Origin: Shewanella subflava
GTDB lineage: Bacteria; Pseudomonadota; Gammaproteobacteria; Enterobacterales; Shewanellaceae
NCBI RefSeq assembly: GCF_025971955.1
Contig: NZ_JAPDMX010000012.1
Span: 186,001 to 250,000, forward strand
Length of the DNA: 64,000 bases
Direction of reading: 5' to 3'
In this document: positions 1-64,000 of the stretch, in pieces
Position numbering within the stretch: position 1 is the stretch's first letter
Layout: each line of letters opens with the position of its first letter
Program-made: the position numbers and the translations under genes
Notes under the pieces: model-generated
What the model saw: the letters and a program-made list of their open reading frames with translations, nothing else
Database searches by the model: none
Told to the model about the DNA's origin: nothing

Positions 1-533
1 AAAATGAACAAATAGCGGTGTCATTAGCCTGCGTGTTTTTACTCAATTCAATTGCACTTTTCGTTTTCCCAACCATAGGCCATGCATTGCAATTATCGCA
101 ATACGATTTTGGCGTGTGGAGTGCGATTGCTATTCACGACACTTCTTCTGTGGTTGGCGCAGCATCTGCTTATGGTGATGAAGCGTTGAAAACCGCAACG
201 ACTGTAAAATTAGCCCGTGCACTGTGGATTATTCCTGTAGCACTATTAAGTGCGTTTGCATTTGGTGGCGATAAAAGCAAAATCACCATACCATTTTTTA
301 TTATCTTTTATTGTGTGGCAATCTTAACGGCTTATTTGCTGCCGCAAGGTCAGCCGCTATACAGCCTCCTATTTAGTGTTTCTAAGCAGGTGTTGGTGCT
401 GTGCCTATTTTTAATTGGGGCAGCCATTACGGTAAAAAAAATGCGCGCAAATGGGCCTAAGCCACTGTTATTAGGTGTGCTACTATGGTGCGCTATTGGT
501 GGGATATCATTGCTTTATATTGTGAATGTTTAA
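1..533 (+). CDS. YeiH/UPF0324 family putative sulfate exporter, C-terminal part
   Basis: The reading frame is open from the window edge (first full codon at base 3), so the gene starts upstream and only about 177 C-terminal residues are visible. The chain is strongly hydrophobic with about five membrane segments. It contains the segment [18 protein letters not shown] and then a conserved [12 protein letters not shown] stretch, both typical of the YeiH/UPF0324 inner-membrane family (Cons_hypoth698). Members are annotated as putative sulfate exporters, mostly by homology. The substrate here cannot be told from the sequence. A hairpin follows the stop codon. Confidence 0.8.
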
Positions 534-543
534 CCGTTACTTA

Positions 544-567
544 AAGCGGTGACATTACTCACCGCTT
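544..567. terminator. Hairpin between convergent genes
   Basis: The inverted repeat AAGCGGTGA / TCACCGCTT with a 6-nt loop lies just after the YeiH-like stop and overlaps the last codons of the small minus-strand gene. It lacks a clear U tract, so it is a weak, possibly bidirectional terminator. Confidence 0.45.
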
Positions 568-752
568 AAGTGGCAATCGTGCTGCTTGATGTCAGGCTTT
601 GATAACGCAAGCCAAATAAGACTGGCAAAGGTCACTAGCTCGATTAACGCACGAGTTAATCCAGAGGTTTGCACAGAGGCAACTACCGCAATAATACACA
701 GGGTAATAATTATCGAGGTTTTTAATTTACGAGATAACCATAATTGTGCCAT
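555..752 (-). CDS. Small two-helix membrane protein, unknown function
   Basis: A 65-residue protein with two likely membrane helices (about residues 12-28 and 34-50) and a short polar tail. I do not recognise a family. The start is supported by a strong Shine-Dalgarno sequence, TGGAGGGG, close upstream of the ATG. The opposite-strand frame through the same region has no comparable ribosome site, so the minus strand is preferred. It converges on the YeiH-like gene and is probably monocistronic. Confidence 0.55.
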   Translation of the reverse strand: MAQLWLSRKLKTSIIITLCIIAVVASVQTSGLTRALIELVTFASLIWLALSKPDIKQHDCHLSGE

Positions 753-883
753 TTCCCCTCCAGATAATCGTCAATATTGAAATGATATTATCGAAGCAGC
801 AGGCAATTTTACGCCAATATCAATTTTAACTATGTCATAACTGATTACAGAACTTTGTCGATACAGACCGATAGTCATCAGTC

Positions 884-935
884 ATACCCATCACAATTAA
901 TAAGTGATCAAAATAGCGTATTTTAGCAAGCTAGA
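884..935. repeat. Fragment of MITE family A (one end)
   Basis: The stretch ATACCCATCACAATTAATAAG, continued through GATCAAAATAGCGTA, closely resembles one end of the two full copies elsewhere in the window (55460-55620 and 63593-63754). There is no matching second end, so it is a degenerate solo fragment. The right boundary is approximate. Confidence 0.5.
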
Positions 936-960
936 AGCAACAGTCATTGATATAGAGGGG

Positions 961-2154
961 TTAATAAAAAGGGCTCGGGTCGACATCTAAGCTGCTGGGT
1001 GAAATACCACGTTCAATATTCACTTCGGCTTTTAATAAATCTACCATCACGACTTCGGTATAACGTCGGTGCTTTAAAGAATAAAAACACTTCACTATCG
1101 GGTGTAATGCGTCGCGATTTTTAGCTTCCCACACAATACCGACACGCTCATCGGATAACTGTACTAATGAACCAACCGGATACACACCGATGCAACGAAT
1201 AAATTCATACACCAAAGACTGATCTAAATGAAATGGGGTTAAACTGATAAGAATTTTAAATGCCGCCGCCGGGCTCATGGCTTCTTTATAGCAACGCGTA
1301 GCTGTTAAGGCATCAAAAATATCGACGATACAGCTCATTCTTCCGTGAATGGGGATTTCATCGCCCTTAAGGCCTTTAGGGTATCCTCTGCCGTCTAATT
1401 TTTCATGGTGCATTAAACACACATCTTTACTTATCTGCGATATCCCCTGGGTATCTTCCATAATTTCAATTGCATAGGTTTGATGCAATTTCATGTGCTC
1501 AAATTCTTCTGGGGTTAACTTTCCGGGTTTATGCAAAATTTTATTGTCAACTTTCACTTTGCCTATGTCATGCAAAATCCCGCCCACAGCCATTTGCCGA
1601 AGCACATCAATATCTAACTTCAAATGTTTACCAAAAGTAACCAGTAAGAAAGCCACGTTAATTGAGTGCTCAAGCAAATAAGCATCTTTGGTGCGTAATG
1701 CCGAAATACATTTAAACGCGTCGGCATCGTCCATTACCGATTCAAGCATTTTGTCAGCTACCGCTTCAAAAGGTGCAACTTCTACCGCTTTGCCCTCAAA
1801 GGTTTCTGACAACACTTTCTTGATTAAACCCTTCGCTTCATTCAATAACTGCTTGGCTTGTTTTTGCTGAGTATCACGGCTGAGGCTGGCTTTTTTTGCA
1901 AGTGGTTTTCCAGGCACTTCCTGTGGGGCCATTTTTTTTAAACCACAAGAGTCCGATGAGTGATCTATATCCACCCAAACATGTTTGATATTATTTTTAA
2001 CCAATTGCGCAACAGCGGTACGGCTTTTTATTTGCCCAGCATTCGCAATCGCAACGGTACTATTGTTGCGATCGATTGCTGTGACAAACATACCAAGATT
2101 TAACTTGGTCACAGGAATTTTGATGATATTTGAAGATTCATTTGAATCAATCAT
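961..2154 (-). CDS. HD-GYP domain cyclic-di-GMP phosphodiesterase with N-terminal DUF3391
   Basis: Likely hydrolyses the second messenger cyclic-di-GMP in the cytosol. Residues about 10-130 resemble DUF3391, which commonly precedes HD-GYP domains. The HD-GYP core follows, with the metal-binding HDIGK motif at 195-199 and HHEKLDGRGYP at about 249-259, so the signature residues are intact. I chose the ATG at 2154 because GAGGG lies about 10 nt upstream; an in-frame GTG at 2184 has no comparable site. It stands alone and lacks a recognisable receiver domain, so its input signal is unknown. A CHASE4-GGDEF cyclase at 14.7 kb is the opposing activity in this window. Confidence 0.9.
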   Translation of the reverse strand: MIDSNESSNIIKIPVTKLNLGMFVTAIDRNNSTVAIANAGQIKSRTAVAQLVKNNIKHVWVDIDHSSDSCGLKKMAPQEVPGKPLAKKASLSRDTQQKQAKQLLNEAKGLIKKVLSETFEGKAVEVAPFEAVADKMLESVMDDADAFKCISALRTKDAYLLEHSINVAFLLVTFGKHLKLDIDVLRQMAVGGILHDIGKVKVDNKILHKPGKLTPEEFEHMKLHQTYAIEIMEDTQGISQISKDVCLMHHEKLDGRGYPKGLKGDEIPIHGRMSCIVDIFDALTATRCYKEAMSPAAAFKILISLTPFHLDQSLVYEFIRCIGVYPVGSLVQLSDERVGIVWEAKNRDALHPIVKCFYSLKHRRYTEVVMVDLLKAEVNIERGISPSSLDVDPSPFY

Positions 2155-2438
2155 TGAGCAAGCACCCTCAAGGTCATAATGCACTTAACGATATTTTTGA
2201 GTGTTATGTGAATTCACTGTTAAGCCTTCCTTGGGAACATTTAAACTGGCGCAGATAATACGTATAAACACGCACCATAGTTTATAAAATAATAAATAGT
2301 ATATAACATTCATAATAGATATATCAGTAATCTATCAATATTAGCTAATTATAGATCACAGCCTAGCTTGCTGATGATTGACAGTAAATGATTGGTTGAT
2401 TAACTTGATGCGCTTATTGCCATGAATAGGAGTCGATA

Positions 2439-3797
2439 TTGTCCGGCCACTTTTTTAGTTCACAATTTAATGAGTTAAAGCAAAAGCTTGAACAAGTTAT
2501 GCAAGCGCCTGAGATGACGCCTATTGTGCAATTATCAGTACAAGCTCCTGCCGTGCCGCTGTTGTCGTGGTTAAGTGCCCAAACACAATACCCACGAATT
2601 TATTGGCATGGCCGCGATAAAGTAGAAGAAGTGGCAGCCATTGGTATTTGTAAGCAGTTTTATTATCAAGATCAGGTAGACGATCATCAACTGGCCGCAG
2701 ATTATCAGGCCCAGCGTGGCAAAGGGACAAGTCAGGATTTACGTTATTATGGTGGGGTAGCATTTGACCGCACGGTAGAATGTTGGCCAGAGTTTGGTCG
2801 AGCAAGATTTGTGTTACCGCGCATTGAGCTCAGACGCAGTGGCCAGACAATAAAAATTTTGTTGAACCTTAATTTTGATAACCAAAATCGTCAATTAGAG
2901 TACCAACAAGCATTAGCTGCAATCGCCAAAATTGAAAAACCTAAACCGCTATCACCACCGAATAAAACTCGGTTAATGAGCCGAAGTGATTTACCGGATA
3001 AAGATAGATGGCGCGAACTGGTTCAACAGGTAACCCAACACAACTTCAATCAAACCACGCCCAAGGTGGTGTTGTCTCGTCAAACTCAAATTGAAATTGC
3101 CGAGCAACTCGATCCCTGGACTATCCTCGCCTGCTGGCAAGGACGAAACCCCAATAGCTTTCAATTTGGTTTTCAATTTAGCCCAGAACGTACTTTTATT
3201 TCCTGCTCACCCGAACGTCTATACTTGCGCCGTCAAAATGAATTATTCACCGAAGCGTTAGCGGGAACCACCATTCGAGGGTTAAACCAAGAAGAAGATG
3301 AATTACTGGCGCAACAATTACTCGACGATGTAAAAAACAGCCATGAAAACCAGCTAGTAAGGCAACACATTGTCGATGCACTGAAGCCGCTGAGTCAGTA
3401 TGTGGGCGCAGATGAAAAAGCCAAGATCTTCAAATTGACTCATATTCAGCATTTACATCGAGCGATTCGCGCTGAATTAAACGCCGGTGTAAACGATTTT
3501 GATTTGTTACGCGCCTTGCACCCTACGCCAGCGGTAGGCGGTCTGCCCCGTCACAGCGCCCTTAGCTTTATACGTCAACGCGAAGGTTATGCTCGTGGAT
3601 GGTATGCGGGTGCATGTGGATACTTTAATCATTATGAATCAGAGTTTTCAGTGGCGATACGCAGCGCACTCATTGAGCCTAGAAGAATTAGTTTATACGC
3701 TGGTGCAGGTGTGGTTTCAGGCTCAGATCCCGATGCCGAGTGGCAAGAGTTAGAAAATAAATTGGCCACTATTTTATCTATTCTTATCGATTTTTAG
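2439..3797 (+). CDS. menF: Isochorismate synthase MenF
   Basis: Converts chorismate to isochorismate, the entry step to menaquinone, the main anaerobic quinone of Shewanella. The 452-residue protein carries the C-terminal chorismate-binding fold, with SPERLYLRR, EALAGTTIRG, HPTPAVGGLP and the terminal YAGAGVVSGSDPDAEW block. These also occur in anthranilate synthase and salicylate synthase relatives; length and motif spelling favour MenF. The start is TTG at 2439, supported by AGGAG about 7 nt upstream. It is not next to other men genes here. A strong bidirectional terminator follows. Confidence 0.9.
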   Translation: MSGHFFSSQFNELKQKLEQVMQAPEMTPIVQLSVQAPAVPLLSWLSAQTQYPRIYWHGRDKVEEVAAIGICKQFYYQDQVDDHQLAADYQAQRGKGTSQDLRYYGGVAFDRTVECWPEFGRARFVLPRIELRRSGQTIKILLNLNFDNQNRQLEYQQALAAIAKIEKPKPLSPPNKTRLMSRSDLPDKDRWRELVQQVTQHNFNQTTPKVVLSRQTQIEIAEQLDPWTILACWQGRNPNSFQFGFQFSPERTFISCSPERLYLRRQNELFTEALAGTTIRGLNQEEDELLAQQLLDDVKNSHENQLVRQHIVDALKPLSQYVGADEKAKIFKLTHIQHLHRAIRAELNAGVNDFDLLRALHPTPAVGGLPRHSALSFIRQREGYARGWYAGACGYFNHYESEFSVAIRSALIEPRRISLYAGAGVVSGSDPDAEWQELENKLATILSILIDF

Positions 3798-3823
3798 CGC
3801 TCAATCTATACCTTTATCACCTA

Positions 3824-3855
3824 TAAAAAACGCATCTACAGAGATGCGTTTTTTA
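3824..3855. terminator. Bidirectional Rho-independent terminator
   Basis: The stem AAAACGCATCT / AGATGCGTTTT has an A run on its left and a T run on its right. It can therefore terminate both menF and the convergent AbgT-type gene. Confidence 0.85.
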
Positions 3856-3871
3856 TACAATAAAGCGGATA

Positions 3872-5473
3872 TTACGGTGTGTAATACGTGGCCGCATTTG
3901 GGCCAACAGGCAAACCTAACACAAACACCCATAGGAAGAAAAACAGCGTCCAACCAATAAAGAACACTATGGTATAGGGCAGCATAGTGGCAATCAAGGT
4001 GCCAATACCTAAGTCCTTTTTATAGCGACAGGCGACAGCCAGAATCAAGCCGAAATAACTCATCATAGGGGTGATTAAGTTAGTCACAGAGTCACCAATT
4101 CGATATGCAGCTTGAATGGTTTCAGGCGCATAACCAACCAGCATCAACATCGGCACAAAAATCGGTGCGGTAACGGCCCATTGCGCAGAGGCACTGCCAA
4201 GCATCAGATTGATAAAACCACACAACATAATAAATAGCACAAACACTAACGGGCCAGTTAAACCGATGGCATTTAACGCTTGAGCCCCACCCACAGCCAA
4301 CACAGCACCTAAGTTTGTCCAATTGAAAAAGGCCACAAACTGAGCGGCAAAAAACACCAATACAATGTACATGCCCATGGTACTCATGCTATGCGACATA
4401 GCATTAATCACATCGACATCTTTTTTCATGGTGCCCACCACTTTGCCGTAAACCAACCCTGGAATGGCAAAGCCTATAAAGATAAAGGCAACAATTCCTT
4501 TTAAAAAAGGTGAACCCGCCACAAGGCCTGTTTCAGGGTGACGTAACGGCCCATTTTCTGGGATAATAGTTAACGCTAATAGTGCTGAAAAAGCGATGGC
4601 CGCAAACGCTGCCATTTTTAAGCCGCGTTTCTCAATATCACTCACCTTGTCCATGGTTTGATCATCTAAATCGCTGGCTTCACTGGCATCATATTTACCC
4701 AGCTTAGGCTCAACAATTTTTTCAGTGACTAGACCACCCAACAGTGTGATTAAAAAGGTCGAGGCAAACATAAAGTACCAGTTAACCTCTGGGCCAACCG
4801 TATATTCAGGGTCAATCATTTGCGCAGCGGCTTCGGTGATGCCTGACAATAAAGGATCGACTGTGCCTAGCAATAAGTTAGCACTGTAGCCACCCGATAC
4901 GCCCGCAAAGGCGGCTGCTAAACCCGCTAATGGATGACGTCCTAACGAGTGAAAAATCATTGCCGCCATTGGGATCAGTACCACATAGCCAAGCTCAGCA
5001 GCAGTGTTAGAGATAATACCTGCAAAAACAATAGTGTAGGTGACCAATCTTTTTGACGACCCCATGACCAACAAGCGCATCGCGGCTGATAATAAGCCTG
5101 AACGCTCTGCAATCCCAACCCCCAACAAGGCAACCAATACCGTGCCTAGTGGCGTAAAGCCAGTAAAGTTAGTGACTAAACCCGACACAATACGCTGCAA
5201 TCCTTCAGCACTTAGCAAACTAACAACATGAATTAAACCATCAGGGCTTCTACCTGTCGTGCCTTCTGGACGAGGATCAATTACGGATAATTCAAAATAA
5301 CCCGCTATGCCACTGGCAAGGATCACCGCCACACAAAATAGGGCAAATAAGGTAATGGGGTGAGGTAGCAAGTTACCTAAGCGTTCGACAATGTTTAAAA
5401 AGCGAACAAATCCACCGCTAGAAGCGATATCAGAGGGGCTTCCCTTGCTATTTGTTTGATGTGATTGGGTCAT
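3872..5473 (-). CDS. AbgT family transporter (p-aminobenzoyl-glutamate transporter-like)
   Basis: A 533-residue inner-membrane protein with about a dozen hydrophobic segments. It begins with a polar tail followed by FLNIVERLGNLLPHPITLFAL, a typical AbgT-family opening. Further family-like blocks include GVGIAERSGLL, SNTAAELGYVVLIPM and IGDSVTNLITPMMSYF near the C-terminus. Known members import p-aminobenzoyl-glutamate or export sulfonamide-type antimetabolites. No abgAB hydrolase genes sit next to it, so the physiological substrate is open. It ends at the terminator shared with menF. The long upstream gap contains small repeats but no clear operator. Confidence 0.9.
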   Translation of the reverse strand: MTQSHQTNSKGSPSDIASSGGFVRFLNIVERLGNLLPHPITLFALFCVAVILASGIAGYFELSVIDPRPEGTTGRSPDGLIHVVSLLSAEGLQRIVSGLVTNFTGFTPLGTVLVALLGVGIAERSGLLSAAMRLLVMGSSKRLVTYTIVFAGIISNTAAELGYVVLIPMAAMIFHSLGRHPLAGLAAAFAGVSGGYSANLLLGTVDPLLSGITEAAAQMIDPEYTVGPEVNWYFMFASTFLITLLGGLVTEKIVEPKLGKYDASEASDLDDQTMDKVSDIEKRGLKMAAFAAIAFSALLALTIIPENGPLRHPETGLVAGSPFLKGIVAFIFIGFAIPGLVYGKVVGTMKKDVDVINAMSHSMSTMGMYIVLVFFAAQFVAFFNWTNLGAVLAVGGAQALNAIGLTGPLVFVLFIMLCGFINLMLGSASAQWAVTAPIFVPMLMLVGYAPETIQAAYRIGDSVTNLITPMMSYFGLILAVACRYKKDLGIGTLIATMLPYTIVFFIGWTLFFFLWVFVLGLPVGPNAATYYTP

Positions 5474-5500
5474 TGTTTTCCTTCTTTCGGCTTTTTCCTG

Positions 5501-5636
5501 ATACCAATTAATATATTAATGATTTTTATTTTTGGGGTATCAAAGCAGTTTGTAAGATTTGGCCAATTTACAAGCTTACAGAGACAGGGTTAACTGAAAC
5601 TTAAATTATATTGGGTCAATATATGACATTGGTTAT
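5501..5636. repeat. Possible degenerate MITE with ATACCAAT-type ends
   Basis: The left end ATACCAATTAATATAT and the inverted right end ATAACCAATGTCATATAT match with gaps. The ATACCAAT opening recalls MITE family A of this window, but the interior does not obviously match it. Confidence 0.3.
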
Positions 5637-5961
5637 AAAAATCAGCTTAAATCGGGATAACTAGCGGTTAAGTCTCATGATGTATGGTTAAATTTAGGAC
5701 ATAAACTGAAAGGTGGGTTAAAAAACACCCATTACACAATCAAACTTAATCAACTGTTTATTATGTATTTTTTTATATAAGTCAGTTTGTAAACCTATAA
5801 ATATTGTCCCGATACTCGCTAAGCTGTTAATTCAAATCAAATGCAATAAAATTGTTTGTTTTGTCAGTCAAATGTTATGGTATGGGGTCAAGTGTCAGCA
5901 AATATAGTCGGTACTTCACTGAGATTTAAGTGAAATATCGGTTAATTTATGCTTATTATTA

Positions 5962-6129
5962 GGGCGTGTTTATCTTTGTTGATAAATTATGCAGTAGGCT
6001 ATTTTTCTGTCAGGCAATCACAAATGCACACCATTTAGCCCGCTAAATAAGTGAATTTGCGGCAGAATGACTGGGGAATAGCCACTACCCTTCAGGGTGA
6101 GGCTAAAATAACCAAAGATAAACACACCC
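5962..6129. mobile_element. 168-bp MITE-like element with 17-bp terminal inverted repeats (family B)
   Basis: The left terminus is GGGCGTGTTTATCTTTG and the right terminus, read inverted, is GGGTGTGTTTATCTTTG: 17 bp with one mismatch. The element is flanked on both sides by TA, as expected for a transposase that duplicates a TA target. It has no coding capacity, so it is non-autonomous. It sits about 36 bp before the LemA-like gene and may have displaced that gene's promoter. Confidence 0.75.
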
Positions 6130-6165
6130 TATATAAAAACAAAAATCATTATTAAGGAAAACATC

Positions 6166-6681
6166 ATGCAAGCCTTACTGCTGAGTGCGAGCTTAGCTGT
6201 TATTCTCTGTTACCTTTGGTACGCCAGTTTGATTAAAAAGCGTCAGTCCGCTATTGATGCTCTTATTGTGTTGAATCAAAAAATCGATGATCGACTTGCG
6301 TTATTAACGCAACTTTCTAACGTGAGCCAGCAACATCAACCACTGACTCCTGCACATGCCGAGCAGTGGCAGCAATTGCATGATCTGAAAAAACAAAGTG
6401 TTTGGTCACACCAAGTTGATCAACACTTACCGACCGTGTTAACGATTTGGTCAAGCATGGATACCTTGCAAAAAACGTTGTTTTCAAACTTGCACGGTGA
6501 TGAGTTAGACGAGCAACAGGTAAACGAATATTTACAATTAGAATTAGATTACCAAAATGCCAGTGCATTTTATAACCAAGCGGTGACAGACTTAAACCAA
6601 GGGGTAAAAATCTTCCCTGGCTCTGTGGTGGCAAAATTAGCCAAAGTCACCACAATGCCCATACTGACTGCTGCTGAGTAA
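6166..6681 (+). CDS. LemA-like membrane-anchored protein
   Basis: A 171-residue protein with one N-terminal membrane helix (residues 3-20) followed by an all-helical polar domain. The C-terminal half contains NASAFYNQAVTDLNQGVKIFPGSVVAKL, which matches the LemA pattern (YN.AV...N.....FP...A) in which helical bundles face the periplasm. The function of LemA proteins is poorly defined. The start is supported by AAGGAAAAC before the ATG. The next gene, a lytic transglycosylase, starts only 4 bp after the stop, so the two are almost certainly co-transcribed. Confidence 0.65.
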   Translation: MQALLLSASLAVILCYLWYASLIKKRQSAIDALIVLNQKIDDRLALLTQLSNVSQQHQPLTPAHAEQWQQLHDLKKQSVWSHQVDQHLPTVLTIWSSMDTLQKTLFSNLHGDELDEQQVNEYLQLELDYQNASAFYNQAVTDLNQGVKIFPGSVVAKLAKVTTMPILTAAE

Positions 6682-6685
6682 TAGC

Positions 6686-7603
6686 GTGAAAACCTTATTT
6701 GCAACAAACATAAAGCAAATAAAACATCGCCAGATGCTAACAATATTTAGCTATGGATGTTGTATGTTATTCACGCCTATCAGCTTGTTGGCCGCCGAGG
6801 TGCCTGCTAAAAAACCTGTCATTAAAGCTATCTATAAAGCTGAAACCAGCACCATTGCAAAGAACAAACCACAACTCAGTTCATTTCCAGATTTAAATAA
6901 GCTGGCAGTAACACCAACCAATAGCGCCGATGCAGCAATTCATTCTACGGTGGTGTTGGATAATGGTTATCCATTACCTAAACCCGAGCTGAAAAAAACG
7001 GCCAAAAAGCATGTTAAGGCAAGTTACTCTGAGCATGGCATTTTGTCGGATCTGGGTGTAGAAAAACGTAAAGTGTACCAGTATGAAAAAAATGGCATTA
7101 CGGTTTTTAGTGACAGCGAGCCATCCCAAGGTGACTTTCGAATTCATTTATATGAATGCTTTGCCTGTCGCCCAGACTCAACCATTGACTGGTATCATAT
7201 CCCACTGTTTACCAAAGAGTTCTCGACTGTTATTAGCAATGCCGCCAAACGTTATCAGCTTGAACCCGCCCTTATTCGTGCAGTGATCCATGCTGAGTCG
7301 GCATTTCGAACGAATGTGGTATCTAAAGCGGGAGCGATGGGGTTGATGCAATTAATGCCCGGCACAGCCAAAGACATGCAAGTGCAGAATGCCTTTCATG
7401 CAGAACAAAATATTAATGGTGGTAGCCGCTATTTGGCGCAATTATTAGGCCAGTTTAATGGCGACATGGATTTAGCTTGTGCAGCCTACAATGCAGGCCC
7501 AACCAACGTAGAGCAGTATCAAGGTATTCCGCCCTTTCCTGAAACCCAGGCTTACGTGCAAAGGGTAAAAATTCTCTACAGTCGTTACCGCAAGGCCAGA
7601 TAA
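6686..7603 (+). CDS. Periplasmic lytic transglycosylase, SLT domain
   Basis: Likely cleaves peptidoglycan glycan strands in the periplasm. The first about 37 residues contain a hydrophobic export segment. A low-complexity linker (about 40-115) and a small YQYEKNGITVFSD module resembling DUF4124 follow. A C-terminal SLT domain starts near residue 175, with the catalytic glutamate E204 in AVIHAESAF and the downstream motif GAMGLMQLMPGTA. AYNAGP near the end is also typical. The start is GTG, 4 bp after the LemA-like stop, so the genes appear translationally linked. Confidence 0.88.
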   Translation: MKTLFATNIKQIKHRQMLTIFSYGCCMLFTPISLLAAEVPAKKPVIKAIYKAETSTIAKNKPQLSSFPDLNKLAVTPTNSADAAIHSTVVLDNGYPLPKPELKKTAKKHVKASYSEHGILSDLGVEKRKVYQYEKNGITVFSDSEPSQGDFRIHLYECFACRPDSTIDWYHIPLFTKEFSTVISNAAKRYQLEPALIRAVIHAESAFRTNVVSKAGAMGLMQLMPGTAKDMQVQNAFHAEQNINGGSRYLAQLLGQFNGDMDLACAAYNAGPTNVEQYQGIPPFPETQAYVQRVKILYSRYRKAR

Positions 7604-7658
7604 TAATAAAAGCTTGAAGTGATTCAGGACGATTAGCTTCATATTCAACACCCACATA

Positions 7659-7676
7659 AGTAAGCAAGCACTTACA
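7659..7676. promoter_or_regulatory. Candidate UvrY/GacA-type inverted repeat
   Basis: The sequence AGTAAGCAAGCACTTACA matches 11 of 12 fixed positions of the GacA/UvrY box TGTAAG-N6-CTTACA. It lies 31 bp before the M28 peptidase start. The match to a known consensus is seen directly; the function is inference. Confidence 0.35.
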
Positions 7677-7706
7677 GTTAAAAGGTGCCTTGCGCTAATA
7701 ATAGGA

Positions 7707-9107
7707 ATGTTTATGATTTTTTCTCGTCCAATGTCATCGTTAGTGGCAACCTTTATCAGTGTGCTACTGGCAGCAACAGCACAGGCTAATACCACTTCAA
7801 CCTCGAATTCTGCAGCACCATCCCAAGAAGATATGCGCTTATACGACATAGCCAACGCACCACAAGCACAGCGTTTAGAAGATGATGTGCGCAAATTGGT
7901 CAGTTTTGGCACTCGTCACACTCTGTCGGATACCGTTTCGAATACCCAAGGCATAGGTGCTGCAAGACGCTGGATAGAAGCCGAGTTTAATCGTATTTCA
8001 ACAGCATGCGGGGGATGCCTTGAGGTCATCACCGTGAGTGATACCGTACAAGGCAAACGTATTGCCGAGCCAACAGAAGTCGTTAATGTGATCGCCATTC
8101 AGCGCGGTAAAACCGACCCTAAACGTGTGGTAATGATGAGCGGGGATATTGATTCTCGGGTATCAGATGTACTTGACGCCACCTCGATGTCACCGGGGAC
8201 AAATGATAATGCCTCAGGCGTTGCAGGGGCGATTGAAGCCGCTAGAGTGTTATCGCAATACCAATTTAACGGCACGATTGTCTATGCGGCCTTGTCAGGT
8301 GAAGAGCAAGGTTTATATGGCGGAGATATTCTTGCTAATTATGCTAAAAGCCAGAACTGGCAAGTACAAGCAGTATTGAATAACGACATGATAGGCAATA
8401 TTGCGGGCATTAATGGTGTGGTAAACAACTCCACTGTGCGGGTATTTTCTGAGGGCGTGCGGTTTGTTGAAACCGCTGATGAAGCGAAAGAGCGCTACTT
8501 TAGTGGTGGTGAAAATGATTCCGCCTCACGTAATTTGGCGCGTAATATTAAAGCCTTAGTTGATCAGTACATGACCAATTTAGATGTCATGTTAGTCTAT
8601 CGCCTCGACCGTTTCGGTCGTGGCGGGCACCATTTACCCTTTAATAAAGCCGGTTTTCCTGCCGTAAGAGTGATGGAAACTAACGAGCATTATGACCGTC
8701 AGCATCAAGACATTCGCGTTGAAAATGGCATTCATTATGGCGACGTTATTGCAGGGGTCGATTTTGATTTTACCGCTAAACTCACCGCGCTTAATGCTAT
8801 TAGTTTAGCGTCAATGGCTTGGGCCCCCGCGCCGCCATCAGGTGTGAGTATTAAGGGACAAGTTTCTCCTAGCACCACGCTTAACTGGGCTAAAACAGCA
8901 GATAAAGATGTGGTTGGTTATCGCATTTATTGGCGCTTAACCACAGCACCAGAGTGGACCCATAGTCGTTATGTTGGCAATGTGAACGAATTTACCCTTA
9001 ATAATATGATTATTGATAATTATCTTTTTGGTGTGGCCAGTGTGGCGGCAAATGGCAATACCAGCCCTGTGGTATTCCCGGGCGCTGCGGGAGCGTTTTT
9101 TCACTAA
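7707..9107 (+). CDS. Exported M28-family metallopeptidase
   Basis: A putative zinc aminopeptidase secreted by a signal peptide (residues 1-27, cleaving after AQA). The M28 catalytic core has MSGDIDS (146-150), NDNASG with D167, the general-base region GEEQG with E199/E200, NNDMIG with D227 and GGHHLPF with H308/H309. The usual first ligand His (HxD) is Asp here (D147-I-D149), which may alter metal binding. A CGGC pair (101-104) could form a disulfide. The C-terminal about 80 residues look like a fibronectin-III-like module (PPSGVSIKG..., VVGYRIYWR). It appears monocistronic. Confidence 0.85.
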   Translation: MFMIFSRPMSSLVATFISVLLAATAQANTTSTSNSAAPSQEDMRLYDIANAPQAQRLEDDVRKLVSFGTRHTLSDTVSNTQGIGAARRWIEAEFNRISTACGGCLEVITVSDTVQGKRIAEPTEVVNVIAIQRGKTDPKRVVMMSGDIDSRVSDVLDATSMSPGTNDNASGVAGAIEAARVLSQYQFNGTIVYAALSGEEQGLYGGDILANYAKSQNWQVQAVLNNDMIGNIAGINGVVNNSTVRVFSEGVRFVETADEAKERYFSGGENDSASRNLARNIKALVDQYMTNLDVMLVYRLDRFGRGGHHLPFNKAGFPAVRVMETNEHYDRQHQDIRVENGIHYGDVIAGVDFDFTAKLTALNAISLASMAWAPAPPSGVSIKGQVSPSTTLNWAKTADKDVVGYRIYWRLTTAPEWTHSRYVGNVNEFTLNNMIIDNYLFGVASVAANGNTSPVVFPGAAGAFFH

Positions 9108-9269
9108 TAACTGTGGGTATAGGTGTTTATCGCGCTGAGTTACTCACTAGGGGGAAACTGTTTGATGTGCACTGAGCATATTGCGCAGCAGGATATTCCC
9201 CTTTATTGATGCCAATTCGTCGCCGTTATTCAAGCCAATATCACCCTTTATTGTTAGCAGCAAACAAAC

Positions 9270-9297
9270 GCCCTGACATTCAGTCAGGGCATTTTAT
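9270..9297. terminator. Rho-independent terminator between convergent genes
   Basis: The stem GCCCTGAC / GTCAGGGC with loop ATTCA is followed by ATTTTATT. It lies between the M28 peptidase and rlmJ. The T-rich side favours plus-strand termination. Confidence 0.75.
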
Positions 9298-9308
9298 TCT
9301 GGGTTTAG

Positions 9309-10151
9309 CTATTCACCTACTTCCCACTTTACGGTTACTGAACCATCTGCATGGCCTAAAATTGGTGCAAGGTAGTCAAGCGCAGCTTGGGCTAGTTCGT
9401 CGGTTTGCCAAGGTGGATTAATAATCCATAATCCAGCTGCAGTCATACCAAATTCATCACTATCAGCACTGATGGCTTGCTCAATACGAAGCTGTTTTTT
9501 TATGCCGCTATTTTTAAGCAAGTTAAGCATCGCTTCCGTTTGCTCACGCCTAACCACCGGATACCACAACATAAATACCCCAGTAGCAAAGCGTTTGTGC
9601 GCTTTAATAATGGCATGAGCAACATCAATATAATCTGATTTAATCTCATAGCTTGGGTCAATTAATATCACCCCACGGCGCTCTGGTGGCGGTACTGCGA
9701 CGATTAAGCCCTGTAGGCCATCGCCTTTAATCACTCTGACTTGTTTATCCTGATCAAAATATGCTTCAAGTAATTCATGATCAGTGCCATGTAGCTCATG
9801 CAGTACCATGCGGTCTTTGGGGCGCAATTCTGCATCAACAAAACTCGGCGAGCCAGGATAAACGGTCAGTTGGTCAAACTCACCGTTAAAAATTTTTACC
9901 GCTTCCACATAGTCCGCTAAAGCCGTCGGTAAATTGTTGGCTTCCCATAATTTAGCAACACCATCTAAGTACTCTCCGGTTTTTTGGGCAAACTCATCAT
10001 TGAGTGAATAAGCCCCTGCACCAGCATGAGTATCAATGTACACATAAGGCTTGTCTTTTTTCTGCATGGATTTTAGCACTTGCAGCAACATTGAATGTTT
10101 AAGTACATCGGCATAATTGCCGGCATGATATCCGTGGCGATAACTTAGCAT
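9309..10151 (-). CDS. rlmJ: 23S rRNA (adenine-2030-N6)-methyltransferase RlmJ
   Basis: Methylates A2030 of 23S rRNA using S-adenosylmethionine. The protein begins MLSYRHGYHAGNYADVLKH, the characteristic RlmJ N-terminus. It carries YIDTHAGAGAY for cofactor binding and the catalytic IDPSYE motif (DPPY-like). The frame extends 27 codons further upstream, but starting at the ATG at 10151 gives 280 residues, the usual RlmJ length, with conserved sequence from the first residue. It is divergent from rsmJ, another rRNA methyltransferase, about 110 bp away. Confidence 0.95.
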   Translation of the reverse strand: MLSYRHGYHAGNYADVLKHSMLLQVLKSMQKKDKPYVYIDTHAGAGAYSLNDEFAQKTGEYLDGVAKLWEANNLPTALADYVEAVKIFNGEFDQLTVYPGSPSFVDAELRPKDRMVLHELHGTDHELLEAYFDQDKQVRVIKGDGLQGLIVAVPPPERRGVILIDPSYEIKSDYIDVAHAIIKAHKRFATGVFMLWYPVVRREQTEAMLNLLKNSGIKKQLRIEQAISADSDEFGMTAAGLWIINPPWQTDELAQAALDYLAPILGHADGSVTVKWEVGE

Positions 10152-10261
10152 GAGATATTCCAAAAAGTGGCAGCGTTGACTGCAAGATAGCCGCATTATA
10201 AGTTTTCTTGTGGGTAAGGTATAGGTATTCACTGCCCTAGGGTTTTGGCATAATAGTCTTA

Positions 10262-11044
10262 TTGCCCTTATACGTAGATAACACAGTGACCGCGATTTAT
10301 TTCAATCAACAATACCCAAGCCTTGTCGATATTTGCCAACGGTGGTCACTTCATTACGATCAAAACGCACCATTTGAGCTGCGTTTTGAGCAAAACCAAT
10401 TAACCTTACACAAACGGGATGAGCCTAAGCTGGATGGTATCTTAGTAGATTTTGTCACGGGCGCAGTCGCGCATCGCCGCAAATTCGGTGGCGGACGCGG
10501 GCAATCAATTGCTAAAGCGGTCGGGCTTAAACAAGGTGTATCTCCAACCGTGGTGGATGGCACAGCCGGTTTAGGGCGTGATGCTTTTGTGTTAGCCAGC
10601 TTAGGTTGTAAGGTGATTATGGTTGAACGCCACCCTGTCGTCGCCGCGTTATTAGAAGACGGTTTACGCCGCGCTTATGAAGATGCTGAAATTGGCGCGT
10701 GGATGAATGAACGAATGAGCCTGTTCCATGGTTCAAGTTTAATCGCACTTGCCGATGCAGCCAAAAGTAGCGGCACTGAAATTGATGTAGTGTATCTTGA
10801 CCCTATGTACCCGCACCGTGAAAAATCGGCCTTAGTAAAAAAAGAAATGCGTGTTTTTCAAACCTTAGTTGGCGCAGATCTGGATGCCGATGGCCTGTTA
10901 CCCCCAGCAATGCAATTAGCCACAAAACGTGTGGTAGTGAAGCGCCCTGACTATGCTGAAGATCTTAATGGCGCTAAGCCAAGTATGGTAATTGCCAGTA
11001 AGAAAAATCGTTTTGATGTCTATGTTAAATCCGCAATGAAATAA
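10262..11044 (+). CDS. rsmJ: 16S rRNA (guanine-1516-N2)-methyltransferase RsmJ
   Basis: Methylates G1516 of 16S rRNA. The 260-residue protein matches the RsmJ (YhiQ) pattern along its length: [46 protein letters not shown] for cofactor binding, [20 protein letters not shown] for catalysis and [13 protein letters not shown] near the end. The start is uncertain. TTG at 10262 gives the usual length; a GTG about eight codons later is an alternative. It is divergent from rlmJ. Confidence 0.93.
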
Positions 11045-11272
11045 TCACTGACGTCGAAATTTGACTGAAATGTTTTTTGGGTTATTCAGGTAAGCGTCTT
11101 TAATGCCACAAGGTGGGTTTGGAATATGGCCTGTGGCCACTAAATTCGTGGCGCTTCGCCCATACTAATTACGCATATAACAAGGTATTAAAATGGGACT
11201 TGGCCCGCGTGGCTTTTTTATTTGCGTTAAGTTTTTAGATTAAAGTTCAATGAGTTAGCAAAAGGACATTGT

Positions 11273-11530
11273 ATGAAAAATAGCGTTACCTCGTTAGTGT
11301 TTGCAGTTATCTTGGCTATGGCAAGTGGTTGTTCTAGTGTGATTTGTGATGCCAGAACCGATACCTATACTAATGATCTTGATAAAGATCTCAGTCAACG
11401 CGAGTGTACAAAACACGTTGATGACAACATTAACTCGTACTTTGATGAGCAGGAAAAAGCTGAACGGGAAGCTTCAGATAAATTATTGCAAGATTCACTG
11501 AACAAAGCTTTACCTCCCAAAGTTCAATAA
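11273..11530 (+). CDS. Small lipoprotein, unknown function
   Basis: An 85-residue protein with a lipoprotein signal peptide: a hydrophobic segment ending MASGC, with Cys20 as the lipidation site. The mature part is short, acidic and probably helical, with three further cysteines (ICDAR, RECTK) that could form a disulfide. AAAGGA lies 6 nt before the ATG. I do not recognise a family. The upstream 228 bp has short hairpins (for example GGCC-TGT-GGCC near 11126) but nothing else recognisable. Confidence 0.65.
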   Translation: MKNSVTSLVFAVILAMASGCSSVICDARTDTYTNDLDKDLSQRECTKHVDDNINSYFDEQEKAEREASDKLLQDSLNKALPPKVQ

Positions 11531-11659
11531 CACGTTGGTCATCCGCTTCACAGTTTTAACAATTGGCTCGACTATCGCGCGATTGCTTGAGTTACGTCAC
11601 TAACGACAAAATGGATTGTGATATATCTTCCCTAAGCAAAATAAATGGGGGAAGAAGCG

Positions 11660-12976
11660 ATGTTTTATATACATATGCTGCTGTTATTAGCGGTGATTTT
11701 TGTTGGCATTCGCCACGGAGGCATAGCCTTTGGCTTGCTAGGTGGTTTAGGTGTTTCGGTGTTAGCGTTTGTCTTTGGCATTGCGCCGGGCACGCCGCCT
11801 GTAAGTGTTATGTTAATTATTTTGGCGGTTGTTGCGGCATCAGCAACGTTAGAGGCCACAGGTGGTTTAAAGCTACTGGTTAAATTTGCCGAAAAACTGC
11901 TACGTAAACATCCCGAGCATATCGTTTTTCTTGGCCCTCTTTGTACTTATTCACTGACGGTGTTAGTAGGTACAGGTCACTCGGTATATCCCCTATTGCC
12001 GGTTATTTATGATGTGTCTTATAAAAAAGGGATCCGCCCTGAGCGTCCATTGGCCATTGCGACTGTGGCATCACAAATGGGGATTACCGCAAGTCCAATA
12101 GCTGCCGCGGCGGCTGTGGTACTGGCCACCGCGGTTGATAATAATCTTGATATTAGTTTAGTGGATGTGTTGATGGTGACCATTCCATCGACATTGATGG
12201 GCTTACTGGTAGCATGTACCTGGAGCTTAACTCGGGGCAAAGATTTAGATAAAGATGAAGAGTTTCAAGCGCGATTAACCGATCCTGAATTTCGTGAAAG
12301 CCTAATTGATCCGCAGGCTGAGGAAGCCCAATCCTTAGCGTCAGAATCCACAGCAAAGAAAGGCTTAATTGTTTTCTTATTGGGCATTTTTGCGGTGATC
12401 ATGATCGCGATGTTTAGCAAACAGCTATTACCCGCAGGGGTCAATATGTCTGTGGCGATTCAGTTTATGATGTTGTCAGTCGGCGGTGTGATATTACTAG
12501 CAACCCATGTCTCACCTAAAAAAATTGTCACCAGTAATGTGTTTACCGCAGGTATGACGGCGGTGATTATTATTTTCGGTATTGCCTGGATGAGTGACAC
12601 GATTATTGGCCACCACAAAGCCTATTTGGTCAGTGCCGTGAGCGATATTGTCAGTGTGCACCCTTGGACGTTTGCAATCGCGATGTTTGTGGTATCGGTT
12701 TTCTTGAAAAGTCAGGCTGCGGTGTTAACGATTATGTTGCCGTTAGGGTTTTCGTTAGGGATCCCTGCACCGGTATTAATTGGCGTTTTGCCTGCCTGTT
12801 ATGCGTATTTCTTTTTCCCATTTTATCCCAGTGATTTAGCGGCGATTAGTTTTGATAGAACCGGTACAACGCATATTGGTAAATATGTCCTGAATCATAG
12901 TTTCATTGTGCCAGGATTTATCGGTGTCGTTACCGCAACGATATTGGGATATTTTATCTCAATGGCGATCAATTAG
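11660..12976 (+). CDS. Anaerobic C4-dicarboxylate transporter, DcuA/DcuB family
   Basis: An inner-membrane exchanger for fumarate, succinate, malate or aspartate. The first 90 residues follow DcuB closely: RHGGIAFGLLGGLGV, PGTPPVSVMLIILAVVAASATLEATGGL and HPEHIVFLGPLCTYSLTVLVGTGHSVYPLLPV. KKGIRPERPLAIATVASQMGITASPIAAA is another DcuB-like block. About a dozen membrane segments are visible. I start at the ATG at 11660 because GGGGGAAG is well placed before it and homologs begin MFxI; a frame start at 11645 precedes that ribosome site. No fumarase or aspartase gene adjoins it. Confidence 0.88.
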   Translation: MFYIHMLLLLAVIFVGIRHGGIAFGLLGGLGVSVLAFVFGIAPGTPPVSVMLIILAVVAASATLEATGGLKLLVKFAEKLLRKHPEHIVFLGPLCTYSLTVLVGTGHSVYPLLPVIYDVSYKKGIRPERPLAIATVASQMGITASPIAAAAAVVLATAVDNNLDISLVDVLMVTIPSTLMGLLVACTWSLTRGKDLDKDEEFQARLTDPEFRESLIDPQAEEAQSLASESTAKKGLIVFLLGIFAVIMIAMFSKQLLPAGVNMSVAIQFMMLSVGGVILLATHVSPKKIVTSNVFTAGMTAVIIIFGIAWMSDTIIGHHKAYLVSAVSDIVSVHPWTFAIAMFVVSVFLKSQAAVLTIMLPLGFSLGIPAPVLIGVLPACYAYFFFPFYPSDLAAISFDRTGTTHIGKYVLNHSFIVPGFIGVVTATILGYFISMAIN

Positions 12977-13175
12977 GCGTAAGCTATCGGTAATTTGCTT
13001 ATATGGCAGCCACTTGGTTGCCATTTTCTTTTACTGATAAAGTTTTCTTTTGAGATTTTTTTCAACTGGTGTAAATTATATTGTTTATTACTTGAACAAT
13101 ATCATTGTAAGTTAGTCTTTTTAAACAATGTTTCTCATACTAACTTGAAGTATTTCGACTTAGAGGTAGGTCAAA

Positions 13176-13754
13176 TTGATAAAGAAGTTGTCTGTTATTA
13201 GCTTGGCAATTTTATTAAGTGCCTGTGCATCGCAAGCGCCTAAAGTTGTCGTTAAGCCCCCTAAACCGGTTGTGGTAGTAAAGGAAGAGCCTAAATTACC
13301 TAAGTGGAGCAAGCCTAACCTATTGGCCTACCACGATGACTGGTCTGGCACCCCCTATCGCTTGGGTGGCATGAGTAAAAATGGGGTAGATTGTTCTGGC
13401 TTCGTGTATTTAGCTTACTTAGATATTGTGGGTCAAAAGTTACCTCGTACCGTTAACGCACAGCGCATTTTAGGAAAAGAAGTTCCTCGTGATCAATTAG
13501 AAATAGGCGACTTAGTATTTTTCAAAACCACTAAAACCGCTCGTCATGTGGGGATTTATATGGGCGATTCGAAATTTTTACATGCTTCTACTAAAAAGGG
13601 TGTAAAAATTTCTAGTCTGAATAATGTTTATTGGAAACCCCGCTATTGGTTCGCTAAGCGACTCAAATCCCCACAACAATCGGTAGAGTCGTCTATTACG
13701 GCCTTGATTGAGTATGCTGAAGTTGAGCAGCAAGGAATGCTTGCTTTGCACTAG
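13176..13754 (+). CDS. NlpC/P60 family lipoprotein peptidoglycan endopeptidase
   Basis: Likely cleaves peptide cross-links or stem peptides of peptidoglycan. The lipoprotein signal ends LLSAC with Cys17. A short Pro/Val/Lys-rich linker (21-45) leads to an NlpC/P60 domain with catalytic Cys73 in NGVDCSGF, His124 in ARHVGIYMG and His136 in FLHAST. All three are present, so it should be active. The start is TTG at 13176, supported by GAGGTAGG upstream; no ATG fits the signal peptide. It resembles Spr/MepS and NlpC in size. A strong terminator follows. Confidence 0.88.
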   Translation: MIKKLSVISLAILLSACASQAPKVVVKPPKPVVVVKEEPKLPKWSKPNLLAYHDDWSGTPYRLGGMSKNGVDCSGFVYLAYLDIVGQKLPRTVNAQRILGKEVPRDQLEIGDLVFFKTTKTARHVGIYMGDSKFLHASTKKGVKISSLNNVYWKPRYWFAKRLKSPQQSVESSITALIEYAEVEQQGMLALH

Positions 13755-13772
13755 TGCAATGTATTGATAAAA

Positions 13773-13805
13773 AAGGCTTAAGTGAAATCACTTAAGCCTT
13801 TTTTA
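13773..13805 (+). terminator. Rho-independent terminator of the NlpC/P60 gene
   Basis: A perfect 12-bp stem (AAGGCTTAAGTG / CACTTAAGCCTT) with a 4-nt loop is followed by TTTTT. A runs on the left side may allow function on the minus strand too. Confidence 0.85.
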
Positions 13806-14028
13806 TTCGGCGTTTCGGTATTGTGATCAATCAGCACGTTACCGTTTGCCTTTGTGATGTTAAGTCATGGTTTATCTTTGTATTGACCTTAAATCCGTGC
13901 ACAAAAACCTAGATTGAATCGAGTTATTTGCAATATTGATTGAAATTAACGAGAGATGAATCAATTCATCGTGTTTCGGTTTATGCTACTTTATCGATAT
14001 TGAATGTAGGGTAATGGAATAGAAATAT

Positions 14029-14562
14029 ATGACGAAAGCAAAAATAGGTATCGTGACCGTAAGTGATCGTGCTAGCGCAGGCATTTATGAAGATTTGTCT
14101 GGTAAAGCCATTATTGATGTACTTAACGAGTATCTCACCTCTGAATGGGAGCCAGTATATCAGGTGATCCCAGATGAGCAGGATGTGATTGAAGCGACGC
14201 TGATTGATATGGCTGACAACCAAGGCTGTTGCCTAATTGTCACTACGGGCGGAACGGGACCGGCAAAGCGTGATGTAACCCCAGAAGCAACAGAAGCCGT
14301 GTGTGACCGAATGATGCCAGGCTTTGGCGAGCTGATGCGCGCAGAGTCGTTGAAGTTTGTGCCAACGGCCATTTTATCTCGCCAAACTGCTGGGCTACGT
14401 GCTGACTCATTGATTGTGAATTTGCCTGGTAAACCTAAGTCAATCCGTGAGTGTTTGGATGCGGTTTTCCCAGCTATTCCATACTGCATTGATTTGATGG
14501 ACGGGCCATTTCTAGTGTGCAATGAAGACGTAATTAAGCCATTTAGACCGAAAGCGAAATAA
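14029..14562 (+). CDS. mogA: Molybdopterin adenylyltransferase MogA
   Basis: Adenylates molybdopterin before molybdate insertion in molybdenum cofactor synthesis, which supports the molybdoenzymes of anaerobic respiration. The 177-residue protein starts KIGIVTVSDRASAGIYEDLSG. It contains LIVTTGGTGPAKRDVTPEAT, the MoCF_biosynth core, and LIVNLPGKPKSIRECLDAVFPAIPYCIDL. Length and motifs match MogA rather than MoaB. It is transcribed alone with its own terminator; no other moa or moe genes are nearby. Confidence 0.95.
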   Translation: MTKAKIGIVTVSDRASAGIYEDLSGKAIIDVLNEYLTSEWEPVYQVIPDEQDVIEATLIDMADNQGCCLIVTTGGTGPAKRDVTPEATEAVCDRMMPGFGELMRAESLKFVPTAILSRQTAGLRADSLIVNLPGKPKSIRECLDAVFPAIPYCIDLMDGPFLVCNEDVIKPFRPKAK

Positions 14563-14586
14563 GTTTTAATGGTTACCCTATTAAGA

Positions 14587-14613
14587 AAGCCCAACTTTGT
14601 TTGGGCTTTTTTG
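14587..14613 (+). terminator. Rho-independent terminator of mogA
   Basis: The stem AAGCCCAA / TTGGGCTT is followed by a run of T residues. Confidence 0.85.
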
Positions 14614-14739
14614 TAGGGTAAAAACATCGAATGTATCGGTTATGTTTAAGTGACCAGAGTTCAGATTACATCGATAAATTATCGTTATTAAAAATCACGA
14701 CTACACTCAATAGTATCATTTGAATTTGAGCTGATATGC

Positions 14740-16311
14740 ATGACGTTAAAACGCTTTTCATTACTGCTGTTATTGTCACTATTGATGAGCGTAGCCTGTT
14801 TAGTGATGGCTATTTATTACTTCTTTTATCTTCCTGGTATTAATGCTGAAGTTGCAGACCAACAGCAACAGGAATATGTTTTGCTCAAAGCGGCATTTTC
14901 TACATCGGCTAAAAATTTAACCACCTTAAACTATGATTATGCCGTTTGGGATAGTTTGGTTGATTTTGTTGTTCAGCCTTCAGATGAATTTATTGAAAAT
15001 AATTTATTACCTAATGCGTTTGAAGCTGCCAATGTTGATGCGGTGTTTATCCATAAAGCGGACCAGCAACTGGTTTGGCAATATCTAGATAGTTCTATAA
15101 TTGAAACTGCCTCAGCGTTAAGTGAGTTTGTTGGCAAAAAAACCACAACAAATGCAGACACATTATTACCTTCTTTAGCTGAAATCTCAGCACAGATCCC
15201 CTCTACTCGGCATGGATATTATGTCATCGCAGCGCAGTTATTTTACATCACAAACACGACGATTTTACCTTCAGAGGGCACAGGGGAAATTGTTGGCAGT
15301 ATCACTATGGCCAGATTAGTCGATAGTAAAATGATAGACGAAATTACCAGCAATTCGATGGTGACCTTTTCGATTGATAACATCAATAATGCCAGTACTT
15401 ACCCACTCCCGATCCATGATTTTTTTAGCCAAAATCAATTAAAAGAGGTAAATGCATCTCACAGTTGGCTGATCCATAATAAGTTTGACGAGCAGGCCGT
15501 TGTCATCACTGTACATCATCGAAAAACATCAAGACCCCAATTAGATGCGGTTTCCGTTATGTTGTTATTGTTCATTATCACCATAATTGTGACATTTTCT
15601 ATGATGATATTGTCGCGATTTTTAATCTCACCTTTGATTCATTTCAACAACAATATTAATAATTCTTCCAATGATAATCTGATGGCTAAAATCCCTAGTC
15701 AGCACTTTATCGATGAAATAGACAATGTGTCTAATTCATTTAATCAGCTCTTAATTCGTTTTGCGGAACAACAAAACTACCTAGAAACCTTAACAGTACA
15801 AGACGCGTTGACCCAAATTACTAACCGCAGAGGATTAGAAGCTTTTGCAGACAGTGTGATAACAACATGGCACCAGCAAGAGTCTGGGTTTAGTGTCATG
15901 ATGATAGATATCGATCAATTTAAACTTTATAACGACCGACATGATCATCTTTTAGGTGATAAAGCCCTTGTCGATGTTGCTGGTTGTTTAATGGAAACCA
16001 TGGCTTGTTATGATGCACTTGTGGCCCGATATGGTGGCGAGGAATTCTGTGTCATTGTGAAGGATGATCATATGCAATCCATCAATGATGTGGCAGAGCG
16101 ATTAAGAATGGCTGTTGAAAATTTGCATATTAAGCATGATGTGGATGGCACGCTTTGGCTAACAATCAGTATTGGTGGTGTGGTGGTTCCCAAGTTGTTT
16201 GAACACGCAGAACGGTATTTATTTCATGATGTATTAAAGCAAGCGGATAAGCAGCTTTATATCGCGAAAAAAACCGGACGCAATAAAGTGGTATTGAGTC
16301 TGTTTCAGTAG
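14740..16311 (+). CDS. CHASE4-HAMP-GGDEF diguanylate cyclase
   Basis: A membrane sensor predicted to make cyclic-di-GMP. An N-terminal helix (about 7-30) is followed by a periplasmic CHASE4-type domain (about 35-260) with the typical NYDYAVWDSLVDFV segment. A second membrane helix (about 268-292) leads to a HAMP-like linker. The GGDEF domain (about 345-523) opens with DALTQITNRRGLEAF and carries the intact active-site motif GGEEF at 432-436. The RxxD inhibitory site normally found just upstream is absent, so feedback inhibition by product at that site is not expected. The ligand of the CHASE4 domain is unknown. Confidence 0.9.
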   Translation: MTLKRFSLLLLLSLLMSVACLVMAIYYFFYLPGINAEVADQQQQEYVLLKAAFSTSAKNLTTLNYDYAVWDSLVDFVVQPSDEFIENNLLPNAFEAANVDAVFIHKADQQLVWQYLDSSIIETASALSEFVGKKTTTNADTLLPSLAEISAQIPSTRHGYYVIAAQLFYITNTTILPSEGTGEIVGSITMARLVDSKMIDEITSNSMVTFSIDNINNASTYPLPIHDFFSQNQLKEVNASHSWLIHNKFDEQAVVITVHHRKTSRPQLDAVSVMLLLFIITIIVTFSMMILSRFLISPLIHFNNNINNSSNDNLMAKIPSQHFIDEIDNVSNSFNQLLIRFAEQQNYLETLTVQDALTQITNRRGLEAFADSVITTWHQQESGFSVMMIDIDQFKLYNDRHDHLLGDKALVDVAGCLMETMACYDALVARYGGEEFCVIVKDDHMQSINDVAERLRMAVENLHIKHDVDGTLWLTISIGGVVVPKLFEHAERYLFHDVLKQADKQLYIAKKTGRNKVVLSLFQ

Positions 16312-16352
16312 GGTTTTCTTGTGAGTCAGGGCTTATAGCGATTGCTTAAAAG

Positions 16353-16389
16353 TGACATAGCCCCCCATTTAGCAGGGGGTGCTATGTCA
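16353..16389. terminator. Long hairpin between convergent genes
   Basis: The arms TGACATAGC and GCTATGTCA surround a C5-6/G5 stem. There is no clear U tract in either direction. It separates the cyclase gene from the small minus-strand gene. Confidence 0.5.
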
Positions 16390-16413
16390 TAAATGCGCTT
16401 GCTCAAAACTCAA

Positions 16414-16638
16414 TTAGAGTTGATTAAATTTACGCTTCAGGTCATAACTGTCATCGGTTACCAGCTGCTCTAGCACTTGTATTCTGGCGACTAACGCCTT
16501 ATTTTGTGCCAGTAACTGATCAACAGAATCGCGGCTATTGCGCTGTTTAGCTTTGGTATAATACTTAAATATTTCAACGGCGCTGGTGCCAATAACGATA
16601 ATGGCCACTAACGTAATGATTGCTAAATCGCTTTCCAT
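16414..16638 (-). CDS. Small membrane protein with coiled coil, PspB-like layout
   Basis: A 74-residue protein with one N-terminal membrane helix (about 5-22), a basic stretch and a predicted coiled coil ending ALVARIQVLEQLVTDD. This recalls phage-shock protein B, whose C-terminal helix has a similar RIQ.LE pattern, but the match is short and no pspA or pspC is adjacent. I start at the ATG at 16638 because AAGGAGT lies 6 nt upstream; the frame extends eight codons further without a ribosome site. It sits downstream of the NatAB-like operon on the same strand. Confidence 0.6.
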   Translation of the reverse strand: MESDLAIITLVAIIVIGTSAVEIFKYYTKAKQRNSRDSVDQLLAQNKALVARIQVLEQLVTDDSYDLKRKFNQL

Positions 16639-16736
16639 GGTGTTACTCCTTAAATCATTCACTGCTAACTCACTAAGCTGCGGCGTAAGAGGGTTTGGCT
16701 CACACCGCGGCTATTCATATTCCTTGTTAAGATGAG

Positions 16737-17885
16737 CTACAGGCCAAATACCACTTTTTCACTTTTAAGCATTTTTTCCATGCCAAACATTAAGCCTAAT
16801 GAAATCACTATCGTCATGATGGATGACACGGCTAGCTGCAACATGGGGATTTCTTTGCCCTTAATAAAGTCCATTAAGGCTTGCTGTTGACCTGATACGG
16901 GGATCCACTGCAGCATATCTGGGGCGATGTTATAGCTTGCCGCCATAGATAAGGCGATGGGGACAAATAACACCATGGTTAAATAGGATTGTGCTTCTTT
17001 AAATGACTTTGCCATAAAAGACACAAATAGCTGCAAGGTTGATGCAAGCAAGGCAACGGGAATACCGATGACAAACATTAGCTTCATAAAGTCAGTTGAA
17101 ATATTGATGCTAAAGCCCAGTTCTTGCCAAGGCACAAAGGTGTAAGCAATTTTAGATATTAGCAATATCAGCATTAAACCCAACAATGCAAACAGGGTTA
17201 CAGCAATCACTTTGCCAAGCACCAGTTGGCGAGTGCTAATTGGATGACTAAGCATTAACGCCAACGAATTACGTTCGCGCTCCCCTGCACTGGTATCAAT
17301 GGCGAGATTCATCGCTGAGATAAACACTGAGTAAATCATAGTAAAAATAGCAATACCCAAGATCATACCGCCTTTTGAATCAGGGGTTGATTGGTCTTGC
17401 ATGTCCACTTTTAATGACTGCATTACCTGTGGGTTAATACCACGAGCAATTAACCGTAAACTGCCCATTTCGGCACTATAAGTTTGCAGTTCTTGTTGCA
17501 GACGTCGAATGGATTTTTGCAGCTTCTCATCAGAGTTATCCGCCAGAATAATCACTTCAGCAGGTTTAGCTTTAGCCATGTTGGCGGCATAATCTTCAGT
17601 AATGGTCAAAGTGATCGCTTTTACATCAGTATCTGGCTTAGCCGTTAAATCAGCCTGATTTATGCCTTTTCGACTTAAATAACGCACTAAGTCTGGGGCG
17701 TTTTCCGCTTTGTTAATGGTGATATTTAAGTCTTCAGGACTGGTTAATTGATTAATGAGCACCATAAACATGCCGCACATAATCAAAGGCGTACCGATGG
17801 CGTAGTATAAACCTGCCATCACCGAGCGTTTGTCGCGTGCGGCATCAATGAGTTCTTTGCGCACCATTGCAATGAGTTTATTCAT
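16737..17885 (-). CDS. ABC-2 type permease, NatB-like exporter subunit
   Basis: The membrane half of an ABC exporter, 382 residues. It has the NatB architecture: one N-terminal helix after MVRKELIDAARDKRS, a large extracytoplasmic loop (about 45-180) and a block of five or six helices including AGERERNSLALMLSHPIS, a coupling segment seen in ABC-2 permeases. NatAB of Bacillus exports sodium, but family members differ, so the substrate is not known. Its start shares one base with the ATPase stop (TAATG), showing translational coupling. Confidence 0.85.
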   Translation of the reverse strand: MNKLIAMVRKELIDAARDKRSVMAGLYYAIGTPLIMCGMFMVLINQLTSPEDLNITINKAENAPDLVRYLSRKGINQADLTAKPDTDVKAITLTITEDYAANMAKAKPAEVIILADNSDEKLQKSIRRLQQELQTYSAEMGSLRLIARGINPQVMQSLKVDMQDQSTPDSKGGMILGIAIFTMIYSVFISAMNLAIDTSAGERERNSLALMLSHPISTRQLVLGKVIAVTLFALLGLMLILLISKIAYTFVPWQELGFSINISTDFMKLMFVIGIPVALLASTLQLFVSFMAKSFKEAQSYLTMVLFVPIALSMAASYNIAPDMLQWIPVSGQQQALMDFIKGKEIPMLQLAVSSIMTIVISLGLMFGMEKMLKSEKVVFGL

Positions 17886-18619
17886 TATGCTGCAATCCCT
17901 TCGTCAGTTCCGATAAGTTTAATGAAAGCCTCTTCCAGTGAAGACTCTCCCGTTTGTTGGCAAAGCTCATCTGGGCTGCCGGTGGCAACAACCGAGCCAT
18001 TGGCCATCACTATTACATGGTCGCAAAGCGCCGCGACTTCTTGCATCACATGGCTAGAAAATAATACGCAATGACCACGCGCTTTGAGATCGATTAAGAT
18101 ATCGCGTAATAAACGTGTGCTCATTACATCTAGGCCGCGAGTGGGCTCATCTAAAATGATATTGGTTGGCTGGTGGACAATCGCTTGTGCCAGTGCGGTT
18201 TTCATTCGTTGCCCCTGCGAAAAGCCCTTACAACGACGATCACTAATATCGCTTAAATTTAGCTGCTCAATCACCTTTTCAGTGGCGGCTTTTGCTTCTT
18301 TACGCGACATGCCACTCAGCTCGGCAAAATAGGTAATGTATTCGCGCGGGGTGAGTCGTTCATACAAACCAAATGGATCAGGGAATAAGCCTAACTGCTG
18401 TTTGGCCTGAATCGGTTTTTCTGCCACGTTGATGCCATCCACTTCGGCATAACCATCGTCGGGAGTTAATAAACCAAATAGTGTGCGTAAACAGGTGGTT
18501 TTACCTGCGCCGTTAGGGCCAAGTAAACCTGTGATGTGGCCATCTTGAGCGCTAAAGCTGAGCTTGTTTAACGCCTGCACATCACCGATTTTTTTCGATA
18601 AATTCGTCACTGAAATCAT
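17885..18619 (-). CDS. ABC transporter ATP-binding protein, NatA-like
   Basis: The ATPase partner of the downstream permease. The Walker A sequence is GPNGAGKTT, the signature is a divergent FSQGQRMKTALAQA, and Walker B is IILDEPTRGLD followed by SSHVMQEV. The 244-residue length is normal. It lies only 2 bp after the stop of an upstream exported alpha/beta hydrolase, so hydrolase, ATPase and permease form one operon. That arrangement suggests the hydrolase and exporter act on related molecules, but this is inference. Confidence 0.9.
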   Translation of the reverse strand: MISVTNLSKKIGDVQALNKLSFSAQDGHITGLLGPNGAGKTTCLRTLFGLLTPDDGYAEVDGINVAEKPIQAKQQLGLFPDPFGLYERLTPREYITYFAELSGMSRKEAKAATEKVIEQLNLSDISDRRCKGFSQGQRMKTALAQAIVHQPTNIILDEPTRGLDVMSTRLLRDILIDLKARGHCVLFSSHVMQEVAALCDHVIVMANGSVVATGSPDELCQQTGESSLEEAFIKLIGTDEGIAA

Positions 18620-18621
18620 GA

Positions 18622-20244
18622 TTATTCCTTATCTGTGCCAGTAGCATTGTTTGTTAAAGCGGCTTCATCGGCGATAGCCACAGTGCCTGCATCCGTTGAA
18701 ATAATAGGTTCTACCGAATTAGCATTGAGGTAAAAGCTGCGGCGTATATCTTTTTCAAGGCAGCTGGCATCAATTTTTTTAACGCTGGCGCTATCGACTA
18801 AATCGGCAATTAAATCGTTCGCACAGGTTTGTGCAGCAACACCATGGGTCGCAAAAGGTGAAATTAAATGCTTGGCATTAGTTAAATTTTTTGCGGCTAA
18901 CGCGCCCCAATTGGGTGGCGTGGCAGGGTCTAATTCGCCTGAAAGTAATAATGTCGGTAAATCACTGCTAATCGGCTCGCTAAAGCTATCTGCAACGGCT
19001 GGCACTTTCCAAATTTCACAGGTTTTCTCTAACCCTTCCATCATGGTCGAGCTGATGTAAGACTCTTTGGCATCTTTACGCATTTGGTCTGATATTCTGT
19101 GGATGTCTTCACCGCAAACAACAGAAGCATGCATTCCCATCGCTAAACCGATACCGTCAGCCGATAAGGCATATATGCCTAGAATAGGTTGGTAATCTTC
19201 TTTGGCGGCTTGATGAATCGCATGGGGTAATAATGCACGAATGGCTGGAGTATATAACCCCATTCTAATCGCACCATTGAATTTACTGCGAGTCAGCAAT
19301 AACGTGCTTGGCTCATTGGTAAGAGGGTCACGAACGCTTTGTTCTGTCGGTTTGGTAGTCAGGCGCTGATCCACGGTTTTGAAGTCGGCGAGTAAGTCTG
19401 GGTACTGCGTATGACAAGCCTGATTGCTAGCACAATCTCGCATTAATAACTCAAATCCACGCTCAATTGCACTGCCAATTGCCACGACACTTTGTTGCAT
19501 TGGCACAACCCCATCTAAGGTTACTGTGCTTAATGCCTCTGGGTAATGACGCATATACAGTTGAGCCATACGTGTACCGTAAGACACACCGTATAAGTGC
19601 AGCTTTTGATAGCCTAAATATGTGCGCACCGCTTCAAAATCCGTTAATGCTGTTTGACTACCATATTGGGTAATGTCGGCATCTGTTTGGGTTAAGCATT
19701 TTTCAGTATCTGCAATAATATCAACATCTTCATCGTTAAATGACAACATAGAAGTGGCTTCAGCGTCTTCGCAGTTAAGGATATTTGATAAGCCAGTGCC
19801 GCGTTGATCTATCAGTAAAATATCGCGTTGTTGGCGCACTTTATTGAGCAATCGGTCAAACCCTGCGGCATGCTCTATTGCGGATTGCCCTGGTCCACCA
19901 GCAATCGCAAGCAGCGCTTCGCTTGGGTGAGTATCTTTAATGGCGGGTAATATCGCAAAATGGATGTCGATGTGCTTTCCATCGGGTTTTTGAGGGTTTT
20001 CAGGCACACTAATTTTGCCGCACTGTAATTGCTCTGACAGACCGTCTAAATGACAAGAGTGGGTTTTGGCATCTACCGTATTAAGCGGTTGTGGTTGGTC
20101 TGCATCACTGGCATAGCTGCTGCTGGCGAATAGCACGCTAATGATCACTGCAGCTAAACGGCGAGTGCCTGTTGCCGATGGGGGCAATGCGTAATGGCGC
20201 AACCTTGAGGTTAGCGATTTACTGACAAACTTCCTGTTGATCAT
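18622..20244 (-). CDS. Exported alpha/beta hydrolase, TAP-like / proline iminopeptidase-like
   Basis: A 540-residue secreted or membrane-tethered serine hydrolase. The hydrophobic export segment at about residues 30-45 ends SSYASDA. The oxyanion-hole motif is AIAGGPGQS, the nucleophile is Ser221 in GVSYGTRMA, the acid is probably the Asp in SGELDPATPP, and the His is in FATHGVAAQ. The C-terminal part matches the TAP-like domain found in tripeptidyl aminopeptidases. It is the first gene of the natAB-like operon, with AAAGGA before its ATG. The promoter faces the divergent GntR regulator over a 93-bp gap containing palindromes. Confidence 0.85.
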   Translation of the reverse strand: MINRKFVSKSLTSRLRHYALPPSATGTRRLAAVIISVLFASSSYASDADQPQPLNTVDAKTHSCHLDGLSEQLQCGKISVPENPQKPDGKHIDIHFAILPAIKDTHPSEALLAIAGGPGQSAIEHAAGFDRLLNKVRQQRDILLIDQRGTGLSNILNCEDAEATSMLSFNDEDVDIIADTEKCLTQTDADITQYGSQTALTDFEAVRTYLGYQKLHLYGVSYGTRMAQLYMRHYPEALSTVTLDGVVPMQQSVVAIGSAIERGFELLMRDCASNQACHTQYPDLLADFKTVDQRLTTKPTEQSVRDPLTNEPSTLLLTRSKFNGAIRMGLYTPAIRALLPHAIHQAAKEDYQPILGIYALSADGIGLAMGMHASVVCGEDIHRISDQMRKDAKESYISSTMMEGLEKTCEIWKVPAVADSFSEPISSDLPTLLLSGELDPATPPNWGALAAKNLTNAKHLISPFATHGVAAQTCANDLIADLVDSASVKKIDASCLEKDIRRSFYLNANSVEPIISTDAGTVAIADEAALTNNATGTDKE

Positions 20245-20286
20245 CGGAACGTTTCCTTTTTGCTTTTTGAGATGATTGTGTTAACT

Positions 20287-20323
20287 TACACTAAGTGTAT
20301 GAGTGTATCAATGTATTAATACA
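20287..20323. promoter_or_regulatory. Paired palindromic operators in the divergent hydrolase/GntR promoter
   Basis: Two palindromes lie between the divergent genes: TACACTAAGTGTA (20287-20299, one central mismatch) and a perfect TGTATTAATACA (20312-20323). Both have the TGTA/TACA arm type seen at many GntR-family sites. The adjacent YtrA-like regulator is the natural candidate to bind here and control both directions. Confidence 0.6.
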
Positions 20324-20337
20324 GTTTGTAAAGGCTA

Positions 20338-20715
20338 ATGTTAGAACTATTAAATGTCAACCCCAGTAGTGGTGAACCAATCTATCGTCAATTGCATGAT
20401 CAAATCGTGCGATTGATTGTGGGCGGGCAATTACAAGCTGAAGATGTATTACCTTCCGTTAGGCAGATGGCCGAATTTCTTACCGTTAACCCGATGACGG
20501 TGTCACGTGCTGTGCAGCAATTGGTGGATCAAGGCTGGATAGAACGTCGCCGAGGTCAGCCCTCTATCGTCGCCGCACGCAATTGCACTGACAAAACCTC
20601 TGGTGGCAGCTTGATGCAACCCAAAATAGACGATTTAGTGACTCAGGCTCAACAACTCGGTGTTGAGTTAGATGAGTTACAAACATTGATAGCTAAAAAA
20701 TGGGTCGCTAAATAA
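20338..20715 (+). CDS. GntR family regulator, YtrA subfamily
   Basis: A short 125-residue transcription factor. The N-terminal winged helix-turn-helix includes EPIYRQLHDQIVRLIVGG, LPSVRQMAEFLTVNPMTVSRAVQQL and WIERRRGQPSIV. The roughly 45-residue C-terminal helical tail is too short for a ligand domain, which is the YtrA pattern. Such regulators usually control adjacent ABC transporters. Here it is followed by an ABC ATPase and permease and faces a divergent ABC exporter operon, so it may control both. Confidence 0.88.
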   Translation: MLELLNVNPSSGEPIYRQLHDQIVRLIVGGQLQAEDVLPSVRQMAEFLTVNPMTVSRAVQQLVDQGWIERRRGQPSIVAARNCTDKTSGGSLMQPKIDDLVTQAQQLGVELDELQTLIAKKWVAK

Positions 20716-20792
20716 TTTTTAATAAATCAACGACTCAATGTCGCCACAAAGAGTCAGTAATACCATAAGATTGAGCTAAAGGAATGCCGATA

Positions 20793-21671
20793 ATGCAACA
20801 AAACCAAGCACCGATACTGACATTTAATCATGTGTCCAAAGTCTTTCCTCTAAAAGGCGGCAAAACCCCACACACAGCGTTGGATAATTTGTCGATGCAA
20901 TTATTCCCAGGCATGGTGGTGGGGTTACTGGGTCAAAATGGTGCTGGTAAATCGACTTTAATGCGTTGCGCTTTAGGGATTTTAACCATCGATTCAGGTG
21001 AGATTAAAACCCTTAACGAGTCTCCAGCGGCATTATCTGATCTTGCTAAGTCTCGTATTGGTTATGTTCCCCAGCAGCCCTTTGGCTATGAAGGCTTTAC
21101 GGTAGAACGCGCGTTAGATTTACATCGCAGTTTTTACGCTGATTGGGATAAGCAATTAGAACAAGAGTGGCTTGAGCGTTTTGAATTAGATGTGGCTCAA
21201 TCGGTGCAAAAGTTATCCGTTGGTCAGCGTCAATCACTGGCATTAATCATGGCGATGGCCTATCGGCCTACACTATTGGTTTTAGATGAACCCGTGGCCA
21301 GTTTAGATCCTATCGCACGTCGTAAATTCATGGCCGACTTATTTGATTTAGCCTTAGAGTCGGGTTCTGCGGTGCTGTTTTCTTCGCATATCACCTCTGA
21401 TTTAGAACGAGTAGCAAGCCACGTTGCCTTGATCAAAAAAGGCAAATTAGTGCTGTTTAAAGAAATTGACACCTTAAGAGAACAAGTAAAATTACTCAAA
21501 GTCACCGCCAATGCTGAATTACCTCAGCATGTAGATATTTTACACCAAACACACACGGCCGACTCAAGGTTCATCGTTGCTGATAACTGCCAGTCACAGG
21601 AACAATTCAACGGCCTTATTAGTGAACAATCCTTGAACTTAGAGCAGCTATTTATGGAGTTGCATCGATGA
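20793..21671 (+). CDS. ABC transporter ATP-binding protein
   Basis: An ATPase with Walker A GQNGAGKST, signature KLSVGQRQSLAL and Walker B LLVLDEPVASLDP, then SSHITSDLERVASH. A C-terminal about 70-residue extension follows, as in export-type ATPases. The frame allows an ATG at 20784, but AAAGGA directly abuts it; the ATG at 20793 has a proper 9-nt spacing and is preferred. The permease start overlaps the stop by 4 bp (ATGA). The substrate is unknown; with the YtrA-like regulator it resembles envelope-stress or antibiotic-responsive modules. Confidence 0.9.
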   Translation: MQQNQAPILTFNHVSKVFPLKGGKTPHTALDNLSMQLFPGMVVGLLGQNGAGKSTLMRCALGILTIDSGEIKTLNESPAALSDLAKSRIGYVPQQPFGYEGFTVERALDLHRSFYADWDKQLEQEWLERFELDVAQSVQKLSVGQRQSLALIMAMAYRPTLLVLDEPVASLDPIARRKFMADLFDLALESGSAVLFSSHITSDLERVASHVALIKKGKLVLFKEIDTLREQVKLLKVTANAELPQHVDILHQTHTADSRFIVADNCQSQEQFNGLISEQSLNLEQLFMELHR

Positions 21672-22999
21672 ACACTATGTTAGCCAATTTAGTGAAGTCA
21701 TCAAATCGGCTTACGCCAAATGGGGTTAAATTAAGCGATTTTATAAACCGTAATAGCTACCGTGGTATGTTGCGCTTGTGGTTTTTTGATGTCGGTAGCG
21801 TCAGCTTTTTATTCACTAGCTTGCTGGGTTTTGGTATTGCGGCCTTGAGTTTGTATATTGATAAAACCTCATCAATCGGCTTAATGTTATCAATGTCGGT
21901 GATATCCAGCAGCATGTCTGTTTTATGGCAATTAAACCGTTTGGTCGGGGCTGAAACCAGCAGTTTAATTCCCGGCTATCAGCGAAATATTGTGGTGCAA
22001 TCAATCGCTATTTATTTTAGCGTGATGTTATTCTCGTTAGGGTTTGCAGTGATATTTGCTCCCTTAACGGTCACTTCGGTGTTATTAGCCGTATTGGTTA
22101 GCTTGGCCTTTTTATGGGGATGTTTGCACTGGAATAAGGGGTTTCAGTTTTCAATACTGCTGTTTATCGCTATGCCTTTTTTTGATCAGATAACGCTTAA
22201 TATACCTTGGTGGTTTTTGGTGCCCCCCTTAGGCATCTTACTTGAATTGGTAAAAGTGAAATTGGGCCAATTAACTTGGCATCAAGATGCCAGAGCCACC
22301 TATTTAAGCGGCATGGAAATGGGCTGGTTTTGGTTACCCAGCATCAAACAGCACAACCTGCTGGATAAACTCAACCGATACTTACACCCTGCAAGCTTTT
22401 TTGTTGGGCCACTTTTAGCGATGGCCTTGGTAATGGTCACCCTATTGGGGTTGTTATTGTTTATACCATCCACGCTGTTTGAATGGCATTTACCTGTTCA
22501 ATTGATCGTTGGGCAACTGTTATTAATGATGTGTTGTTTAGTTCACTGGAGCCGAGTTCAGCGTTGGCGAGGGGCTGAAACCTTATTTATGTTACCGGGA
22601 TTTACAGGGCTAATTGGGCTGCAACAGTCTTTCTTTAAGGCCAGTGTTAGGCTTATTGCTTTGTTAATGTTGAGCATGCTATTGATTTGCACCGCGGGTT
22701 ATCTAGCTGGTCAGCCACTGTCTTTGCCATTCATTATCCACCTATTGTTCTCTGTGTTGTGGAGTGGTTTTTTAGCTTTGGGGCTTGGCGCACTCAGCCG
22801 TAACGTAAGCCAGATGTCAGCTATTGTGCTGTTGATTATTTGCCACTCGCTTTTTGTGTCATTTAGTTTTAAAGCATCACAAGCACAACAAGATTTGAGT
22901 ATTTGGCTGATTGCCGACGTGGCACTGACAGTAATCGGCTTGGGGTTGTTTATTTCGAGTAAAAATCGCTTGTGGAAAAATGGTGTGATTGATCTATAA
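21668..22999 (+). CDS. ABC transporter membrane protein, partner of upstream ATPase
   Basis: A 443-residue very hydrophobic protein with roughly 10-12 membrane segments and short loops. It overlaps the ATPase stop by 4 bp. I do not recognise a defined family beyond an ABC-exporter-like permease; the pairing with the ATPase is the main evidence. The N-terminal 35 residues are polar and probably cytosolic. An in-frame ATG two codons later could be an alternative start. Confidence 0.75.
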   Translation: MNTMLANLVKSSNRLTPNGVKLSDFINRNSYRGMLRLWFFDVGSVSFLFTSLLGFGIAALSLYIDKTSSIGLMLSMSVISSSMSVLWQLNRLVGAETSSLIPGYQRNIVVQSIAIYFSVMLFSLGFAVIFAPLTVTSVLLAVLVSLAFLWGCLHWNKGFQFSILLFIAMPFFDQITLNIPWWFLVPPLGILLELVKVKLGQLTWHQDARATYLSGMEMGWFWLPSIKQHNLLDKLNRYLHPASFFVGPLLAMALVMVTLLGLLLFIPSTLFEWHLPVQLIVGQLLLMMCCLVHWSRVQRWRGAETLFMLPGFTGLIGLQQSFFKASVRLIALLMLSMLLICTAGYLAGQPLSLPFIIHLLFSVLWSGFLALGLGALSRNVSQMSAIVLLIICHSLFVSFSFKASQAQQDLSIWLIADVALTVIGLGLFISSKNRLWKNGVIDL

Positions 23000-23126
23000 C
23001 TGTGATGGTATCGCATCAAAGCGTGATCTCACCCGCTGGAGTAGAGCAAAAACTCTTATGGTTTAGTATTGGTTCAGGTAGAATGTGATAAAACAGTACA
23101 CCTGTAAGCCAAAAAGGTATCTCACT

Positions 23127-24914
23127 ATGTTGTTAGAAAACTATCATATCGTTCGACTGCTGCAACAACAAAGCCAGACGTTAGGCGAGAACATTGCCCT
23201 TGAAGGTTTTGAAATGGCTGCGCCCTGGAACACGGTTTCCTGGCATCAGTTTGATACCATCACCAGTAAAATTGCCCAGTTATTGATTGATTTTGGCCTT
23301 CACGTGCATGATAAAGTGGTTATTGTGGCGCAAAATAGCCCACAGTGGACCTGTGCAGATATAGGTGCGCTAAAGGCGCGTAATGTGGTGGTACCGGTTT
23401 ATCCAACCAGCACCATGGAGCAAGCAGTATTCATTGTGAATGACTCGCGCGCAAAGGTGATTTTTGCGGGTGATGAAAGCCAATACCACACCGCATGTAA
23501 AATTCAGGCTCAGTGTCCAAGTGTTCAGCATATTGTGGTGTTTGATAGCAGGGTCAAGTTAGCCTCAGATGTGCATTTTCATTTAGATGCATTGCTAAAT
23601 ACTAGCCCTTCGCAACACAGCCATGACGAGTTAACCCAGCGTTTATCTCAAACCTCACTGGATGATTTACTCACGCTTATTTATACCTCGGGCACCACAG
23701 GTGAGCCTAAAGGTGTGATGTTAGATTATCGCAATATTGCCTCTATGGTTGAGCAGCATGATACTGAAATTGCCTTTAAAGCAGGTGATGTGTCATTAGC
23801 ATTTTTACCACTAAGTCATGTGTTTGAGCGTGGTTGGACATTTTATGTGTTGTGTCGCGGTGGCCGAAATGTGTATTTAACCGATACCCACAAAATAAAA
23901 GAAGCTATCGCCGCAGTGAAACCGCATACCTTATGCGTTGTGCCACGTTTTCTTGAAAAGGTTTACAGCGCCATACATGACAAGGTGAATTCTGCGCCGG
24001 CAATACGCCAAAAGCTATTTCATTGGGCAATTGGTGTCGGAGCGCGTCAATTTGAAGTGAGTCAAGGCAGAAAGCGTCCAAGTAAATGGTTATCTGCACA
24101 ATGGCAATTAGCGAATAAATTAGTTTTTAGTAAATTACAAAACGTGCTGGGCGGCCGCTTAACCTTTATGCCTGTCGGTGGTGCCGCGCTTGATGTCAAT
24201 GTCGGCGGATTTTTTCATAGTATCGGGGTGCCGATTCTCTGTGGCTACGGGATGACAGAAACCTGTGCAACGGTTACCTGTAATACCTTAAATAATCGCG
24301 TGCCCGGCTCTAACGGTAAGCCTTTACATGCCATGGAAGTAAAAATTGGCGCCAATAATGAAATTCTAGTGCGTGGCGAAACCGTAATGCGTGGTTATTT
24401 TAATCGACCAGAAGATACCGCAGAAGCCTTTGAAGATGGCTGGTTAAAAACCGGTGATGCGGGCATGATTGATGCCGAAGGTAATTTATACATTACTGAT
24501 CGTATTAAAGAATTAATGAAAACCTCTAACGGCAAGTACATTGCGCCGCAGCGTGTTGAGGGAAAAGTCAGTTGTTGTCCGTTTGTCGAGCAAGTGGCCA
24601 TTATTGCCGATGCGCGCAACTATGTTTCGGCGCTGATTGTGCCGGCATTTGAAGCATTAGAAGTGTGGGCAAAAGAAAAAGGCATTAGCGTTGAAAACCC
24701 TATCGATTTGTTACGTAACAGCCAGGTGGTTGAGCATTTTGAGCAACGGCTAAAAGAGTTGCAGTATGAGTTGGCAGGATTTGAGCAAATTAAAAGGTTT
24801 ACCTTGTTACCTGAAGCATTTTCAATGGAAGCAGGGTTAATCACTCCGACAATGAAATTGCGCCGTAAGAATATTTACAGCAAATACGCAACCGAGATTG
24901 ATGCCATGTATTAA
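23127..24914 (+). CDS. Long-chain fatty acid--CoA ligase (AMP-binding, FadD15-like)
   Basis: Activates fatty acids to acyl-CoA through an acyl-adenylate. P-loop motif A5-like LIYTSGTTGEPKGVML, then GYGMTETCATVT, WLKTGDAGMIDAEGNLYITDRIKE and a C-terminal KYIAPQRVEG region are all present, so it should be active. Starting at the ATG at 23127 gives 595 residues beginning MLLENYHIVRLL, as in relatives; an upstream GTG (23085) adds 14 unlikely residues. A TTCG-loop terminator follows. The next genes (lipase, thioesterases) also concern acyl chains, which may be coincidence. Confidence 0.9.
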   Translation: MLLENYHIVRLLQQQSQTLGENIALEGFEMAAPWNTVSWHQFDTITSKIAQLLIDFGLHVHDKVVIVAQNSPQWTCADIGALKARNVVVPVYPTSTMEQAVFIVNDSRAKVIFAGDESQYHTACKIQAQCPSVQHIVVFDSRVKLASDVHFHLDALLNTSPSQHSHDELTQRLSQTSLDDLLTLIYTSGTTGEPKGVMLDYRNIASMVEQHDTEIAFKAGDVSLAFLPLSHVFERGWTFYVLCRGGRNVYLTDTHKIKEAIAAVKPHTLCVVPRFLEKVYSAIHDKVNSAPAIRQKLFHWAIGVGARQFEVSQGRKRPSKWLSAQWQLANKLVFSKLQNVLGGRLTFMPVGGAALDVNVGGFFHSIGVPILCGYGMTETCATVTCNTLNNRVPGSNGKPLHAMEVKIGANNEILVRGETVMRGYFNRPEDTAEAFEDGWLKTGDAGMIDAEGNLYITDRIKELMKTSNGKYIAPQRVEGKVSCCPFVEQVAIIADARNYVSALIVPAFEALEVWAKEKGISVENPIDLLRNSQVVEHFEQRLKELQYELAGFEQIKRFTLLPEAFSMEAGLITPTMKLRRKNIYSKYATEIDAMY

Positions 24915-24934
24915 TCGCATCATGATTTGTCATT

Positions 24935-24957
24935 AAGGGCGCTTCGGCGTCCTTTTA
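24935..24957 (+). terminator. Rho-independent terminator of the acyl-CoA ligase gene
   Basis: The stem AAGGGCGC / GCGTCCTT has a stable TTCG loop and is followed by TTT. The 250 bp after it, up to the lipase, contain no convincing gene. Confidence 0.75.
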
Positions 24958-25207
24958 TATGTCCAAAAAGCTGATTACAATGTGGAAAGACAATAGCTTG
25001 AACCATGTAATTGAGTACGCTGCACAAGAATATCGTTTTACTGAGATATCACGCCACTTAAGATATAACGCCACCTTAATAGCAGGTATATTAATTGTTG
25101 AGTTTGAGTCGGTAATTTATCATCCGCGCCGAAGTGATTGCGTGTTGTCATCAACTCGTCACCCTTCTTCAATACAGTGATAACATCTAAAGTTAGGACT
25201 TTATGAT

Positions 25208-25996
25208 GTGAAAAAACTGAAACGCTACCAATACGAACGTTATGCTGTGTTATGTAAGGCAACTTATCGGGCTGACTTTTTGCCAGAAAAATTAGGGTTT
25301 GAGCCATCGGGTTATCAAGAAATAGCCAACCGTTGGGGAAACGTGTGTGTCAGAGTGCTATGGCGAGCAGACCAAACTGAAGTGCTGGTGGTGTTTCGGG
25401 GCTCACAGACCTTTAATGAATGGTGTATAAATACCTGGTGCTGGCCTGTCTCTAAAGTTTATGCTGATGGCATTTACCGTGTTCATGCCGGTTATGAATA
25501 TCTTTTAGAACAAACTGCTAATCCTAAGCCGCCACACTATTTAACCCATATCAGTTTGTATCAACAATTACATTCAATTTTAGCCCCCTTAATACAATCG
25601 GGTAAACGAGTGAGTCTGACGGGTCACTCGTCAGGTGGCGCAATGGCCATTTTAGCAGCTGATAGATTAGAGCGGGTGTTTCCCCATGCCATTAAACGAG
25701 TGGTGACGTTTGGTCAACCCGCACCTGGTTTTAAAAGTTTCCAACAACAATATTTACTGCATCGGCGTACATACCGCATTTGTTGTGATTTGGATATGGT
25801 GACCTTTCTACCGCCTTTTCCGGGTATTTTTTACCATGTAGGCAAGCTGCTTTGGTTACATAACGAGCGAGTATACGAGCATATTCATCCCTCCCAGCGA
25901 TTTTTATTGAGCATTATCAGTTGGCTAGTTTCACCGTTTGCATACCATTACATGCATAAATATATTCGTGACAAAGACTTCTTTGATGATTTTTAG
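25208..25996 (+). CDS. Lipase class 3 family protein
   Basis: A 262-residue putative lipase or esterase. It has the class 3 hallmarks: VVFRGSQTFNEW, VHAGYEYLL and the nucleophile elbow LTGHSSGGAMA with Ser141, followed by VTFGQPAPG and an Asp in DLDMVTFLPP as the probable acid. The Thr/Val-rich strands fit an alpha/beta hydrolase fold. No signal peptide is visible, so it is predicted to be intracellular. The start is GTG at 25208. The natural substrate is unknown. Confidence 0.85.
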   Translation: MKKLKRYQYERYAVLCKATYRADFLPEKLGFEPSGYQEIANRWGNVCVRVLWRADQTEVLVVFRGSQTFNEWCINTWCWPVSKVYADGIYRVHAGYEYLLEQTANPKPPHYLTHISLYQQLHSILAPLIQSGKRVSLTGHSSGGAMAILAADRLERVFPHAIKRVVTFGQPAPGFKSFQQQYLLHRRTYRICCDLDMVTFLPPFPGIFYHVGKLLWLHNERVYEHIHPSQRFLLSIISWLVSPFAYHYMHKYIRDKDFFDDF

Positions 25997-26044
25997 TCAC
26001 TGCACTAGAATGGCGCACTCAATAACAATAAAAAGGAATATGCC

Positions 26045-26446
26045 GTGTCTGTTACTCAGTTCTCTCTGGATTTAACCCCTCGCTTTTGTGAAACCGACGC
26101 TTTAGGTCATATTAATAACACAGTGATCCCAGTGTGGTTTGAAGCCGCACGAGAGCCCATTTTTGAAATCGTGAACCCCGGACAAGATTTAACGAAGTGG
26201 AATATGATTATTGCAGGATTCACCATCGCATTTAATGCACCGACGTTTTACGGCAAAAAAGTCACGGTAAAAACCCATATTAGCCGTGTTGGCAATAGCA
26301 GTTTTGAAATTGCGCAAACTTGCTGGCAAGAAGGTAAGCAAACCGCCGAAGCAAAAACAACCATGGTGCATTACAACTATCAAACAGAAAAAAGCCAGCC
26401 ATTATCTGATGCGGTAAAAGCGCAATTGGCAGGCTTAACGGGTTAA
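26045..26446 (+). CDS. Acyl-CoA thioesterase, hotdog (4HBT) fold
   Basis: A 133-residue single-hotdog thioesterase. CETDALGHINNTVIPVWFEAARE is the family's active-site segment, with Asp about 19 (the YbgC/FadM-like ETDxxGHxNN motif). The start is GTG at 26045, with AAAAGGA spaced 7-9 nt upstream; an ATG 5 bp earlier is out of frame. It converges on and overlaps by 4 bp a GNAT gene, beyond which lies a second hotdog gene. Confidence 0.88.
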   Translation: MSVTQFSLDLTPRFCETDALGHINNTVIPVWFEAAREPIFEIVNPGQDLTKWNMIIAGFTIAFNAPTFYGKKVTVKTHISRVGNSSFEIAQTCWQEGKQTAEAKTTMVHYNYQTEKSQPLSDAVKAQLAGLTG

Positions 26447-26691
26447 GCTAAAAACTTTTGCACATAACTGCAACTGGCCTCAATGGTCAGTTGTTGCTGT
26501 TTCGCCCAGCTTAATCCGGTTCTGACCAAGCTTTCAGCTATGCCTTTGCCACGCATAGCAGGTGGCACAAAGGTGTGATGAAAATTAATTTTATCCTCAA
26601 CCAAACGGTATTCTAAAATTGCTTGTTCTTGATTAATTTCAACGAGAAAACGATGCATTTCAGGCTGATGGATAACCGCTAGAGCATTCAT
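26443..26691 (-). CDS. Short GNAT-type N-acetyltransferase (YjdJ/GNAT family)
   Basis: An 82-residue protein holding a minimal acetyltransferase core: HTFVPPAMRGKGIAESLV carries the acetyl-CoA pyrophosphate-binding pattern (RGKGIA), followed by ASCSYVQKFL. Proteins of this size form the YjdJ-like GNAT group, whose substrates are unknown. It is co-directional with the thioesterase at 26702, whose stop lies about 10 bp upstream, so the two probably form an operon. Confidence 0.82.
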   Translation of the reverse strand: MNALAVIHQPEMHRFLVEINQEQAILEYRLVEDKINFHHTFVPPAMRGKGIAESLVRTGLSWAKQQQLTIEASCSYVQKFLA

Positions 26692-26701
26692 AATCCCCCC
26701 C

Positions 26702-27136
26702 TTAATCTTCTGTGTTAGCGTGCTGTTTTAGGGCAACAAGTAACGACTCAGATAATTCAGCTTTTTTACCTGTTTTAAAGTTAAACATCACCACCTTTGC
26801 CCAACCAATAGTGGTAACCGCCTGCTGTGCTTCACTATAAGCAGTGTAGTGCATAGTAAAACGATCTACGGCGATATCACTAATGGTCACGCCAACAATT
26901 AAGGTGTCAGGAAAGGTAACCGGTCGTTTATAACGGGCGTTGGTTTCGCTCAGCACTGGACCAACTCCGGTTTTATGCAAATCTTCCAGAAAATTAAGCT
27001 GACTAAAGAAGTCTAATCTTGCTGTTTCAAAGTATCTGAAATACACCGCATTGTTCACATGCTGCAAGGCGTCCATCTCTCCCCAAGCCACAGGTATTTT
27101 GGTGTGTATCGGGTGTGTTGCAATAAAGTCTTCCAT
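26702..27136 (-). CDS. Acyl-CoA thioesterase, hotdog (4HBT) fold
   Basis: A 144-residue thioesterase. VAWGEMDALQHVNNAVYFRYFETAR is the active-site motif of YbgC/FadM-like enzymes, with the catalytic Asp in MDALQHVNN. It is distinct in sequence from the thioesterase at 26045 and encoded on the opposite strand. It is the last recognised gene before a 1.25-kb gene-free tract upstream. Confidence 0.88.
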   Translation of the reverse strand: MEDFIATHPIHTKIPVAWGEMDALQHVNNAVYFRYFETARLDFFSQLNFLEDLHKTGVGPVLSETNARYKRPVTFPDTLIVGVTISDIAVDRFTMHYTAYSEAQQAVTTIGWAKVVMFNFKTGKKAELSESLLVALKQHANTED

Positions 27137-28342
27137 GGTCTGTCCTTGTTTTGACGATAAACGTTAATTTTAAACAACTGTTTAACTTGCGACCAATTTA
27201 GCAACCATTGAAACTGACAACAAGTATTATGCGATTGTTTTGTCATCAAATGGATTAGCAGCCGATCAAATGCCTTTGCTATTTAAGGCTGCTGCGTTGG
27301 TAAAAAGTCAGGTAACCATGTTTGTAAGAATAAAATCGTTTAGATAAAGTAATTTTATTGCTGCGGCATTGCCATTGAATAAATAACAGCTAACTTGCGT
27401 TACGGGTACCACTTTTTAGTTCATTTATCTTTGCTCAGGCACAGAAGACCATAGCTTCAATCTAATCAATTGCCTGCCGCAGGGATGTTCAGGATGAACT
27501 GAATGTCGCGATCACATGGATGTGAAAGAGCGACCTTATGTGCAAACACGACCGTGACACGCTGCACTCTTTATATAAATCAAAAGGTCCCTGAAAGCTC
27601 GGCCATGACGTCCATGTCATGGTCAAATTTGTTCCAGACAAATTTTGACATTCCCACCATCCATGGTGGTCAGTAGTCACGGCCGCGCTTACACTGGAAT
27701 TATTATCTCTTCGATTTGACTGTATTTGCTACTAATTAGGCGTAAAGCCTCCAAGACTCAATTTGAATTGAGGTCATCGAGAAAAGGCCGTGAGCTTGGC
27801 ATGGATGCCACGCTAGCTTTCGTTAGGCCAGGGATGGCCTATCGGAAGCGTTAGGGCTTTTCGACAATGGCCGAAGCAAGCTACAAATGAAGTTTAAAGC
27901 TGGATCGTTCCCCATCGAAAATATGCGCTTTTCAGCATTTTTCGTCTGGGGCGGCAGGGTGATCCAAGAGGGTATTGCTGTTGATACCCTTTTGGCCGGT
28001 GCAGGATGGAATCCTGCGATATTAATCCAAACGAAGTTTGGAAATGCAGTGTGAAATCCTGAGGTCTAAATCTGATGTTAACTCAGTACCACGACGTTGA
28101 TTGGTCTAGAATCGCAAAACTAAGTTAGCTTTCGATTCTTAAACCATACTAAATAAAGCCAATCGATAAAATGACCCAGTGTAGATACCGCTGAGGGTAT
28201 TGAAAAAAGGACATTTCCGTTAAGCAGCCATGGTTGGCGTAAAGCGTCCCGAAGCAGTATCTGCACATAAGCCTGTGGCAGGCAATGAATAGCATCAAGA
28301 TAAAGTCGCATTTGATAGCTAACTGAGAAAATCACAATTTTG
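27137..28342. other. 1.2-kb gene-free tract rich in structured hairpins
   Basis: No ORF here looks like a protein; the longest frames overlap hairpins. From about 27487 to 28283 it is filled with short stem-loops with unrelated stems, many with GGA in a 5-7 nt loop. The left part (27137-27480) is plain AT-rich upstream sequence of the thioesterase. An adjacent terminator serves mtnC. Confidence 0.7.
27487..28017. repeat. Cluster of GGA-loop hairpins on both strands
   Basis: Plus strand: GTTC-AGGAT-GAAC (27487-27499), TCAC-ATGGAT-GTGA (27512-27525), TGGC-ATGGAT-GCCA (27797-27810), TAGGCC-AGGGAT-GGCCTA (27824-27841), GCAGG-ATGGAAT-CCTGC (28001-28017). Minus strand: CCATGAC-ATGGAC-GTCATGG (27603-27622), AAATTTG-TCTGGAA-CAAATTT (27625-27645), CCACC-ATGGAT-GGTGG (27654-27669). 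An outer stem (27778-27788 with 27853-27864) encloses two of them. Stems differ while loops are conserved, which implies selection on structure. I do not recognise a named element. Confidence 0.65.
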
Positions 28343-28379
28343 CCCATAAAAAAACGACCGTTAAGATCGTTTTTATGGG
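28343..28379 (-). terminator. Rho-independent terminator of mtnC
   Basis: On the minus strand a stem CCCATAAAAACGATC / GGTCGTTTTTTTATGGG with loop TTAAC follows the mtnC stop closely, with U-rich sequence in the 3' arm. Confidence 0.75.
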
Positions 28380-28396
28380 TTAAAAATTGCCGTGAA

Positions 28397-29074
28397 TTAG
28401 CATTCTAGCTCATCAAATGAAGTGATGACTTTGAATTTGGCCGTACGAGCATTTGGCTCTCTGACCATTTGGCAGGTTAACATTCCTGCTGCGTCAGCCG
28501 CTTTTAATTCCTCAACCATATCTGAGATAAACAGCATTTGTTTTGGTTTCAAACTGATGGTGTTGCAAATATTGCTATAGGCTTGTTTATCTAACTTATT
28601 GCCAGTACGGGTATCAAAATGGCCACTAAAATGTGTAGTTAAATCGCCTGCATCAGTGTGGCTGAACAATAGTTTTTGTGCATCAACAGACCCTGATGAA
28701 AAACTGTAAATACGGATATTTGCCGCAATAATGCGCTCAATATTGTCGATAAAATCTGGGTATATATGGCCTTTGAATTCAGAACGATTATAGCCTTGCT
28801 TCCAAATTAGCCCTTGCAAGGTTTTTAATGGCGTGGCTTTACGATCTTCTTCAATCCATTGATTAAGAATTTCAGTAACACGCTCAAGGGTTGCATCTGG
28901 CTCTAAAGCAATATCTTTTACATCGCTAATGCAATAATCCACCAAGGCATTATCTTGATTTTTAGTTAAAAAATCAGCCATGGCTTTTTTAGAATACGGA
29001 AATAGCACATCCTGAATAAAGTTAAGATCTGTGGTTGTGCCCGCGGTATCAACGATGATAGCTCTAATACTCAT
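28397..29074 (-). CDS. mtnC: Acireductone synthase (enolase-phosphatase E1) MtnC
   Basis: A methionine-salvage enzyme converting 2,3-diketo-5-methylthiopentyl-1-phosphate to acireductone. This 225-residue HAD-superfamily protein starts [18 protein letters not shown] (MtnC family; the usual DIEGT is spelled DTAGT). It has [33 protein letters not shown] and [18 protein letters not shown]. The first nucleophile Asp (about residue 8) is present, but the usual second acidic residue of the DxE motif is Ala, which may affect metal or proton transfer. No other mtn genes are adjacent. Confidence 0.88.
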
Positions 29075-29252
29075 AATGCTTTACGACTCCAAGGTAATGC
29101 TAATCATTAGATCCTATGCTTTATTGTGCAGCAAGGCTAGTCAAAACCCCTTAGATTTTCATATTTGTTAACTTATTCATAAGCTGTTAGTTTGTAAGCA
29201 AATAAGCGATTAAACACCAGCAAGTGCTAGATAAGTCATTCAAGGAACGAAC

Positions 29253-30419
29253 ATGATTAATATGTTAAAGCTAACTTCAACTCAGTATTTCTGGGCTCTG
29301 CTGGGCTTGTTATTACTGGCTCTTTCACCTCAATCTGTGGCACAACAAACACTTGATACTTTGAAGGTGACCTCAACAAGTTATCAAGGTAGCGCAGATT
29401 TCTTAGTCACATTACCCAATAAATACGCTGAAAATACTGATAAAAAATATATCGTATTGATCGATTTTCATCCGGCAAGCCAACCTTATTTAGCGGGGCT
29501 ACATCATTGGATGAGCCATAATGGCGGCTGGCCATGGTTAGAAACGATTATTGTTACCGCACCAGACGGCCATGAAGGCTTAGGCAAGCTAAAGACTTTT
29601 GCTAATGGTGAGCAGGGACAAGCATTTTTAAACTTTATTGAGCACGATTTATTAACTGCGATAGATAACAAATACCGCACCAATGGATTTAAAATACTCA
29701 GTGGATTTACCGGTAACGCCACATTAGGTTTGTTTACGTTAATACAAAGACCGAAGCTATTTAATGCCTATATCGTTGCGAGCCCGATTTTGAGTGAAAA
29801 TTATCTTTCAGTGATGAGTGACACACCCAACTTAGCCCCTGCACTTGCTAAGCTCGCGCAACCGAGAATGCTATTTTTGTCGCGTGCCGATAGTGATTTT
29901 GAGCAAAGACAAATATCTGATTTTGATGCTCTTGTCATGACATTAAAGCAAAAAGCACCAAGCAACTTATTATGGCAAAGTAAGGTGTTTACAGGTTCTT
30001 ATTATATGTCACAACCCGCATTGGCAACGATTTATGCCATTGAGCAAATATTTAACGACGTCCATACCGTTATTAAGCCAGATTCGAGTATTGGTAAAAA
30101 TGGACCCGAAGCGATTTATGCATATTTTCAACAAGTATCAAATAAGTATGGTTTTGAAGTCAGCGCGGCAGATTCTTTGTTCGAGTTAGCAAAATCTAAA
30201 ACAGAGCCAAAAGATGCTTTAGTTATTTATCAGTTTGCCGTTGCAAAATACCCTCAAAATGCGCATACCCATCATGGTTTAGCAACAGGGTTTGCCGCTA
30301 TAGGCGACATGCCAAAAGCGATAGCCGAATTGCAATTAGCAATAACGATGACAAACCACCCTTTTTATCTTCATCGCTGGGGAAAATTACTTGAACAATA
30401 TCAAGCTAAATCCCCCTAA
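29253..30419 (+). CDS. Exported esterase-like protein with C-terminal TPR-like repeats
   Basis: A signal peptide (residues 1-30, cleaving after SVA) precedes a fold resembling the esterase D / enterochelin esterase family: VLIDFHPASQPYL, TIIVTAPDGHEGLG and a KILSGFTGNATLGLF elbow. The expected GxSxG nucleophile is GFTGN, with Thr153 in the Ser position, so hydrolytic activity is doubtful. The C-terminal about 90 residues carry TPR-like helices (DALVIYQFAVAKYPQNAHTHHGLATGF...PKAIAELQLAI), suggesting a binding role. It stands alone between mtnC and the dCMP deaminase. Confidence 0.7.
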   Translation: MINMLKLTSTQYFWALLGLLLLALSPQSVAQQTLDTLKVTSTSYQGSADFLVTLPNKYAENTDKKYIVLIDFHPASQPYLAGLHHWMSHNGGWPWLETIIVTAPDGHEGLGKLKTFANGEQGQAFLNFIEHDLLTAIDNKYRTNGFKILSGFTGNATLGLFTLIQRPKLFNAYIVASPILSENYLSVMSDTPNLAPALAKLAQPRMLFLSRADSDFEQRQISDFDALVMTLKQKAPSNLLWQSKVFTGSYYMSQPALATIYAIEQIFNDVHTVIKPDSSIGKNGPEAIYAYFQQVSNKYGFEVSAADSLFELAKSKTEPKDALVIYQFAVAKYPQNAHTHHGLATGFAAIGDMPKAIAELQLAITMTNHPFYLHRWGKLLEQYQAKSP

Positions 30420-30500
30420 TAAGGTGATCAGTTTCATTTAGTTTAGATGGTATGATAGATCAGCAACTTGGCTTAATAATATACGTATAAGGCAGTTATT

Positions 30501-30950
30501 ATGATTTCAAAGTGGGCAAAACGTTTTTTTCAAATGGCTGAGCTTGTCGGGTCTTGGAGTAAGGACCCTTCCACGCAAGTGGGCGCGGTGATCACTAAAC
30601 ATAATCGCATTGTGTCGGTGGGATTTAATGGTTATCCCCACGGTATTTCGGATAGTGCTGAAACCGATGACCGTGAGATGAAGTTGCTAAAAACCCTGCA
30701 TGCTGAAGAAAATGCCATTCTGTTCGCCAAGCGCGATCTTGATGGCTGCGATATTTGGGTGACTCATTTTCCTTGCCCGAACTGTGCGGCTAAAATTATC
30801 CAAACGGGCATTACGGGAGTATTTTGCCCCGAGCAAAGTGATGACTTTCTATCTCGTTGGGGGGATAAGATTAAAATCAGCCAAGAGATGTTTTTACAGG
30901 CGGGTGTCAAAGTCAATTGGCTGCCAGTGGATGAACTGAACGAGAAGTAA
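30501..30950 (+). CDS. Deoxycytidylate (dCMP) deaminase, ComE-like
   Basis: Converts dCMP to dUMP to supply thymidylate synthesis. The 149-residue zinc enzyme starts MISKWAKRFFQMAELVGSWSK and carries SKDPSTQVGAVI. The catalytic LHAEENAI (His ligand plus catalytic Glu) is followed by FPCPNCAAKI (two Cys ligands). All metal ligands are present. The CMP/dCMP deaminase fold is clear; the choice of dCMP rests on the N-terminal spelling. A terminator follows. Confidence 0.9.
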   Translation: MISKWAKRFFQMAELVGSWSKDPSTQVGAVITKHNRIVSVGFNGYPHGISDSAETDDREMKLLKTLHAEENAILFAKRDLDGCDIWVTHFPCPNCAAKIIQTGITGVFCPEQSDDFLSRWGDKIKISQEMFLQAGVKVNWLPVDELNEK

Positions 30951-30966
30951 GCTTTACTTTCACCAT

Positions 30967-30995
30967 AAAAAATCGCCTGCATCGGCGATTTTTTA
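30967..30995 (+). terminator. Rho-independent terminator of the dCMP deaminase gene
   Basis: The stem AAAATCGCC / CGGCGATTTT with loop TGCAT is followed by TTTATTTT. Confidence 0.85.
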
Positions 30996-31191
30996 TTTTA
31001 AAGGCTATTGTGATTTTGCAATTCAATGGGTTAGCCATTTCTATCTTATTGCTTTCAATACAACATTTCTCCCTAGCGTATCTTTTTGTTTAATGCCAAG
31101 ACCCTTTTGTGCTTAAAAACAGCAATGTTATAATCACATTCATTAGATTTTGTTCAATAATATTTTTATCAATTAGATTTTTTGCATGAAC

Positions 31192-31205
31192 ATGATCAAC
31201 ATCAA
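31192..31205. promoter_or_regulatory. FNR/EtrA-like site upstream of the octaheme reductase operon
   Basis: ATGATCAACATCAA matches the FNR consensus TTGAT-N4-ATCAA at 9 of 10 fixed positions. It lies about 100 bp before the first gene of an anaerobic respiratory operon, where EtrA (the Shewanella FNR) would be expected. TCACA-type half sites nearby could be CRP-related but are weaker. Confidence 0.45.
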
Positions 31206-31301
31206 ATAATCACCTATCACTTTTGGGTAACATCATTAACAAGGCAGCAAAATATATATTTATTTTGCTGCAGCATAAAAATAGCCACTTAAGAGGTACA
31301 G

Positions 31302-31631
31302 ATGATGAAACCAATACAACAATTAGGCGTAATAATCGCGGTGATATTAACCCTTGGCAGTTCTGCGATGGCTGCTGATGGCGGCAATCCTAAAAAGGGA
31401 AAACATCTCTATAAAAAAGAATGTAAAGCCTGTCATGGCGCAAACAGTGAAGGGCCAGAGTTAACCCCAATGGCAAAAACAATGGCTCAATGGGATAGGT
31501 TTTTCCTGCGCGATCAACACAAATCAAAACCTGAAGTGTTTAAGGCGCTATCAGAACAAGAACTAAAAGATATCCAGCAGTTTTTGTATGACCACGCTGC
31601 AGATTCAGATCAGCCCCAAACCTGCGGCTAA
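31302..31631 (+). CDS. Periplasmic monoheme cytochrome c
   Basis: A 109-residue c-type cytochrome. The signal peptide ends SAMA before ADGGNPKKG. One CKACH haem-binding motif lies near residue 47, and the likely distal Met is in LTPMAKTMA. It is the first gene of an operon with an outer-membrane porin and an octaheme reductase, so it probably carries electrons to or from that reductase in the periplasm. It ends with a short Cys-containing tail (QTCG), unusual but present in the frame. Confidence 0.88.
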   Translation: MMKPIQQLGVIIAVILTLGSSAMAADGGNPKKGKHLYKKECKACHGANSEGPELTPMAKTMAQWDRFFLRDQHKSKPEVFKALSEQELKDIQQFLYDHAADSDQPQTCG

Positions 31632-31790
31632 CTCTTTATAGCTGATGTTATTGGCAGGTTTTAAACCAGGCCACCAGCAAACCCAAATTAATGTAGAAAA
31701 AACGAGGATTAGCCTCATGGATTTCTGCACCCTAAATTTAGCTAACTCGATTGATTTATCAGGGTTAGCGTAAAACAAGGAAGCACTATT

Positions 31791-33518
31791 ATGCGAACCT
31801 TAATCTCAATTTTAGTGGCAAACGCACTAGCAATAAGCAGCATGGCTGTTGCAGCAGACGCAGTACAAATAAGCGATGATGCGCAAAAAATTGCCGAACT
31901 ACAACGCCAACTTGCTGACATCACCGATGAACTTGACGATATAAATAGTCGAGTTGATAAAACCGAAAAGCATAGCGCATTAGATAGAATTAGTATCACT
32001 GGGGACTTTAGAACCAAAGTTCACTCTTTACATTACCAAAATGTCACCTGGAACCCTGCCATGAATGTCGATTTTTCTGACTTTGGTGCCAAGGCAATGT
32101 CAGGCGGATTTGGCTCGCCAACCGATGCAAATTCTCCCCTAGGGCAAATGATGATGGCAAATCCTGATTTGGCTCAAGCATTTCAAAATGGCCAATTGCA
32201 CGGGGTGATGCCCTATGTTTTGGCGCCAAAAACCATGCAAGATATAGACAATGATTTGTTTTATACCACGCGCTTACGCTTAGATTTAAAAGCCAAAGTT
32301 TGGGATAACGTCAGCTTTTCCGGTCGCTTAGCAATGTATAAAAATTGGGGCGACTCAACCGGTACTCAGGTTTTTGACTCTTGGCGATCATTCACGATGG
32401 ACGGCACCAGCAGCGGTAACACAAGCGGCGACTGGTTAAGGGTCGAGCGTGCTTATTTTGACTGGCGTAATATTGGTGGCAGTGAAACCTACTTGTCCAT
32501 TGGCCGTCGCCCCTCTACCTACGGCCCACCCAGTCATTACCGAGAAAATGAAATGCGCGGTGGCACACCGTCTGGGCATTTAGTTAACTTCAACTTCGAT
32601 GGTGCAACCTTAGGTTACAACCTTGGTGAAATAACCGGTATTGATGGTCAGGTTGTGCGTTTTTGTTATGGGCAGGGCTTTGAATCTCAGTGGGGAAATG
32701 GCGAAATGTTTGGTGACATAGTCACTAAAGATACGCACTTAGGCGGCTTTAATATTGATGCCATTAATGATGGTAATCACTTCCTACAACTTACCCTTTT
32801 TGGTGCAAAAGACGTTAATGATGGTTTTAAGGGCACAATGGCATTTCCAACTCAATTAGCAGGAATTTTTGCCCCAACCATGTATCAGGATATGCAAAAG
32901 TTCGACAATTTTAACTTTGTCACCCGCGTGCAACCAAGTGGCGTTATTGGCGACATGTATTTAGGCGGTATCGGTTATGCCTACGAAAGTGATGACGACA
33001 TTAAAGTGTTTGCCTCGCTTGGATGGACCCGCGCTGAACCCAATGGTAATAGCGGGTTATTTGGGGGCATGTTAAGTGATGCGGTCTTTGAAGCTGAGCT
33101 AAATAGCACAGGCACTGAGATTATTATGGTGCCTAAATATGCTGATGATAGTTCATCAAAAGATGGTTATGGCATATATGTGGGTATGCAAATACCTGCA
33201 CCATTAGGCAAGTTTGGCTTGGAGTATAACTATGGCTCTGAATATTGGACGCCATTCACTCAGGCGCAAGATGCCCCTGTAGGCAGCAAGCTCGCCACGC
33301 GCGGACATGTGGCCGAGGCTTATTACATTTTTGACATTAATCCTCGAATGTTCATCAAGCTAGCCGGGCTTTATTACGACTATGAATACACTGGCAGCGG
33401 CACGCCCGTTGGTGCACCACAGAAAATTGATGACGTCATGGCAGGCACGGCATTTTCGATGTTGCCTGTGGTTGATACGGCTTTTGATATTAATGCCTCA
33501 TTAACCGTTAATTTCTAA
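31791..33518 (+). CDS. Outer-membrane porin (DUF3373-like) of the octaheme reductase operon
   Basis: A 575-residue exported beta-barrel protein. The signal peptide ends AVAADA. A short coiled coil (about 30-65, IAELQRQLADITDELDDINSRVDKTE) precedes barrel strands from about residue 68 (ISITGDFRTKVHSL), ending in the outer-membrane signature SLTVNF with terminal Phe. The layout fits DUF3373-type porins that accompany multihaem cytochromes. It may admit the anion used by the reductase. It lies 159 bp after the cytochrome gene, and a hairpin separates it from the next gene. Confidence 0.82.
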   Translation: MRTLISILVANALAISSMAVAADAVQISDDAQKIAELQRQLADITDELDDINSRVDKTEKHSALDRISITGDFRTKVHSLHYQNVTWNPAMNVDFSDFGAKAMSGGFGSPTDANSPLGQMMMANPDLAQAFQNGQLHGVMPYVLAPKTMQDIDNDLFYTTRLRLDLKAKVWDNVSFSGRLAMYKNWGDSTGTQVFDSWRSFTMDGTSSGNTSGDWLRVERAYFDWRNIGGSETYLSIGRRPSTYGPPSHYRENEMRGGTPSGHLVNFNFDGATLGYNLGEITGIDGQVVRFCYGQGFESQWGNGEMFGDIVTKDTHLGGFNIDAINDGNHFLQLTLFGAKDVNDGFKGTMAFPTQLAGIFAPTMYQDMQKFDNFNFVTRVQPSGVIGDMYLGGIGYAYESDDDIKVFASLGWTRAEPNGNSGLFGGMLSDAVFEAELNSTGTEIIMVPKYADDSSSKDGYGIYVGMQIPAPLGKFGLEYNYGSEYWTPFTQAQDAPVGSKLATRGHVAEAYYIFDINPRMFIKLAGLYYDYEYTGSGTPVGAPQKIDDVMAGTAFSMLPVVDTAFDINASLTVNF

Positions 33519-33524
33519 TCATGG

Positions 33525-33544
33525 TGCCCCAGCTTGCTGGGGCA
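33525..33544 (+). terminator. Intra-operon hairpin
   Basis: The stem TGCCCCAG / CTGGGGCA with loop CTTG lies between the porin stop and the octaheme gene, whose ribosome site (AAGGAG) follows at once. There is no U tract, so it more likely sets mRNA stability or partial read-through than full termination. Confidence 0.5.
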
Positions 33545-33555
33545 AGGAGTATACG

Positions 33556-34947
33556 ATGAAAACCATGACATTATTTATGGTGCTAGCATTAAGTAGTCCA
33601 CTAGCTTATGCCAAATTTGACCACAAAGAAGCAATAACAGGGCCCTTTACGCAAGGTACAGATGTGACTTCTCAATGTATTGAGTGTCACGAGGATCATG
33701 CCAAAGAGTTTATGAAATCATCGCATTGGACCTGGGAGTTAAAACAAGACCTCCCCGGAAGAACCGTCATGCGTGGCAAGAAAAATAGCATTAACAACTT
33801 CTGTGTATCGATAAGCGGTAACGAACCTCGTTGCACCAGTTGTCATGCTGGCTATGGCTGGAAAGACAATAGTTTCGATTTTTCTGACATGACAAAAGTC
33901 GATTGTTTAGTGTGTCACGATACAACGGGAACCTATGTCAAAGAGCCTGCGGGAGCGGGAGAGCCTATGGCTAAAGTTGATCTCACACGGGTAGCCCAAC
34001 ATGTTGGCCAGCCAGTGCGAGATAACTGCGGAACATGTCACTTTTATGGTGGCGGTGGCGATGCGGTCAAGCATGGCGATTTAGATTCATCCATGTCTTA
34101 CCCCGATAAAGCGACCGATGTGCATATGGATACCGATGGTAACGATTTTCAGTGCCAAACCTGCCATACCACTGAAAGCCATCAAATTACTGGCAATGCG
34201 ATGGGCGTATCGCCTGGTGGCGAAAACCCTATAGGTTGTGAGAATTGCCATGATAGTGCCCCACATCAAAATAAAAAGCTCAATACTCACACTGCCGCGG
34301 TGGCGTGTCAGACATGTCATATTCCATTTTTTGCTAAAAATGAACCAACTAAGATGCGTTGGGACTGGTCTACCGCAGGAGATAAACTGCCAGAAACCAA
34401 AGATGAATATGGTAAAAGCACTTTTATGAACAAAAAAGGCACTTTTGTTTGGCAGAAAAATGTCCCACCACAATATGCTTGGTATAACGGCACTGCTGAT
34501 GCCTATATGGCGGGAGATAAAATGGATCCTAAAGGTGTAGTTAAACTCACCTATCCATTGGGCAATATCAATGATGCAAAGGCGAAGATTTACCCATTTA
34601 AAGTGCATACGGGTAAGCAAATTTACGACACTAATCTCAATATTATTATCACCCCTAAAACCTATGGCAAAGGTGGGTACTGGGATAAATATGATTGGGA
34701 TCTTGCCGCAGATTTAGGCATGAAAGCCAATGCTACTATGGTGGAAAAAGGCTTAAGCTATAGCGGTCAACATGATTTTGTTGAAACCGAAATGTGGTGG
34801 CGTATTAACCACATGGTGTCACCTAAAGAGCAAGCACTACAGTGCAGTGACTGCCATAACAAAGGCCAGCGCTTAGACTGGAAAGCATTGGGATATGATG
34901 GTGACCCAATGAAAAACAAGCAAGGCAAACGTCATACTGTGAACTAA
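33556..34947 (+). CDS. Octaheme tetrathionate reductase (OTR-type octaheme cytochrome c)
   Basis: A periplasmic multihaem reductase related to the Shewanella OTR, which reduces tetrathionate and, in vitro, nitrite and hydroxylamine. A signal peptide (1-19, ending AYA) is followed by exactly eight CxxCH motifs: CIECH, CTSCH, CLVCH, CGTCH, CQTCH, CENCH, CQTCH and CSDCH. OTR enzymes ligate one haem by lysine instead of a distal histidine; which lysine does so here cannot be told by reading. Length 463 is normal. It is the third gene of the cytochrome-porin-OTR operon and is followed by a terminator. Confidence 0.92.
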   Translation: MKTMTLFMVLALSSPLAYAKFDHKEAITGPFTQGTDVTSQCIECHEDHAKEFMKSSHWTWELKQDLPGRTVMRGKKNSINNFCVSISGNEPRCTSCHAGYGWKDNSFDFSDMTKVDCLVCHDTTGTYVKEPAGAGEPMAKVDLTRVAQHVGQPVRDNCGTCHFYGGGGDAVKHGDLDSSMSYPDKATDVHMDTDGNDFQCQTCHTTESHQITGNAMGVSPGGENPIGCENCHDSAPHQNKKLNTHTAAVACQTCHIPFFAKNEPTKMRWDWSTAGDKLPETKDEYGKSTFMNKKGTFVWQKNVPPQYAWYNGTADAYMAGDKMDPKGVVKLTYPLGNINDAKAKIYPFKVHTGKQIYDTNLNIIITPKTYGKGGYWDKYDWDLAADLGMKANATMVEKGLSYSGQHDFVETEMWWRINHMVSPKEQALQCSDCHNKGQRLDWKALGYDGDPMKNKQGKRHTVN

Positions 34948-34999
34948 GCCCCTGCACTCCGTGCATTGATTATCCTCACTTAGGGATAACCTGTACTAA

Positions 35000-35036
35000 A
35001 GAGCTTAAATCGAAAATTGATTTAAGCTCTTATTTT
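35000..35036 (+). terminator. Rho-independent terminator of the octaheme reductase operon
   Basis: A 12-bp stem (AGAGCTTAAATC / GATTTAAGCTCT) is followed by TATTTTAT. Confidence 0.8.
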
Positions 35037-35095
35037 ATGCCTTACTCACTTCAAAGCACTTTGAAACAGGACATGTCATTCGATGTATAGGATGG

Positions 35096-36322
35096 TTATT
35101 GTTGAATGATTTTCCCTGCTTTAATCACTTGTTCACACGGATTAACCCCAAAAGTATAAGCCAGCTCAGCGGGTGAACTGATATCCCACAAGCAGAAATC
35201 AGCTTGTTTTCCTATGACTAAACTGCCTACCTGGTTATCAATCCCCAATGCTTTGGCGGCATTGATGGTCATGCCTTTAAGCGCTTCTTCTGGCGTTAGG
35301 CGGAATAAGGTACACGCCATATTCAGCATTAATTTAGAAGAGCAAATGGGCGATGAACCTGGGTTAAAATCGCTTGCGATCACCATTGGCACCTTGTATT
35401 GGCGCAGTAACTCAATGGGAGGCAATGTTGTTTCTCGTAAAAAATAGTAGGCCCCTGGCAGTAATACGGCACAGGTACCGCTTTCACTCAGCGCTTTTAC
35501 GCCAGCCTCATCCAAATGTTCAATATGATCGACAGACAATGCGTTTAACCGTGCGGCAAGTTCACTGCCGCCAATATTTGATAATTGCTCGGCATGCAGT
35601 TTGATTGATAAGCCGGCATTTTTGGCCGCAATCAGTACCCGTTCGGTTTGCTGCAGATTAAACGCAATGCCTTCACAAAAGACATCCACGGCATCGGCAA
35701 GTTGATGCTCTATTACCTGCGGTAGCATCTCATTAATCACTAAATCGACATACGCATCGGGTTGGTTTTTATATTCGGCAGGAATGGCGTGGGCGCCTAA
35801 AAATGTGGTTTTCACATCGATATGATGATGTTGGCCTAACTCTTTTGCGACGCGGAGTAACTTGAGTTCAGTTGCAGTATCTAGACCATAGCCTGATTTG
35901 ATTTCAACCGTTGTCACACCTTCCTTAGCCAAAGCATTTAAGCGTTTACGCCCAAGATCAAACAGGGTTGCCTCATCTGCTTCACGACAAGCCTCAACGG
36001 TTGAAATAATACCGCCACCAGCGCGAGCAATGTCTTCATAACTTGCGCCCTGTAAGCGCAGTTCAAACTCATTGGCACGACTGCCAGCAAAAACCAAATG
36101 GGTGTGGGCATCAATCAGGCCTGGGGTGATCCATTTACCTTTACCTCGGTAAATCGGCGTGGCTAGTGCATCAAACTGAGGCAGATTTGCACGAGGACCT
36201 ATCCAAGCCACTTTGCCGTCTTTTACGGCAATTGCAGCATTTTCAATTGCGCCATATGGCACTGATGATGCCATATCCATAGTGGCGACATTGACATCAA
36301 TCCATACTTGGTCCCAGTTCAT
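35096..36322 (-). CDS. hutI: Imidazolonepropionase HutI
   Basis: Hydrolyses 4-imidazolone-5-propanoate to N-formimino-glutamate, the third step of histidine degradation. This metal-dependent amidohydrolase has [62 protein letters not shown] and [12 protein letters not shown], with all expected His/Asp ligands. I start at [11 protein letters not shown] (36322), which matches homolog N-termini and has AAGAGA upstream; two in-frame ATGs lie up to 15 bp earlier. It is divergent from hutC, with a perfect palindromic operator in the gap. Confidence 0.93.
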
Positions 36323-36372
36323 AGCCATTCTCTTCATTCTTTTTGATTGTTAATCAAACAATACTTGATCTT

Positions 36373-36388
36373 GCTTGTATATACAAGC
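36373..36388. promoter_or_regulatory. HutC operator, perfect 16-bp palindrome
   Basis: GCTTGTATATACAAGC is a perfect palindrome in the hutI/hutC divergent promoter region. It contains the TGTA-TATA-style core recognised by HutC repressors in pseudomonads. It lies about 50 bp from each likely start, so HutC should repress hutI and itself from here. No second copy is visible before hutU. Confidence 0.8.
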
Positions 36389-36434
36389 TAGGATGAGTGC
36401 TATTAATCTGCATTATTTGACATTGGATCACGGC

Positions 36435-37142
36435 ATGGCGTTAGCAAAATTTGCTGAAATAAAACAATTTATCCTTGCCCGTATTGAAGCGGGCGAATGG
36501 GAAGAAAACGCCCGGGTGCCATCAGAAAATCAACTCACCGAGATGTTCAATTGTAGCCGAATGACCGCCAGACGGGCATTAACGGAACTGGTCGAGGCAG
36601 GCATTTTAGAACGTACCCAAGGTTTAGGGACATTTGTTGCGGGACTAAAATCACAATCATCATTACTGAACATCCGTAATATTGCCGACGAAATTAAAGA
36701 GCGTGGCCACGGTTACAGTGTGAAGCAACTTGAACTGACCCAAATAGAAGCCGTTGCGCCTATTGCGATTGCATTGGGATTAGAAGTGGGCAGTCCGGTT
36801 TTTTACTCGGTTTTGATTCATTGCGAGCAAGGATTACCTTTGCAATTAGAAGAACGCTTTGTTAATCCGCATTTAATTCCCGACTATTTATCGCAAAATT
36901 TTACCCAGCAAACGCCGCATGAATATTTATCGCAAGTGGCTCCATTAACGGAGGCGCGCCATACCGTTGAAGCCATTATAGCCAATGAGCAAATTCAGCA
37001 GCGTCTTGAGATTTCTGCCACCGAGCCATGTTTACAAATTATTCGGCGTACTTGGTCACGTAAAGGGGTTGTCAGCTTCGCCCGTTTAGTGCACCCCGGC
37101 AGTAAGTTCAGATTAGGCGGCCATTTAACATTTAAACGTTAA
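36435..37142 (+). CDS. hutC: Histidine utilization repressor HutC (GntR/HutC family)
   Basis: Represses hut genes and is released by urocanate. An N-terminal winged helix (RVPSENQLTEMFNCSRMTARRALTELVEAGILERTQGLGTF, in parts) is followed by a UTRA ligand domain with PVFYSVLIHCEQGLPLQLEERFV and the C-terminal ATEPCLQIIRRTWS block. The longest frame begins inside the operator palindrome, so a later start is needed. ATG at 36435 (235 residues, MALAKFAEIKQ) fits family length; ATG at 36393 is an alternative. It reads toward hutUH, with 69 bp before hutU. Confidence 0.88.
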   Translation: MALAKFAEIKQFILARIEAGEWEENARVPSENQLTEMFNCSRMTARRALTELVEAGILERTQGLGTFVAGLKSQSSLLNIRNIADEIKERGHGYSVKQLELTQIEAVAPIAIALGLEVGSPVFYSVLIHCEQGLPLQLEERFVNPHLIPDYLSQNFTQQTPHEYLSQVAPLTEARHTVEAIIANEQIQQRLEISATEPCLQIIRRTWSRKGVVSFARLVHPGSKFRLGGHLTFKR

Positions 37143-37211
37143 TGACTGCCAAATAACAAGCAAATAACAACCACAAAAATAAAACAAACCGCACAGGTTG
37201 AAGAGGAAAAA

Positions 37212-38897
37212 ATGGATAAACGACACGACCCAAGCCGACGCATTATCGCCCCCCATGGCACCACACTCAGCTGTAAAAGTTGGTTAACTGAAGCGCCGAT
37301 GCGCATGCTAATGAATAATCTGCACCCAGATGTCGCCGAAAGACCCGAAGATTTAGTCGTTTATGGTGGTATAGGTCGAGCAGCGCGTGATTGGCAAAGT
37401 TATGACAAAATTATCGAGGTATTGCAGCGTCTAGAAGATGACGAAACCTTATTAGTGCAATCTGGCAAACCTGTTGGTGTGTTCCGTACCCATGCAGATG
37501 CCCCTCGAGTATTGATTGCCAACTCAAACTTAGTGCCGCACTGGGCTAATTGGGAGCACTTTAACGAGTTAGACAAAAAAGGCCTGGCCATGTATGGCCA
37601 AATGACCGCAGGTTCGTGGATTTATATTGGTACCCAAGGCATTGTCCAAGGCACATACGAAACCTTCGTTTCTGTGGCTAAACAGCACTTTGATGGCGTT
37701 GCCCAAGGCAAATGGGTATTAACTGGTGGCTTAGGCGGCATGGGCGGTGCGCAGCCATTAGCTGGCACGATGGCGGGTTTCTCGGTGTTGGCCTGTGAAG
37801 TGGATGAAACGCGTATCGATTTTCGTCTGCGTACTCGTTATGTGGATAAAAAAGCCAAAAGCTTAGATGAAGCCTTGGCTATGTTAGATGAGGCTAAAAA
37901 AGTCGGTAAACCTGTGTCTGTTGGCTTACTTGGTAATGCCGCGGATGTGTTTAGCGAACTTGTAGCGCGTGGTATTACCCCAGATGTGGTGACCGACCAA
38001 ACATCAGCACATGATCCGCTAAATGGTTACTTGCCACAGGGCTGGACTTTAGAGCATGCCGCGCAAATGCGTAAAACTGATGAAGCCGCGGTAGTTAAAG
38101 CGGCTAAAGAGTCAATGGCAGTACAAGTGCAGGCGATGCTGACGTTACAAGATAAAGGGGCGGCTACCTTAGATTACGGCAACAACATCCGCCAAATGGC
38201 ATTTGATGTTGGTGTAAAAAATGCGTTTGATTTCCCTGGATTTGTGCCCGCTTATATTCGTCCCCTGTTCTGTGAAGGTATTGGTCCATTCCGTTGGGTC
38301 GCTTTATCGGGTGATCCAGAAGATATTTATAAAACCGATGCCAAAGTGAAAGAGCTGATACCCGATGATAAGCATCTGCATAATTGGCTAGATATGGCGC
38401 GTGAACGCATTGCTTTTCAAGGGTTACCTGCGCGTATTTGTTGGGTTGGCTTAAAAGATCGTGCTCGCTTGGCGGCCGCATTTAATGAAATGGTTAAATC
38501 CGGCGAGTTATCTGCACCTGTGGTTATTGGCCGTGATCATCTTGATTCAGGCTCAGTGGCAAGTCCAAATCGCGAAACTGAGTCTATGATGGATGGCTCG
38601 GATGCCGTATCAGACTGGCCTTTATTGAATGCCTTATTAAATACAGCTAGCGGTGCAACTTGGGTGTCTTTGCACCATGGTGGTGGTGTTGGAATGGGCT
38701 TTAGTCAACATTCTGGTGTGGTGATTGTATGTGATGGTACCGATGCCGCTGCTAAGCGTGTTGAACGTGTGTTATGGAATGATCCCGCAACAGGTGTGAT
38801 GCGTCATGCTGATGCCGGATACGATATTGCCAAAAACTGCGCTAAAGAACAGGGGTTAGATTTACCTATGGTTTCAACAAGTCAGGCAGGAGCGTAA
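37212..38897 (+). CDS. hutU: Urocanate hydratase HutU
   Basis: Converts urocanate to imidazolonepropionate using tightly bound NAD+ as an electrophile, the second step of histidine degradation. The 561-residue protein contains the family blocks [55 protein letters not shown], and near the C-terminus [33 protein letters not shown] precedes the ATG. hutH starts 2 bp after the stop. Together with hutI this degrades histidine to formiminoglutamate; the formiminoglutamase gene is not in this window. Confidence 0.95.
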
Positions 38898-38899
38898 TA

Positions 38900-40438
38900 A
38901 TGGCTAAACATGTATTCACACTCACTCCTGGTACGTTAACCCTTGCTGAATTACGCCAAATTAGCCGTAACGCTGTTGAACTCAAGCTTGCCGACAGTGC
39001 CATTGCAGAAATTAATCAAAGCGCTGAAATTGTCCAACAAGTTTTACGTGAAGGTCGCACGGTTTATGGCATCAATACTGGGTTTGGTTTATTAGCGAAC
39101 ACCAAAATTGCGCCAGATGATTTGCAATTGCTACAACGCTCTATTGTGCTGTCACATGCCGCAGGTATGGGACAATATATGCAAGATGCGACCGTGCGTT
39201 TAATGATGGTCTTAAAAATTAACTCACTAAGTCGTGGCTTTTCGGGTATTCGACTCGAAGTGATTAATTTTCTTATTAAATTGGTTAATGCTGGCGTTTA
39301 TCCTTGCGTTCCTGAAAAAGGCTCAGTTGGCGCGTCGGGCGATTTAGCCCCATTGGCACATATGTGTTTGCCCTTACTAGGCGAAGGTGAAATGAGCTTT
39401 CAAGGTGAGCTCATCAGTGCCAAAGAAGGCTTAGAAATTGCTGGATTAGCACCCCTAGAGTTAGCCGCCAAAGAAGGTTTAGCATTATTAAATGGTACAC
39501 AAGCATCCACGGCCTTAGCGCTAGAAGGCTTATTCAACGCTGAAGATTTGTTTGCCGCAAGCTCAGTGATTGGTGCGATGAGTGTTGAAGCCGCGATGGG
39601 CAGCCGTAGTCCATTCGATGCCCGCATTCATGCCGCGCGTGGGCAAAAAGGTCAAATTGATTCAGCTGCAATTTTCCGCCATTTATTAGGTGAAAACTCA
39701 CAGATTAGCCAAAGTCACGCAAATTGTGAAAAAGTGCAAGACCCTTATTCTTTACGTTGTCAGCCGCAGGTATTAGGAGCGTGTTTAACTCAGATCCGCC
39801 ATGCTGCCGAAGTATTAGGAGTTGAAGCAAACGGCGTGACCGATAATCCATTAGTCTTCCAAGACACGGGGGATATTATTTCTGGTGGTAATTTCCATGC
39901 AGAACCAGTTGCTATGGCGGCAGATAACTTAGCTATCGCGATTGCTGAATTAGGGGCGATTTCTGAGCGGCGTATGGCGTTGTTGATTGACTCTAGCCTC
40001 TCAAAATTACCGCCATTTTTGGTCAATAATGGCGGGGTTAACTCAGGCTTTATGATTGCGCAGGTTACCGCTGCGGCTTTGGCTTCTGAAAACAAAACCT
40101 ATGCGCATCCTGCATCGGTAGACAGTTTACCGACATCTGCGAATCAAGAAGACCATGTGTCGATGGCCACCTTTGCTGCACGTCGCTTACGTGATATGAG
40201 TGAAAATACCCGTGGTGTACTGGCCATTGAGATGTTAGCCGCTGCGCAGGGACTTGATTTTAGAGCACCGTTATTGCCCAGTGAAGCCGTCGCTAAAGCC
40301 AAAGCAGAGTTAAGGGAGGTGGTGAGTTTTTATGATCAAGACCGCTTCTTTGCGCCTGATATTGAAAATGCCATTGAATTACTGCTACAAGCAAACTTCA
40401 ATACTTACTTACCACTGGGAATGATCCCAAGCCGGTAA
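38900..40438 (+). CDS. hutH: Histidine ammonia-lyase HutH
   Basis: Deaminates histidine to urocanate. The MIO prosthetic group forms from Ala145-Ser146-Gly147 in [13 protein letters not shown]. Other family blocks are [25 protein letters not shown] and [15 protein letters not shown], plus [14 protein letters not shown]. The 512-residue length is usual. It lies 2 bp after hutU with the ribosome site inside the end of hutU (CAGGAGCG), so the two are one operon. A long hairpin follows. Confidence 0.96.
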
Positions 40439-40446
40439 ATATCACG

Positions 40447-40484
40447 TCACAATACAAAGGGCAGCCATGCCTTTTGTATTGTGA
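40447..40484. terminator. Long hairpin between hutH and a convergent gene
   Basis: A near-perfect 14-bp stem (TCACAATACAAAGG / CCTTTTGTATTGTGA) has a 9-nt loop. There is no strong U tract, but the position between convergent genes suggests bidirectional termination. Confidence 0.6.
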
Positions 40485-40496
40485 CTAAACGCGGTT

Positions 40497-41039
40497 TTAC
40501 ATGCTAAACCCTATGCTAAAGATTGCCGCTTGAGTATAGGTATCATAACCTGCCCCAATAATAACACCTTTAACTAAATCGTATCTTAGCCCGAATTCTG
40601 CGCCCCAATTTCTGTCTCGGCTCCGCTCCCAAGTGGGTTTTCCGTTTACGTCTCTTGGCGAAATATTATTGGTGTAATTAGTTTCGAAAGTATATGCCGT
40701 TGCGCCAGTGTAAAAACTGAAGTCTTGTGAAAAACTGTAACTTATACCAAAACGCCACATGTATTCTTTCAGGTATGACTCAGCAGGTTTAGGCACTTCT
40801 ATAGCAGTCTCATCACCTTTGCTATAGCCAATATAGTACCCCCAGTCACTGTAATCTGGGTCAAAATGCCTTGGTGCTATCGTTAGCCCCCACATCCCTG
40901 TTGTTGTATCTACATAGTCAACAAGTAATGCGATTTCAGGTTTTAATTTGTCATGCTCTGCGCTAATTGCAACATTCGATAAGCATAATACTGATATCCC
41001 CAAAAAAGCAGACAAACTTAGTGGATAAAAACGTGTCAT
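40497..41039 (-). CDS. Small outer-membrane beta-barrel protein, unknown function
   Basis: A 180-residue exported protein. The signal peptide ends AISA before EHDKLKPE. The rest alternates hydrophobic and polar residues with many Tyr/Phe/Trp and Asp/Asn turns, as in 8-stranded barrels, and ends IFSIGFSM. The start is ATG at 41039 with GGAG upstream; the longer TTG frame begins in the ribosome site itself. I do not recognise a named family. It is convergent with hutH and appears monocistronic. Confidence 0.65.
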   Translation of the reverse strand: MTRFYPLSLSAFLGISVLCLSNVAISAEHDKLKPEIALLVDYVDTTTGMWGLTIAPRHFDPDYSDWGYYIGYSKGDETAIEVPKPAESYLKEYMWRFGISYSFSQDFSFYTGATAYTFETNYTNNISPRDVNGKPTWERSRDRNWGAEFGLRYDLVKGVIIGAGYDTYTQAAIFSIGFSM

Positions 41040-41245
41040 GGCATTCTCCAATCAAACAATGCGAATATTGTTTAATCTTTCATATAAGTGGTCAAATGAT
41101 GATGCTAAAATCACTGTAAAAATAGCTGCTTGTAGCTTATTTGATGCCAGATTTTGGTAAATGAACACACTAAGCGTTAATGGGGTGTAGTCATATTGTT
41201 TGACATTAAGGCCACATTGTCACAATCAAACTAACAGGATTTAAA

Positions 41246-42511
41246 GTGAATACAAATTGGCGAGTTGAAGTAGCTGCTTGGCTAACAGAAATGGGCATCA
41301 ATAGTCAGCCCACCGATGGTATATCAACCTCAGTGTTGTTGTTTGCCTGCTTAGTGTTGGCGAGCATTGGGTATTTCATCACCCGTCGATTTTTTGTTGC
41401 GGGTATTAACCAAGTGATTAAGCGATCTAGCGTGACTTGGGATGATATTTTTATCCGCTTCAAGATGTTTGAACGACTTGCCATGTTAGTGCCAGTGGTG
41501 ATCTTAGACTTTTTAGTACCCATTGTTTTAACTGAGCATGATGTGCTGAGTGCATTTTTAGATCGCGCATTAAGCGCAATATTGGTGGTGCTAATCATTC
41601 GTGCAATTTATGCAGGCTTAAACGCAATCAATGAAATTGCTGATGTAAAAATGATAAACCGTCGTTTACCGGTAAAAAGTTTTGTTCAGCTAACTAAGTT
41701 GTTTTTATTCTTTATTGGGCTGATCGTTGTTGTTGCTGTTTTAACGGCTCAATCACCCGTGTACTTCTTCAGTGGCCTCGGGGTGGCAACGGGTTTTGTA
41801 ATGCTAGTGTTCCGTGACACTATTTTAGGTTTTGTGGCGGGCATTCAATTAGCAGCAAACCGCATGGTCAGTAAAGGTGATTGGATCCAAATGGATAAAT
41901 ACGGCGCAGATGGTGCCGTAGAGGATGTCACACTGACTACGGTAAAGGTGCGTAATTGGGATAACACCATCACCATGATCCCCGCTTATGCGTTAGTGTC
42001 TGATGCGTTTAAAAACTGGCGCGGCATGTCTGAGTCTGGTGGCAGGCGTATTAAGCGTTCAATTAACATTGATGTTAACAGTATTAAGTTTCTCAGTGAT
42101 GAAGAAAAAAACCGTTTATCTAAAGTGAATTATCTAAAAGCATATTTGCCGCAAAAACTGTCTGAGATCACCGCCGCTAATCAATTGATTAGTGATCTGG
42201 ATATGCCAGTCAACGGTAGGCGATTAACCAATATTGGTACTTTCAGGATTTATCTGCAGGAATTTTTGCGCCAACATCCTAAAATTCATAAAAACATGAC
42301 CTTGATGGTGCGTCAGCTTGCGCCCACAACTGAAGGCTTACCCATCGAAATCTATATTTTTACCAATGATACTCGCTGGGCTTATTACGAAGAGATACAG
42401 GCCGATATCTTTGACCATGTCTTTGCTGTACTACCTGAGTTTGATTTACAAGCCTTCCAAAATCCAACCGGGATTGATATGCGGTCAATCAATCAAAAAT
42501 CCCATAGCTAG
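41246..42511 (+). CDS. Mechanosensitive ion channel, MscS family (YbdG-like)
   Basis: Opens on membrane tension to release solutes during osmotic downshock. It has five or so membrane helices in the N-terminal 190 residues. The pore helix region is SGLGVATGFVMLVFRDTILGFVAGIQL, followed by the MscS beta domain GDWIQMDKYGADGAVEDVTLTTVKVRNWDNTITMIP. The DAFKNWRGMSESGGRRIKRSI segment and the roughly 420-residue length match the YbdG/MscM group. The start is GTG at 41246 after AACAGGATTTAAA. A hairpin terminator follows. Confidence 0.9.
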   Translation: MNTNWRVEVAAWLTEMGINSQPTDGISTSVLLFACLVLASIGYFITRRFFVAGINQVIKRSSVTWDDIFIRFKMFERLAMLVPVVILDFLVPIVLTEHDVLSAFLDRALSAILVVLIIRAIYAGLNAINEIADVKMINRRLPVKSFVQLTKLFLFFIGLIVVVAVLTAQSPVYFFSGLGVATGFVMLVFRDTILGFVAGIQLAANRMVSKGDWIQMDKYGADGAVEDVTLTTVKVRNWDNTITMIPAYALVSDAFKNWRGMSESGGRRIKRSINIDVNSIKFLSDEEKNRLSKVNYLKAYLPQKLSEITAANQLISDLDMPVNGRRLTNIGTFRIYLQEFLRQHPKIHKNMTLMVRQLAPTTEGLPIEIYIFTNDTRWAYYEEIQADIFDHVFAVLPEFDLQAFQNPTGIDMRSINQKSHS

Positions 42512-42532
42512 ATTAAAGTGGTTGCAATAATG

Positions 42533-42553
42533 AGGGCTGTTCAGTACAGCCCT
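42533..42553 (+). terminator. Hairpin terminator after the MscS-family gene
   Basis: The stem AGGGCTGT / ACAGCCCT is followed by TTGTTG, a weak U tract. Confidence 0.6.
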
Positions 42554-42592
42554 TGTTGTATCAGGAATAAATTAGCCATCCCATCAACTAAA

Positions 42593-43150
42593 TCATGTTG
42601 ATTTTTGATAAACAGGAATACGCTTTGGGTGGCACCCTTCGATTGTGCGATAAAAGTCCATAAGTTGATTCATTTCAACTTCGATATCACCCGTGGGCTT
42701 AAAGGCAGTAGCGATAATGATTTGCTTCTTTTTAAAGTCTAATCCCACTGGCACAATTTCAACACCGGCTTGCAAAGCAATATGATAAAAACCACTTTTC
42801 CAGCGTTTAACAGGGCTACGAGTCCCCTCAGGAGCCAATGCAAGCTTGTATGTGGGATCGTTTTTAAACAACTGTACTGCTGCATCAACAAGATTGTTGT
42901 GCTTACGACGGTCGACAGGACTACCGCCTAAGCGGCGAAAAATCCATCCCCATGGGGGGATAAATAATTGGTGTTTTCCTAAAAAGTGAATTGGGGTATT
43001 CAGGGCGCCGCGGGCTAAAATACCAATAACAAAATCCCAATTACTGGTATGCGGGCCAACACTAATAATGCAGGATGAATTAGGGCAAATGTGACCATTA
43101 AACTGCCAACCTAACTTAGCTAATAGCCAGCTACAGAATCGATTAAACAT
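42593..43150 (-). CDS. Acyltransferase, PlsC / 1-acylglycerol-3-phosphate type
   Basis: A 185-residue membrane-associated acyltransferase. The catalytic HX4D motif is in SVGPHTSNWDFVIG and the substrate-binding motif is APEGTRSP, followed by GFYHIALQAGVEIVPVGLDF. It is shorter than typical PlsC and lacks an obvious N-terminal helix, as in a group of small putative phospholipid or ornithine-lipid acyltransferases, so the acceptor is uncertain. It is transcribed alone. Confidence 0.85.
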   Translation of the reverse strand: MFNRFCSWLLAKLGWQFNGHICPNSSCIISVGPHTSNWDFVIGILARGALNTPIHFLGKHQLFIPPWGWIFRRLGGSPVDRRKHNNLVDAAVQLFKNDPTYKLALAPEGTRSPVKRWKSGFYHIALQAGVEIVPVGLDFKKKQIIIATAFKPTGDIEVEMNQLMDFYRTIEGCHPKRIPVYQKST

Positions 43151-43342
43151 AAGTATCCTTCAATTGGCCCACATGATTATTTATTGGCGCCTTATTATGG
43201 GGTTAACTTAGCAAATCTGTTTAAGTTGGCAAGTACTTAAGTTCGAGTGAATACCTTATACCCATCGTAATACGAAAAAAATTACCCAAAGTGATGGCAC
43301 TGCTGAAATGGTTATACAGAGCGAAATTATGGCAGTTTTAGC

Positions 43343-43810
43343 TTAATGAGTCGGCGCTTGTTCAAACTCAGCTATTTTTTTAGCTTCTTCCAAAATGGCA
43401 TCACCCAAATCGGCTTCAGAGCGCATTCTGGCAAAATCCAGTTTCATACGTTGCTGTTTTGGTAAGGCTTTACGAGCCTCCATTATCGGGTGTGATTCGA
43501 TTAAATGGTAGTGAACGAATAATTGGGGAAATAACGGCGTCACTTGCTCTGTCATCGATAAGGCGTCAAATAGCTTACCGATACGCACTACCCCTTCAGA
43601 CAGCTCACAGCGGTCTTCTAGCATGGCATTAGCGATATAACGAATGTCGGTGAGTACTTTTTGACGGTGTTCATTCGCAACAGCCTGACGCTCTGCAAGA
43701 ATACGTTGATTATTGGCTGTTTGACGTTTTAATTTCAGTAGTAATGTGGTGGCATATGCACTCAGGGCGATAATAACAATAATGGCAATAATAATGAGGG
43801 CGGTAGACAC
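43343..43810 (-). CDS. DUF2489 family membrane-anchored protein
   Basis: A 155-residue protein with one N-terminal helix (3-24), a coiled-coil stretch (about 28-55, LKRQTANNQRILAERQAVANEHRQ, in parts) and a helical cytosolic domain with DIRYIANAMLEDRCELSEGVVRI. That segment is characteristic of DUF2489, found next to yihI in Shewanella and Vibrio. The function is unknown. It is downstream of yihI by about 65 bp on the same strand and probably co-transcribed with it. Confidence 0.82.
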   Translation of the reverse strand: MSTALIIIAIIVIIALSAYATTLLLKLKRQTANNQRILAERQAVANEHRQKVLTDIRYIANAMLEDRCELSEGVVRIGKLFDALSMTEQVTPLFPQLFVHYHLIESHPIMEARKALPKQQRMKLDFARMRSEADLGDAILEEAKKIAEFEQAPTH

Positions 43811-43876
43811 TTCGGCTCCTTACTGAATGGGGGAATAAAACACTGGCGCATTATGCGCCAGTCGATTGTGTCGCAA

Positions 43877-44431
43877 TTAGTCTTTGGAGAAATAATCGTT
43901 CAGAAGATTTTCACCTGACTCAAAACGCGCTAATAAATCATCATCAGAATCTGACTTAGCGGTTTTTTTGGTATTTTTAGCCGGTTCAGTTTCATTTAGC
44001 CCTAGACGATCCATTAAGCGTTCAATTTGGTCTAATTGTAGGTCTAACCATTTTTGATCTTCGGCAGATAAGTCTCGGCCTTCTTCTAACATATCAAGTA
44101 AGTTATTTAGGCGCGGATCATCTTCTAACTTAAGCAGTTTCTGCTCATCAGTCATTTTAGGTTGTTTTGGTTTGTCTTTTTCAGCCGGCTTAGAGGCTTT
44201 TACCACTGGGGTTAACGCCACAGGCTTTTTACTTCCATGACGAGGATCTGTCGACTTGCCAGCATTTGAAGGGGCATTTTGCTTCAGCAAAGTTTCGTTA
44301 TGACGACTACCAGATTTTTTGCCGGTTTCGCCACGTTTACCCTCTGGGGTTTTACGATCGGCTTTTTTGACTCTAGGAGCAAATTTAGGGCCGTTTTCTC
44401 CGCCCTTGCGAGTTTTTTTACTGCGCGCCAT
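43877..44431 (-). CDS. yihI: Der GTPase-activating protein YihI
   Basis: Activates GTP hydrolysis by the ribosome-assembly GTPase Der. The N-terminal half is very basic and disordered (MARSKKTRKGGENGPKFAPR...), a typical YihI feature. The C-terminal conserved domain has KLLKLEDDPRLNNLLDMLEEG and LSAEDQKWLDLQLDQIERLMDRLGL. Der itself is not in this window. It precedes the DUF2489 gene, as in related genomes. Confidence 0.92.
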   Translation of the reverse strand: MARSKKTRKGGENGPKFAPRVKKADRKTPEGKRGETGKKSGSRHNETLLKQNAPSNAGKSTDPRHGSKKPVALTPVVKASKPAEKDKPKQPKMTDEQKLLKLEDDPRLNNLLDMLEEGRDLSAEDQKWLDLQLDQIERLMDRLGLNETEPAKNTKKTAKSDSDDDLLARFESGENLLNDYFSKD

Positions 44432-44485
44432 GATTATCTCAGTTACTTTTTAAAACAGATCACGTCGGCGAATAACCCACGTGCA

Positions 44486-45148
44486 TTAAAATAGGATGCG
44501 CTTTATATCAGATCCTGATGATTTTTGCATCAAAATGAGCGCCTGCGATGCAAATAATAGCGTAAATTCGCTATTTTCGGCTAAATACTCGAAAGTTTGT
44601 TGTTGATAGAAGCTGACATGGGTGGGATTGTTTTTGTAATGCCACTTATCAAAGTGGCTTAAATCCGTTAACAGTGGTGTGCTAATCGCTAACCATCCAC
44701 CAGGCTTTACTAGCCTTGATAACAACTGCCACTCTTTATTTGGGTTACGAAAATGCTCAAAAACTTTATAGCAACAAACAAAATCATAGTTTTTTTGTAG
44801 CACGCTGTGATCCGCAGCAAAAAAAGGGTCGTATTGGTTAACACTGTTGCCAGAGTCTTTAATCATTTGCATGCACTGTGGATCTAGCAGTCTGCCAAAA
44901 TTGAGTCCAGACAGTGGACCTATTTGTTGCTGATTAATTTGTGCTAACAAAGGCATGATAAATTTTGATAGTTGACGCTGTTTGGCACTTTTAGGAGCGC
45001 GGCCATACCGCTGCTTTTCGACATTAGGCATCAAATGTGATTTAGGATCTGCGATAACTAAACCACAACGTGAGCAAGTATAAAAAGCGCGCTTTTTATC
45101 TTGAATGAAAAACCGTACCTGATGATTACACAAAGGACAGGGTATCAT
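44486..45148 (-). CDS. Class I SAM-dependent methyltransferase with N-terminal zinc ribbon
   Basis: A 220-residue protein. The N-terminus has CPLCNHQVRFF and CSRCGLV, two CxxC pairs likely binding zinc. The methyltransferase part contains FVCCYKVFEHFRNPNKEWQLL and KPGGWLAISTPLL, the class I post-II motif, but the first glycine-rich motif is poorly conserved (FGRLLDPQC). A role in modifying a small molecule or tRNA-like substrate is possible but not indicated. The csrB-type RNA gene lies directly upstream. Confidence 0.8.
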   Translation of the reverse strand: MIPCPLCNHQVRFFIQDKKRAFYTCSRCGLVIADPKSHLMPNVEKQRYGRAPKSAKQRQLSKFIMPLLAQINQQQIGPLSGLNFGRLLDPQCMQMIKDSGNSVNQYDPFFAADHSVLQKNYDFVCCYKVFEHFRNPNKEWQLLSRLVKPGGWLAISTPLLTDLSHFDKWHYKNNPTHVSFYQQQTFEYLAENSEFTLLFASQALILMQKSSGSDIKRILF

Positions 45149-45250
45149 TAACTATATCAGTCCCTAAAAGTAATGTGTAATAGTAGTATATAGTGATTTT
45201 TTACCATTGAAAATATTCAAATTTATTTGGATTTAACGAAAAATAGGCAA

Positions 45251-45707
45251 GAAAAAAGGTGGCAGTAAACTGCCACCTTAGAAAGAGTGCAAAAGCACCT
45301 TATTCTGATTCCAAGTTTCCATACTTGCTATGCGACTTCCCGGTCGGATCCTTCTTATTTTTTCAGCTTTCCATGCAGATTAATTGTTATCGGTCATCTA
45401 TGACGCTTTTTTAATATCCTGTTGCCTTCCTGACTTCAGCTTCCGTAGATGGTCTTCTATGACTCATCCTATTCCTAATCGTCATCTGTGACGTGAGTAT
45501 ACAATCCGTGTATCAAGTACCTTCCAGTGATATATAGCTTCCAGCATGTGCATCCTAAGCGTTAGCTTCCTTTGCCATAATTTGAATCATTCAAATTATT
45601 TCCTGTTGGCTTTTATCTCTGTTGCGTAAGGGAGTGCTAATTAGCGTATCGACCAGTAGGTCTGTTCCTTACAAATTCTGACCTGGATTTCAAATTGAAA
45701 TCGCGAC
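45251..45707 (-). ncRNA. csrB: CsrB-type regulatory RNA (CsrA-sequestering)
   Basis: Read on the minus strand, this 450-nt gene-free stretch carries 17 GGA motifs (such as AGGAAG, AGGATG, TGGAAG, CGGAAG), many in or beside short hairpins such as GTCATAGATGAC and AATTTGAATGATTCAAATT. It ends in a strong terminator, AAGGTGGCAG-TTTA-CTGCCACCTTTTTTC (in parts; 45251-45279). CsrB-family RNAs bind many CsrA dimers through such GGA sites and are induced by BarA/UvrY. The 5' end is set near GTCGCGA at 45707, after a GATAAT-like -10 box at 45718-45723; it is approximate. It lies between the methyltransferase and cytochrome c4 genes. Confidence 0.85.
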
Positions 45708-45897
45708 TCTTGTTATTATTATCGAGCGGCCTTAAGCGTATTATTATTATGGATTAACTTTATTCTTATATCTTAAATGGTAATGTCCGAAATCTGTTTT
45801 CACATTATTATTTTTAGCAATAAACAGTTGGGTTCATCTCGGTACGGGGGGTATTTAACCTTAAAAGCCTAAGCCCTGTCAAGCTTTGTTAGTGAAA

Positions 45898-45909
45898 GTT
45901 TACGTAAAC
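45898..45909. promoter_or_regulatory. Palindrome upstream of the csrB-type gene
   Basis: GTTTACGTAAAC is a perfect 12-bp palindrome about 190 bp before the csrB start. It does not match the UvrY box. A regulatory role is only a guess from its position. Confidence 0.3.
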
Positions 45910-45923
45910 GTCAACTTGATGAT

Positions 45924-45955
45924 AAAAATAATGGGCTAATCAAGCCCATTATTTT
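45924..45955 (-). terminator. Rho-independent terminator of the cytochrome c4 gene
   Basis: The stem AAAATAATGGGCT / AGCCCATTATTTT with loop AATCA has T-rich flanks on both strands. It lies 24 bp after the cytochrome stop. Confidence 0.8.
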
Positions 45956-45978
45956 AGTGGCATGTAAATAGTATAAAA

Positions 45979-46599
45979 CTACTTAATACTTGAAATATAT
46001 TTAGATAATGCTTCGATATCAGCGTCAGATAATTTCTTCGCCACATCTTGCATCATGCCATTTAAATCGTTGTTACGATTTGTATCACGGAACTTAGTCA
46101 GCTGGATTTTGATATAATTTGCGTGCTGACCAGCTAACGCAGGGAAACCTGCAGCTTCCATACCTTTAGCATCTGGACCATGGCAAGCAATACATGATGT
46201 AATCCCACGTGTCATATCACCGCCTTTGTACAGAGTCTCGCCAGCAGCAGGAACATCGGCTACATCAGCAACAACCAAGGCTTGAGATGAGAAAAATGCA
46301 GCTAAATCAGCAATATCTTGATCGCTTAAGCCGATAGCCATACTACCCATGATAGGGTCCATACGACCTTCTTTACCACCCGTTTGCATAGCAGAGCGGA
46401 ATTCTTTTAATTGCTTCTCTAAGTATGATGGGTGTTGACCTGCTAATTTAGGGTACATATCAATCATACTGTTGCCGTCAACACCGTGACAGGCAGAACA
46501 TACGAGTGCTTTAGTTTTGCCTGCTTCAGCATTACCTTCAGCCATAGCAGGTGATGACATAGCGGCTACTACAGACAGCGCAAGAGCTAACTTTTTCAT
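45979..46599 (-). CDS. Cytochrome c4, dihaem
   Basis: A periplasmic dihaem electron carrier of about 206 residues that feeds terminal oxidases. The signal peptide ends AMA before EGNAEAG. Two homologous halves each have one haem motif: CSACHGVDGN near residue 34 and CIACHGPDAKG near residue 136. Each is followed by a PKLAGQH or PALAGQH block and a Met axial ligand (MGSMAIGL; NGMMQDVA). It sits between the csrB-type RNA and divergent engB, as in other Shewanella. Confidence 0.93.
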   Translation of the reverse strand: MKKLALALSVVAAMSSPAMAEGNAEAGKTKALVCSACHGVDGNSMIDMYPKLAGQHPSYLEKQLKEFRSAMQTGGKEGRMDPIMGSMAIGLSDQDIADLAAFFSSQALVVADVADVPAAGETLYKGGDMTRGITSCIACHGPDAKGMEAAGFPALAGQHANYIKIQLTKFRDTNRNNDLNGMMQDVAKKLSDADIEALSKYISSIK

Positions 46600-46852
46600 G
46601 GCGTTCCAACTTCTTGTTAATTTATTGTCCTGAGCTTACTAGGATGACCCGCAAGCGTGGTAAAATAGTTTTCCAAGCGACAATTTGTCCACAAATGAGC
46701 GTTTTTACACAATTTTGGGGCATTTTTAATCACAATGTTAAGCTTTGCTTGGGGTTATAATGTGATCTGGCTGATATTTTACACGAAAACGTGAAAAAGG
46801 CAGCACTTGAAACATAAATATGATGTTACGTAAACATTTTCTGGAGTAAACC

Positions 46853-47515
46853 GTGTCTGAATCTCAAATCGACTTCCGTCAAACTAAGTTTTTAATCAGT
46901 GCACCAGATATTGCACACTTAGATCAATATCTCCCTGGCGATGTCGGTGTTGAGATAGCATTTGCGGGTCGCTCTAATGCGGGTAAATCCAGTGCATTAA
47001 ACGCATTAACCGAACAAAAAAGTTTAGCCAGAACCAGTAAAACCCCAGGACGCACCCAGCTAATCAATGTGTTTTCATTAGATGCAGACCGTCGACTCGT
47101 TGATTTACCGGGTTATGGTTTCGCAAAAGTGCCATTGGCGTTAAAAAACAAATGGCAACAGGCACTTGGAGAGTATTTGCAAAAACGTGCTTGTTTGAGT
47201 GGCGTTGTGGTATTGATGGACATTCGCCATCCGCTTAAAGATTTAGATATGCAAATGATTGAATGGGCAGTGTTGAGTGAAATACCGGTATTAGCTTTAT
47301 TGACAAAATCTGACAAGCTTGCACAAAACGTGAAGATGAAAACCGTCAACGCCGTACGTAAAGATTTGGCTAAATTCGGCGATTGGGTTCAAGTTGAGCC
47401 ATTTTCGTCAACCAAAGGAACAGGTAAACCAAAAGTGCTGAGTATTTTAAATAAGTGGTGCCATCCACAATGGTTACTTGAACAACAAGCTCAAGCTCAA
47501 GATGAACAAGCGTAA
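46853..47515 (+). CDS. engB: Ribosome-biogenesis GTPase EngB (YihA/YsxC)
   Basis: A GTPase needed for large-subunit assembly and normal cell division. The G-domain motifs are intact: GRSNAGKSS (G1), TPGRT (G2), [10 protein letters not shown] (G3), LTKSDK (G4) and SSTKGTG (G5). The start is GTG at 46853 with CTGGAG upstream. It is convergent with polA and Spot 42, the same neighbourhood as in Escherichia coli, and is followed by its own terminator. Confidence 0.95.
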
Positions 47516-47554
47516 TCTTTAGCTTGTATTGATACTGAATGTCACCAAAATTTT

Positions 47555-47587
47555 AAGCGTAATATCATAAAATATTACGCTTTTTTA
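47555..47587 (+). terminator. Rho-independent terminator of engB
   Basis: The stem AAGCGTAATAT / ATATTACGCTT with loop CATAAA is followed by TTTTTT. Confidence 0.85.
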
Positions 47588-47885
47588 TTGCTTATTTTTT
47601 GTGTTGTTCCGCTGAATATTAAGTTGGTTTACTCTACACTGACGCCATCTTGCAGCCTATGTATTTGCTGATAGTATGCCAATCGCACTCTATAACGGCT
47701 CATTCTAGCTGGTAAAAACACTCGACAATGACTTTAAATATTTAACCTTCACCCATTGACTATAAACGTTTATTAAACAGCAAGTTATATTACCAACTGT
47801 GTTTCACTCATGTACAATCGATCAGCGATTGACGTGCTAATGCGCCCTACTTGCAAAGCTAAGGCAAGTTTGCGACAAAATGAGC

Positions 47886-47999
47886 AAAAAAAAACCGATA
47901 ACCATTAGATTATCGGTATAAAAATTCTTTAGCTCTTTTGGGGAGAAGCTAAATTCAACAAGACTCAAGCGTCATCAACTCAATTTAATGACTCTCAAT
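47886..47999 (-). ncRNA. Candidate small RNA downstream of Spot 42
   Basis: A strong minus-strand terminator (ACCGATAA / TTATCGGT, then nine U; 47886-47917) has no gene ending at it, because engB reads the other way and stops 370 bp off. Just upstream on the same strand is a hairpin with 7-bp arms TTTAGCT / AGCTAAA and a C-rich loop TCTCCCCAAAAG (47928-47953). Further back, a TATGAT -10 box (48006-48011) sits 16 nt after a TTAATT -35-like box (48028-48033). Together they predict an about 114-nt RNA. The C-rich loop resembles seeds that pair with ribosome sites. Spot 42 ends at its own terminator before this promoter. Confidence 0.6.
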
Positions 48000-48103
48000 G
48001 CAGACATCATAGCGCGATATGACACTTAATTAAAGTATTTACTCTAAATATTTTTAACCCTGCTTAAATGACGTGTTTTTTGGCTCGTTGGTTGAAAAAA
48101 TCC

Positions 48104-48212
48104 AAAAAAAAGCCTCAGCAATTAATATTGCTGAGGCGCCGAATTTGGCTAGTCACTATCGCTAGTGAAATAAAGGTTTGAAAGATTGAACATCTTAACC
48201 TCTGTACCCTAC
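48104..48212 (-). ncRNA. spf: Spot 42 regulatory RNA
   Basis: A 109-nt Hfq-type sRNA that represses catabolic genes when glucose is present. The minus-strand sequence begins GTAGGGTACAGAGGTTAAGA and continues TGTTCAATCTTTCAAACCTT, nearly identical to the E. coli Spot 42 5' region. It ends with the terminator GCCTCAGCAAT-ATTA-ATTGCTGAGGC (in parts) followed by eight U. The -10 box is TATTAT at about 48219-48224. The gene lies just downstream of polA, as in enterobacteria and vibrios. Confidence 0.95.
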
Positions 48213-48813
48213 GACAAGAATAATACCTCATTAGCCTTAAATTGAAAAACTGTTTTTCGTAAAAAACGACAATTATGTGATAATGAGCACAAGTTCATTG
48301 TCTTTTTTGCGATGTTGACTAGGATCGGTCGCTCTTTCGAGGTTATTTTTTGCTGTGAATCATTTTTAACTCGAACAAAGTTCAACCAGCAAAGATCAAT
48401 AGCCCCGAATGAGTCTTAATGGTGGGGGCCATTATTTAACTTCCTTTCAATTTTTATCTAAACAGGTTTGAGTTCAGGCTAAGTGATGCTGTGCAAATAC
48501 TCCGCTTTCAAAATAACCTCAACTCGAGTTAAGACTTGAATAAACGAGATTTTAAATGCTGATATGCAAAAGCTTACTTTCAAATGTGAAGTTTGTGCTG
48601 ATCACAAGGCAAATTTACGCATTGATACCAAGCCTATTGCAAGTCAGTTAGCCTGCAAAAAGCTGTTTGATATAGCGTCATCGAGCTGAGATTAAATACT
48701 TGCCAATTAACGCTTTAATCTCGAAGGTGAATTTCTTGGTCGCTTAATATTTGCCATAGTTAAGCCTTTATAAGATTAACCATGGCAAGACTTTATATTA
48801 AAGGATTAAATGT
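48213..48813. other. Intergenic region between Spot 42 and polA
   Basis: About 600 bp holding the Spot 42 promoter and CRP-like site at its left end. The remainder (48300-48813) is AT-rich; I see no ORF with a ribosome site, no strong hairpin and no polA terminator. Some other unrecognised element could be present. Confidence 0.5.
48276..48291. promoter_or_regulatory. CRP-binding site upstream of Spot 42
   Basis: TGTGATAATGAGCACA matches the CRP consensus TGTGA-N6-TCACA at 9 of 10 core positions. It is centred about 72 bp before the Spot 42 start. In E. coli, CRP-cAMP represses spf from an upstream site, so the same control is likely here. Confidence 0.7.
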
Positions 48814-51579
48814 CTAATGCGCTTGATCCCAATTATCACCAATACCCGCTTCGGCCAGTAATGGCACATCTATTGTTGCGGCCTCCGCCATGAGCTGACA
48901 AATTTTCAACTTCATTGCGTCAGCTTTATCAGCATCAACCTCAAACACCAATTCATCGTGCACTTGCATGATCATGGTGATCTCACCTTGCGTCTCTTGT
49001 TTAATCCACTGTGCGACAGCAATCATGGCTTTTTTAATGATATCAGCGGCCGTACCTTGCATTGGTGCGTTAATCGCCGCTCGCTCAGCAGCTTGACGAC
49101 GCATTGCATTACGATCTTTTATTTCGGGTAAATACAAACGGCGTCCATATAGCGTTGAAACATAGCCTTGTTCAGCTGCATCTGCGCGGGTGTCTTCCAT
49201 ATACTTTAATACCCCAGGATAGCGAGCAAAGTAAGTGTCGATATAAGTTTGGGCTTCATTACGTGGAATGTCTAACTGCTTAGCTAAACCAAACGCTGAC
49301 ATGCCATAAATTAAACCAAAATTAACCGCTTTCGCGCGTCGACGTTGTTCATTGGTCACTTCTTCAAAATGAACACCAAATACTTCGGCCGCCGTTGCTC
49401 TGTGAATATCCTTTCCTTGCGCAAAAGCGGTTAATAATCCTTTATCCTGTGAAAGATGTGCCATGATGCGTAATTCAATTTGTGAATAATCGGCTGCAAG
49501 TATTTTTCGCCCTTCTGGGGCAATAAAGGCCTGACGAATACGGCGTCCTTCTTCAGTGCGGATTGGAATATTTTGTAAGTTTGGATCACTTGAAGATAAA
49601 CGCCCCGTTGCTGCATTGGCTTGATGGTAGCTAGTATGAACACGTCCGGTTGTTGAATTCACCATCAATGGCAGCTTGTCGGTATAGGTGCTTTTGAGTT
49701 TAGCCAAACTACGGTGCTGGAGGATAATTTTAGGTAATGGGTAATCTAGCGCCAATTCAACTAAGACATCCTCAGCCGTAGAAGGCGCCCCTTTTGGAGT
49801 TTTCTTTTTAACGGGATACTTTAATTTCTCGAAAAATATTGTTTGTAATTGCTTTGGCGATGCAAGATTGAATTTTTCGTCAGCAATCATATAAGCTTCT
49901 TGTTCAAGCTTATCGAGCTTTTGAGCTAACTCATCGCTTTGTTGGCTTAGCAACATCGAATCAATATAAACGCCTTGACGCTCGATATCAGATAACACTT
50001 GAATTAGTGGCAATTCTAGCTCGTTAAAAACACTGGCTAGTTGTGTTTCTTTTTCTACTCTAGGCCATAAATGTTGATGCAATCTTAGGGTGATATCGGC
50101 ATCTTCAGCGGCATATGGCGCAGCAATTTCTACAGGTATTTGGTTAAAGGTAAGTTGTTTAGCACCTTTGCCGGCAATGTCTTCAAAACTGATATTCTTG
50201 TGCCCTAAATATTTAAGCGCTAAGCCGTCCATATCATGGCGCGATGCTACCGAGTTAAACACATAGGATTCAAGCATGGTGTCGTAACGCACCCCTTGAA
50301 GCTTGATGCCAGCATTGGCAAGAATACTGATATCATATTTAAGATTTTGACCTACCTTTTGCGGTTTTGTGCCTTCCAAAATAGGCCGAAGCTTTGCTAA
50401 TGCCTCTGCTTTATCTAGTTGCAGTGGTGCGCCAACGTAATCATGACTTAACGGCAAATAGGCAGCTTTACCGGCTTCAATAGCAAATGAAATCCCAACT
50501 AGCTCCGCATCCATATAATTTAAACTGGTGGTTTCAGTGTCTACCGAGATCAATTCTGCTTCAGATAATGCACGAATCCATTGGTCAAGTTGCTCATGGG
50601 TTAAAATGGTTTGATAGTCTATTTCTATCACTTCATTTTTTACGGGTTCTTCATCGGTTTCAATAATGTTTGAAGTTGAAGTGCTCACTTGTGATTTGTT
50701 ATCTAAAATTTCAGCTAACCAACGCTTGAATTCCATTTCACCATAACAGCTAATTAATTCATCACGATTTTGCGGTTTGATATCAAGTTGATGCCAATCC
50801 TGCTCAAGCTCAACATCGGTTTTGATTGTGGCAAGCTCATAAGATAGCTTTAACATATCGGCATTTTCGATGATCTTGGCTGGCATGGTTTTTGAGCCCC
50901 TAAAGCCAACGTCGACAACAGAGTGAGGATCGGCAAGTAATTTCTCAACGCTGCCTACGCCAGTTAGCATCGCCAATGCGGTTTTTTCACCCACTCCAGG
51001 TAAACCTGGGATGTTATCGGCTTTGTCGCCCATTAGCGCTAAGAAGTCGATAATTAATTCAGGTCCGACGCCAAATTTAGTTTTTACCTCTTCGGGCCCC
51101 ATGATGGTGTCTGTCATGGTATTAATCAGCGTGACATGCTCATCCACCAACTGGGCCATGTCTTTATCACCGGTACTGATTAATGTTGCTCGGCCTTCTT
51201 TACTCGCTTGACGAGAGAGTGTGCCAATGACATCGTCCGCTTCAACACCTTCAATACTGATCAATGGCAGGCCTAGTGCGCGAATAATACGGTGCAATGG
51301 TTCAATCTGGCTGCGCAAATCGTCAGGCATTGGTGGGCGTTGGGCTTTGTATTCACTGTACATATCATTACGAAATGTTTTGCCCTTGGCATCAAACACC
51401 ACTGCAATGTGGGTGGGTTCATATCGAGTAAGCAAACTGCGCAGCATATTTACTACGCCATAAACAGCTCCTGTCGCTTCACCCTTTGAGTTGGTCAAAT
51501 GGGGAGGCGCATAGTAAGCGCGATAAAGATAGGATGATCCATCGACCAAAATAAGCGGATTATGAGCAACTTTAGGCAT
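48814..51579 (-). CDS. polA: DNA polymerase I PolA
   Basis: A 921-residue repair and Okazaki-processing polymerase. Residues 1-290 form the 5'-3' exonuclease with [25 protein letters not shown] and [18 protein letters not shown]. The 3'-5' exonuclease region (about 325-515) has SVDTETTSL with its Asp and Glu ligands present, so proofreading is probably active. The polymerase domain has ADYSQIELR (motif A), [14 protein letters not shown] (motif B) and VHDELVFE (motif C). It is followed on the same strand by Spot 42 and upstream faces elbB. Confidence 0.97.
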
Positions 51580-52102
51580 AATATGAGTTCGTTTCTGCTG
51601 GGTTGAAAAGAATATACAGGATGTGAATATAGCATGAAATGGAGCGAGAATGTTTGAAGGTTATGAGTAACTTATCGCAAGCTAAGCTGCATTAAAAAAT
51701 GGCCACGACAAATAGTCACAGCCTGTGGATAAGTCTGTGAGTCATTTTATTCAAATAACAGGATAGTTTTAAATACCACTAGAACTGAAAAACTTAACTT
51801 GTTGATTTTTAATTTTTATTTTAATTTTTGTGAGCAAGATATAAGTTTGGTAAATTACTCATATTATGTGGACTTTTTTATTTAACTGAGTTAACCCGTT
51901 TACCAGCTAACCGTGCAGTCAAGATATTTTTGAAGTTTTTATCGCTATCAGATACATTCATTTAGTAGGGTAAATAATCTGAAAACTTGGCGATGTAATT
52001 TTTTCAATGAGCTAAGTTAGCACGTTTTTTAATCAGATCAAGTGTTTTGTTGAGTATTTGTTATAAAACACGCCAATCAATTTTAAAGGGAACAAACTGA
52101 CT
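51580..52102. other. Intergenic region between divergent polA and elbB
   Basis: A 520-bp AT-rich region with no credible ORF, hairpin or repeat that I can name. It must contain the promoters of polA and elbB. AAAGGGA lies before elbB. Confidence 0.5.
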
Positions 52103-52756
52103 ATGAAAAGCGTCGCTGTATTACTGAGTGGTTGCGGGGTATTTGATGGCACTGAAGTGCACGAAGCCGTTTTAACCTTACTGGCTTTAGCACGTGCTGG
52201 AGTTAAATATCAGTGCTTCGCCCCTGACATTGAACAAATGCATGTGGTGAATCATTTGACCGGTGAAGTGGCCAACGATGAAAAACGCAATGTATTGGTC
52301 GAGTCCGCTAGAATTGCCCGTGGTGAAGTGTTAAATGCCACCAGCTTAGACATCACCCAGTTTGATGCCTTAATTGTACCGGGCGGCTTTGGTGCTGCGA
52401 AGAATTTATCGAACTTTGCTACGAATGGCAGTGACTGCCGTATTTCGCCGATAGTGGAAACCTTTTTAAGGGAATTTGCGCTAGCAAACAAACCTGTTGG
52501 CTATATGTGTATTGCGCCAATGATGCTGCCGATTATTTATCCCAATGCTAAAGGCACTATAGGTACCGACAGCGAAACGGGCCATATTTTCAATGAAATG
52601 GGTGGTAAGCACCTCAATGCCAGCGTAGTGGATATTGTGGTTGATGAGGCCAATAAAGTGGTCACCACTCCAGCTTATATGTTGGCAAATAGTATTGCCG
52701 AGGCAAATGAAGGCATTGAAAAGCTGGTTAATAAAGTGATAGAGATGATTGATTAA
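52103..52756 (+). CDS. elbB: ElbB-type glyoxalase (DJ-1/PfpI superfamily)
   Basis: A 217-residue DJ-1/PfpI-like protein. The N-terminus KSVAVLLSGCGVFDGTEVHEAV and the segment FDALIVPGGFGAAKNLSNFA are diagnostic of ElbB, as is PVGYMCIAPMMLP, which carries the putative catalytic Cys in the nucleophile elbow. E. coli ElbB has weak glyoxalase activity and was linked to isoprenoid synthesis; its true role is unclear. It is monocistronic, with a terminator after it. Confidence 0.93.
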   Translation: MKSVAVLLSGCGVFDGTEVHEAVLTLLALARAGVKYQCFAPDIEQMHVVNHLTGEVANDEKRNVLVESARIARGEVLNATSLDITQFDALIVPGGFGAAKNLSNFATNGSDCRISPIVETFLREFALANKPVGYMCIAPMMLPIIYPNAKGTIGTDSETGHIFNEMGGKHLNASVVDIVVDEANKVVTTPAYMLANSIAEANEGIEKLVNKVIEMID

Positions 52757-52792
52757 CCAAAACTCGCCAATTTAATTAAACCAAAACTGAAA

Positions 52793-52816
52793 AAATCACC
52801 GAGAGGTGGTTTTTTC
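52793..52816 (+). terminator. Rho-independent terminator of elbB
   Basis: The stem AAATCACC / GGTGGTTT with a GAGA tetraloop is followed by T residues. The A run on the left may let it also serve glpG on the other strand. Confidence 0.8.
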
Positions 52817-52829
52817 ACAAAAGCGTATT

Positions 52830-53672
52830 TTAGGTTTCAGAGGGTTTACGGCTATCAAATAAAGCTTGAGCTAAACCTACCAATAAACCACCCACATGCG
52901 CGCCGTTGGCAATGGGCATACCGAGCAAATCAGTAAACCCAAGGACTAACCACACCATCATAAAGCCCATATAAGAAGGTGTTAACCCAATACCACAATT
53001 GGGCCTGCGTACCCCCATTAGCCAAGTGTAACCCACAACAGCATAAACCACGCCAGATAGGCCACCAAAATTAGGGCCAGTCATAAAAAATTGTAGGATA
53101 TTGGGCAATGTGCCAGCCATCAAGAGTAAAAACAGTAAAGGACGCGAGCCCAAACGGGTTTCAATTTTTCCGCCTAAGTACCACCACCAGAGCAAATTAA
53201 AAATTATATGCATTGCAGAAAAGTGCATTAATGAAGGCGTAAATACTCGCCAAATGTCAGTAACATGACTATTGGGTACTGCGCCAGCAAAAGATAACGC
53301 ACTAAAAAGGGTATTACCCATGCCTAAATTCATTAAGGCATACACAATGACACAGAGAAAAAAGGTGACTAAGGTTAATGACCCTGCACCGGTAATAAAT
53401 TGCTGAACAAGCCCTAAAATGCCTGAGCCATAATCAAATTTTGTCTGGGTATTACCATTATCCCACGAGGCTTGAAGATACTTTTCATCGTAAGGGTGCT
53501 GCACAAATTGCGCAAACTCATTACGGGCTTTGGCTTCATACTGCGGCTCAACTAACATAATGACCACGCCATGGGGATGAGGCTCAATATGACTTTCAAT
53601 ACCTAATCCTATTAGGTAATCAACAAAAGCCTGTGCTGCGCGGGCATTAGGTAATAGGCCAATTTCTATCAT
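52830..53672 (-). CDS. glpG: Rhomboid intramembrane serine protease GlpG
   Basis: Cleaves membrane proteins within the bilayer. The N-terminal cytosolic domain (about 1-85) precedes six membrane helices. The catalytic Ser is in [12 protein letters not shown] and the catalytic His is in [11 protein letters not shown], with the [13 protein letters not shown] segment carrying the conserved His and Asn. The ATG at 53672 overlaps the glpE stop by 4 bp (ATGA) and gives MIEIGLLPN; the longer frame from 53690 would overlap glpE by 22 bp. glpEG form one operon. Confidence 0.93.
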
Positions 53673-53977
53673 GCGTGGGCAAGACTCCATGCTGAGTAAC
53701 CGCCATCTAGACTATAAACATCGTCAAAGCCTTGTTCGATAAGATAGTTTGCCGCACCTTGGCTACTCACTCCGTGATAGCACACGACAACAAGTGGTTT
53801 ATCCATATCGGCGCCGGCAATAAACTGGGCAATATTTTCATTGGTTAAATTGATTGCCCCCTCAATGTGAGCAGTGCTGAACGAGGCACCATCACGGATA
53901 TCGACAATCTGTACGTCATTTGAATCTGTGGTCATATGGATAAGTTCGTTAACGGATAAATGCTTAAAAGTTGACAT
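53669..53977 (-). CDS. glpE: Thiosulfate sulfurtransferase GlpE
   Basis: A single-domain cytosolic rhodanese of 102 residues that moves sulfane sulfur from thiosulfate. It contains [23 protein letters not shown] and the active-site loop [13 protein letters not shown] with its persulfide Cys. Length and motifs match GlpE closely. It is first in the operon with glpG. The glpR or glpD partners seen in enterobacteria are not here. Confidence 0.93.
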
Positions 53978-54251
53978 GTAGCACCTTAAAAGAAGGAATG
54001 GTAAAAGCGTTAAGCAGATTATGTAATAAGGGGTTGTATTGATACAACCCTTTATTGGTGTGGTTATTGACTCAAATTGACTTAGTACCCATTTAAAATC
54101 GAGTTATCTTATTGGCCTTAGCACATGACATCGAAGTTTTTTTAAACTCATTGATGCCAAAGTAGTGAGTAATGATTAGCGATAGCTCTAACCCTAGTTG
54201 GATCTGGTTTCAAGCATATCAGTATGCGTTTTAATGATTATTTAATTACAA

Positions 54252-55436
54252 CTAAACCGCCATACCTGCCGCTACGCCAGATGACCACGCCCATTGGAAG
54301 TTGAACCCTCCAAGCCAACCGCTGACATCCATGACTTCGCCAATAAAGTATAGGCCTGCGACGTTTTTGGCCTCCATGGTTTTAGATGACAGCTCATTGG
54401 TGTCAACCCCGCCTAAAGTTACCTCTGCGGTGCGATAGCCTTCTGTGCCATTCATCACTAATTGCCAATTATTTAAGGCATTAGCAATAAGTTCACGCTC
54501 GCCATGCCCAAGCTGGTTGAGCGCTTTATCAAGCTGGGGCGTATCAAATAAAGCTTCAACCAAGCGTTTAGGTAACCAATGACTCAGGGTATTGCGTAAA
54601 CTTTGTTTAGGGTGATGTTGTAAAGCAAGCTCAATTTTTTCTAGGGCATTTTCAGTCGGTAATAAGTTAATTGAAATAGCCTCACCGGGTTGCCAATAGT
54701 TAGAAATTTGCAATACAGCAGGCCCCGATAATCCTCGATGAGTGAACAATAAGGCCTCTGTAAACTGAGTACCATCTTTGGCGGTAATCGTACTCGGCAC
54801 CGCGATTCCAGATAGCGACTCAAACTTTTGTTTTTGTTCGCTATGCCATGTAAAAGGCACAAGTCCTGCGTAGGTTGGCAACACCTTAAGACCAAATTGC
54901 TCTGCGACATGGTAACCAAAAGGTGTCGCCCCCAATTTGGGCATAGATAATCCACCGGTTGCGATGACTAACGAATCACAACTTAAATCGCCATTTGAAG
55001 TCGACAATAAAAATTTGCCGCTATACGTTTTATTAATACAGGTTATGTCTGTGCGTAGTTTAATACTGACACCAGCCCATTCACATTCAGTGAGCAGCAT
55101 GGTCACGATTTCTTTAGCTGAGTCATTACAGAATAGCTGCCCATGGTCTCGCTCATGGTATTCAATACCATGTCGTTCAACTAACTCAATAAAGTCAGTT
55201 GAGCGGTATCTTGCTAGGGCTGATTTTACAAAGTGCGGATTGCCGCAGATAAACTGATGCGGTTCAACTTTTTGATTAGTAAAATTACATCGCCCCCCGC
55301 CACTGATCAAAATTTTACGCCCAGCTTGCTTAGCATTATCGAGCACAAGCACATCACGACCACGATATCCTGCCGTTGCCGCACACATTAACCCTGCAGC
55401 ACCCGCGCCGATAATAATTACATCATGATGTTTCAC
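54252..55436 (-). CDS. NAD(P)/FAD-dependent oxidoreductase, HI0933/YhiN family
   Basis: A 394-residue flavoprotein. The N-terminal FAD-binding motif is DVIIIGAGAAGLMCAATAG. The family-specific ISGGGRCNFTN lies near residue 45, and GGLSMPKLGATPFGYHVAEQ and a terminal YFIGEVMDVSGWLGGFNFQWAWSSG follow. The family (HI0933-like, also called aminoacetone-oxidase-like) has no firm biochemical role. It is monocistronic. A MITE copy lies directly upstream. Confidence 0.9.
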   Translation of the reverse strand: MKHHDVIIIGAGAAGLMCAATAGYRGRDVLVLDNAKQAGRKILISGGGRCNFTNQKVEPHQFICGNPHFVKSALARYRSTDFIELVERHGIEYHERDHGQLFCNDSAKEIVTMLLTECEWAGVSIKLRTDITCINKTYSGKFLLSTSNGDLSCDSLVIATGGLSMPKLGATPFGYHVAEQFGLKVLPTYAGLVPFTWHSEQKQKFESLSGIAVPSTITAKDGTQFTEALLFTHRGLSGPAVLQISNYWQPGEAISINLLPTENALEKIELALQHHPKQSLRNTLSHWLPKRLVEALFDTPQLDKALNQLGHGERELIANALNNWQLVMNGTEGYRTAEVTLGGVDTNELSSKTMEAKNVAGLYFIGEVMDVSGWLGGFNFQWAWSSGVAAGMAV

Positions 55437-55459
55437 TTAATTGCCTCACATAAGCTGAT

Positions 55460-55620
55460 ATACCAATCGTAATAAATAACTGATCACCCTAGCTTGTTAA
55501 AACACTCGATAACAGTGTTAGATTTTTTGATTGTAGAATAACTATTTATCGAAAAGTCTGCCTTGTTCTCAAGCGTTTTTCCTACGCTATTTTTGATCTC
55601 TTACTTATCGTGATTGGTAT
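55460..55620. mobile_element. MITE family A, full copy 1 (161 bp)
   Basis: The inverted termini are ATACCAATCGTAATAA (left) and, read inverted, ATACCAATCACGATAA (right), which match at 14 of 16 positions. The interior is homologous throughout to the inverted copy at 63593-63754, including AGCTTGT and CCTTGTT blocks. There is no ORF, so the element is non-autonomous. Confidence 0.8.
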
Positions 55621-55663
55621 GAGTTGTTTTGCATTCTGATACTAGTGACAAAAGCTTCAGACA

Positions 55664-55691
55664 CAAAAAAGGATGCTATTTTAGCATCCTT
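55664..55691 (-). terminator. Rho-independent terminator of gpsA
   Basis: On the minus strand the stem AAGGATGCT / AGCATCCTT is followed by six U. Confidence 0.85.
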
Positions 55692-55724
55692 AATATGATT
55701 TTAAGAGCGAGAGTTTCACTTAAG

Positions 55725-56741
55725 CTACTTCTTTATCGTTTCCGATTTTTTGTCTCGGCTTAATAACTCTTTGGCCGCATCAACCGGGGCTTTGCCTTGA
55801 TATAACACCTGATAAATTTGTTCAGTGATAGGCATTTCTACCCCTAAACGCTTTGCCAGAGTGTAAACCTCTTTGGTATTGCGATAACCTTCAACCACTT
55901 GGCCAATCTCAGTCTGTGCGCTGTGCACATCTTTACCTTGGCCTAATGCTAAACCAAAGCGACGATTACGAGATTGATTATCGGTACAGGTCAACACTAA
56001 ATCACCTAAACCAGCCATACCGATAAAGGTTGAAGCATCTGCACCTAGAGCTTCCCCTAAACGCGATAACTCGACTAAACCTCGAGTGATTAACGCGGTG
56101 CGAGCATTGGCACCAAACCCGATCCCATCAGACATACCTGCACCAATAGCGATCACGTTTTTAACCGCACCACCCAGTTGGATACCGGTAAAGTCATCGT
56201 TGGCATATACCCTTAACCGCTTAGGGCTATGGAGTAACTCAACCAGTTCATGGGTAAATTGCGGACAAGTACCCGCTACTGATATCGCGGTAGGTAATCC
56301 TGCAGCCAATTCTTTAGCAAATGTTGGGCCTGATAACACCGCCAGTGGATATTGCTCACCAAGTTGCTCTCTTGCCACATCTTGTAATAAACGCCCTGTT
56401 TCGGGCTCTAGGCCCTTGGTTGCCCATACAATACGTGCATCGCTGCGCAATAACGGTTTAGCTTGCTTAAGTACGTCACCAAAGACATGACTTGGTACCA
56501 CAACCAAAATGTTCTTGCTGGCAGCTAATGCTTTGGCTAAATCTGGCTCAATTTGTAAACAATCAGGAAATTGAATACCTGGCAAATAAGCTTCATTGCT
56601 ACGAGAGTCAGCTAACGCTTGCATACGCTTAGGGTCATGACCCCATAACAAGGTTTTATGACCATTGCTTGCTAAAGAAATAGCAAGGGCGGTGCCATAA
56701 GACCCCGCCCCTAATACCGTTATTTCGGCAGCGTTATTCAT
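55725..56741 (-). CDS. gpsA: Glycerol-3-phosphate dehydrogenase [NAD(P)+] GpsA
   Basis: Makes sn-glycerol-3-phosphate from dihydroxyacetone phosphate for phospholipid synthesis. The Rossmann motif is [18 protein letters not shown]. Other blocks are [39 protein letters not shown], the catalytic-lysine segment [17 protein letters not shown] and [20 protein letters not shown]. It starts a few bases after secB, so the two are co-transcribed; ATG at 56741 is preferred over GTG at 56744. Confidence 0.95.
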
Positions 56742-56744
56742 CAC

Positions 56745-57230
56745 TTATGCGTTGGCTTCAGCGGGTGCTGCTGCAGCGGCAGCTTGACGCTGTTGAACGT
56801 ATTGAGCAAATAATGCATCAAAGTTCACTGGTGCTAAGTTAAGTTGTGGGAAAGTACCACGAGCAACTAGACCAGATACGGTTTCACGCGCATATGGGAA
56901 AAGTACGTTCGGGCAGTATGCACCTAAAGAATGAGCAAGTTGTGGCTCTGTTAAGCCTACAATTGAGAAGATACCAGCTTGTTGTACTTCACATAAAAAT
57001 GCTGTTTGGTCGCCATTTTTAGCGGTTACAGTTAAAGAAAGTACCACTTCATAAGTGTCGTCAGATAACTTTGCACTGCGTGTGTCTAAGTCTAACTTCA
57101 CTTCTGGGTTCCATTCTTTTTGGAAAACAGCTGGGCTATTTGGCGTTTCAAAAGACAAATCCTTTGTATATACGCGCTGAATGTTAAATTGTGGTGCACT
57201 TGCTTCGTTGTTTGCTACTGCTTCAGCCAT
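56745..57230 (-). CDS. secB: Protein-export chaperone SecB
   Basis: A tetrameric cytosolic chaperone that holds preproteins for SecA. The 161-residue protein contains [50 protein letters not shown] and [36 protein letters not shown] (in parts), all highly conserved in SecB. An Ala-rich tail ends the protein. It is followed by gpsA with nearly no gap, and a rhodanese gene lies upstream on the same strand, a typical proteobacterial order. Confidence 0.96.
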
Positions 57231-57428
57231 GATTTCCTACCTATCTATGTTATTTTTCGCTTTCTCTATGGAGCGAATATGATGTTGGGTTTACCACGAA
57301 AAAATTTCGCTTTTACCTCAAGTCGATCGCACTGCTAAAAACTGACAAAGCTCTTTTGGCAATTTGGATCAAAAGTGCTGATAATGTTACCAACACTTTG
57401 TTTTACTACAATATGATAAACCTTACGA

Positions 57429-57863
57429 CTATCTCTTACTTTTCACAACTGGCATATTTGCTGATTGCCAGTCGCCCATACCACCTTTAAGGTTATGAAC
57501 GTTTTCAAAGCCTTGCTTAACAAGAAGTTGAGCTGCTTGAGATGATGTCATACCAGCGTTACATACTAATATAATGGGGCTGCTTTTAAACTTTTCAAGA
57601 CTGGTGGCTTGATTATTTTTAATTTCAGACAATGGCACATTAATCGCGTCAACGATATGACCCTTTTTAAACTCTTCTTTGCCACGCACATCAATCACTT
57701 TTGCGTCTTGCTTATTCATCATCAAAGTCAGTTCGTGATTATTTACATTTTTTACTTTTGATGTGCTGGATTTGAATGTTGTTACAATCAAAGCAACAAA
57801 TAAGCCTACCCACGCTAATGACAACATGGGGTTTGCTTTGAAAAATTCGATATATTCTTGCAT
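57429..57863 (-). CDS. Membrane-anchored rhodanese-like protein (YibN type)
   Basis: A 144-residue protein with one N-terminal helix (about 12-29) and a cytosolic rhodanese domain: AKVIDVRGKEEFKKGHIVDAINVP, then the active-site loop ILVCNAGMTSSQAA with its Cys present. It matches YibN, which neighbours secB and gpmI in many gammaproteobacteria. The start is ATG at 57863 with AGG about 8 nt upstream; GTG at 57869 is possible. It probably heads the secB-gpsA group. Confidence 0.88.
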   Translation of the reverse strand: MQEYIEFFKANPMLSLAWVGLFVALIVTTFKSSTSKVKNVNNHELTLMMNKQDAKVIDVRGKEEFKKGHIVDAINVPLSEIKNNQATSLEKFKSSPIILVCNAGMTSSQAAQLLVKQGFENVHNLKGGMGDWQSANMPVVKSKR

Positions 57864-58096
57864 GATCACTGCCTATAAAGGATTGAGCTAAGATTAATTT
57901 GGCCAAGAGTATATCGATTTAAGCAACAGTTTTCACCTGTCTAACGTGCTTAACTGCAGATAAACGCACACATCAATGAAATTTAATCATCAGCAGCCCC
58001 GATATCGAACCTAAGTCTGTTTCCCACTGCTGATAAGTAGTAATATTTATCCAATTTCATTTTTAATTTCTATTTTTTTACTTTGAGGGTATATCC

Positions 58097-59641
58097 ATGA
58101 CGACGACAAAACGTCCGCTGGCATTACTTATTTTAGATGGGTGGGGCTACCGTGAAAATCCGCAGGATAATGCGATTTTTCATGCCAACACTCCCGTTTT
58201 AGATAAGTTAACCGCGACATATGCAAATAGCTTAATCTCTGGTTCTGGTTTAGATGTTGGTTTACCTGACGGTCAAATGGGCAACTCTGAAGTGGGTCAT
58301 ATCAACATAGGATCTGGTCGTATTGTTTACCAAGAGCTCACTCGCATCAGTAAAGCGATAGCTGACCATGAGTTTGAACAAAACCCTGCTTTAGTTGCAG
58401 CGGTGGATAAAGCTATAGCGGCTAATGGCGCTGTTCACATTATGGGCTTATTGTCACCCGGTGGTGTCCATAGCCATGAAGAACACATTGAAGCAATGTG
58501 CCGAATGGCGGTTGCTCGCGGGGCAAAAGCAGTTTACTTGCATGCCTTTTTAGATGGGCGTGATACGCCGCCGCGCAGCGCTAAAGGCAGTATCGAACAC
58601 TTCAATGCATTATTTACTGAGCTTGGCACAGGTAGAGTTGCATCATTAATTGGTCGTTATTTCGCATTAGATCGTGATAACCGTTGGGATCGAGTATCTC
58701 AAGCCTATGAGTTAATCACTGAAGGCAAAGGCAAGTTTAAATATACCGATGCAGTCACTGCGCTAACATCAGCCTATGAACGTGATGAAAATGATGAGTT
58801 CGTTGCGGCATCGGCCATTACCGATGCTGCCGGCCAAGCGGCTACACTTAATGATAATGACGCATTAATATTCATGAACTTTCGTGCCGACCGCGCACGT
58901 CAAATCACTCGAAGCTTTGTAAATGCTGATTTTGATGGATTTGTTCGCAACAAAACCCCTACTATCAACTTTGTGATGCTAACAGAATATGCCGCTGATA
59001 TTAAAGCGCCTGTAGCTTTCCCTTCTGACAATTTAGTTAACACACTGGGTGAGACGCTGCAAAAGCAAGGTAAAACTCAGCTACGCATCTCTGAAACGGA
59101 AAAATATGCCCACGTCACCTTTTTCTTCAATGGCGGTAAAGAAACACCATTTGAGGGTGAAGATCGTATTTTGATTGAATCACCAAAAGTTGCTACCTAT
59201 GACTTACAGCCAGAAATGAACTCAGCTGAATTAACCGATAAATTGGTTGGTGCGATTGAATCTGCTCAATATGATGTCATTATTTGTAACTATCCAAATG
59301 GCGATATGGTTGGCCATACAGGTAAGTTTGATGCAGCGGTTAAAGCCTGTGAAGCCGTCGATGCCTGTATAGGTAGAGTCGTTGAAGCACTGGCAAAAGT
59401 TGGCGGTGAATGCATTATCACTGCAGACCACGGCAATGCTGAGCAAATGACCGATCCGGTAACAGGTCAAGCTCATACTGCTCACACTAGCGAATTAGTT
59501 CCTTTCATCTATGTCGGTCGTGATGCTACTATCAAAGATAACGGCCGCTTATGTGACATCGCACCAACGATGTTAACGTTAATGGGGCAAAGTGTGCCAA
59601 GCGAAATGACTGGCCGCTGTATCATTGACCTAAAAGAGTAA
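58097..59641 (+). CDS. gpmI: 2,3-bisphosphoglycerate-independent phosphoglycerate mutase GpmI
   Basis: A glycolytic enzyme interconverting 3- and 2-phosphoglycerate using manganese. The N-terminus is [15 protein letters not shown]. The phosphoserine nucleophile (about Ser63) is in [16 protein letters not shown]. Other blocks are [48 protein letters not shown] and [11 protein letters not shown], so all metal ligands are present. It opens a run of four plus-strand genes, with envC 10 bp later. Confidence 0.97.
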
Positions 59642-59651
59642 TTAATTACCT

Positions 59652-60785
59652 GTGATAACTCGTTTATTTGTTAAAGCCAGCATTGTTGCTGGCTTTATAA
59701 CACTTTCAGTAAACGCCTCTGGCGCCGACCTCAGTAAACGTCAATCTGAGTTAAAGTCTATTCAAACGCAGATTAGTGCGCAGCAGAATGACTTGAAAAA
59801 CACGTCAAAACAACGAGAAAAGCTGATCGCTTTATTAAAAAAGGATGAGCAAGCTATTGCGCGTGCTGCGCAACGGGTTAATGAAACCCAGGTATCATTA
59901 AAAAACATTACCACTCAATTAACCGAGCTTGAAAAACAACAGACGAGTTTACATAAAAGCAAAATAGGCCAACAAAAAACCTTATCTAAGCAGCTATCTA
60001 GCGCCTATTTGGCGGGTAACCACGATTACAGCAAAATGATGCTTAATCAGCAAAATCCTTCCACTGTTGAGCGGATGTTGGTTTATTACCAGTATTTAAA
60101 TAATGCTCGAATTAAAGCCATTAATGAGCTTAAAACAACCAGTGAACAACTGGTAAAAGTGCAAAATGAGCAGTTGAAAAAGCAACAACAACTAAATGCT
60201 GTGATAGTTGATCAAAGGCAACAAGCTAAACAATTAGCTAACGAGCAAAATCAACGCCAACAAACTTTAACCCAAATACAGCGCACTTTGTCTAGCAAGG
60301 GAGCGCAGCTTGAACAGCTGCAAATTGAGGAAGCAAGTTTAAAGCGCATTGTCGAACAAGCTGTGGCTGCAGCAAAATCTAATCCATCAATGAATGGTTT
60401 AGCAAATCAAAAAGGCAAACTGAAATGGCCAACAAAAGGCCGAGTAAGTGAACGCTTTGGCAGTAGTCGTTCAGGTCAAATTAAATGGAAAGGGGCAGTA
60501 CTTACTGCGCCAGAAGGGCAAAACATCAAAGCCATTGCTGCGGGTAAAGTGATTTATGCCGACTGGTTGCGCGGGTTTGGTATGGTGATGGTTGTCGATC
60601 ATGGTAAAGGATATATGAGTTTATATGGTCACGCACAAACCCTATTTAAAAATGCTGGTGACAATGTCAACAGCGGTGAATCAATTGCTTTAGTTGGACG
60701 TTCAGGTGGACAAACCGAACCTAGCCTATACTTTGAGATAAGACATAAAGGGCAAGCAGTCGATCCGGCAAGGTACTGTCGATAA
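59652..60785 (+). CDS. envC: Murein hydrolase activator EnvC
   Basis: A periplasmic activator of the amidases AmiA/AmiB at the septum. A signal peptide (about 1-24) is followed by a long coiled coil (about 28-250) and a C-terminal LytM (M23) domain (about 262-377) with GRVSERFGSSRSGQIKWKGAVL and VVDHGKGYMSLYGHA. The metal-binding first His and Asp of active M23 enzymes are absent, as in E. coli EnvC, so it is an activator rather than a peptidase. It lies between gpmI and the ctp protease, the standard order. Confidence 0.93.
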   Translation: MITRLFVKASIVAGFITLSVNASGADLSKRQSELKSIQTQISAQQNDLKNTSKQREKLIALLKKDEQAIARAAQRVNETQVSLKNITTQLTELEKQQTSLHKSKIGQQKTLSKQLSSAYLAGNHDYSKMMLNQQNPSTVERMLVYYQYLNNARIKAINELKTTSEQLVKVQNEQLKKQQQLNAVIVDQRQQAKQLANEQNQRQQTLTQIQRTLSSKGAQLEQLQIEEASLKRIVEQAVAAAKSNPSMNGLANQKGKLKWPTKGRVSERFGSSRSGQIKWKGAVLTAPEGQNIKAIAAGKVIYADWLRGFGMVMVVDHGKGYMSLYGHAQTLFKNAGDNVNSGESIALVGRSGGQTEPSLYFEIRHKGQAVDPARYCR

Positions 60786-60821
60786 TATTGACTCAAACTG
60801 CCCGTTAGCAAGGGGCAGTTT

Positions 60822-62027
60822 ATGCATCAACTTATCCGTAACTTCTGTTGCTTTGTTCTGGGTGCTGGTGTGGCCTTATCGCTTAACATTTCAAGCTCGG
60901 AACAGGCTCTTTCAAAATCCATTTATTACGATTCAGATTATCCTCTTTTGGTGGATGTCATTGACACCATAGAAACCTATTATGTGGATCAAGTGGACCG
61001 TAAAACCCTAATAAATGGCGCAATCAAAGGCATTTTTAATCAATTAGATCCCTATTCAGGTTTTTTGAATGAAGAAGGTTATCAAGCCCTCAATGATGCT
61101 AATCGTGGAGAATACTTTGGCTTTGGCTTCGAAGTGGCCACAGATGATGGCCAAATAACGATTGTTACTCCATTTAAAGACTCCCCAGCTGAACGGGCAG
61201 GCATTGAGGCGGGTGACAAGATCATAAAGTTCAACGATATGCAGGTTGATGAAACAAATTATCAAGCGGTATTAACTGAAATTAGATTTCACAGCACCCA
61301 TAACTTCGGCATCAACTTAACCGTTAAAAAAATAAATAGTCATCAAGAAGTCTCCTTTACGCTTCAACCTGATTTTGTCTATATTCAGTCTATCGAAAGT
61401 CAAATTATCGATGGCGATATCGGTTATATCCACTTAACCAGTTTTCAAGAAGGTGCTGCTGACGCTATCATGAAGCAAGCCAAGGAATGGCAAAATATTG
61501 CGCTTAAAGGCATCATTCTGGATATCAGAAACAACCCCGGCGGGTTACTTGAACAAGCGATTAGCATTGCTGATTTATTCCTCGAACAAGGAAAAATTGT
61601 CTCCACCAATGGACGTTTTTTTGATGCTAATGAAGATTATTATGCATCTGGTCAGAGTATTTTTACCCATCTCCCTATGGCCGTATTGATCAATAAAGGA
61701 TCTGCTTCTGCGTCGGAGGTGTTAGCGGCAGCACTACAAGAGAATCACCGTGCAACCTTACTTGGTGAAACCAGTTTTGGCAAAGGTACGGTACAAAGTA
61801 TTATTCCGATACTGGGCCATAGCAACGCAGTTAAATTAACGATAGCTAATTACAGCACCCCCAATGGCAATAATATTCATGAAAAGGGAATTGATCCTGA
61901 CATAGAAATCTCAATTTCTTCTGTCACTGATACCCCTAATGTGCCTATAATCGATTCAGAAAATGTGCAAGAAAACAGCTACGATCAACAAGTCGCTTCT
62001 GCCATAGCTTGGATAGATGGTAGATAA
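60822..62027 (+). CDS. C-terminal processing protease, S41 family
   Basis: A 401-residue exported serine protease. A signal or anchor helix (about 6-22) is followed by an N-terminal helical part and a PDZ domain (about 95-180) with YFGFGFEVATDDGQITIVTPF and the KDSPAERAGIEAGDKII segment. The S41 catalytic part has GLLEQAISIADLFL, the Ser in NKGSASASEVLAAAL and the Lys in ETSFGKGTVQSI, so the Ser-Lys dyad is intact. It is smaller than Prc and belongs to the CtpA group found next to envC. Known partners include peptidoglycan enzymes. Confidence 0.92.
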   Translation: MHQLIRNFCCFVLGAGVALSLNISSSEQALSKSIYYDSDYPLLVDVIDTIETYYVDQVDRKTLINGAIKGIFNQLDPYSGFLNEEGYQALNDANRGEYFGFGFEVATDDGQITIVTPFKDSPAERAGIEAGDKIIKFNDMQVDETNYQAVLTEIRFHSTHNFGINLTVKKINSHQEVSFTLQPDFVYIQSIESQIIDGDIGYIHLTSFQEGAADAIMKQAKEWQNIALKGIILDIRNNPGGLLEQAISIADLFLEQGKIVSTNGRFFDANEDYYASGQSIFTHLPMAVLINKGSASASEVLAAALQENHRATLLGETSFGKGTVQSIIPILGHSNAVKLTIANYSTPNGNNIHEKGIDPDIEISISSVTDTPNVPIIDSENVQENSYDQQVASAIAWIDGR

Positions 62028-62059
62028 AATAATAAAATCAAAAAGAAAACTTATTCATT

Positions 62060-62815
62060 GTGCGCTTTATATTAATTCTACTATTACAACTTATCTGTTT
62101 ATCGCCGCTTAATGCGGCCAATTTAGCTATCATTATTGACGATATTGGATACCGTCAAACCGATGAGGCGGTGTTATCTTTACCTTCAAATATCACCTTA
62201 TCAGTCTTACCCCACACTCCTCTTGGACAAAAACTAGCATTAGAAGGCCATAACAAAGGCCACGAGATCATGATCCACCTCCCTATGCAGGCATTAAGTG
62301 GTAATGAATTGGGACCCGGTGCATTAACCAGTGACATGAGTGAACAACAAATAAAATCTGAAATAAATGCCGCTTTCCATAATATTCCCTTTGCTCGAGG
62401 GGCAAATAACCATATGGGCAGTTTACTCACCCAATTAGAAAACCCCATGTTATGGGTTATGCAAAGCTTAAAGCACAAACAAGCTTATTTTGTTGACAGC
62501 ATGACAACACGATTCAGTAAAGCGAGTGAGCAAGCAAAAGGTGTAGGAGTGCCATTATTACAGCGACAGGTATTTTTAGACAACGATGTACGACATTCTG
62601 CACTGGAGAAACAGTTTAAACGAATCATCACTCAAACAAAGCAACAAGGAACCTTAGTTGCTATCGCACACCCTTACCCTGAAACCTTGGCATATTTAAA
62701 AGCTAACTTACCAAGATTAAAAGCGAATGGTATTACTTTAGTTAACACATCAGAATTACTGGCAGTAGACATCGCCAAAATTTACCCAACTAGCTCACAT
62801 CAAACACTGAGATAG
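62060..62815 (+). CDS. Divergent polysaccharide deacetylase family protein (YibQ)
   Basis: A 251-residue exported protein. The signal peptide ends LNA before ANLAIIIDDIGYRQTDEAV. Other family blocks are LPHTPLGQKLA, GHEIMIHLPMQAL and ARGANNHMGSLLTQ, with TLVAIAHPYPETL near the end. This is the DUF610/YibQ group of the polysaccharide deacetylase superfamily; the metal-binding Asp-Asp and His pattern is visible, but the substrate is unproven. It ends the gpmI-envC-ctp-yibQ run and overlaps the end of the convergent nsrR by 26 bp. The start is GTG. Confidence 0.9.
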   Translation: MRFILILLLQLICLSPLNAANLAIIIDDIGYRQTDEAVLSLPSNITLSVLPHTPLGQKLALEGHNKGHEIMIHLPMQALSGNELGPGALTSDMSEQQIKSEINAAFHNIPFARGANNHMGSLLTQLENPMLWVMQSLKHKQAYFVDSMTTRFSKASEQAKGVGVPLLQRQVFLDNDVRHSALEKQFKRIITQTKQQGTLVAIAHPYPETLAYLKANLPRLKANGITLVNTSELLAVDIAKIYPTSSHQTLR

Positions 62816-63245
62816 ATAAATCAGGCAAGGTTGCCACCAAATCCGACTTATTACTGACAATATCCGCTAAACTGTATTCATCTAAAACAGCTAAATAGGC
62901 AGCAACAGCCTTCCCGAGCACACCTTTCAAATTACAAACTGGCGTGAATCTACAAAAGGGCTCTTCACAATTAACGGGTATTAAAGAGTTTTCTAATTGT
63001 CTGACTAAAGAACCAATATTTATCTGTGTGGCACTTTTCGCTAACTTGAAGCCACCACTTTTACCGCGAATAGTCTGCAGATAGCCTAACTTACCAAGTT
63101 GGTGAATAATTTTAGCAACATGATTTGAAGATAAATCGAAAACCTCGGTCACCTCAGCTATACGAAATAGAGTCTCACGCTCTGATTGTACAGCAAGGTA
63201 CATGAGTATTCGGATACCATAATCTGTATAACGAGTTAATTGCAT
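62790..63245 (-). CDS. nsrR: Rrf2-family nitric-oxide-sensing repressor NsrR
   Basis: An Fe-S transcription factor that senses nitric oxide. The N-terminal helix-turn-helix is MQLTRYTDYGIRILMYLAV with FDLSSNHVAKIIHQLGKLGYL and GKSGGFKLAK. Three cysteines, C93, C98 and C104 (Cx4Cx5C), match NsrR spacing rather than IscR (Cx5Cx5C). The protein has no obvious target gene next to it. It overlaps yibQ at the 3' end and is followed upstream by a small Cys-cluster gene on the same strand. Confidence 0.88.
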   Translation of the reverse strand: MQLTRYTDYGIRILMYLAVQSERETLFRIAEVTEVFDLSSNHVAKIIHQLGKLGYLQTIRGKSGGFKLAKSATQINIGSLVRQLENSLIPVNCEEPFCRFTPVCNLKGVLGKAVAAYLAVLDEYSLADIVSNKSDLVATLPDLSISVFDVS

Positions 63246-63276
63246 TAATAAACCAAACTTAAAAGAAAAGAAGACT

Positions 63277-63528
63277 TTAGCATGTCACACGTTCTAAATC
63301 AGTGATCAACCATAAAGCTTGTTCATTTGTGGTACCACAAACATCGACACTAGCTGAAAAGCCACTACAAACTGTGGGGCGGAGTGATGAACCAAAGATC
63401 AGACATAGATTATCGTCACTAAGTTGCACACAACGCACACCAGCAGGCTTACCATCAGGCATTCCTGGTATGGGAGTAGTTATCGAAGGGGCGATACAAC
63501 ATGCGCCACATCCAAGTCGACAGTCCAT
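63277..63528 (-). CDS. YkgJ-type cysteine cluster protein
   Basis: An 83-residue protein rich in cysteine: MDCRLGCGACCIAPSI at the N-terminus and then CVQLSDDNLCLIFGSSLRPTVCSGF. This is the UPF0153/YkgJ pattern proposed to bind zinc or iron. It also carries GMPDGKPAGVRC, as in the short YkgJ proteins of gammaproteobacteria. The function is unknown. It lies about 30 bp upstream of nsrR on the same strand and could be co-transcribed with it. Confidence 0.85.
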   Translation of the reverse strand: MDCRLGCGACCIAPSITTPIPGMPDGKPAGVRCVQLSDDNLCLIFGSSLRPTVCSGFSASVDVCGTTNEQALWLITDLERVTC

Positions 63529-63558
63529 AATAATCCTAGTGAAGTGAGATAGCAGATT

Positions 63559-63592
63559 ATACCAATCAAAGACGATAGTTAATCACTTTTTA
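63559..63592. repeat. MITE family A end fragment abutting a full copy
   Basis: ATACCAATCAAAGACGATAG repeats the ATACCAATC terminus immediately before the full copy that starts at 63593, suggesting nested or repeated insertion. Confidence 0.4.
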
Positions 63593-63754
63593 ATACCAAT
63601 CACAGTAAATAAGTATTCAGAAATAGCGAAGCAAAAATGCAGGACAACAAGGCTGGTTATTATGATAAGGAGTGATTCTATAATCTAAAAATTTAATGCC
63701 GTTATCACTCATTATCACAAGCTAAAATGGGCTGTCATTTATTACGATAGGTAT
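63593..63754. mobile_element. MITE family A, full copy 2 (162 bp, inverted relative to copy 1)
   Basis: The termini are ATACCAATCACAGTAAATAA and, inverted, ATACCTATCGTAATAAAT. The inverted interior aligns along its full length with copy 1 at 55460-55620. It has no ORF. It lies in the 300-bp gap upstream of the YkgJ-type gene, where I see no other element apart from the adjacent end fragment. Confidence 0.8.
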
Positions 63755-63830
63755 CACTTTAGAAGACGTTATCAGAAAACAATTTGTTTTGCTTCAAACA
63801 CGACAAGGGTGACATGACTGTTTTTATTAA

Positions 63831-63875
63831 GCGCCTGGAAATGACCTACTCCCACATGGGCATGTCGGTCACACA
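63831..63875 (-). pseudogene. Truncated 5S rRNA-like 3' end
   Basis: This 45-nt sequence repeats 63956-64000 with two mismatches. On the minus strand it reads CCCATGTGGGAGTAGGTCAT then TTCCAGGCGC, close to the gammaproteobacterial 5S rRNA 3' end (CATGTGAGAGTAGG...CCAGGC). The 5' two thirds of a 5S gene are missing, since a terminator sits just upstream. It is likely a remnant of a duplicated 5S. Confidence 0.5.
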
Positions 63876-63899
63876 ACTTTTATGCTCAAATTTCAGATG

Positions 63900-63928
63900 T
63901 AAAAATGCCCGTTGCATTCGCAACGGGC
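63900..63928 (-). terminator. Rho-independent terminator after the 5S-like gene
   Basis: On the minus strand the stem GCCCGTTGC / GCAACGGGC with loop GAAT is followed by ATTTTT. It lies about 27 bp after the 5S-like end at 63956, as expected for the end of an rRNA operon. Confidence 0.75.
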
Positions 63929-63955
63929 TTATCACTACTCTTACGAGTAAATTAG

Positions 63956-64000
63956 GCGCCTGGAAATGACCTACTTCCACATGGGCATGTCGGCCACACA
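63956..64000 (-). rRNA. 5S rRNA, 3' end only (continues past window)
   Basis: The minus-strand sequence ending in AAGTAGGTCATTTCCAGGCGC (in parts) resembles the 5S rRNA 3' terminus and is followed by a terminator. The rest of the gene, and presumably 23S and 16S, would lie beyond the right edge. Only 45 nt are visible, and the loop region (CCGACATG) differs from the usual GGGG-CCCC helix, so the call is tentative. Confidence 0.5.

Follow-up and report, generated by a model that had tools for sequence, protein, structure and literature searches.

On balance, we read a hairpin-rich tract at 27397-28286 of the window (the whole 64,000-nucleotide stretch of Shewanella subflava DNA analysed here) as a compact copy of a non-autonomous, dispersed mobile cassette element whose ends are two inverted, outward-facing, folded arms. 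The tract is structured, its core covaries, its copies are dispersed, arms of this kind pair outward, and different arm-bounded cassettes occupy one locus. The window copy itself is compact and carries no cargo, and its right arm is typical of Shewanella.

Hairpins and arms of the window copy

The tract lies between a thioesterase-like gene (26702-27136, minus strand) and an mtnC-like gene (28397-29074, minus strand), both names being judged from translations. Its limits, which are uncertain and are assigned to neither strand, were drawn from the coverage by other copies (27396-28045 and 28151-28265), from linked ends and from 36 matches in the same genome. An inverted-repeat search found the linked ends: a right end segment at 28257-28286 (minus strand) pairs with two plus-strand segments on the left, 27469-27483 (with 28272-28286, 93% complementary) and 27535-27549 (with 28257-28271, 87% complementary). 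Both strands of 27455-28300 fold better than shuffled sequence, with z scores of -9.2 and -12.2 (20 shuffles each).

All eight of the GGA-loop hairpins that the initial annotation had placed in about 530 bp are present at their positions, and their strands run two plus, three minus and three plus, as it had claimed. The plus-strand pair at the left comprises hairpin 1 (27487-27499, AGGAT loop, stem of 4; read from the sequence at its earlier position) and hairpin 2 (CATGGATG, 27512-27525); the remainder, like hairpin 2, were recovered by a hairpin scan. The minus-strand group is formed by hairpins 3 (27603-27622, ATGGAC loop), 4 (27625-27645) and 5 (27654-27669, ATGGAT loop), and the second plus-strand group by hairpins 6 (27797-27810), 7 (27824-27841) and 8 (28001-28017, TGGAA loop), with covariation as further evidence for 6 and 7. 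Hairpin 4, with its CTGGA/TCTGGAA loop, fits the common loop form (A/T)NGGA(T/C/A) only loosely. Stems of at least 4 with GGA in the loop number 8 in the 531-bp tract; 300 dinucleotide shuffles gave a mean of 0.93 and a maximum of 6, and 117 other stretches of 531 bp a mean of 0.46 and a maximum of 3. With stems of at least 5 the count is 7, against means of 0.23 in shuffles and 0.12 in the other stretches. The eight hairpins are thus real and far above chance.

The right arm (27776-28045, plus strand), as defined by aligned copies and by arm order elsewhere, consists of a junction core, long hairpins, hairpin 8 and a small end hairpin, CCAAACGAAGTTTGG, at 28023-28039 (plus strand), the last placed from aligned copies. 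The core is a three-way junction of TwoAYGGAY type at 27779-27865 (plus strand), identified by the score of our arm model R1, by a match to RF01731 and by covariation. On the left, the block at 27560-27700 (minus strand) holds the three minus-strand hairpins, and we infer that it is the left outward-facing arm. It scores 13.2 bits against R1 (E 0.55, at 27572-27634, minus strand), and its first minus-strand GGA hairpin is preceded by GGCCGTGA, as in the right arm, by reading of the sequence. The two hairpin orientations in the window fit two inverted arms, the left of which matches the model weakly. Convergent CsrA-sponge RNAs, which the initial annotation had offered for the alternating strands, match that pattern less well than two outward-facing arms do. 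Hairpins 1 and 2, at the far left, point inward, against the outward rule, and sit within the linked end segments.

G008, the nearest relative examined, retains parts of the element at this locus; at 13 further Shewanella loci carrying mtnC, no match to the element appeared within the compared flanks. A phage or plasmid origin was discarded as a candidate: 27390-28300 was unmatched in 50,697 phage records and in 72,556 plasmid records, both searched in distant mode. A known RNA gene at the tract was likewise discarded, the only gathering-level Rfam match across the window being Spot 42 RNA at 48104-48222 (minus strand, 88.2 bits). Elsewhere in the window, a 463-aa frame at 33556-34947 (plus strand) with many CxxCH haem-binding motifs, an apparent multihaem cytochrome, stands downstream of a porin-like frame.

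The junction core, its family and its dispersal

The core belongs beside a known candidate RNA family, TwoAYGGAY (RF01731), and the RNA core itself is not new; the initial annotation had known of no named family. A table in PMC2864571 gives TwoAYGGAY as a single RNA motif. RF01731 matches the window copy at 27793-27850 with 38.4 bits (E 3e-4), below the Rfam gathering threshold of 43 bits, and three other copies in the same genome exceed that threshold (43.9-46.1 bits). R1, which was built from 24 sequences including the window core, scores 105 bits on that core. The core and the family share two GGA-loop hairpins side by side within an outer stem, and the window repeat resembles the family in being present many times over in several genomes of the class. 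The window copy has the two adjacent AYGGAY-type hairpins, with loops ATGGAT and AGGGAT, the second being AGGGAT rather than AYGGAY. The difference is one of context: TwoAYGGAY is listed as a single RNA motif, of Rfam type Cis-reg, whereas here it forms the centre of longer arms, which occur as outward inverted pairs and may or may not enclose cargo.

Covariation was measured on 24 Shewanella cores selected from 38 rows aligned earlier. A longer alignment (A2) had given a weak RNAalifold consensus (17 pairs, -8.6 kcal/mol) and was therefore trimmed to the core. In the resulting structure 87.3% of cells are paired, a share biased towards structure since the structure was written by hand from the same 24 sequences; shuffles and versions with the partners slid served as controls. 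Two-sided changes occur in 13 of the 30 pairs (9.2 +/- 1.5 in shuffles) and in 61 cells (23.2 +/- 3.4 in shuffles), and the covariation score is 0.233, where shuffles give 0.115 and slid partners at most 0.092. Pair types number 34, which is not above the shuffles (32.3). The initial annotation had described an outer stem enclosing two hairpins and had taken the paired but changing stems as the mark of selection on structure. The covariation of the core supports the latter claim, and the outer stem exists, the alignment placing its pairing at 27781-27789 with 27854-27862. This stem (helix 1) covaries in the core alignment; the RF01731 match spans model positions 49-108 only.

Core loops are mostly CANGGAYG or CAGGAYG on varying stems, and each of the two core hairpins retains GGA in 23 of the 24 rows. 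Twelve elements taken from four further genomes of the class all have GGA in the first loop, and in six of them the second loop is ACGAC, lacking GGA; the second GGA site is therefore not universal.

At E 1e-6, R1 matches 55 of 60 Shewanella genomes, with as many as 50 copies in one genome; at E 0.001 its matches in the order extend to 24 of 148 genomes and to 10 of 65 genera. A plain DNA search with 27676-27953 reached 30 of the 60 Shewanella genomes. In the class, RF01731 passes its own cut-off in 12 of 229 genomes, and several of these have many copies. Pattern scans gave 45 stretches in viral contigs and at least 117 in genome contigs, figures that are not a measure of distribution; at E 0.1 the arm model matched none of the 45 viral loci. 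Among 44 genome-contig loci scanned with the arm model, two on Lachnospiraceae contigs (L180:799-880, minus strand, and L199:5015-5096, plus strand) were weak matches at 23.9 bits and E 0.005, possibly distant relatives in Clostridia.

Within the host genome, 27300-28400 used as a query gave the 36 matches mentioned above, many of which fall on separate modules that are combined differently. Several window hairpins recur in other copies: hairpin 3 in L001, L002, L003 and L006, hairpins 4 and 5 in L001, and hairpin 8 on the minus strand in L006. Hairpins are also swapped. Among seven aligned copies, four have a plus-strand GGA hairpin; in its place L012, L013 and L014 have an insert whose hairpins have GGA on the opposite strand. 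The hairpins belong to a dispersed, mosaic repeat and not to one RNA gene. The initial annotation had proposed searching Shewanella genomes with the tract and measuring covariation; copies and covariation are both present, contrary to the outcome it had set against its own reading, and an undescribed dispersed element, one of the options it had offered, was a correct suggestion. The motif CAGGGATG occurs 46+49 times in this genome, against 4+5 for the reversed control, counts that overstate hairpins since 8 of the 95 fall in one coding repeat. That repeat (L007:2854-3342, contig C29) is a 162-aa frame in which 13 residues (TQTAGIPAVKVLE) recur almost unchanged; the resulting 39-base period produces the 8 sites. 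Another GGA hairpin, ctaaatcAGGGATgatttag, is found in three copies (L008:3346-3365, L009:3788-3807 and L009:3984-4003) in a different repeat context, and possibly represents a second hairpin repeat family.

Outward pairs, cargo and a variable locus

Among the matches listed, neighbouring cores no more than 6 kb apart form 24 outward pairs (minus then plus) and 1 inward pair, with 7 pairs both on minus and 6 both on plus. These counts, drawn from 266 core matches in 49 genomes with some weak order-level rows omitted, are partial, and pairs in related genomes may be orthologous. The excess of outward over inward pairs gives a one-sided binomial p of 8e-7, and when genomes are counted instead, 16 have an outward pair and 1 an inward pair, again among the matches listed (p 1.4e-4). 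A second set of 37 Shewanella contig loci, overlapping the first partly in species and counted by eye, gave 9 outward, 2 inward and 4 same-strand neighbours. Ten of the listed outward pairs are compact, with starts 199-257 nt apart, and fourteen are wide (750-5405 nt). The arms of each wide pair in L300-L309 match one another as inverted repeats, and pairs aligned side by side share one arm order: junction core, long hairpin, further hairpin, tail. Solo arms and same-strand pairs also occur.

Solo cores show two modest strand biases, which are confounded with one another. GGA lies on one replication strand in 46 cases against 24 in 14 genomes (p 0.012), assuming an origin at base 1 and a terminus half-way, and in the nine genomes with dnaA at the start of the record the split is 38 against 17 (p 0.006). 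The GGA strand is antisense to codirectional neighbours in 25 cases and sense in 10 in a set of 64 non-duplicate solo cores; here 5 duplicates and 21 cores lacking usable neighbours had been removed, and "solo" holds within the fetched stretch. Both biases fit better with a single-strand-DNA process, or with avoidance of sense transcription, than with mRNA leaders or tails. A preference for insertion between convergent genes was considered and dropped (8 of 35, with 16 of 85 among background pairs, a difference that is not significant).

The cargo set consists of the 14 wide pairs plus L307, whose left core came from separate searches. The scan covered a selection of the larger frames: it included no frame of L306 or L313, and left out or partly covered one of four in L305, two of three in the first half of L308, and the intron-like 543-aa frame of L308. 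With a cut-off of E 1e-5 and reverse transcriptase matches set aside, matches to a defence database were found for an AriA/AAA-type protein in L300 and another in L331, for cll- and beta-type proteins with an ImmA/IrrE-type protein in L304, and for a KAP-type protein in L307. HEPN (RiboL-PSP) proteins are encoded in L331 and in L332, the latter together with a 1064-aa protein lacking a match. L303 carries an ATPase for which AAA_16 is above the cut-off and NACHT below. L301 and L302 contain genes of metabolism or regulation, a group II intron maturase is encoded in L309, and L333 encodes a 1622-aa protein lacking a match. The same-strand intervals L334 and L335 contain ordinary-looking genes with no defence matches. 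Since one of ten flanking control proteins, a general regulator, also matched the defence database, defence genes can be said to occur in the cargo, with enrichment not established. Apart from the maturase in L309, no recombinase was found among the scanned cargo.

The flanks of L331, from genome G038, recur in G015, G024 and G002, and on separate contigs in G029. In G015 the intervening DNA consists of one gene, a right arm and an apparent left-arm remnant; G038 adds to the gene of G015 an arm-bounded HEPN/AAA cassette; the HEPN cassette is also present, with other DNA, in G024 and G002, and part of it in G029. In the comparison of G038 and G015 the divergence starts, by eye, near the outer tail of an arm. 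One locus therefore bears different arm-bounded cassettes in related species, and arm-bounded DNA has been gained or lost there. A second locus has different insertions between the same flanks in G000 and G034. None of the locus comparisons gave a clean empty site or a target duplication, and the junctions are mosaic. Possible counterparts of MITE-type terminal inverted repeats are the inverted arms of the wide pairs and the linked ends of the window copy. In the host genome itself, about 2.7 kb including a 759-aa frame (L002:4255-6991, contig C33) lies directly outside a right arm and is missing in the relative G008 (L062), where the arm abuts the next shared stretch.

Mobility, CsrA and the meaning of the arms

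We suggest that cassettes move by way of their arms, which would act as the cassette ends and be recognised as folded single strands. The right arm carries a TwoAYGGAY-type three-way junction with two GGA-loop hairpins, then further hairpins, and the left block has GGA hairpins on the other strand; in other places such arms are spaced by some 200 nt or have 0.75-5.4 kb between them, with genes that include phage-defence types. In the proposed mechanism, a mobility enzyme acting in trans would recognise the folded single-stranded arm, and the cassette would then move. A different account is that the arms are passive repeats, spread by a mover now extinct and serving as RecA homology for the exchange of cassettes between resident arms. 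Cassette differences at one locus do adjoin arm sequence, and the near absence of recombinases from the scanned cargo agrees with it. However, passive repeats alone leave unexplained both the scattered sites, with up to 50 copies in most Shewanella genomes, and the conserved, covarying fold, and we regard this account as unlikely. Far less probable still is that the repeat consists of REP/BIME-like palindromes moved by a RAYT (Y1) transposase. The two resemble each other as dispersed, multi-copy mosaics of palindromic units that sit between genes in several orientations, and the Y1 family is present in 32 of 60 Shewanella genomes. However, in our repeat the loop is conserved and the stems change, 14 of the 28 genomes with at least 10 arm copies have no Y1 match, and the copy numbers of Y1 and arms are unlinked (Spearman 0.04). 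The Y1/RAYT transposase that accompanies REP/BIME is thus not a regular companion of the arms, and Y1 was set aside as the mover. One Shewanella genome (G046) has fifteen Y1 transposase matches, eight of them equal in score, yet only 6 arm matches.

The initial annotation had likened the loops to CsrA sites, and we agree: the core loops resemble the CsrA consensus. CsrB, CsrC, RsmY and RsmZ are single sRNA genes. The family might act in the same way, as RNAs in which GGA hairpins from many copies, or from read-through, sequester CsrA like CsrB and RsmZ, the repeat then being maintained for that RNA role and the cargo being incidental. The loops, CANGGAYG or CAGGAYG on varying stems, suit this reading, as does the proposal of 2014 that TwoAYGGAY binds CsrA (PMC4333381). 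The gene csrA is present in 20 of 20 carriers tested and in 14 of 14 carriers among genomes of the class searched with RF01731; it is also present in 194 of 229 genomes of the class, so that co-occurrence is not discriminating. G-U exceeds A-C by 12 to 3 and 18 to 10 in loose counts, an excess that with growing strictness shrinks to 9 to 6 in the full set and turns to 2 to 4 among the far loci. Simple consensus scans of 27137-28400 gave 0 sigma-70-like sites, against 2.7 in shuffles, and 1 terminator-like site, against 1.2. The scans thus do not point to a promoter and terminator of the tract's own, as expected of sRNAs of the CsrB/RsmZ type, and a sponge gene with its own promoter is unsupported so far as these scans go. 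CsrB, CsrC, RsmY and RsmZ resemble the repeat in having repeated GGA in hairpin loops; they differ in being single genes, whereas the repeat has many dispersed copies, no promoter-like site and GGA on both strands. The antisense excess of the GGA strand and the missing second GGA in half of the far elements also speak against titration, and we doubt that it is the role of the family. That the hairpins, when transcribed, bind CsrA is a narrower prediction, about as apt to hold as to fail.

Returning to the mobile cassette element that we favour, it resembles integron gene cassettes and mobile insertion cassettes, in which non-coding structured ends bound cassettes lacking their own recombinase and cassettes accumulate at one locus. 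Unlike in integrons, the arms form outward inverted pairs rather than one repeated attC orientation, and no integrase or IS ends were identified. Full-text searches, covering few subscription journals and not establishing absence from print, gave no title or abstract describing the arms, the cargo or the hotspot; the new content, not found in the literature searched, is this context of outward inverted arms, cargo and a cassette hotspot. More tentatively, and with rather less than even confidence, the repeat may represent a new class of element in Gammaproteobacteria: two outward arms, folding as RNA or single-stranded DNA with CsrA-like GGA hairpins, would bound interchangeable cassettes, including phage-defence ones, that are moved in trans by an enzyme reading the folded arm and possibly tuned by CsrA, with TwoAYGGAY as its visible core.

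An uncharacterised Rfam family thereby gains a genomic context: each genome may have many copies, which form inverted pairs that flank exchangeable genes. Should the arms prove to be mobility ends, they would represent an overlooked route for the spread of defence genes outside prophages, integrons and known transposons, and new defence cassettes could be sought by searching for arms. Should the GGA hairpins bind CsrA, this global regulator could be burdened by dozens of mobile copies.
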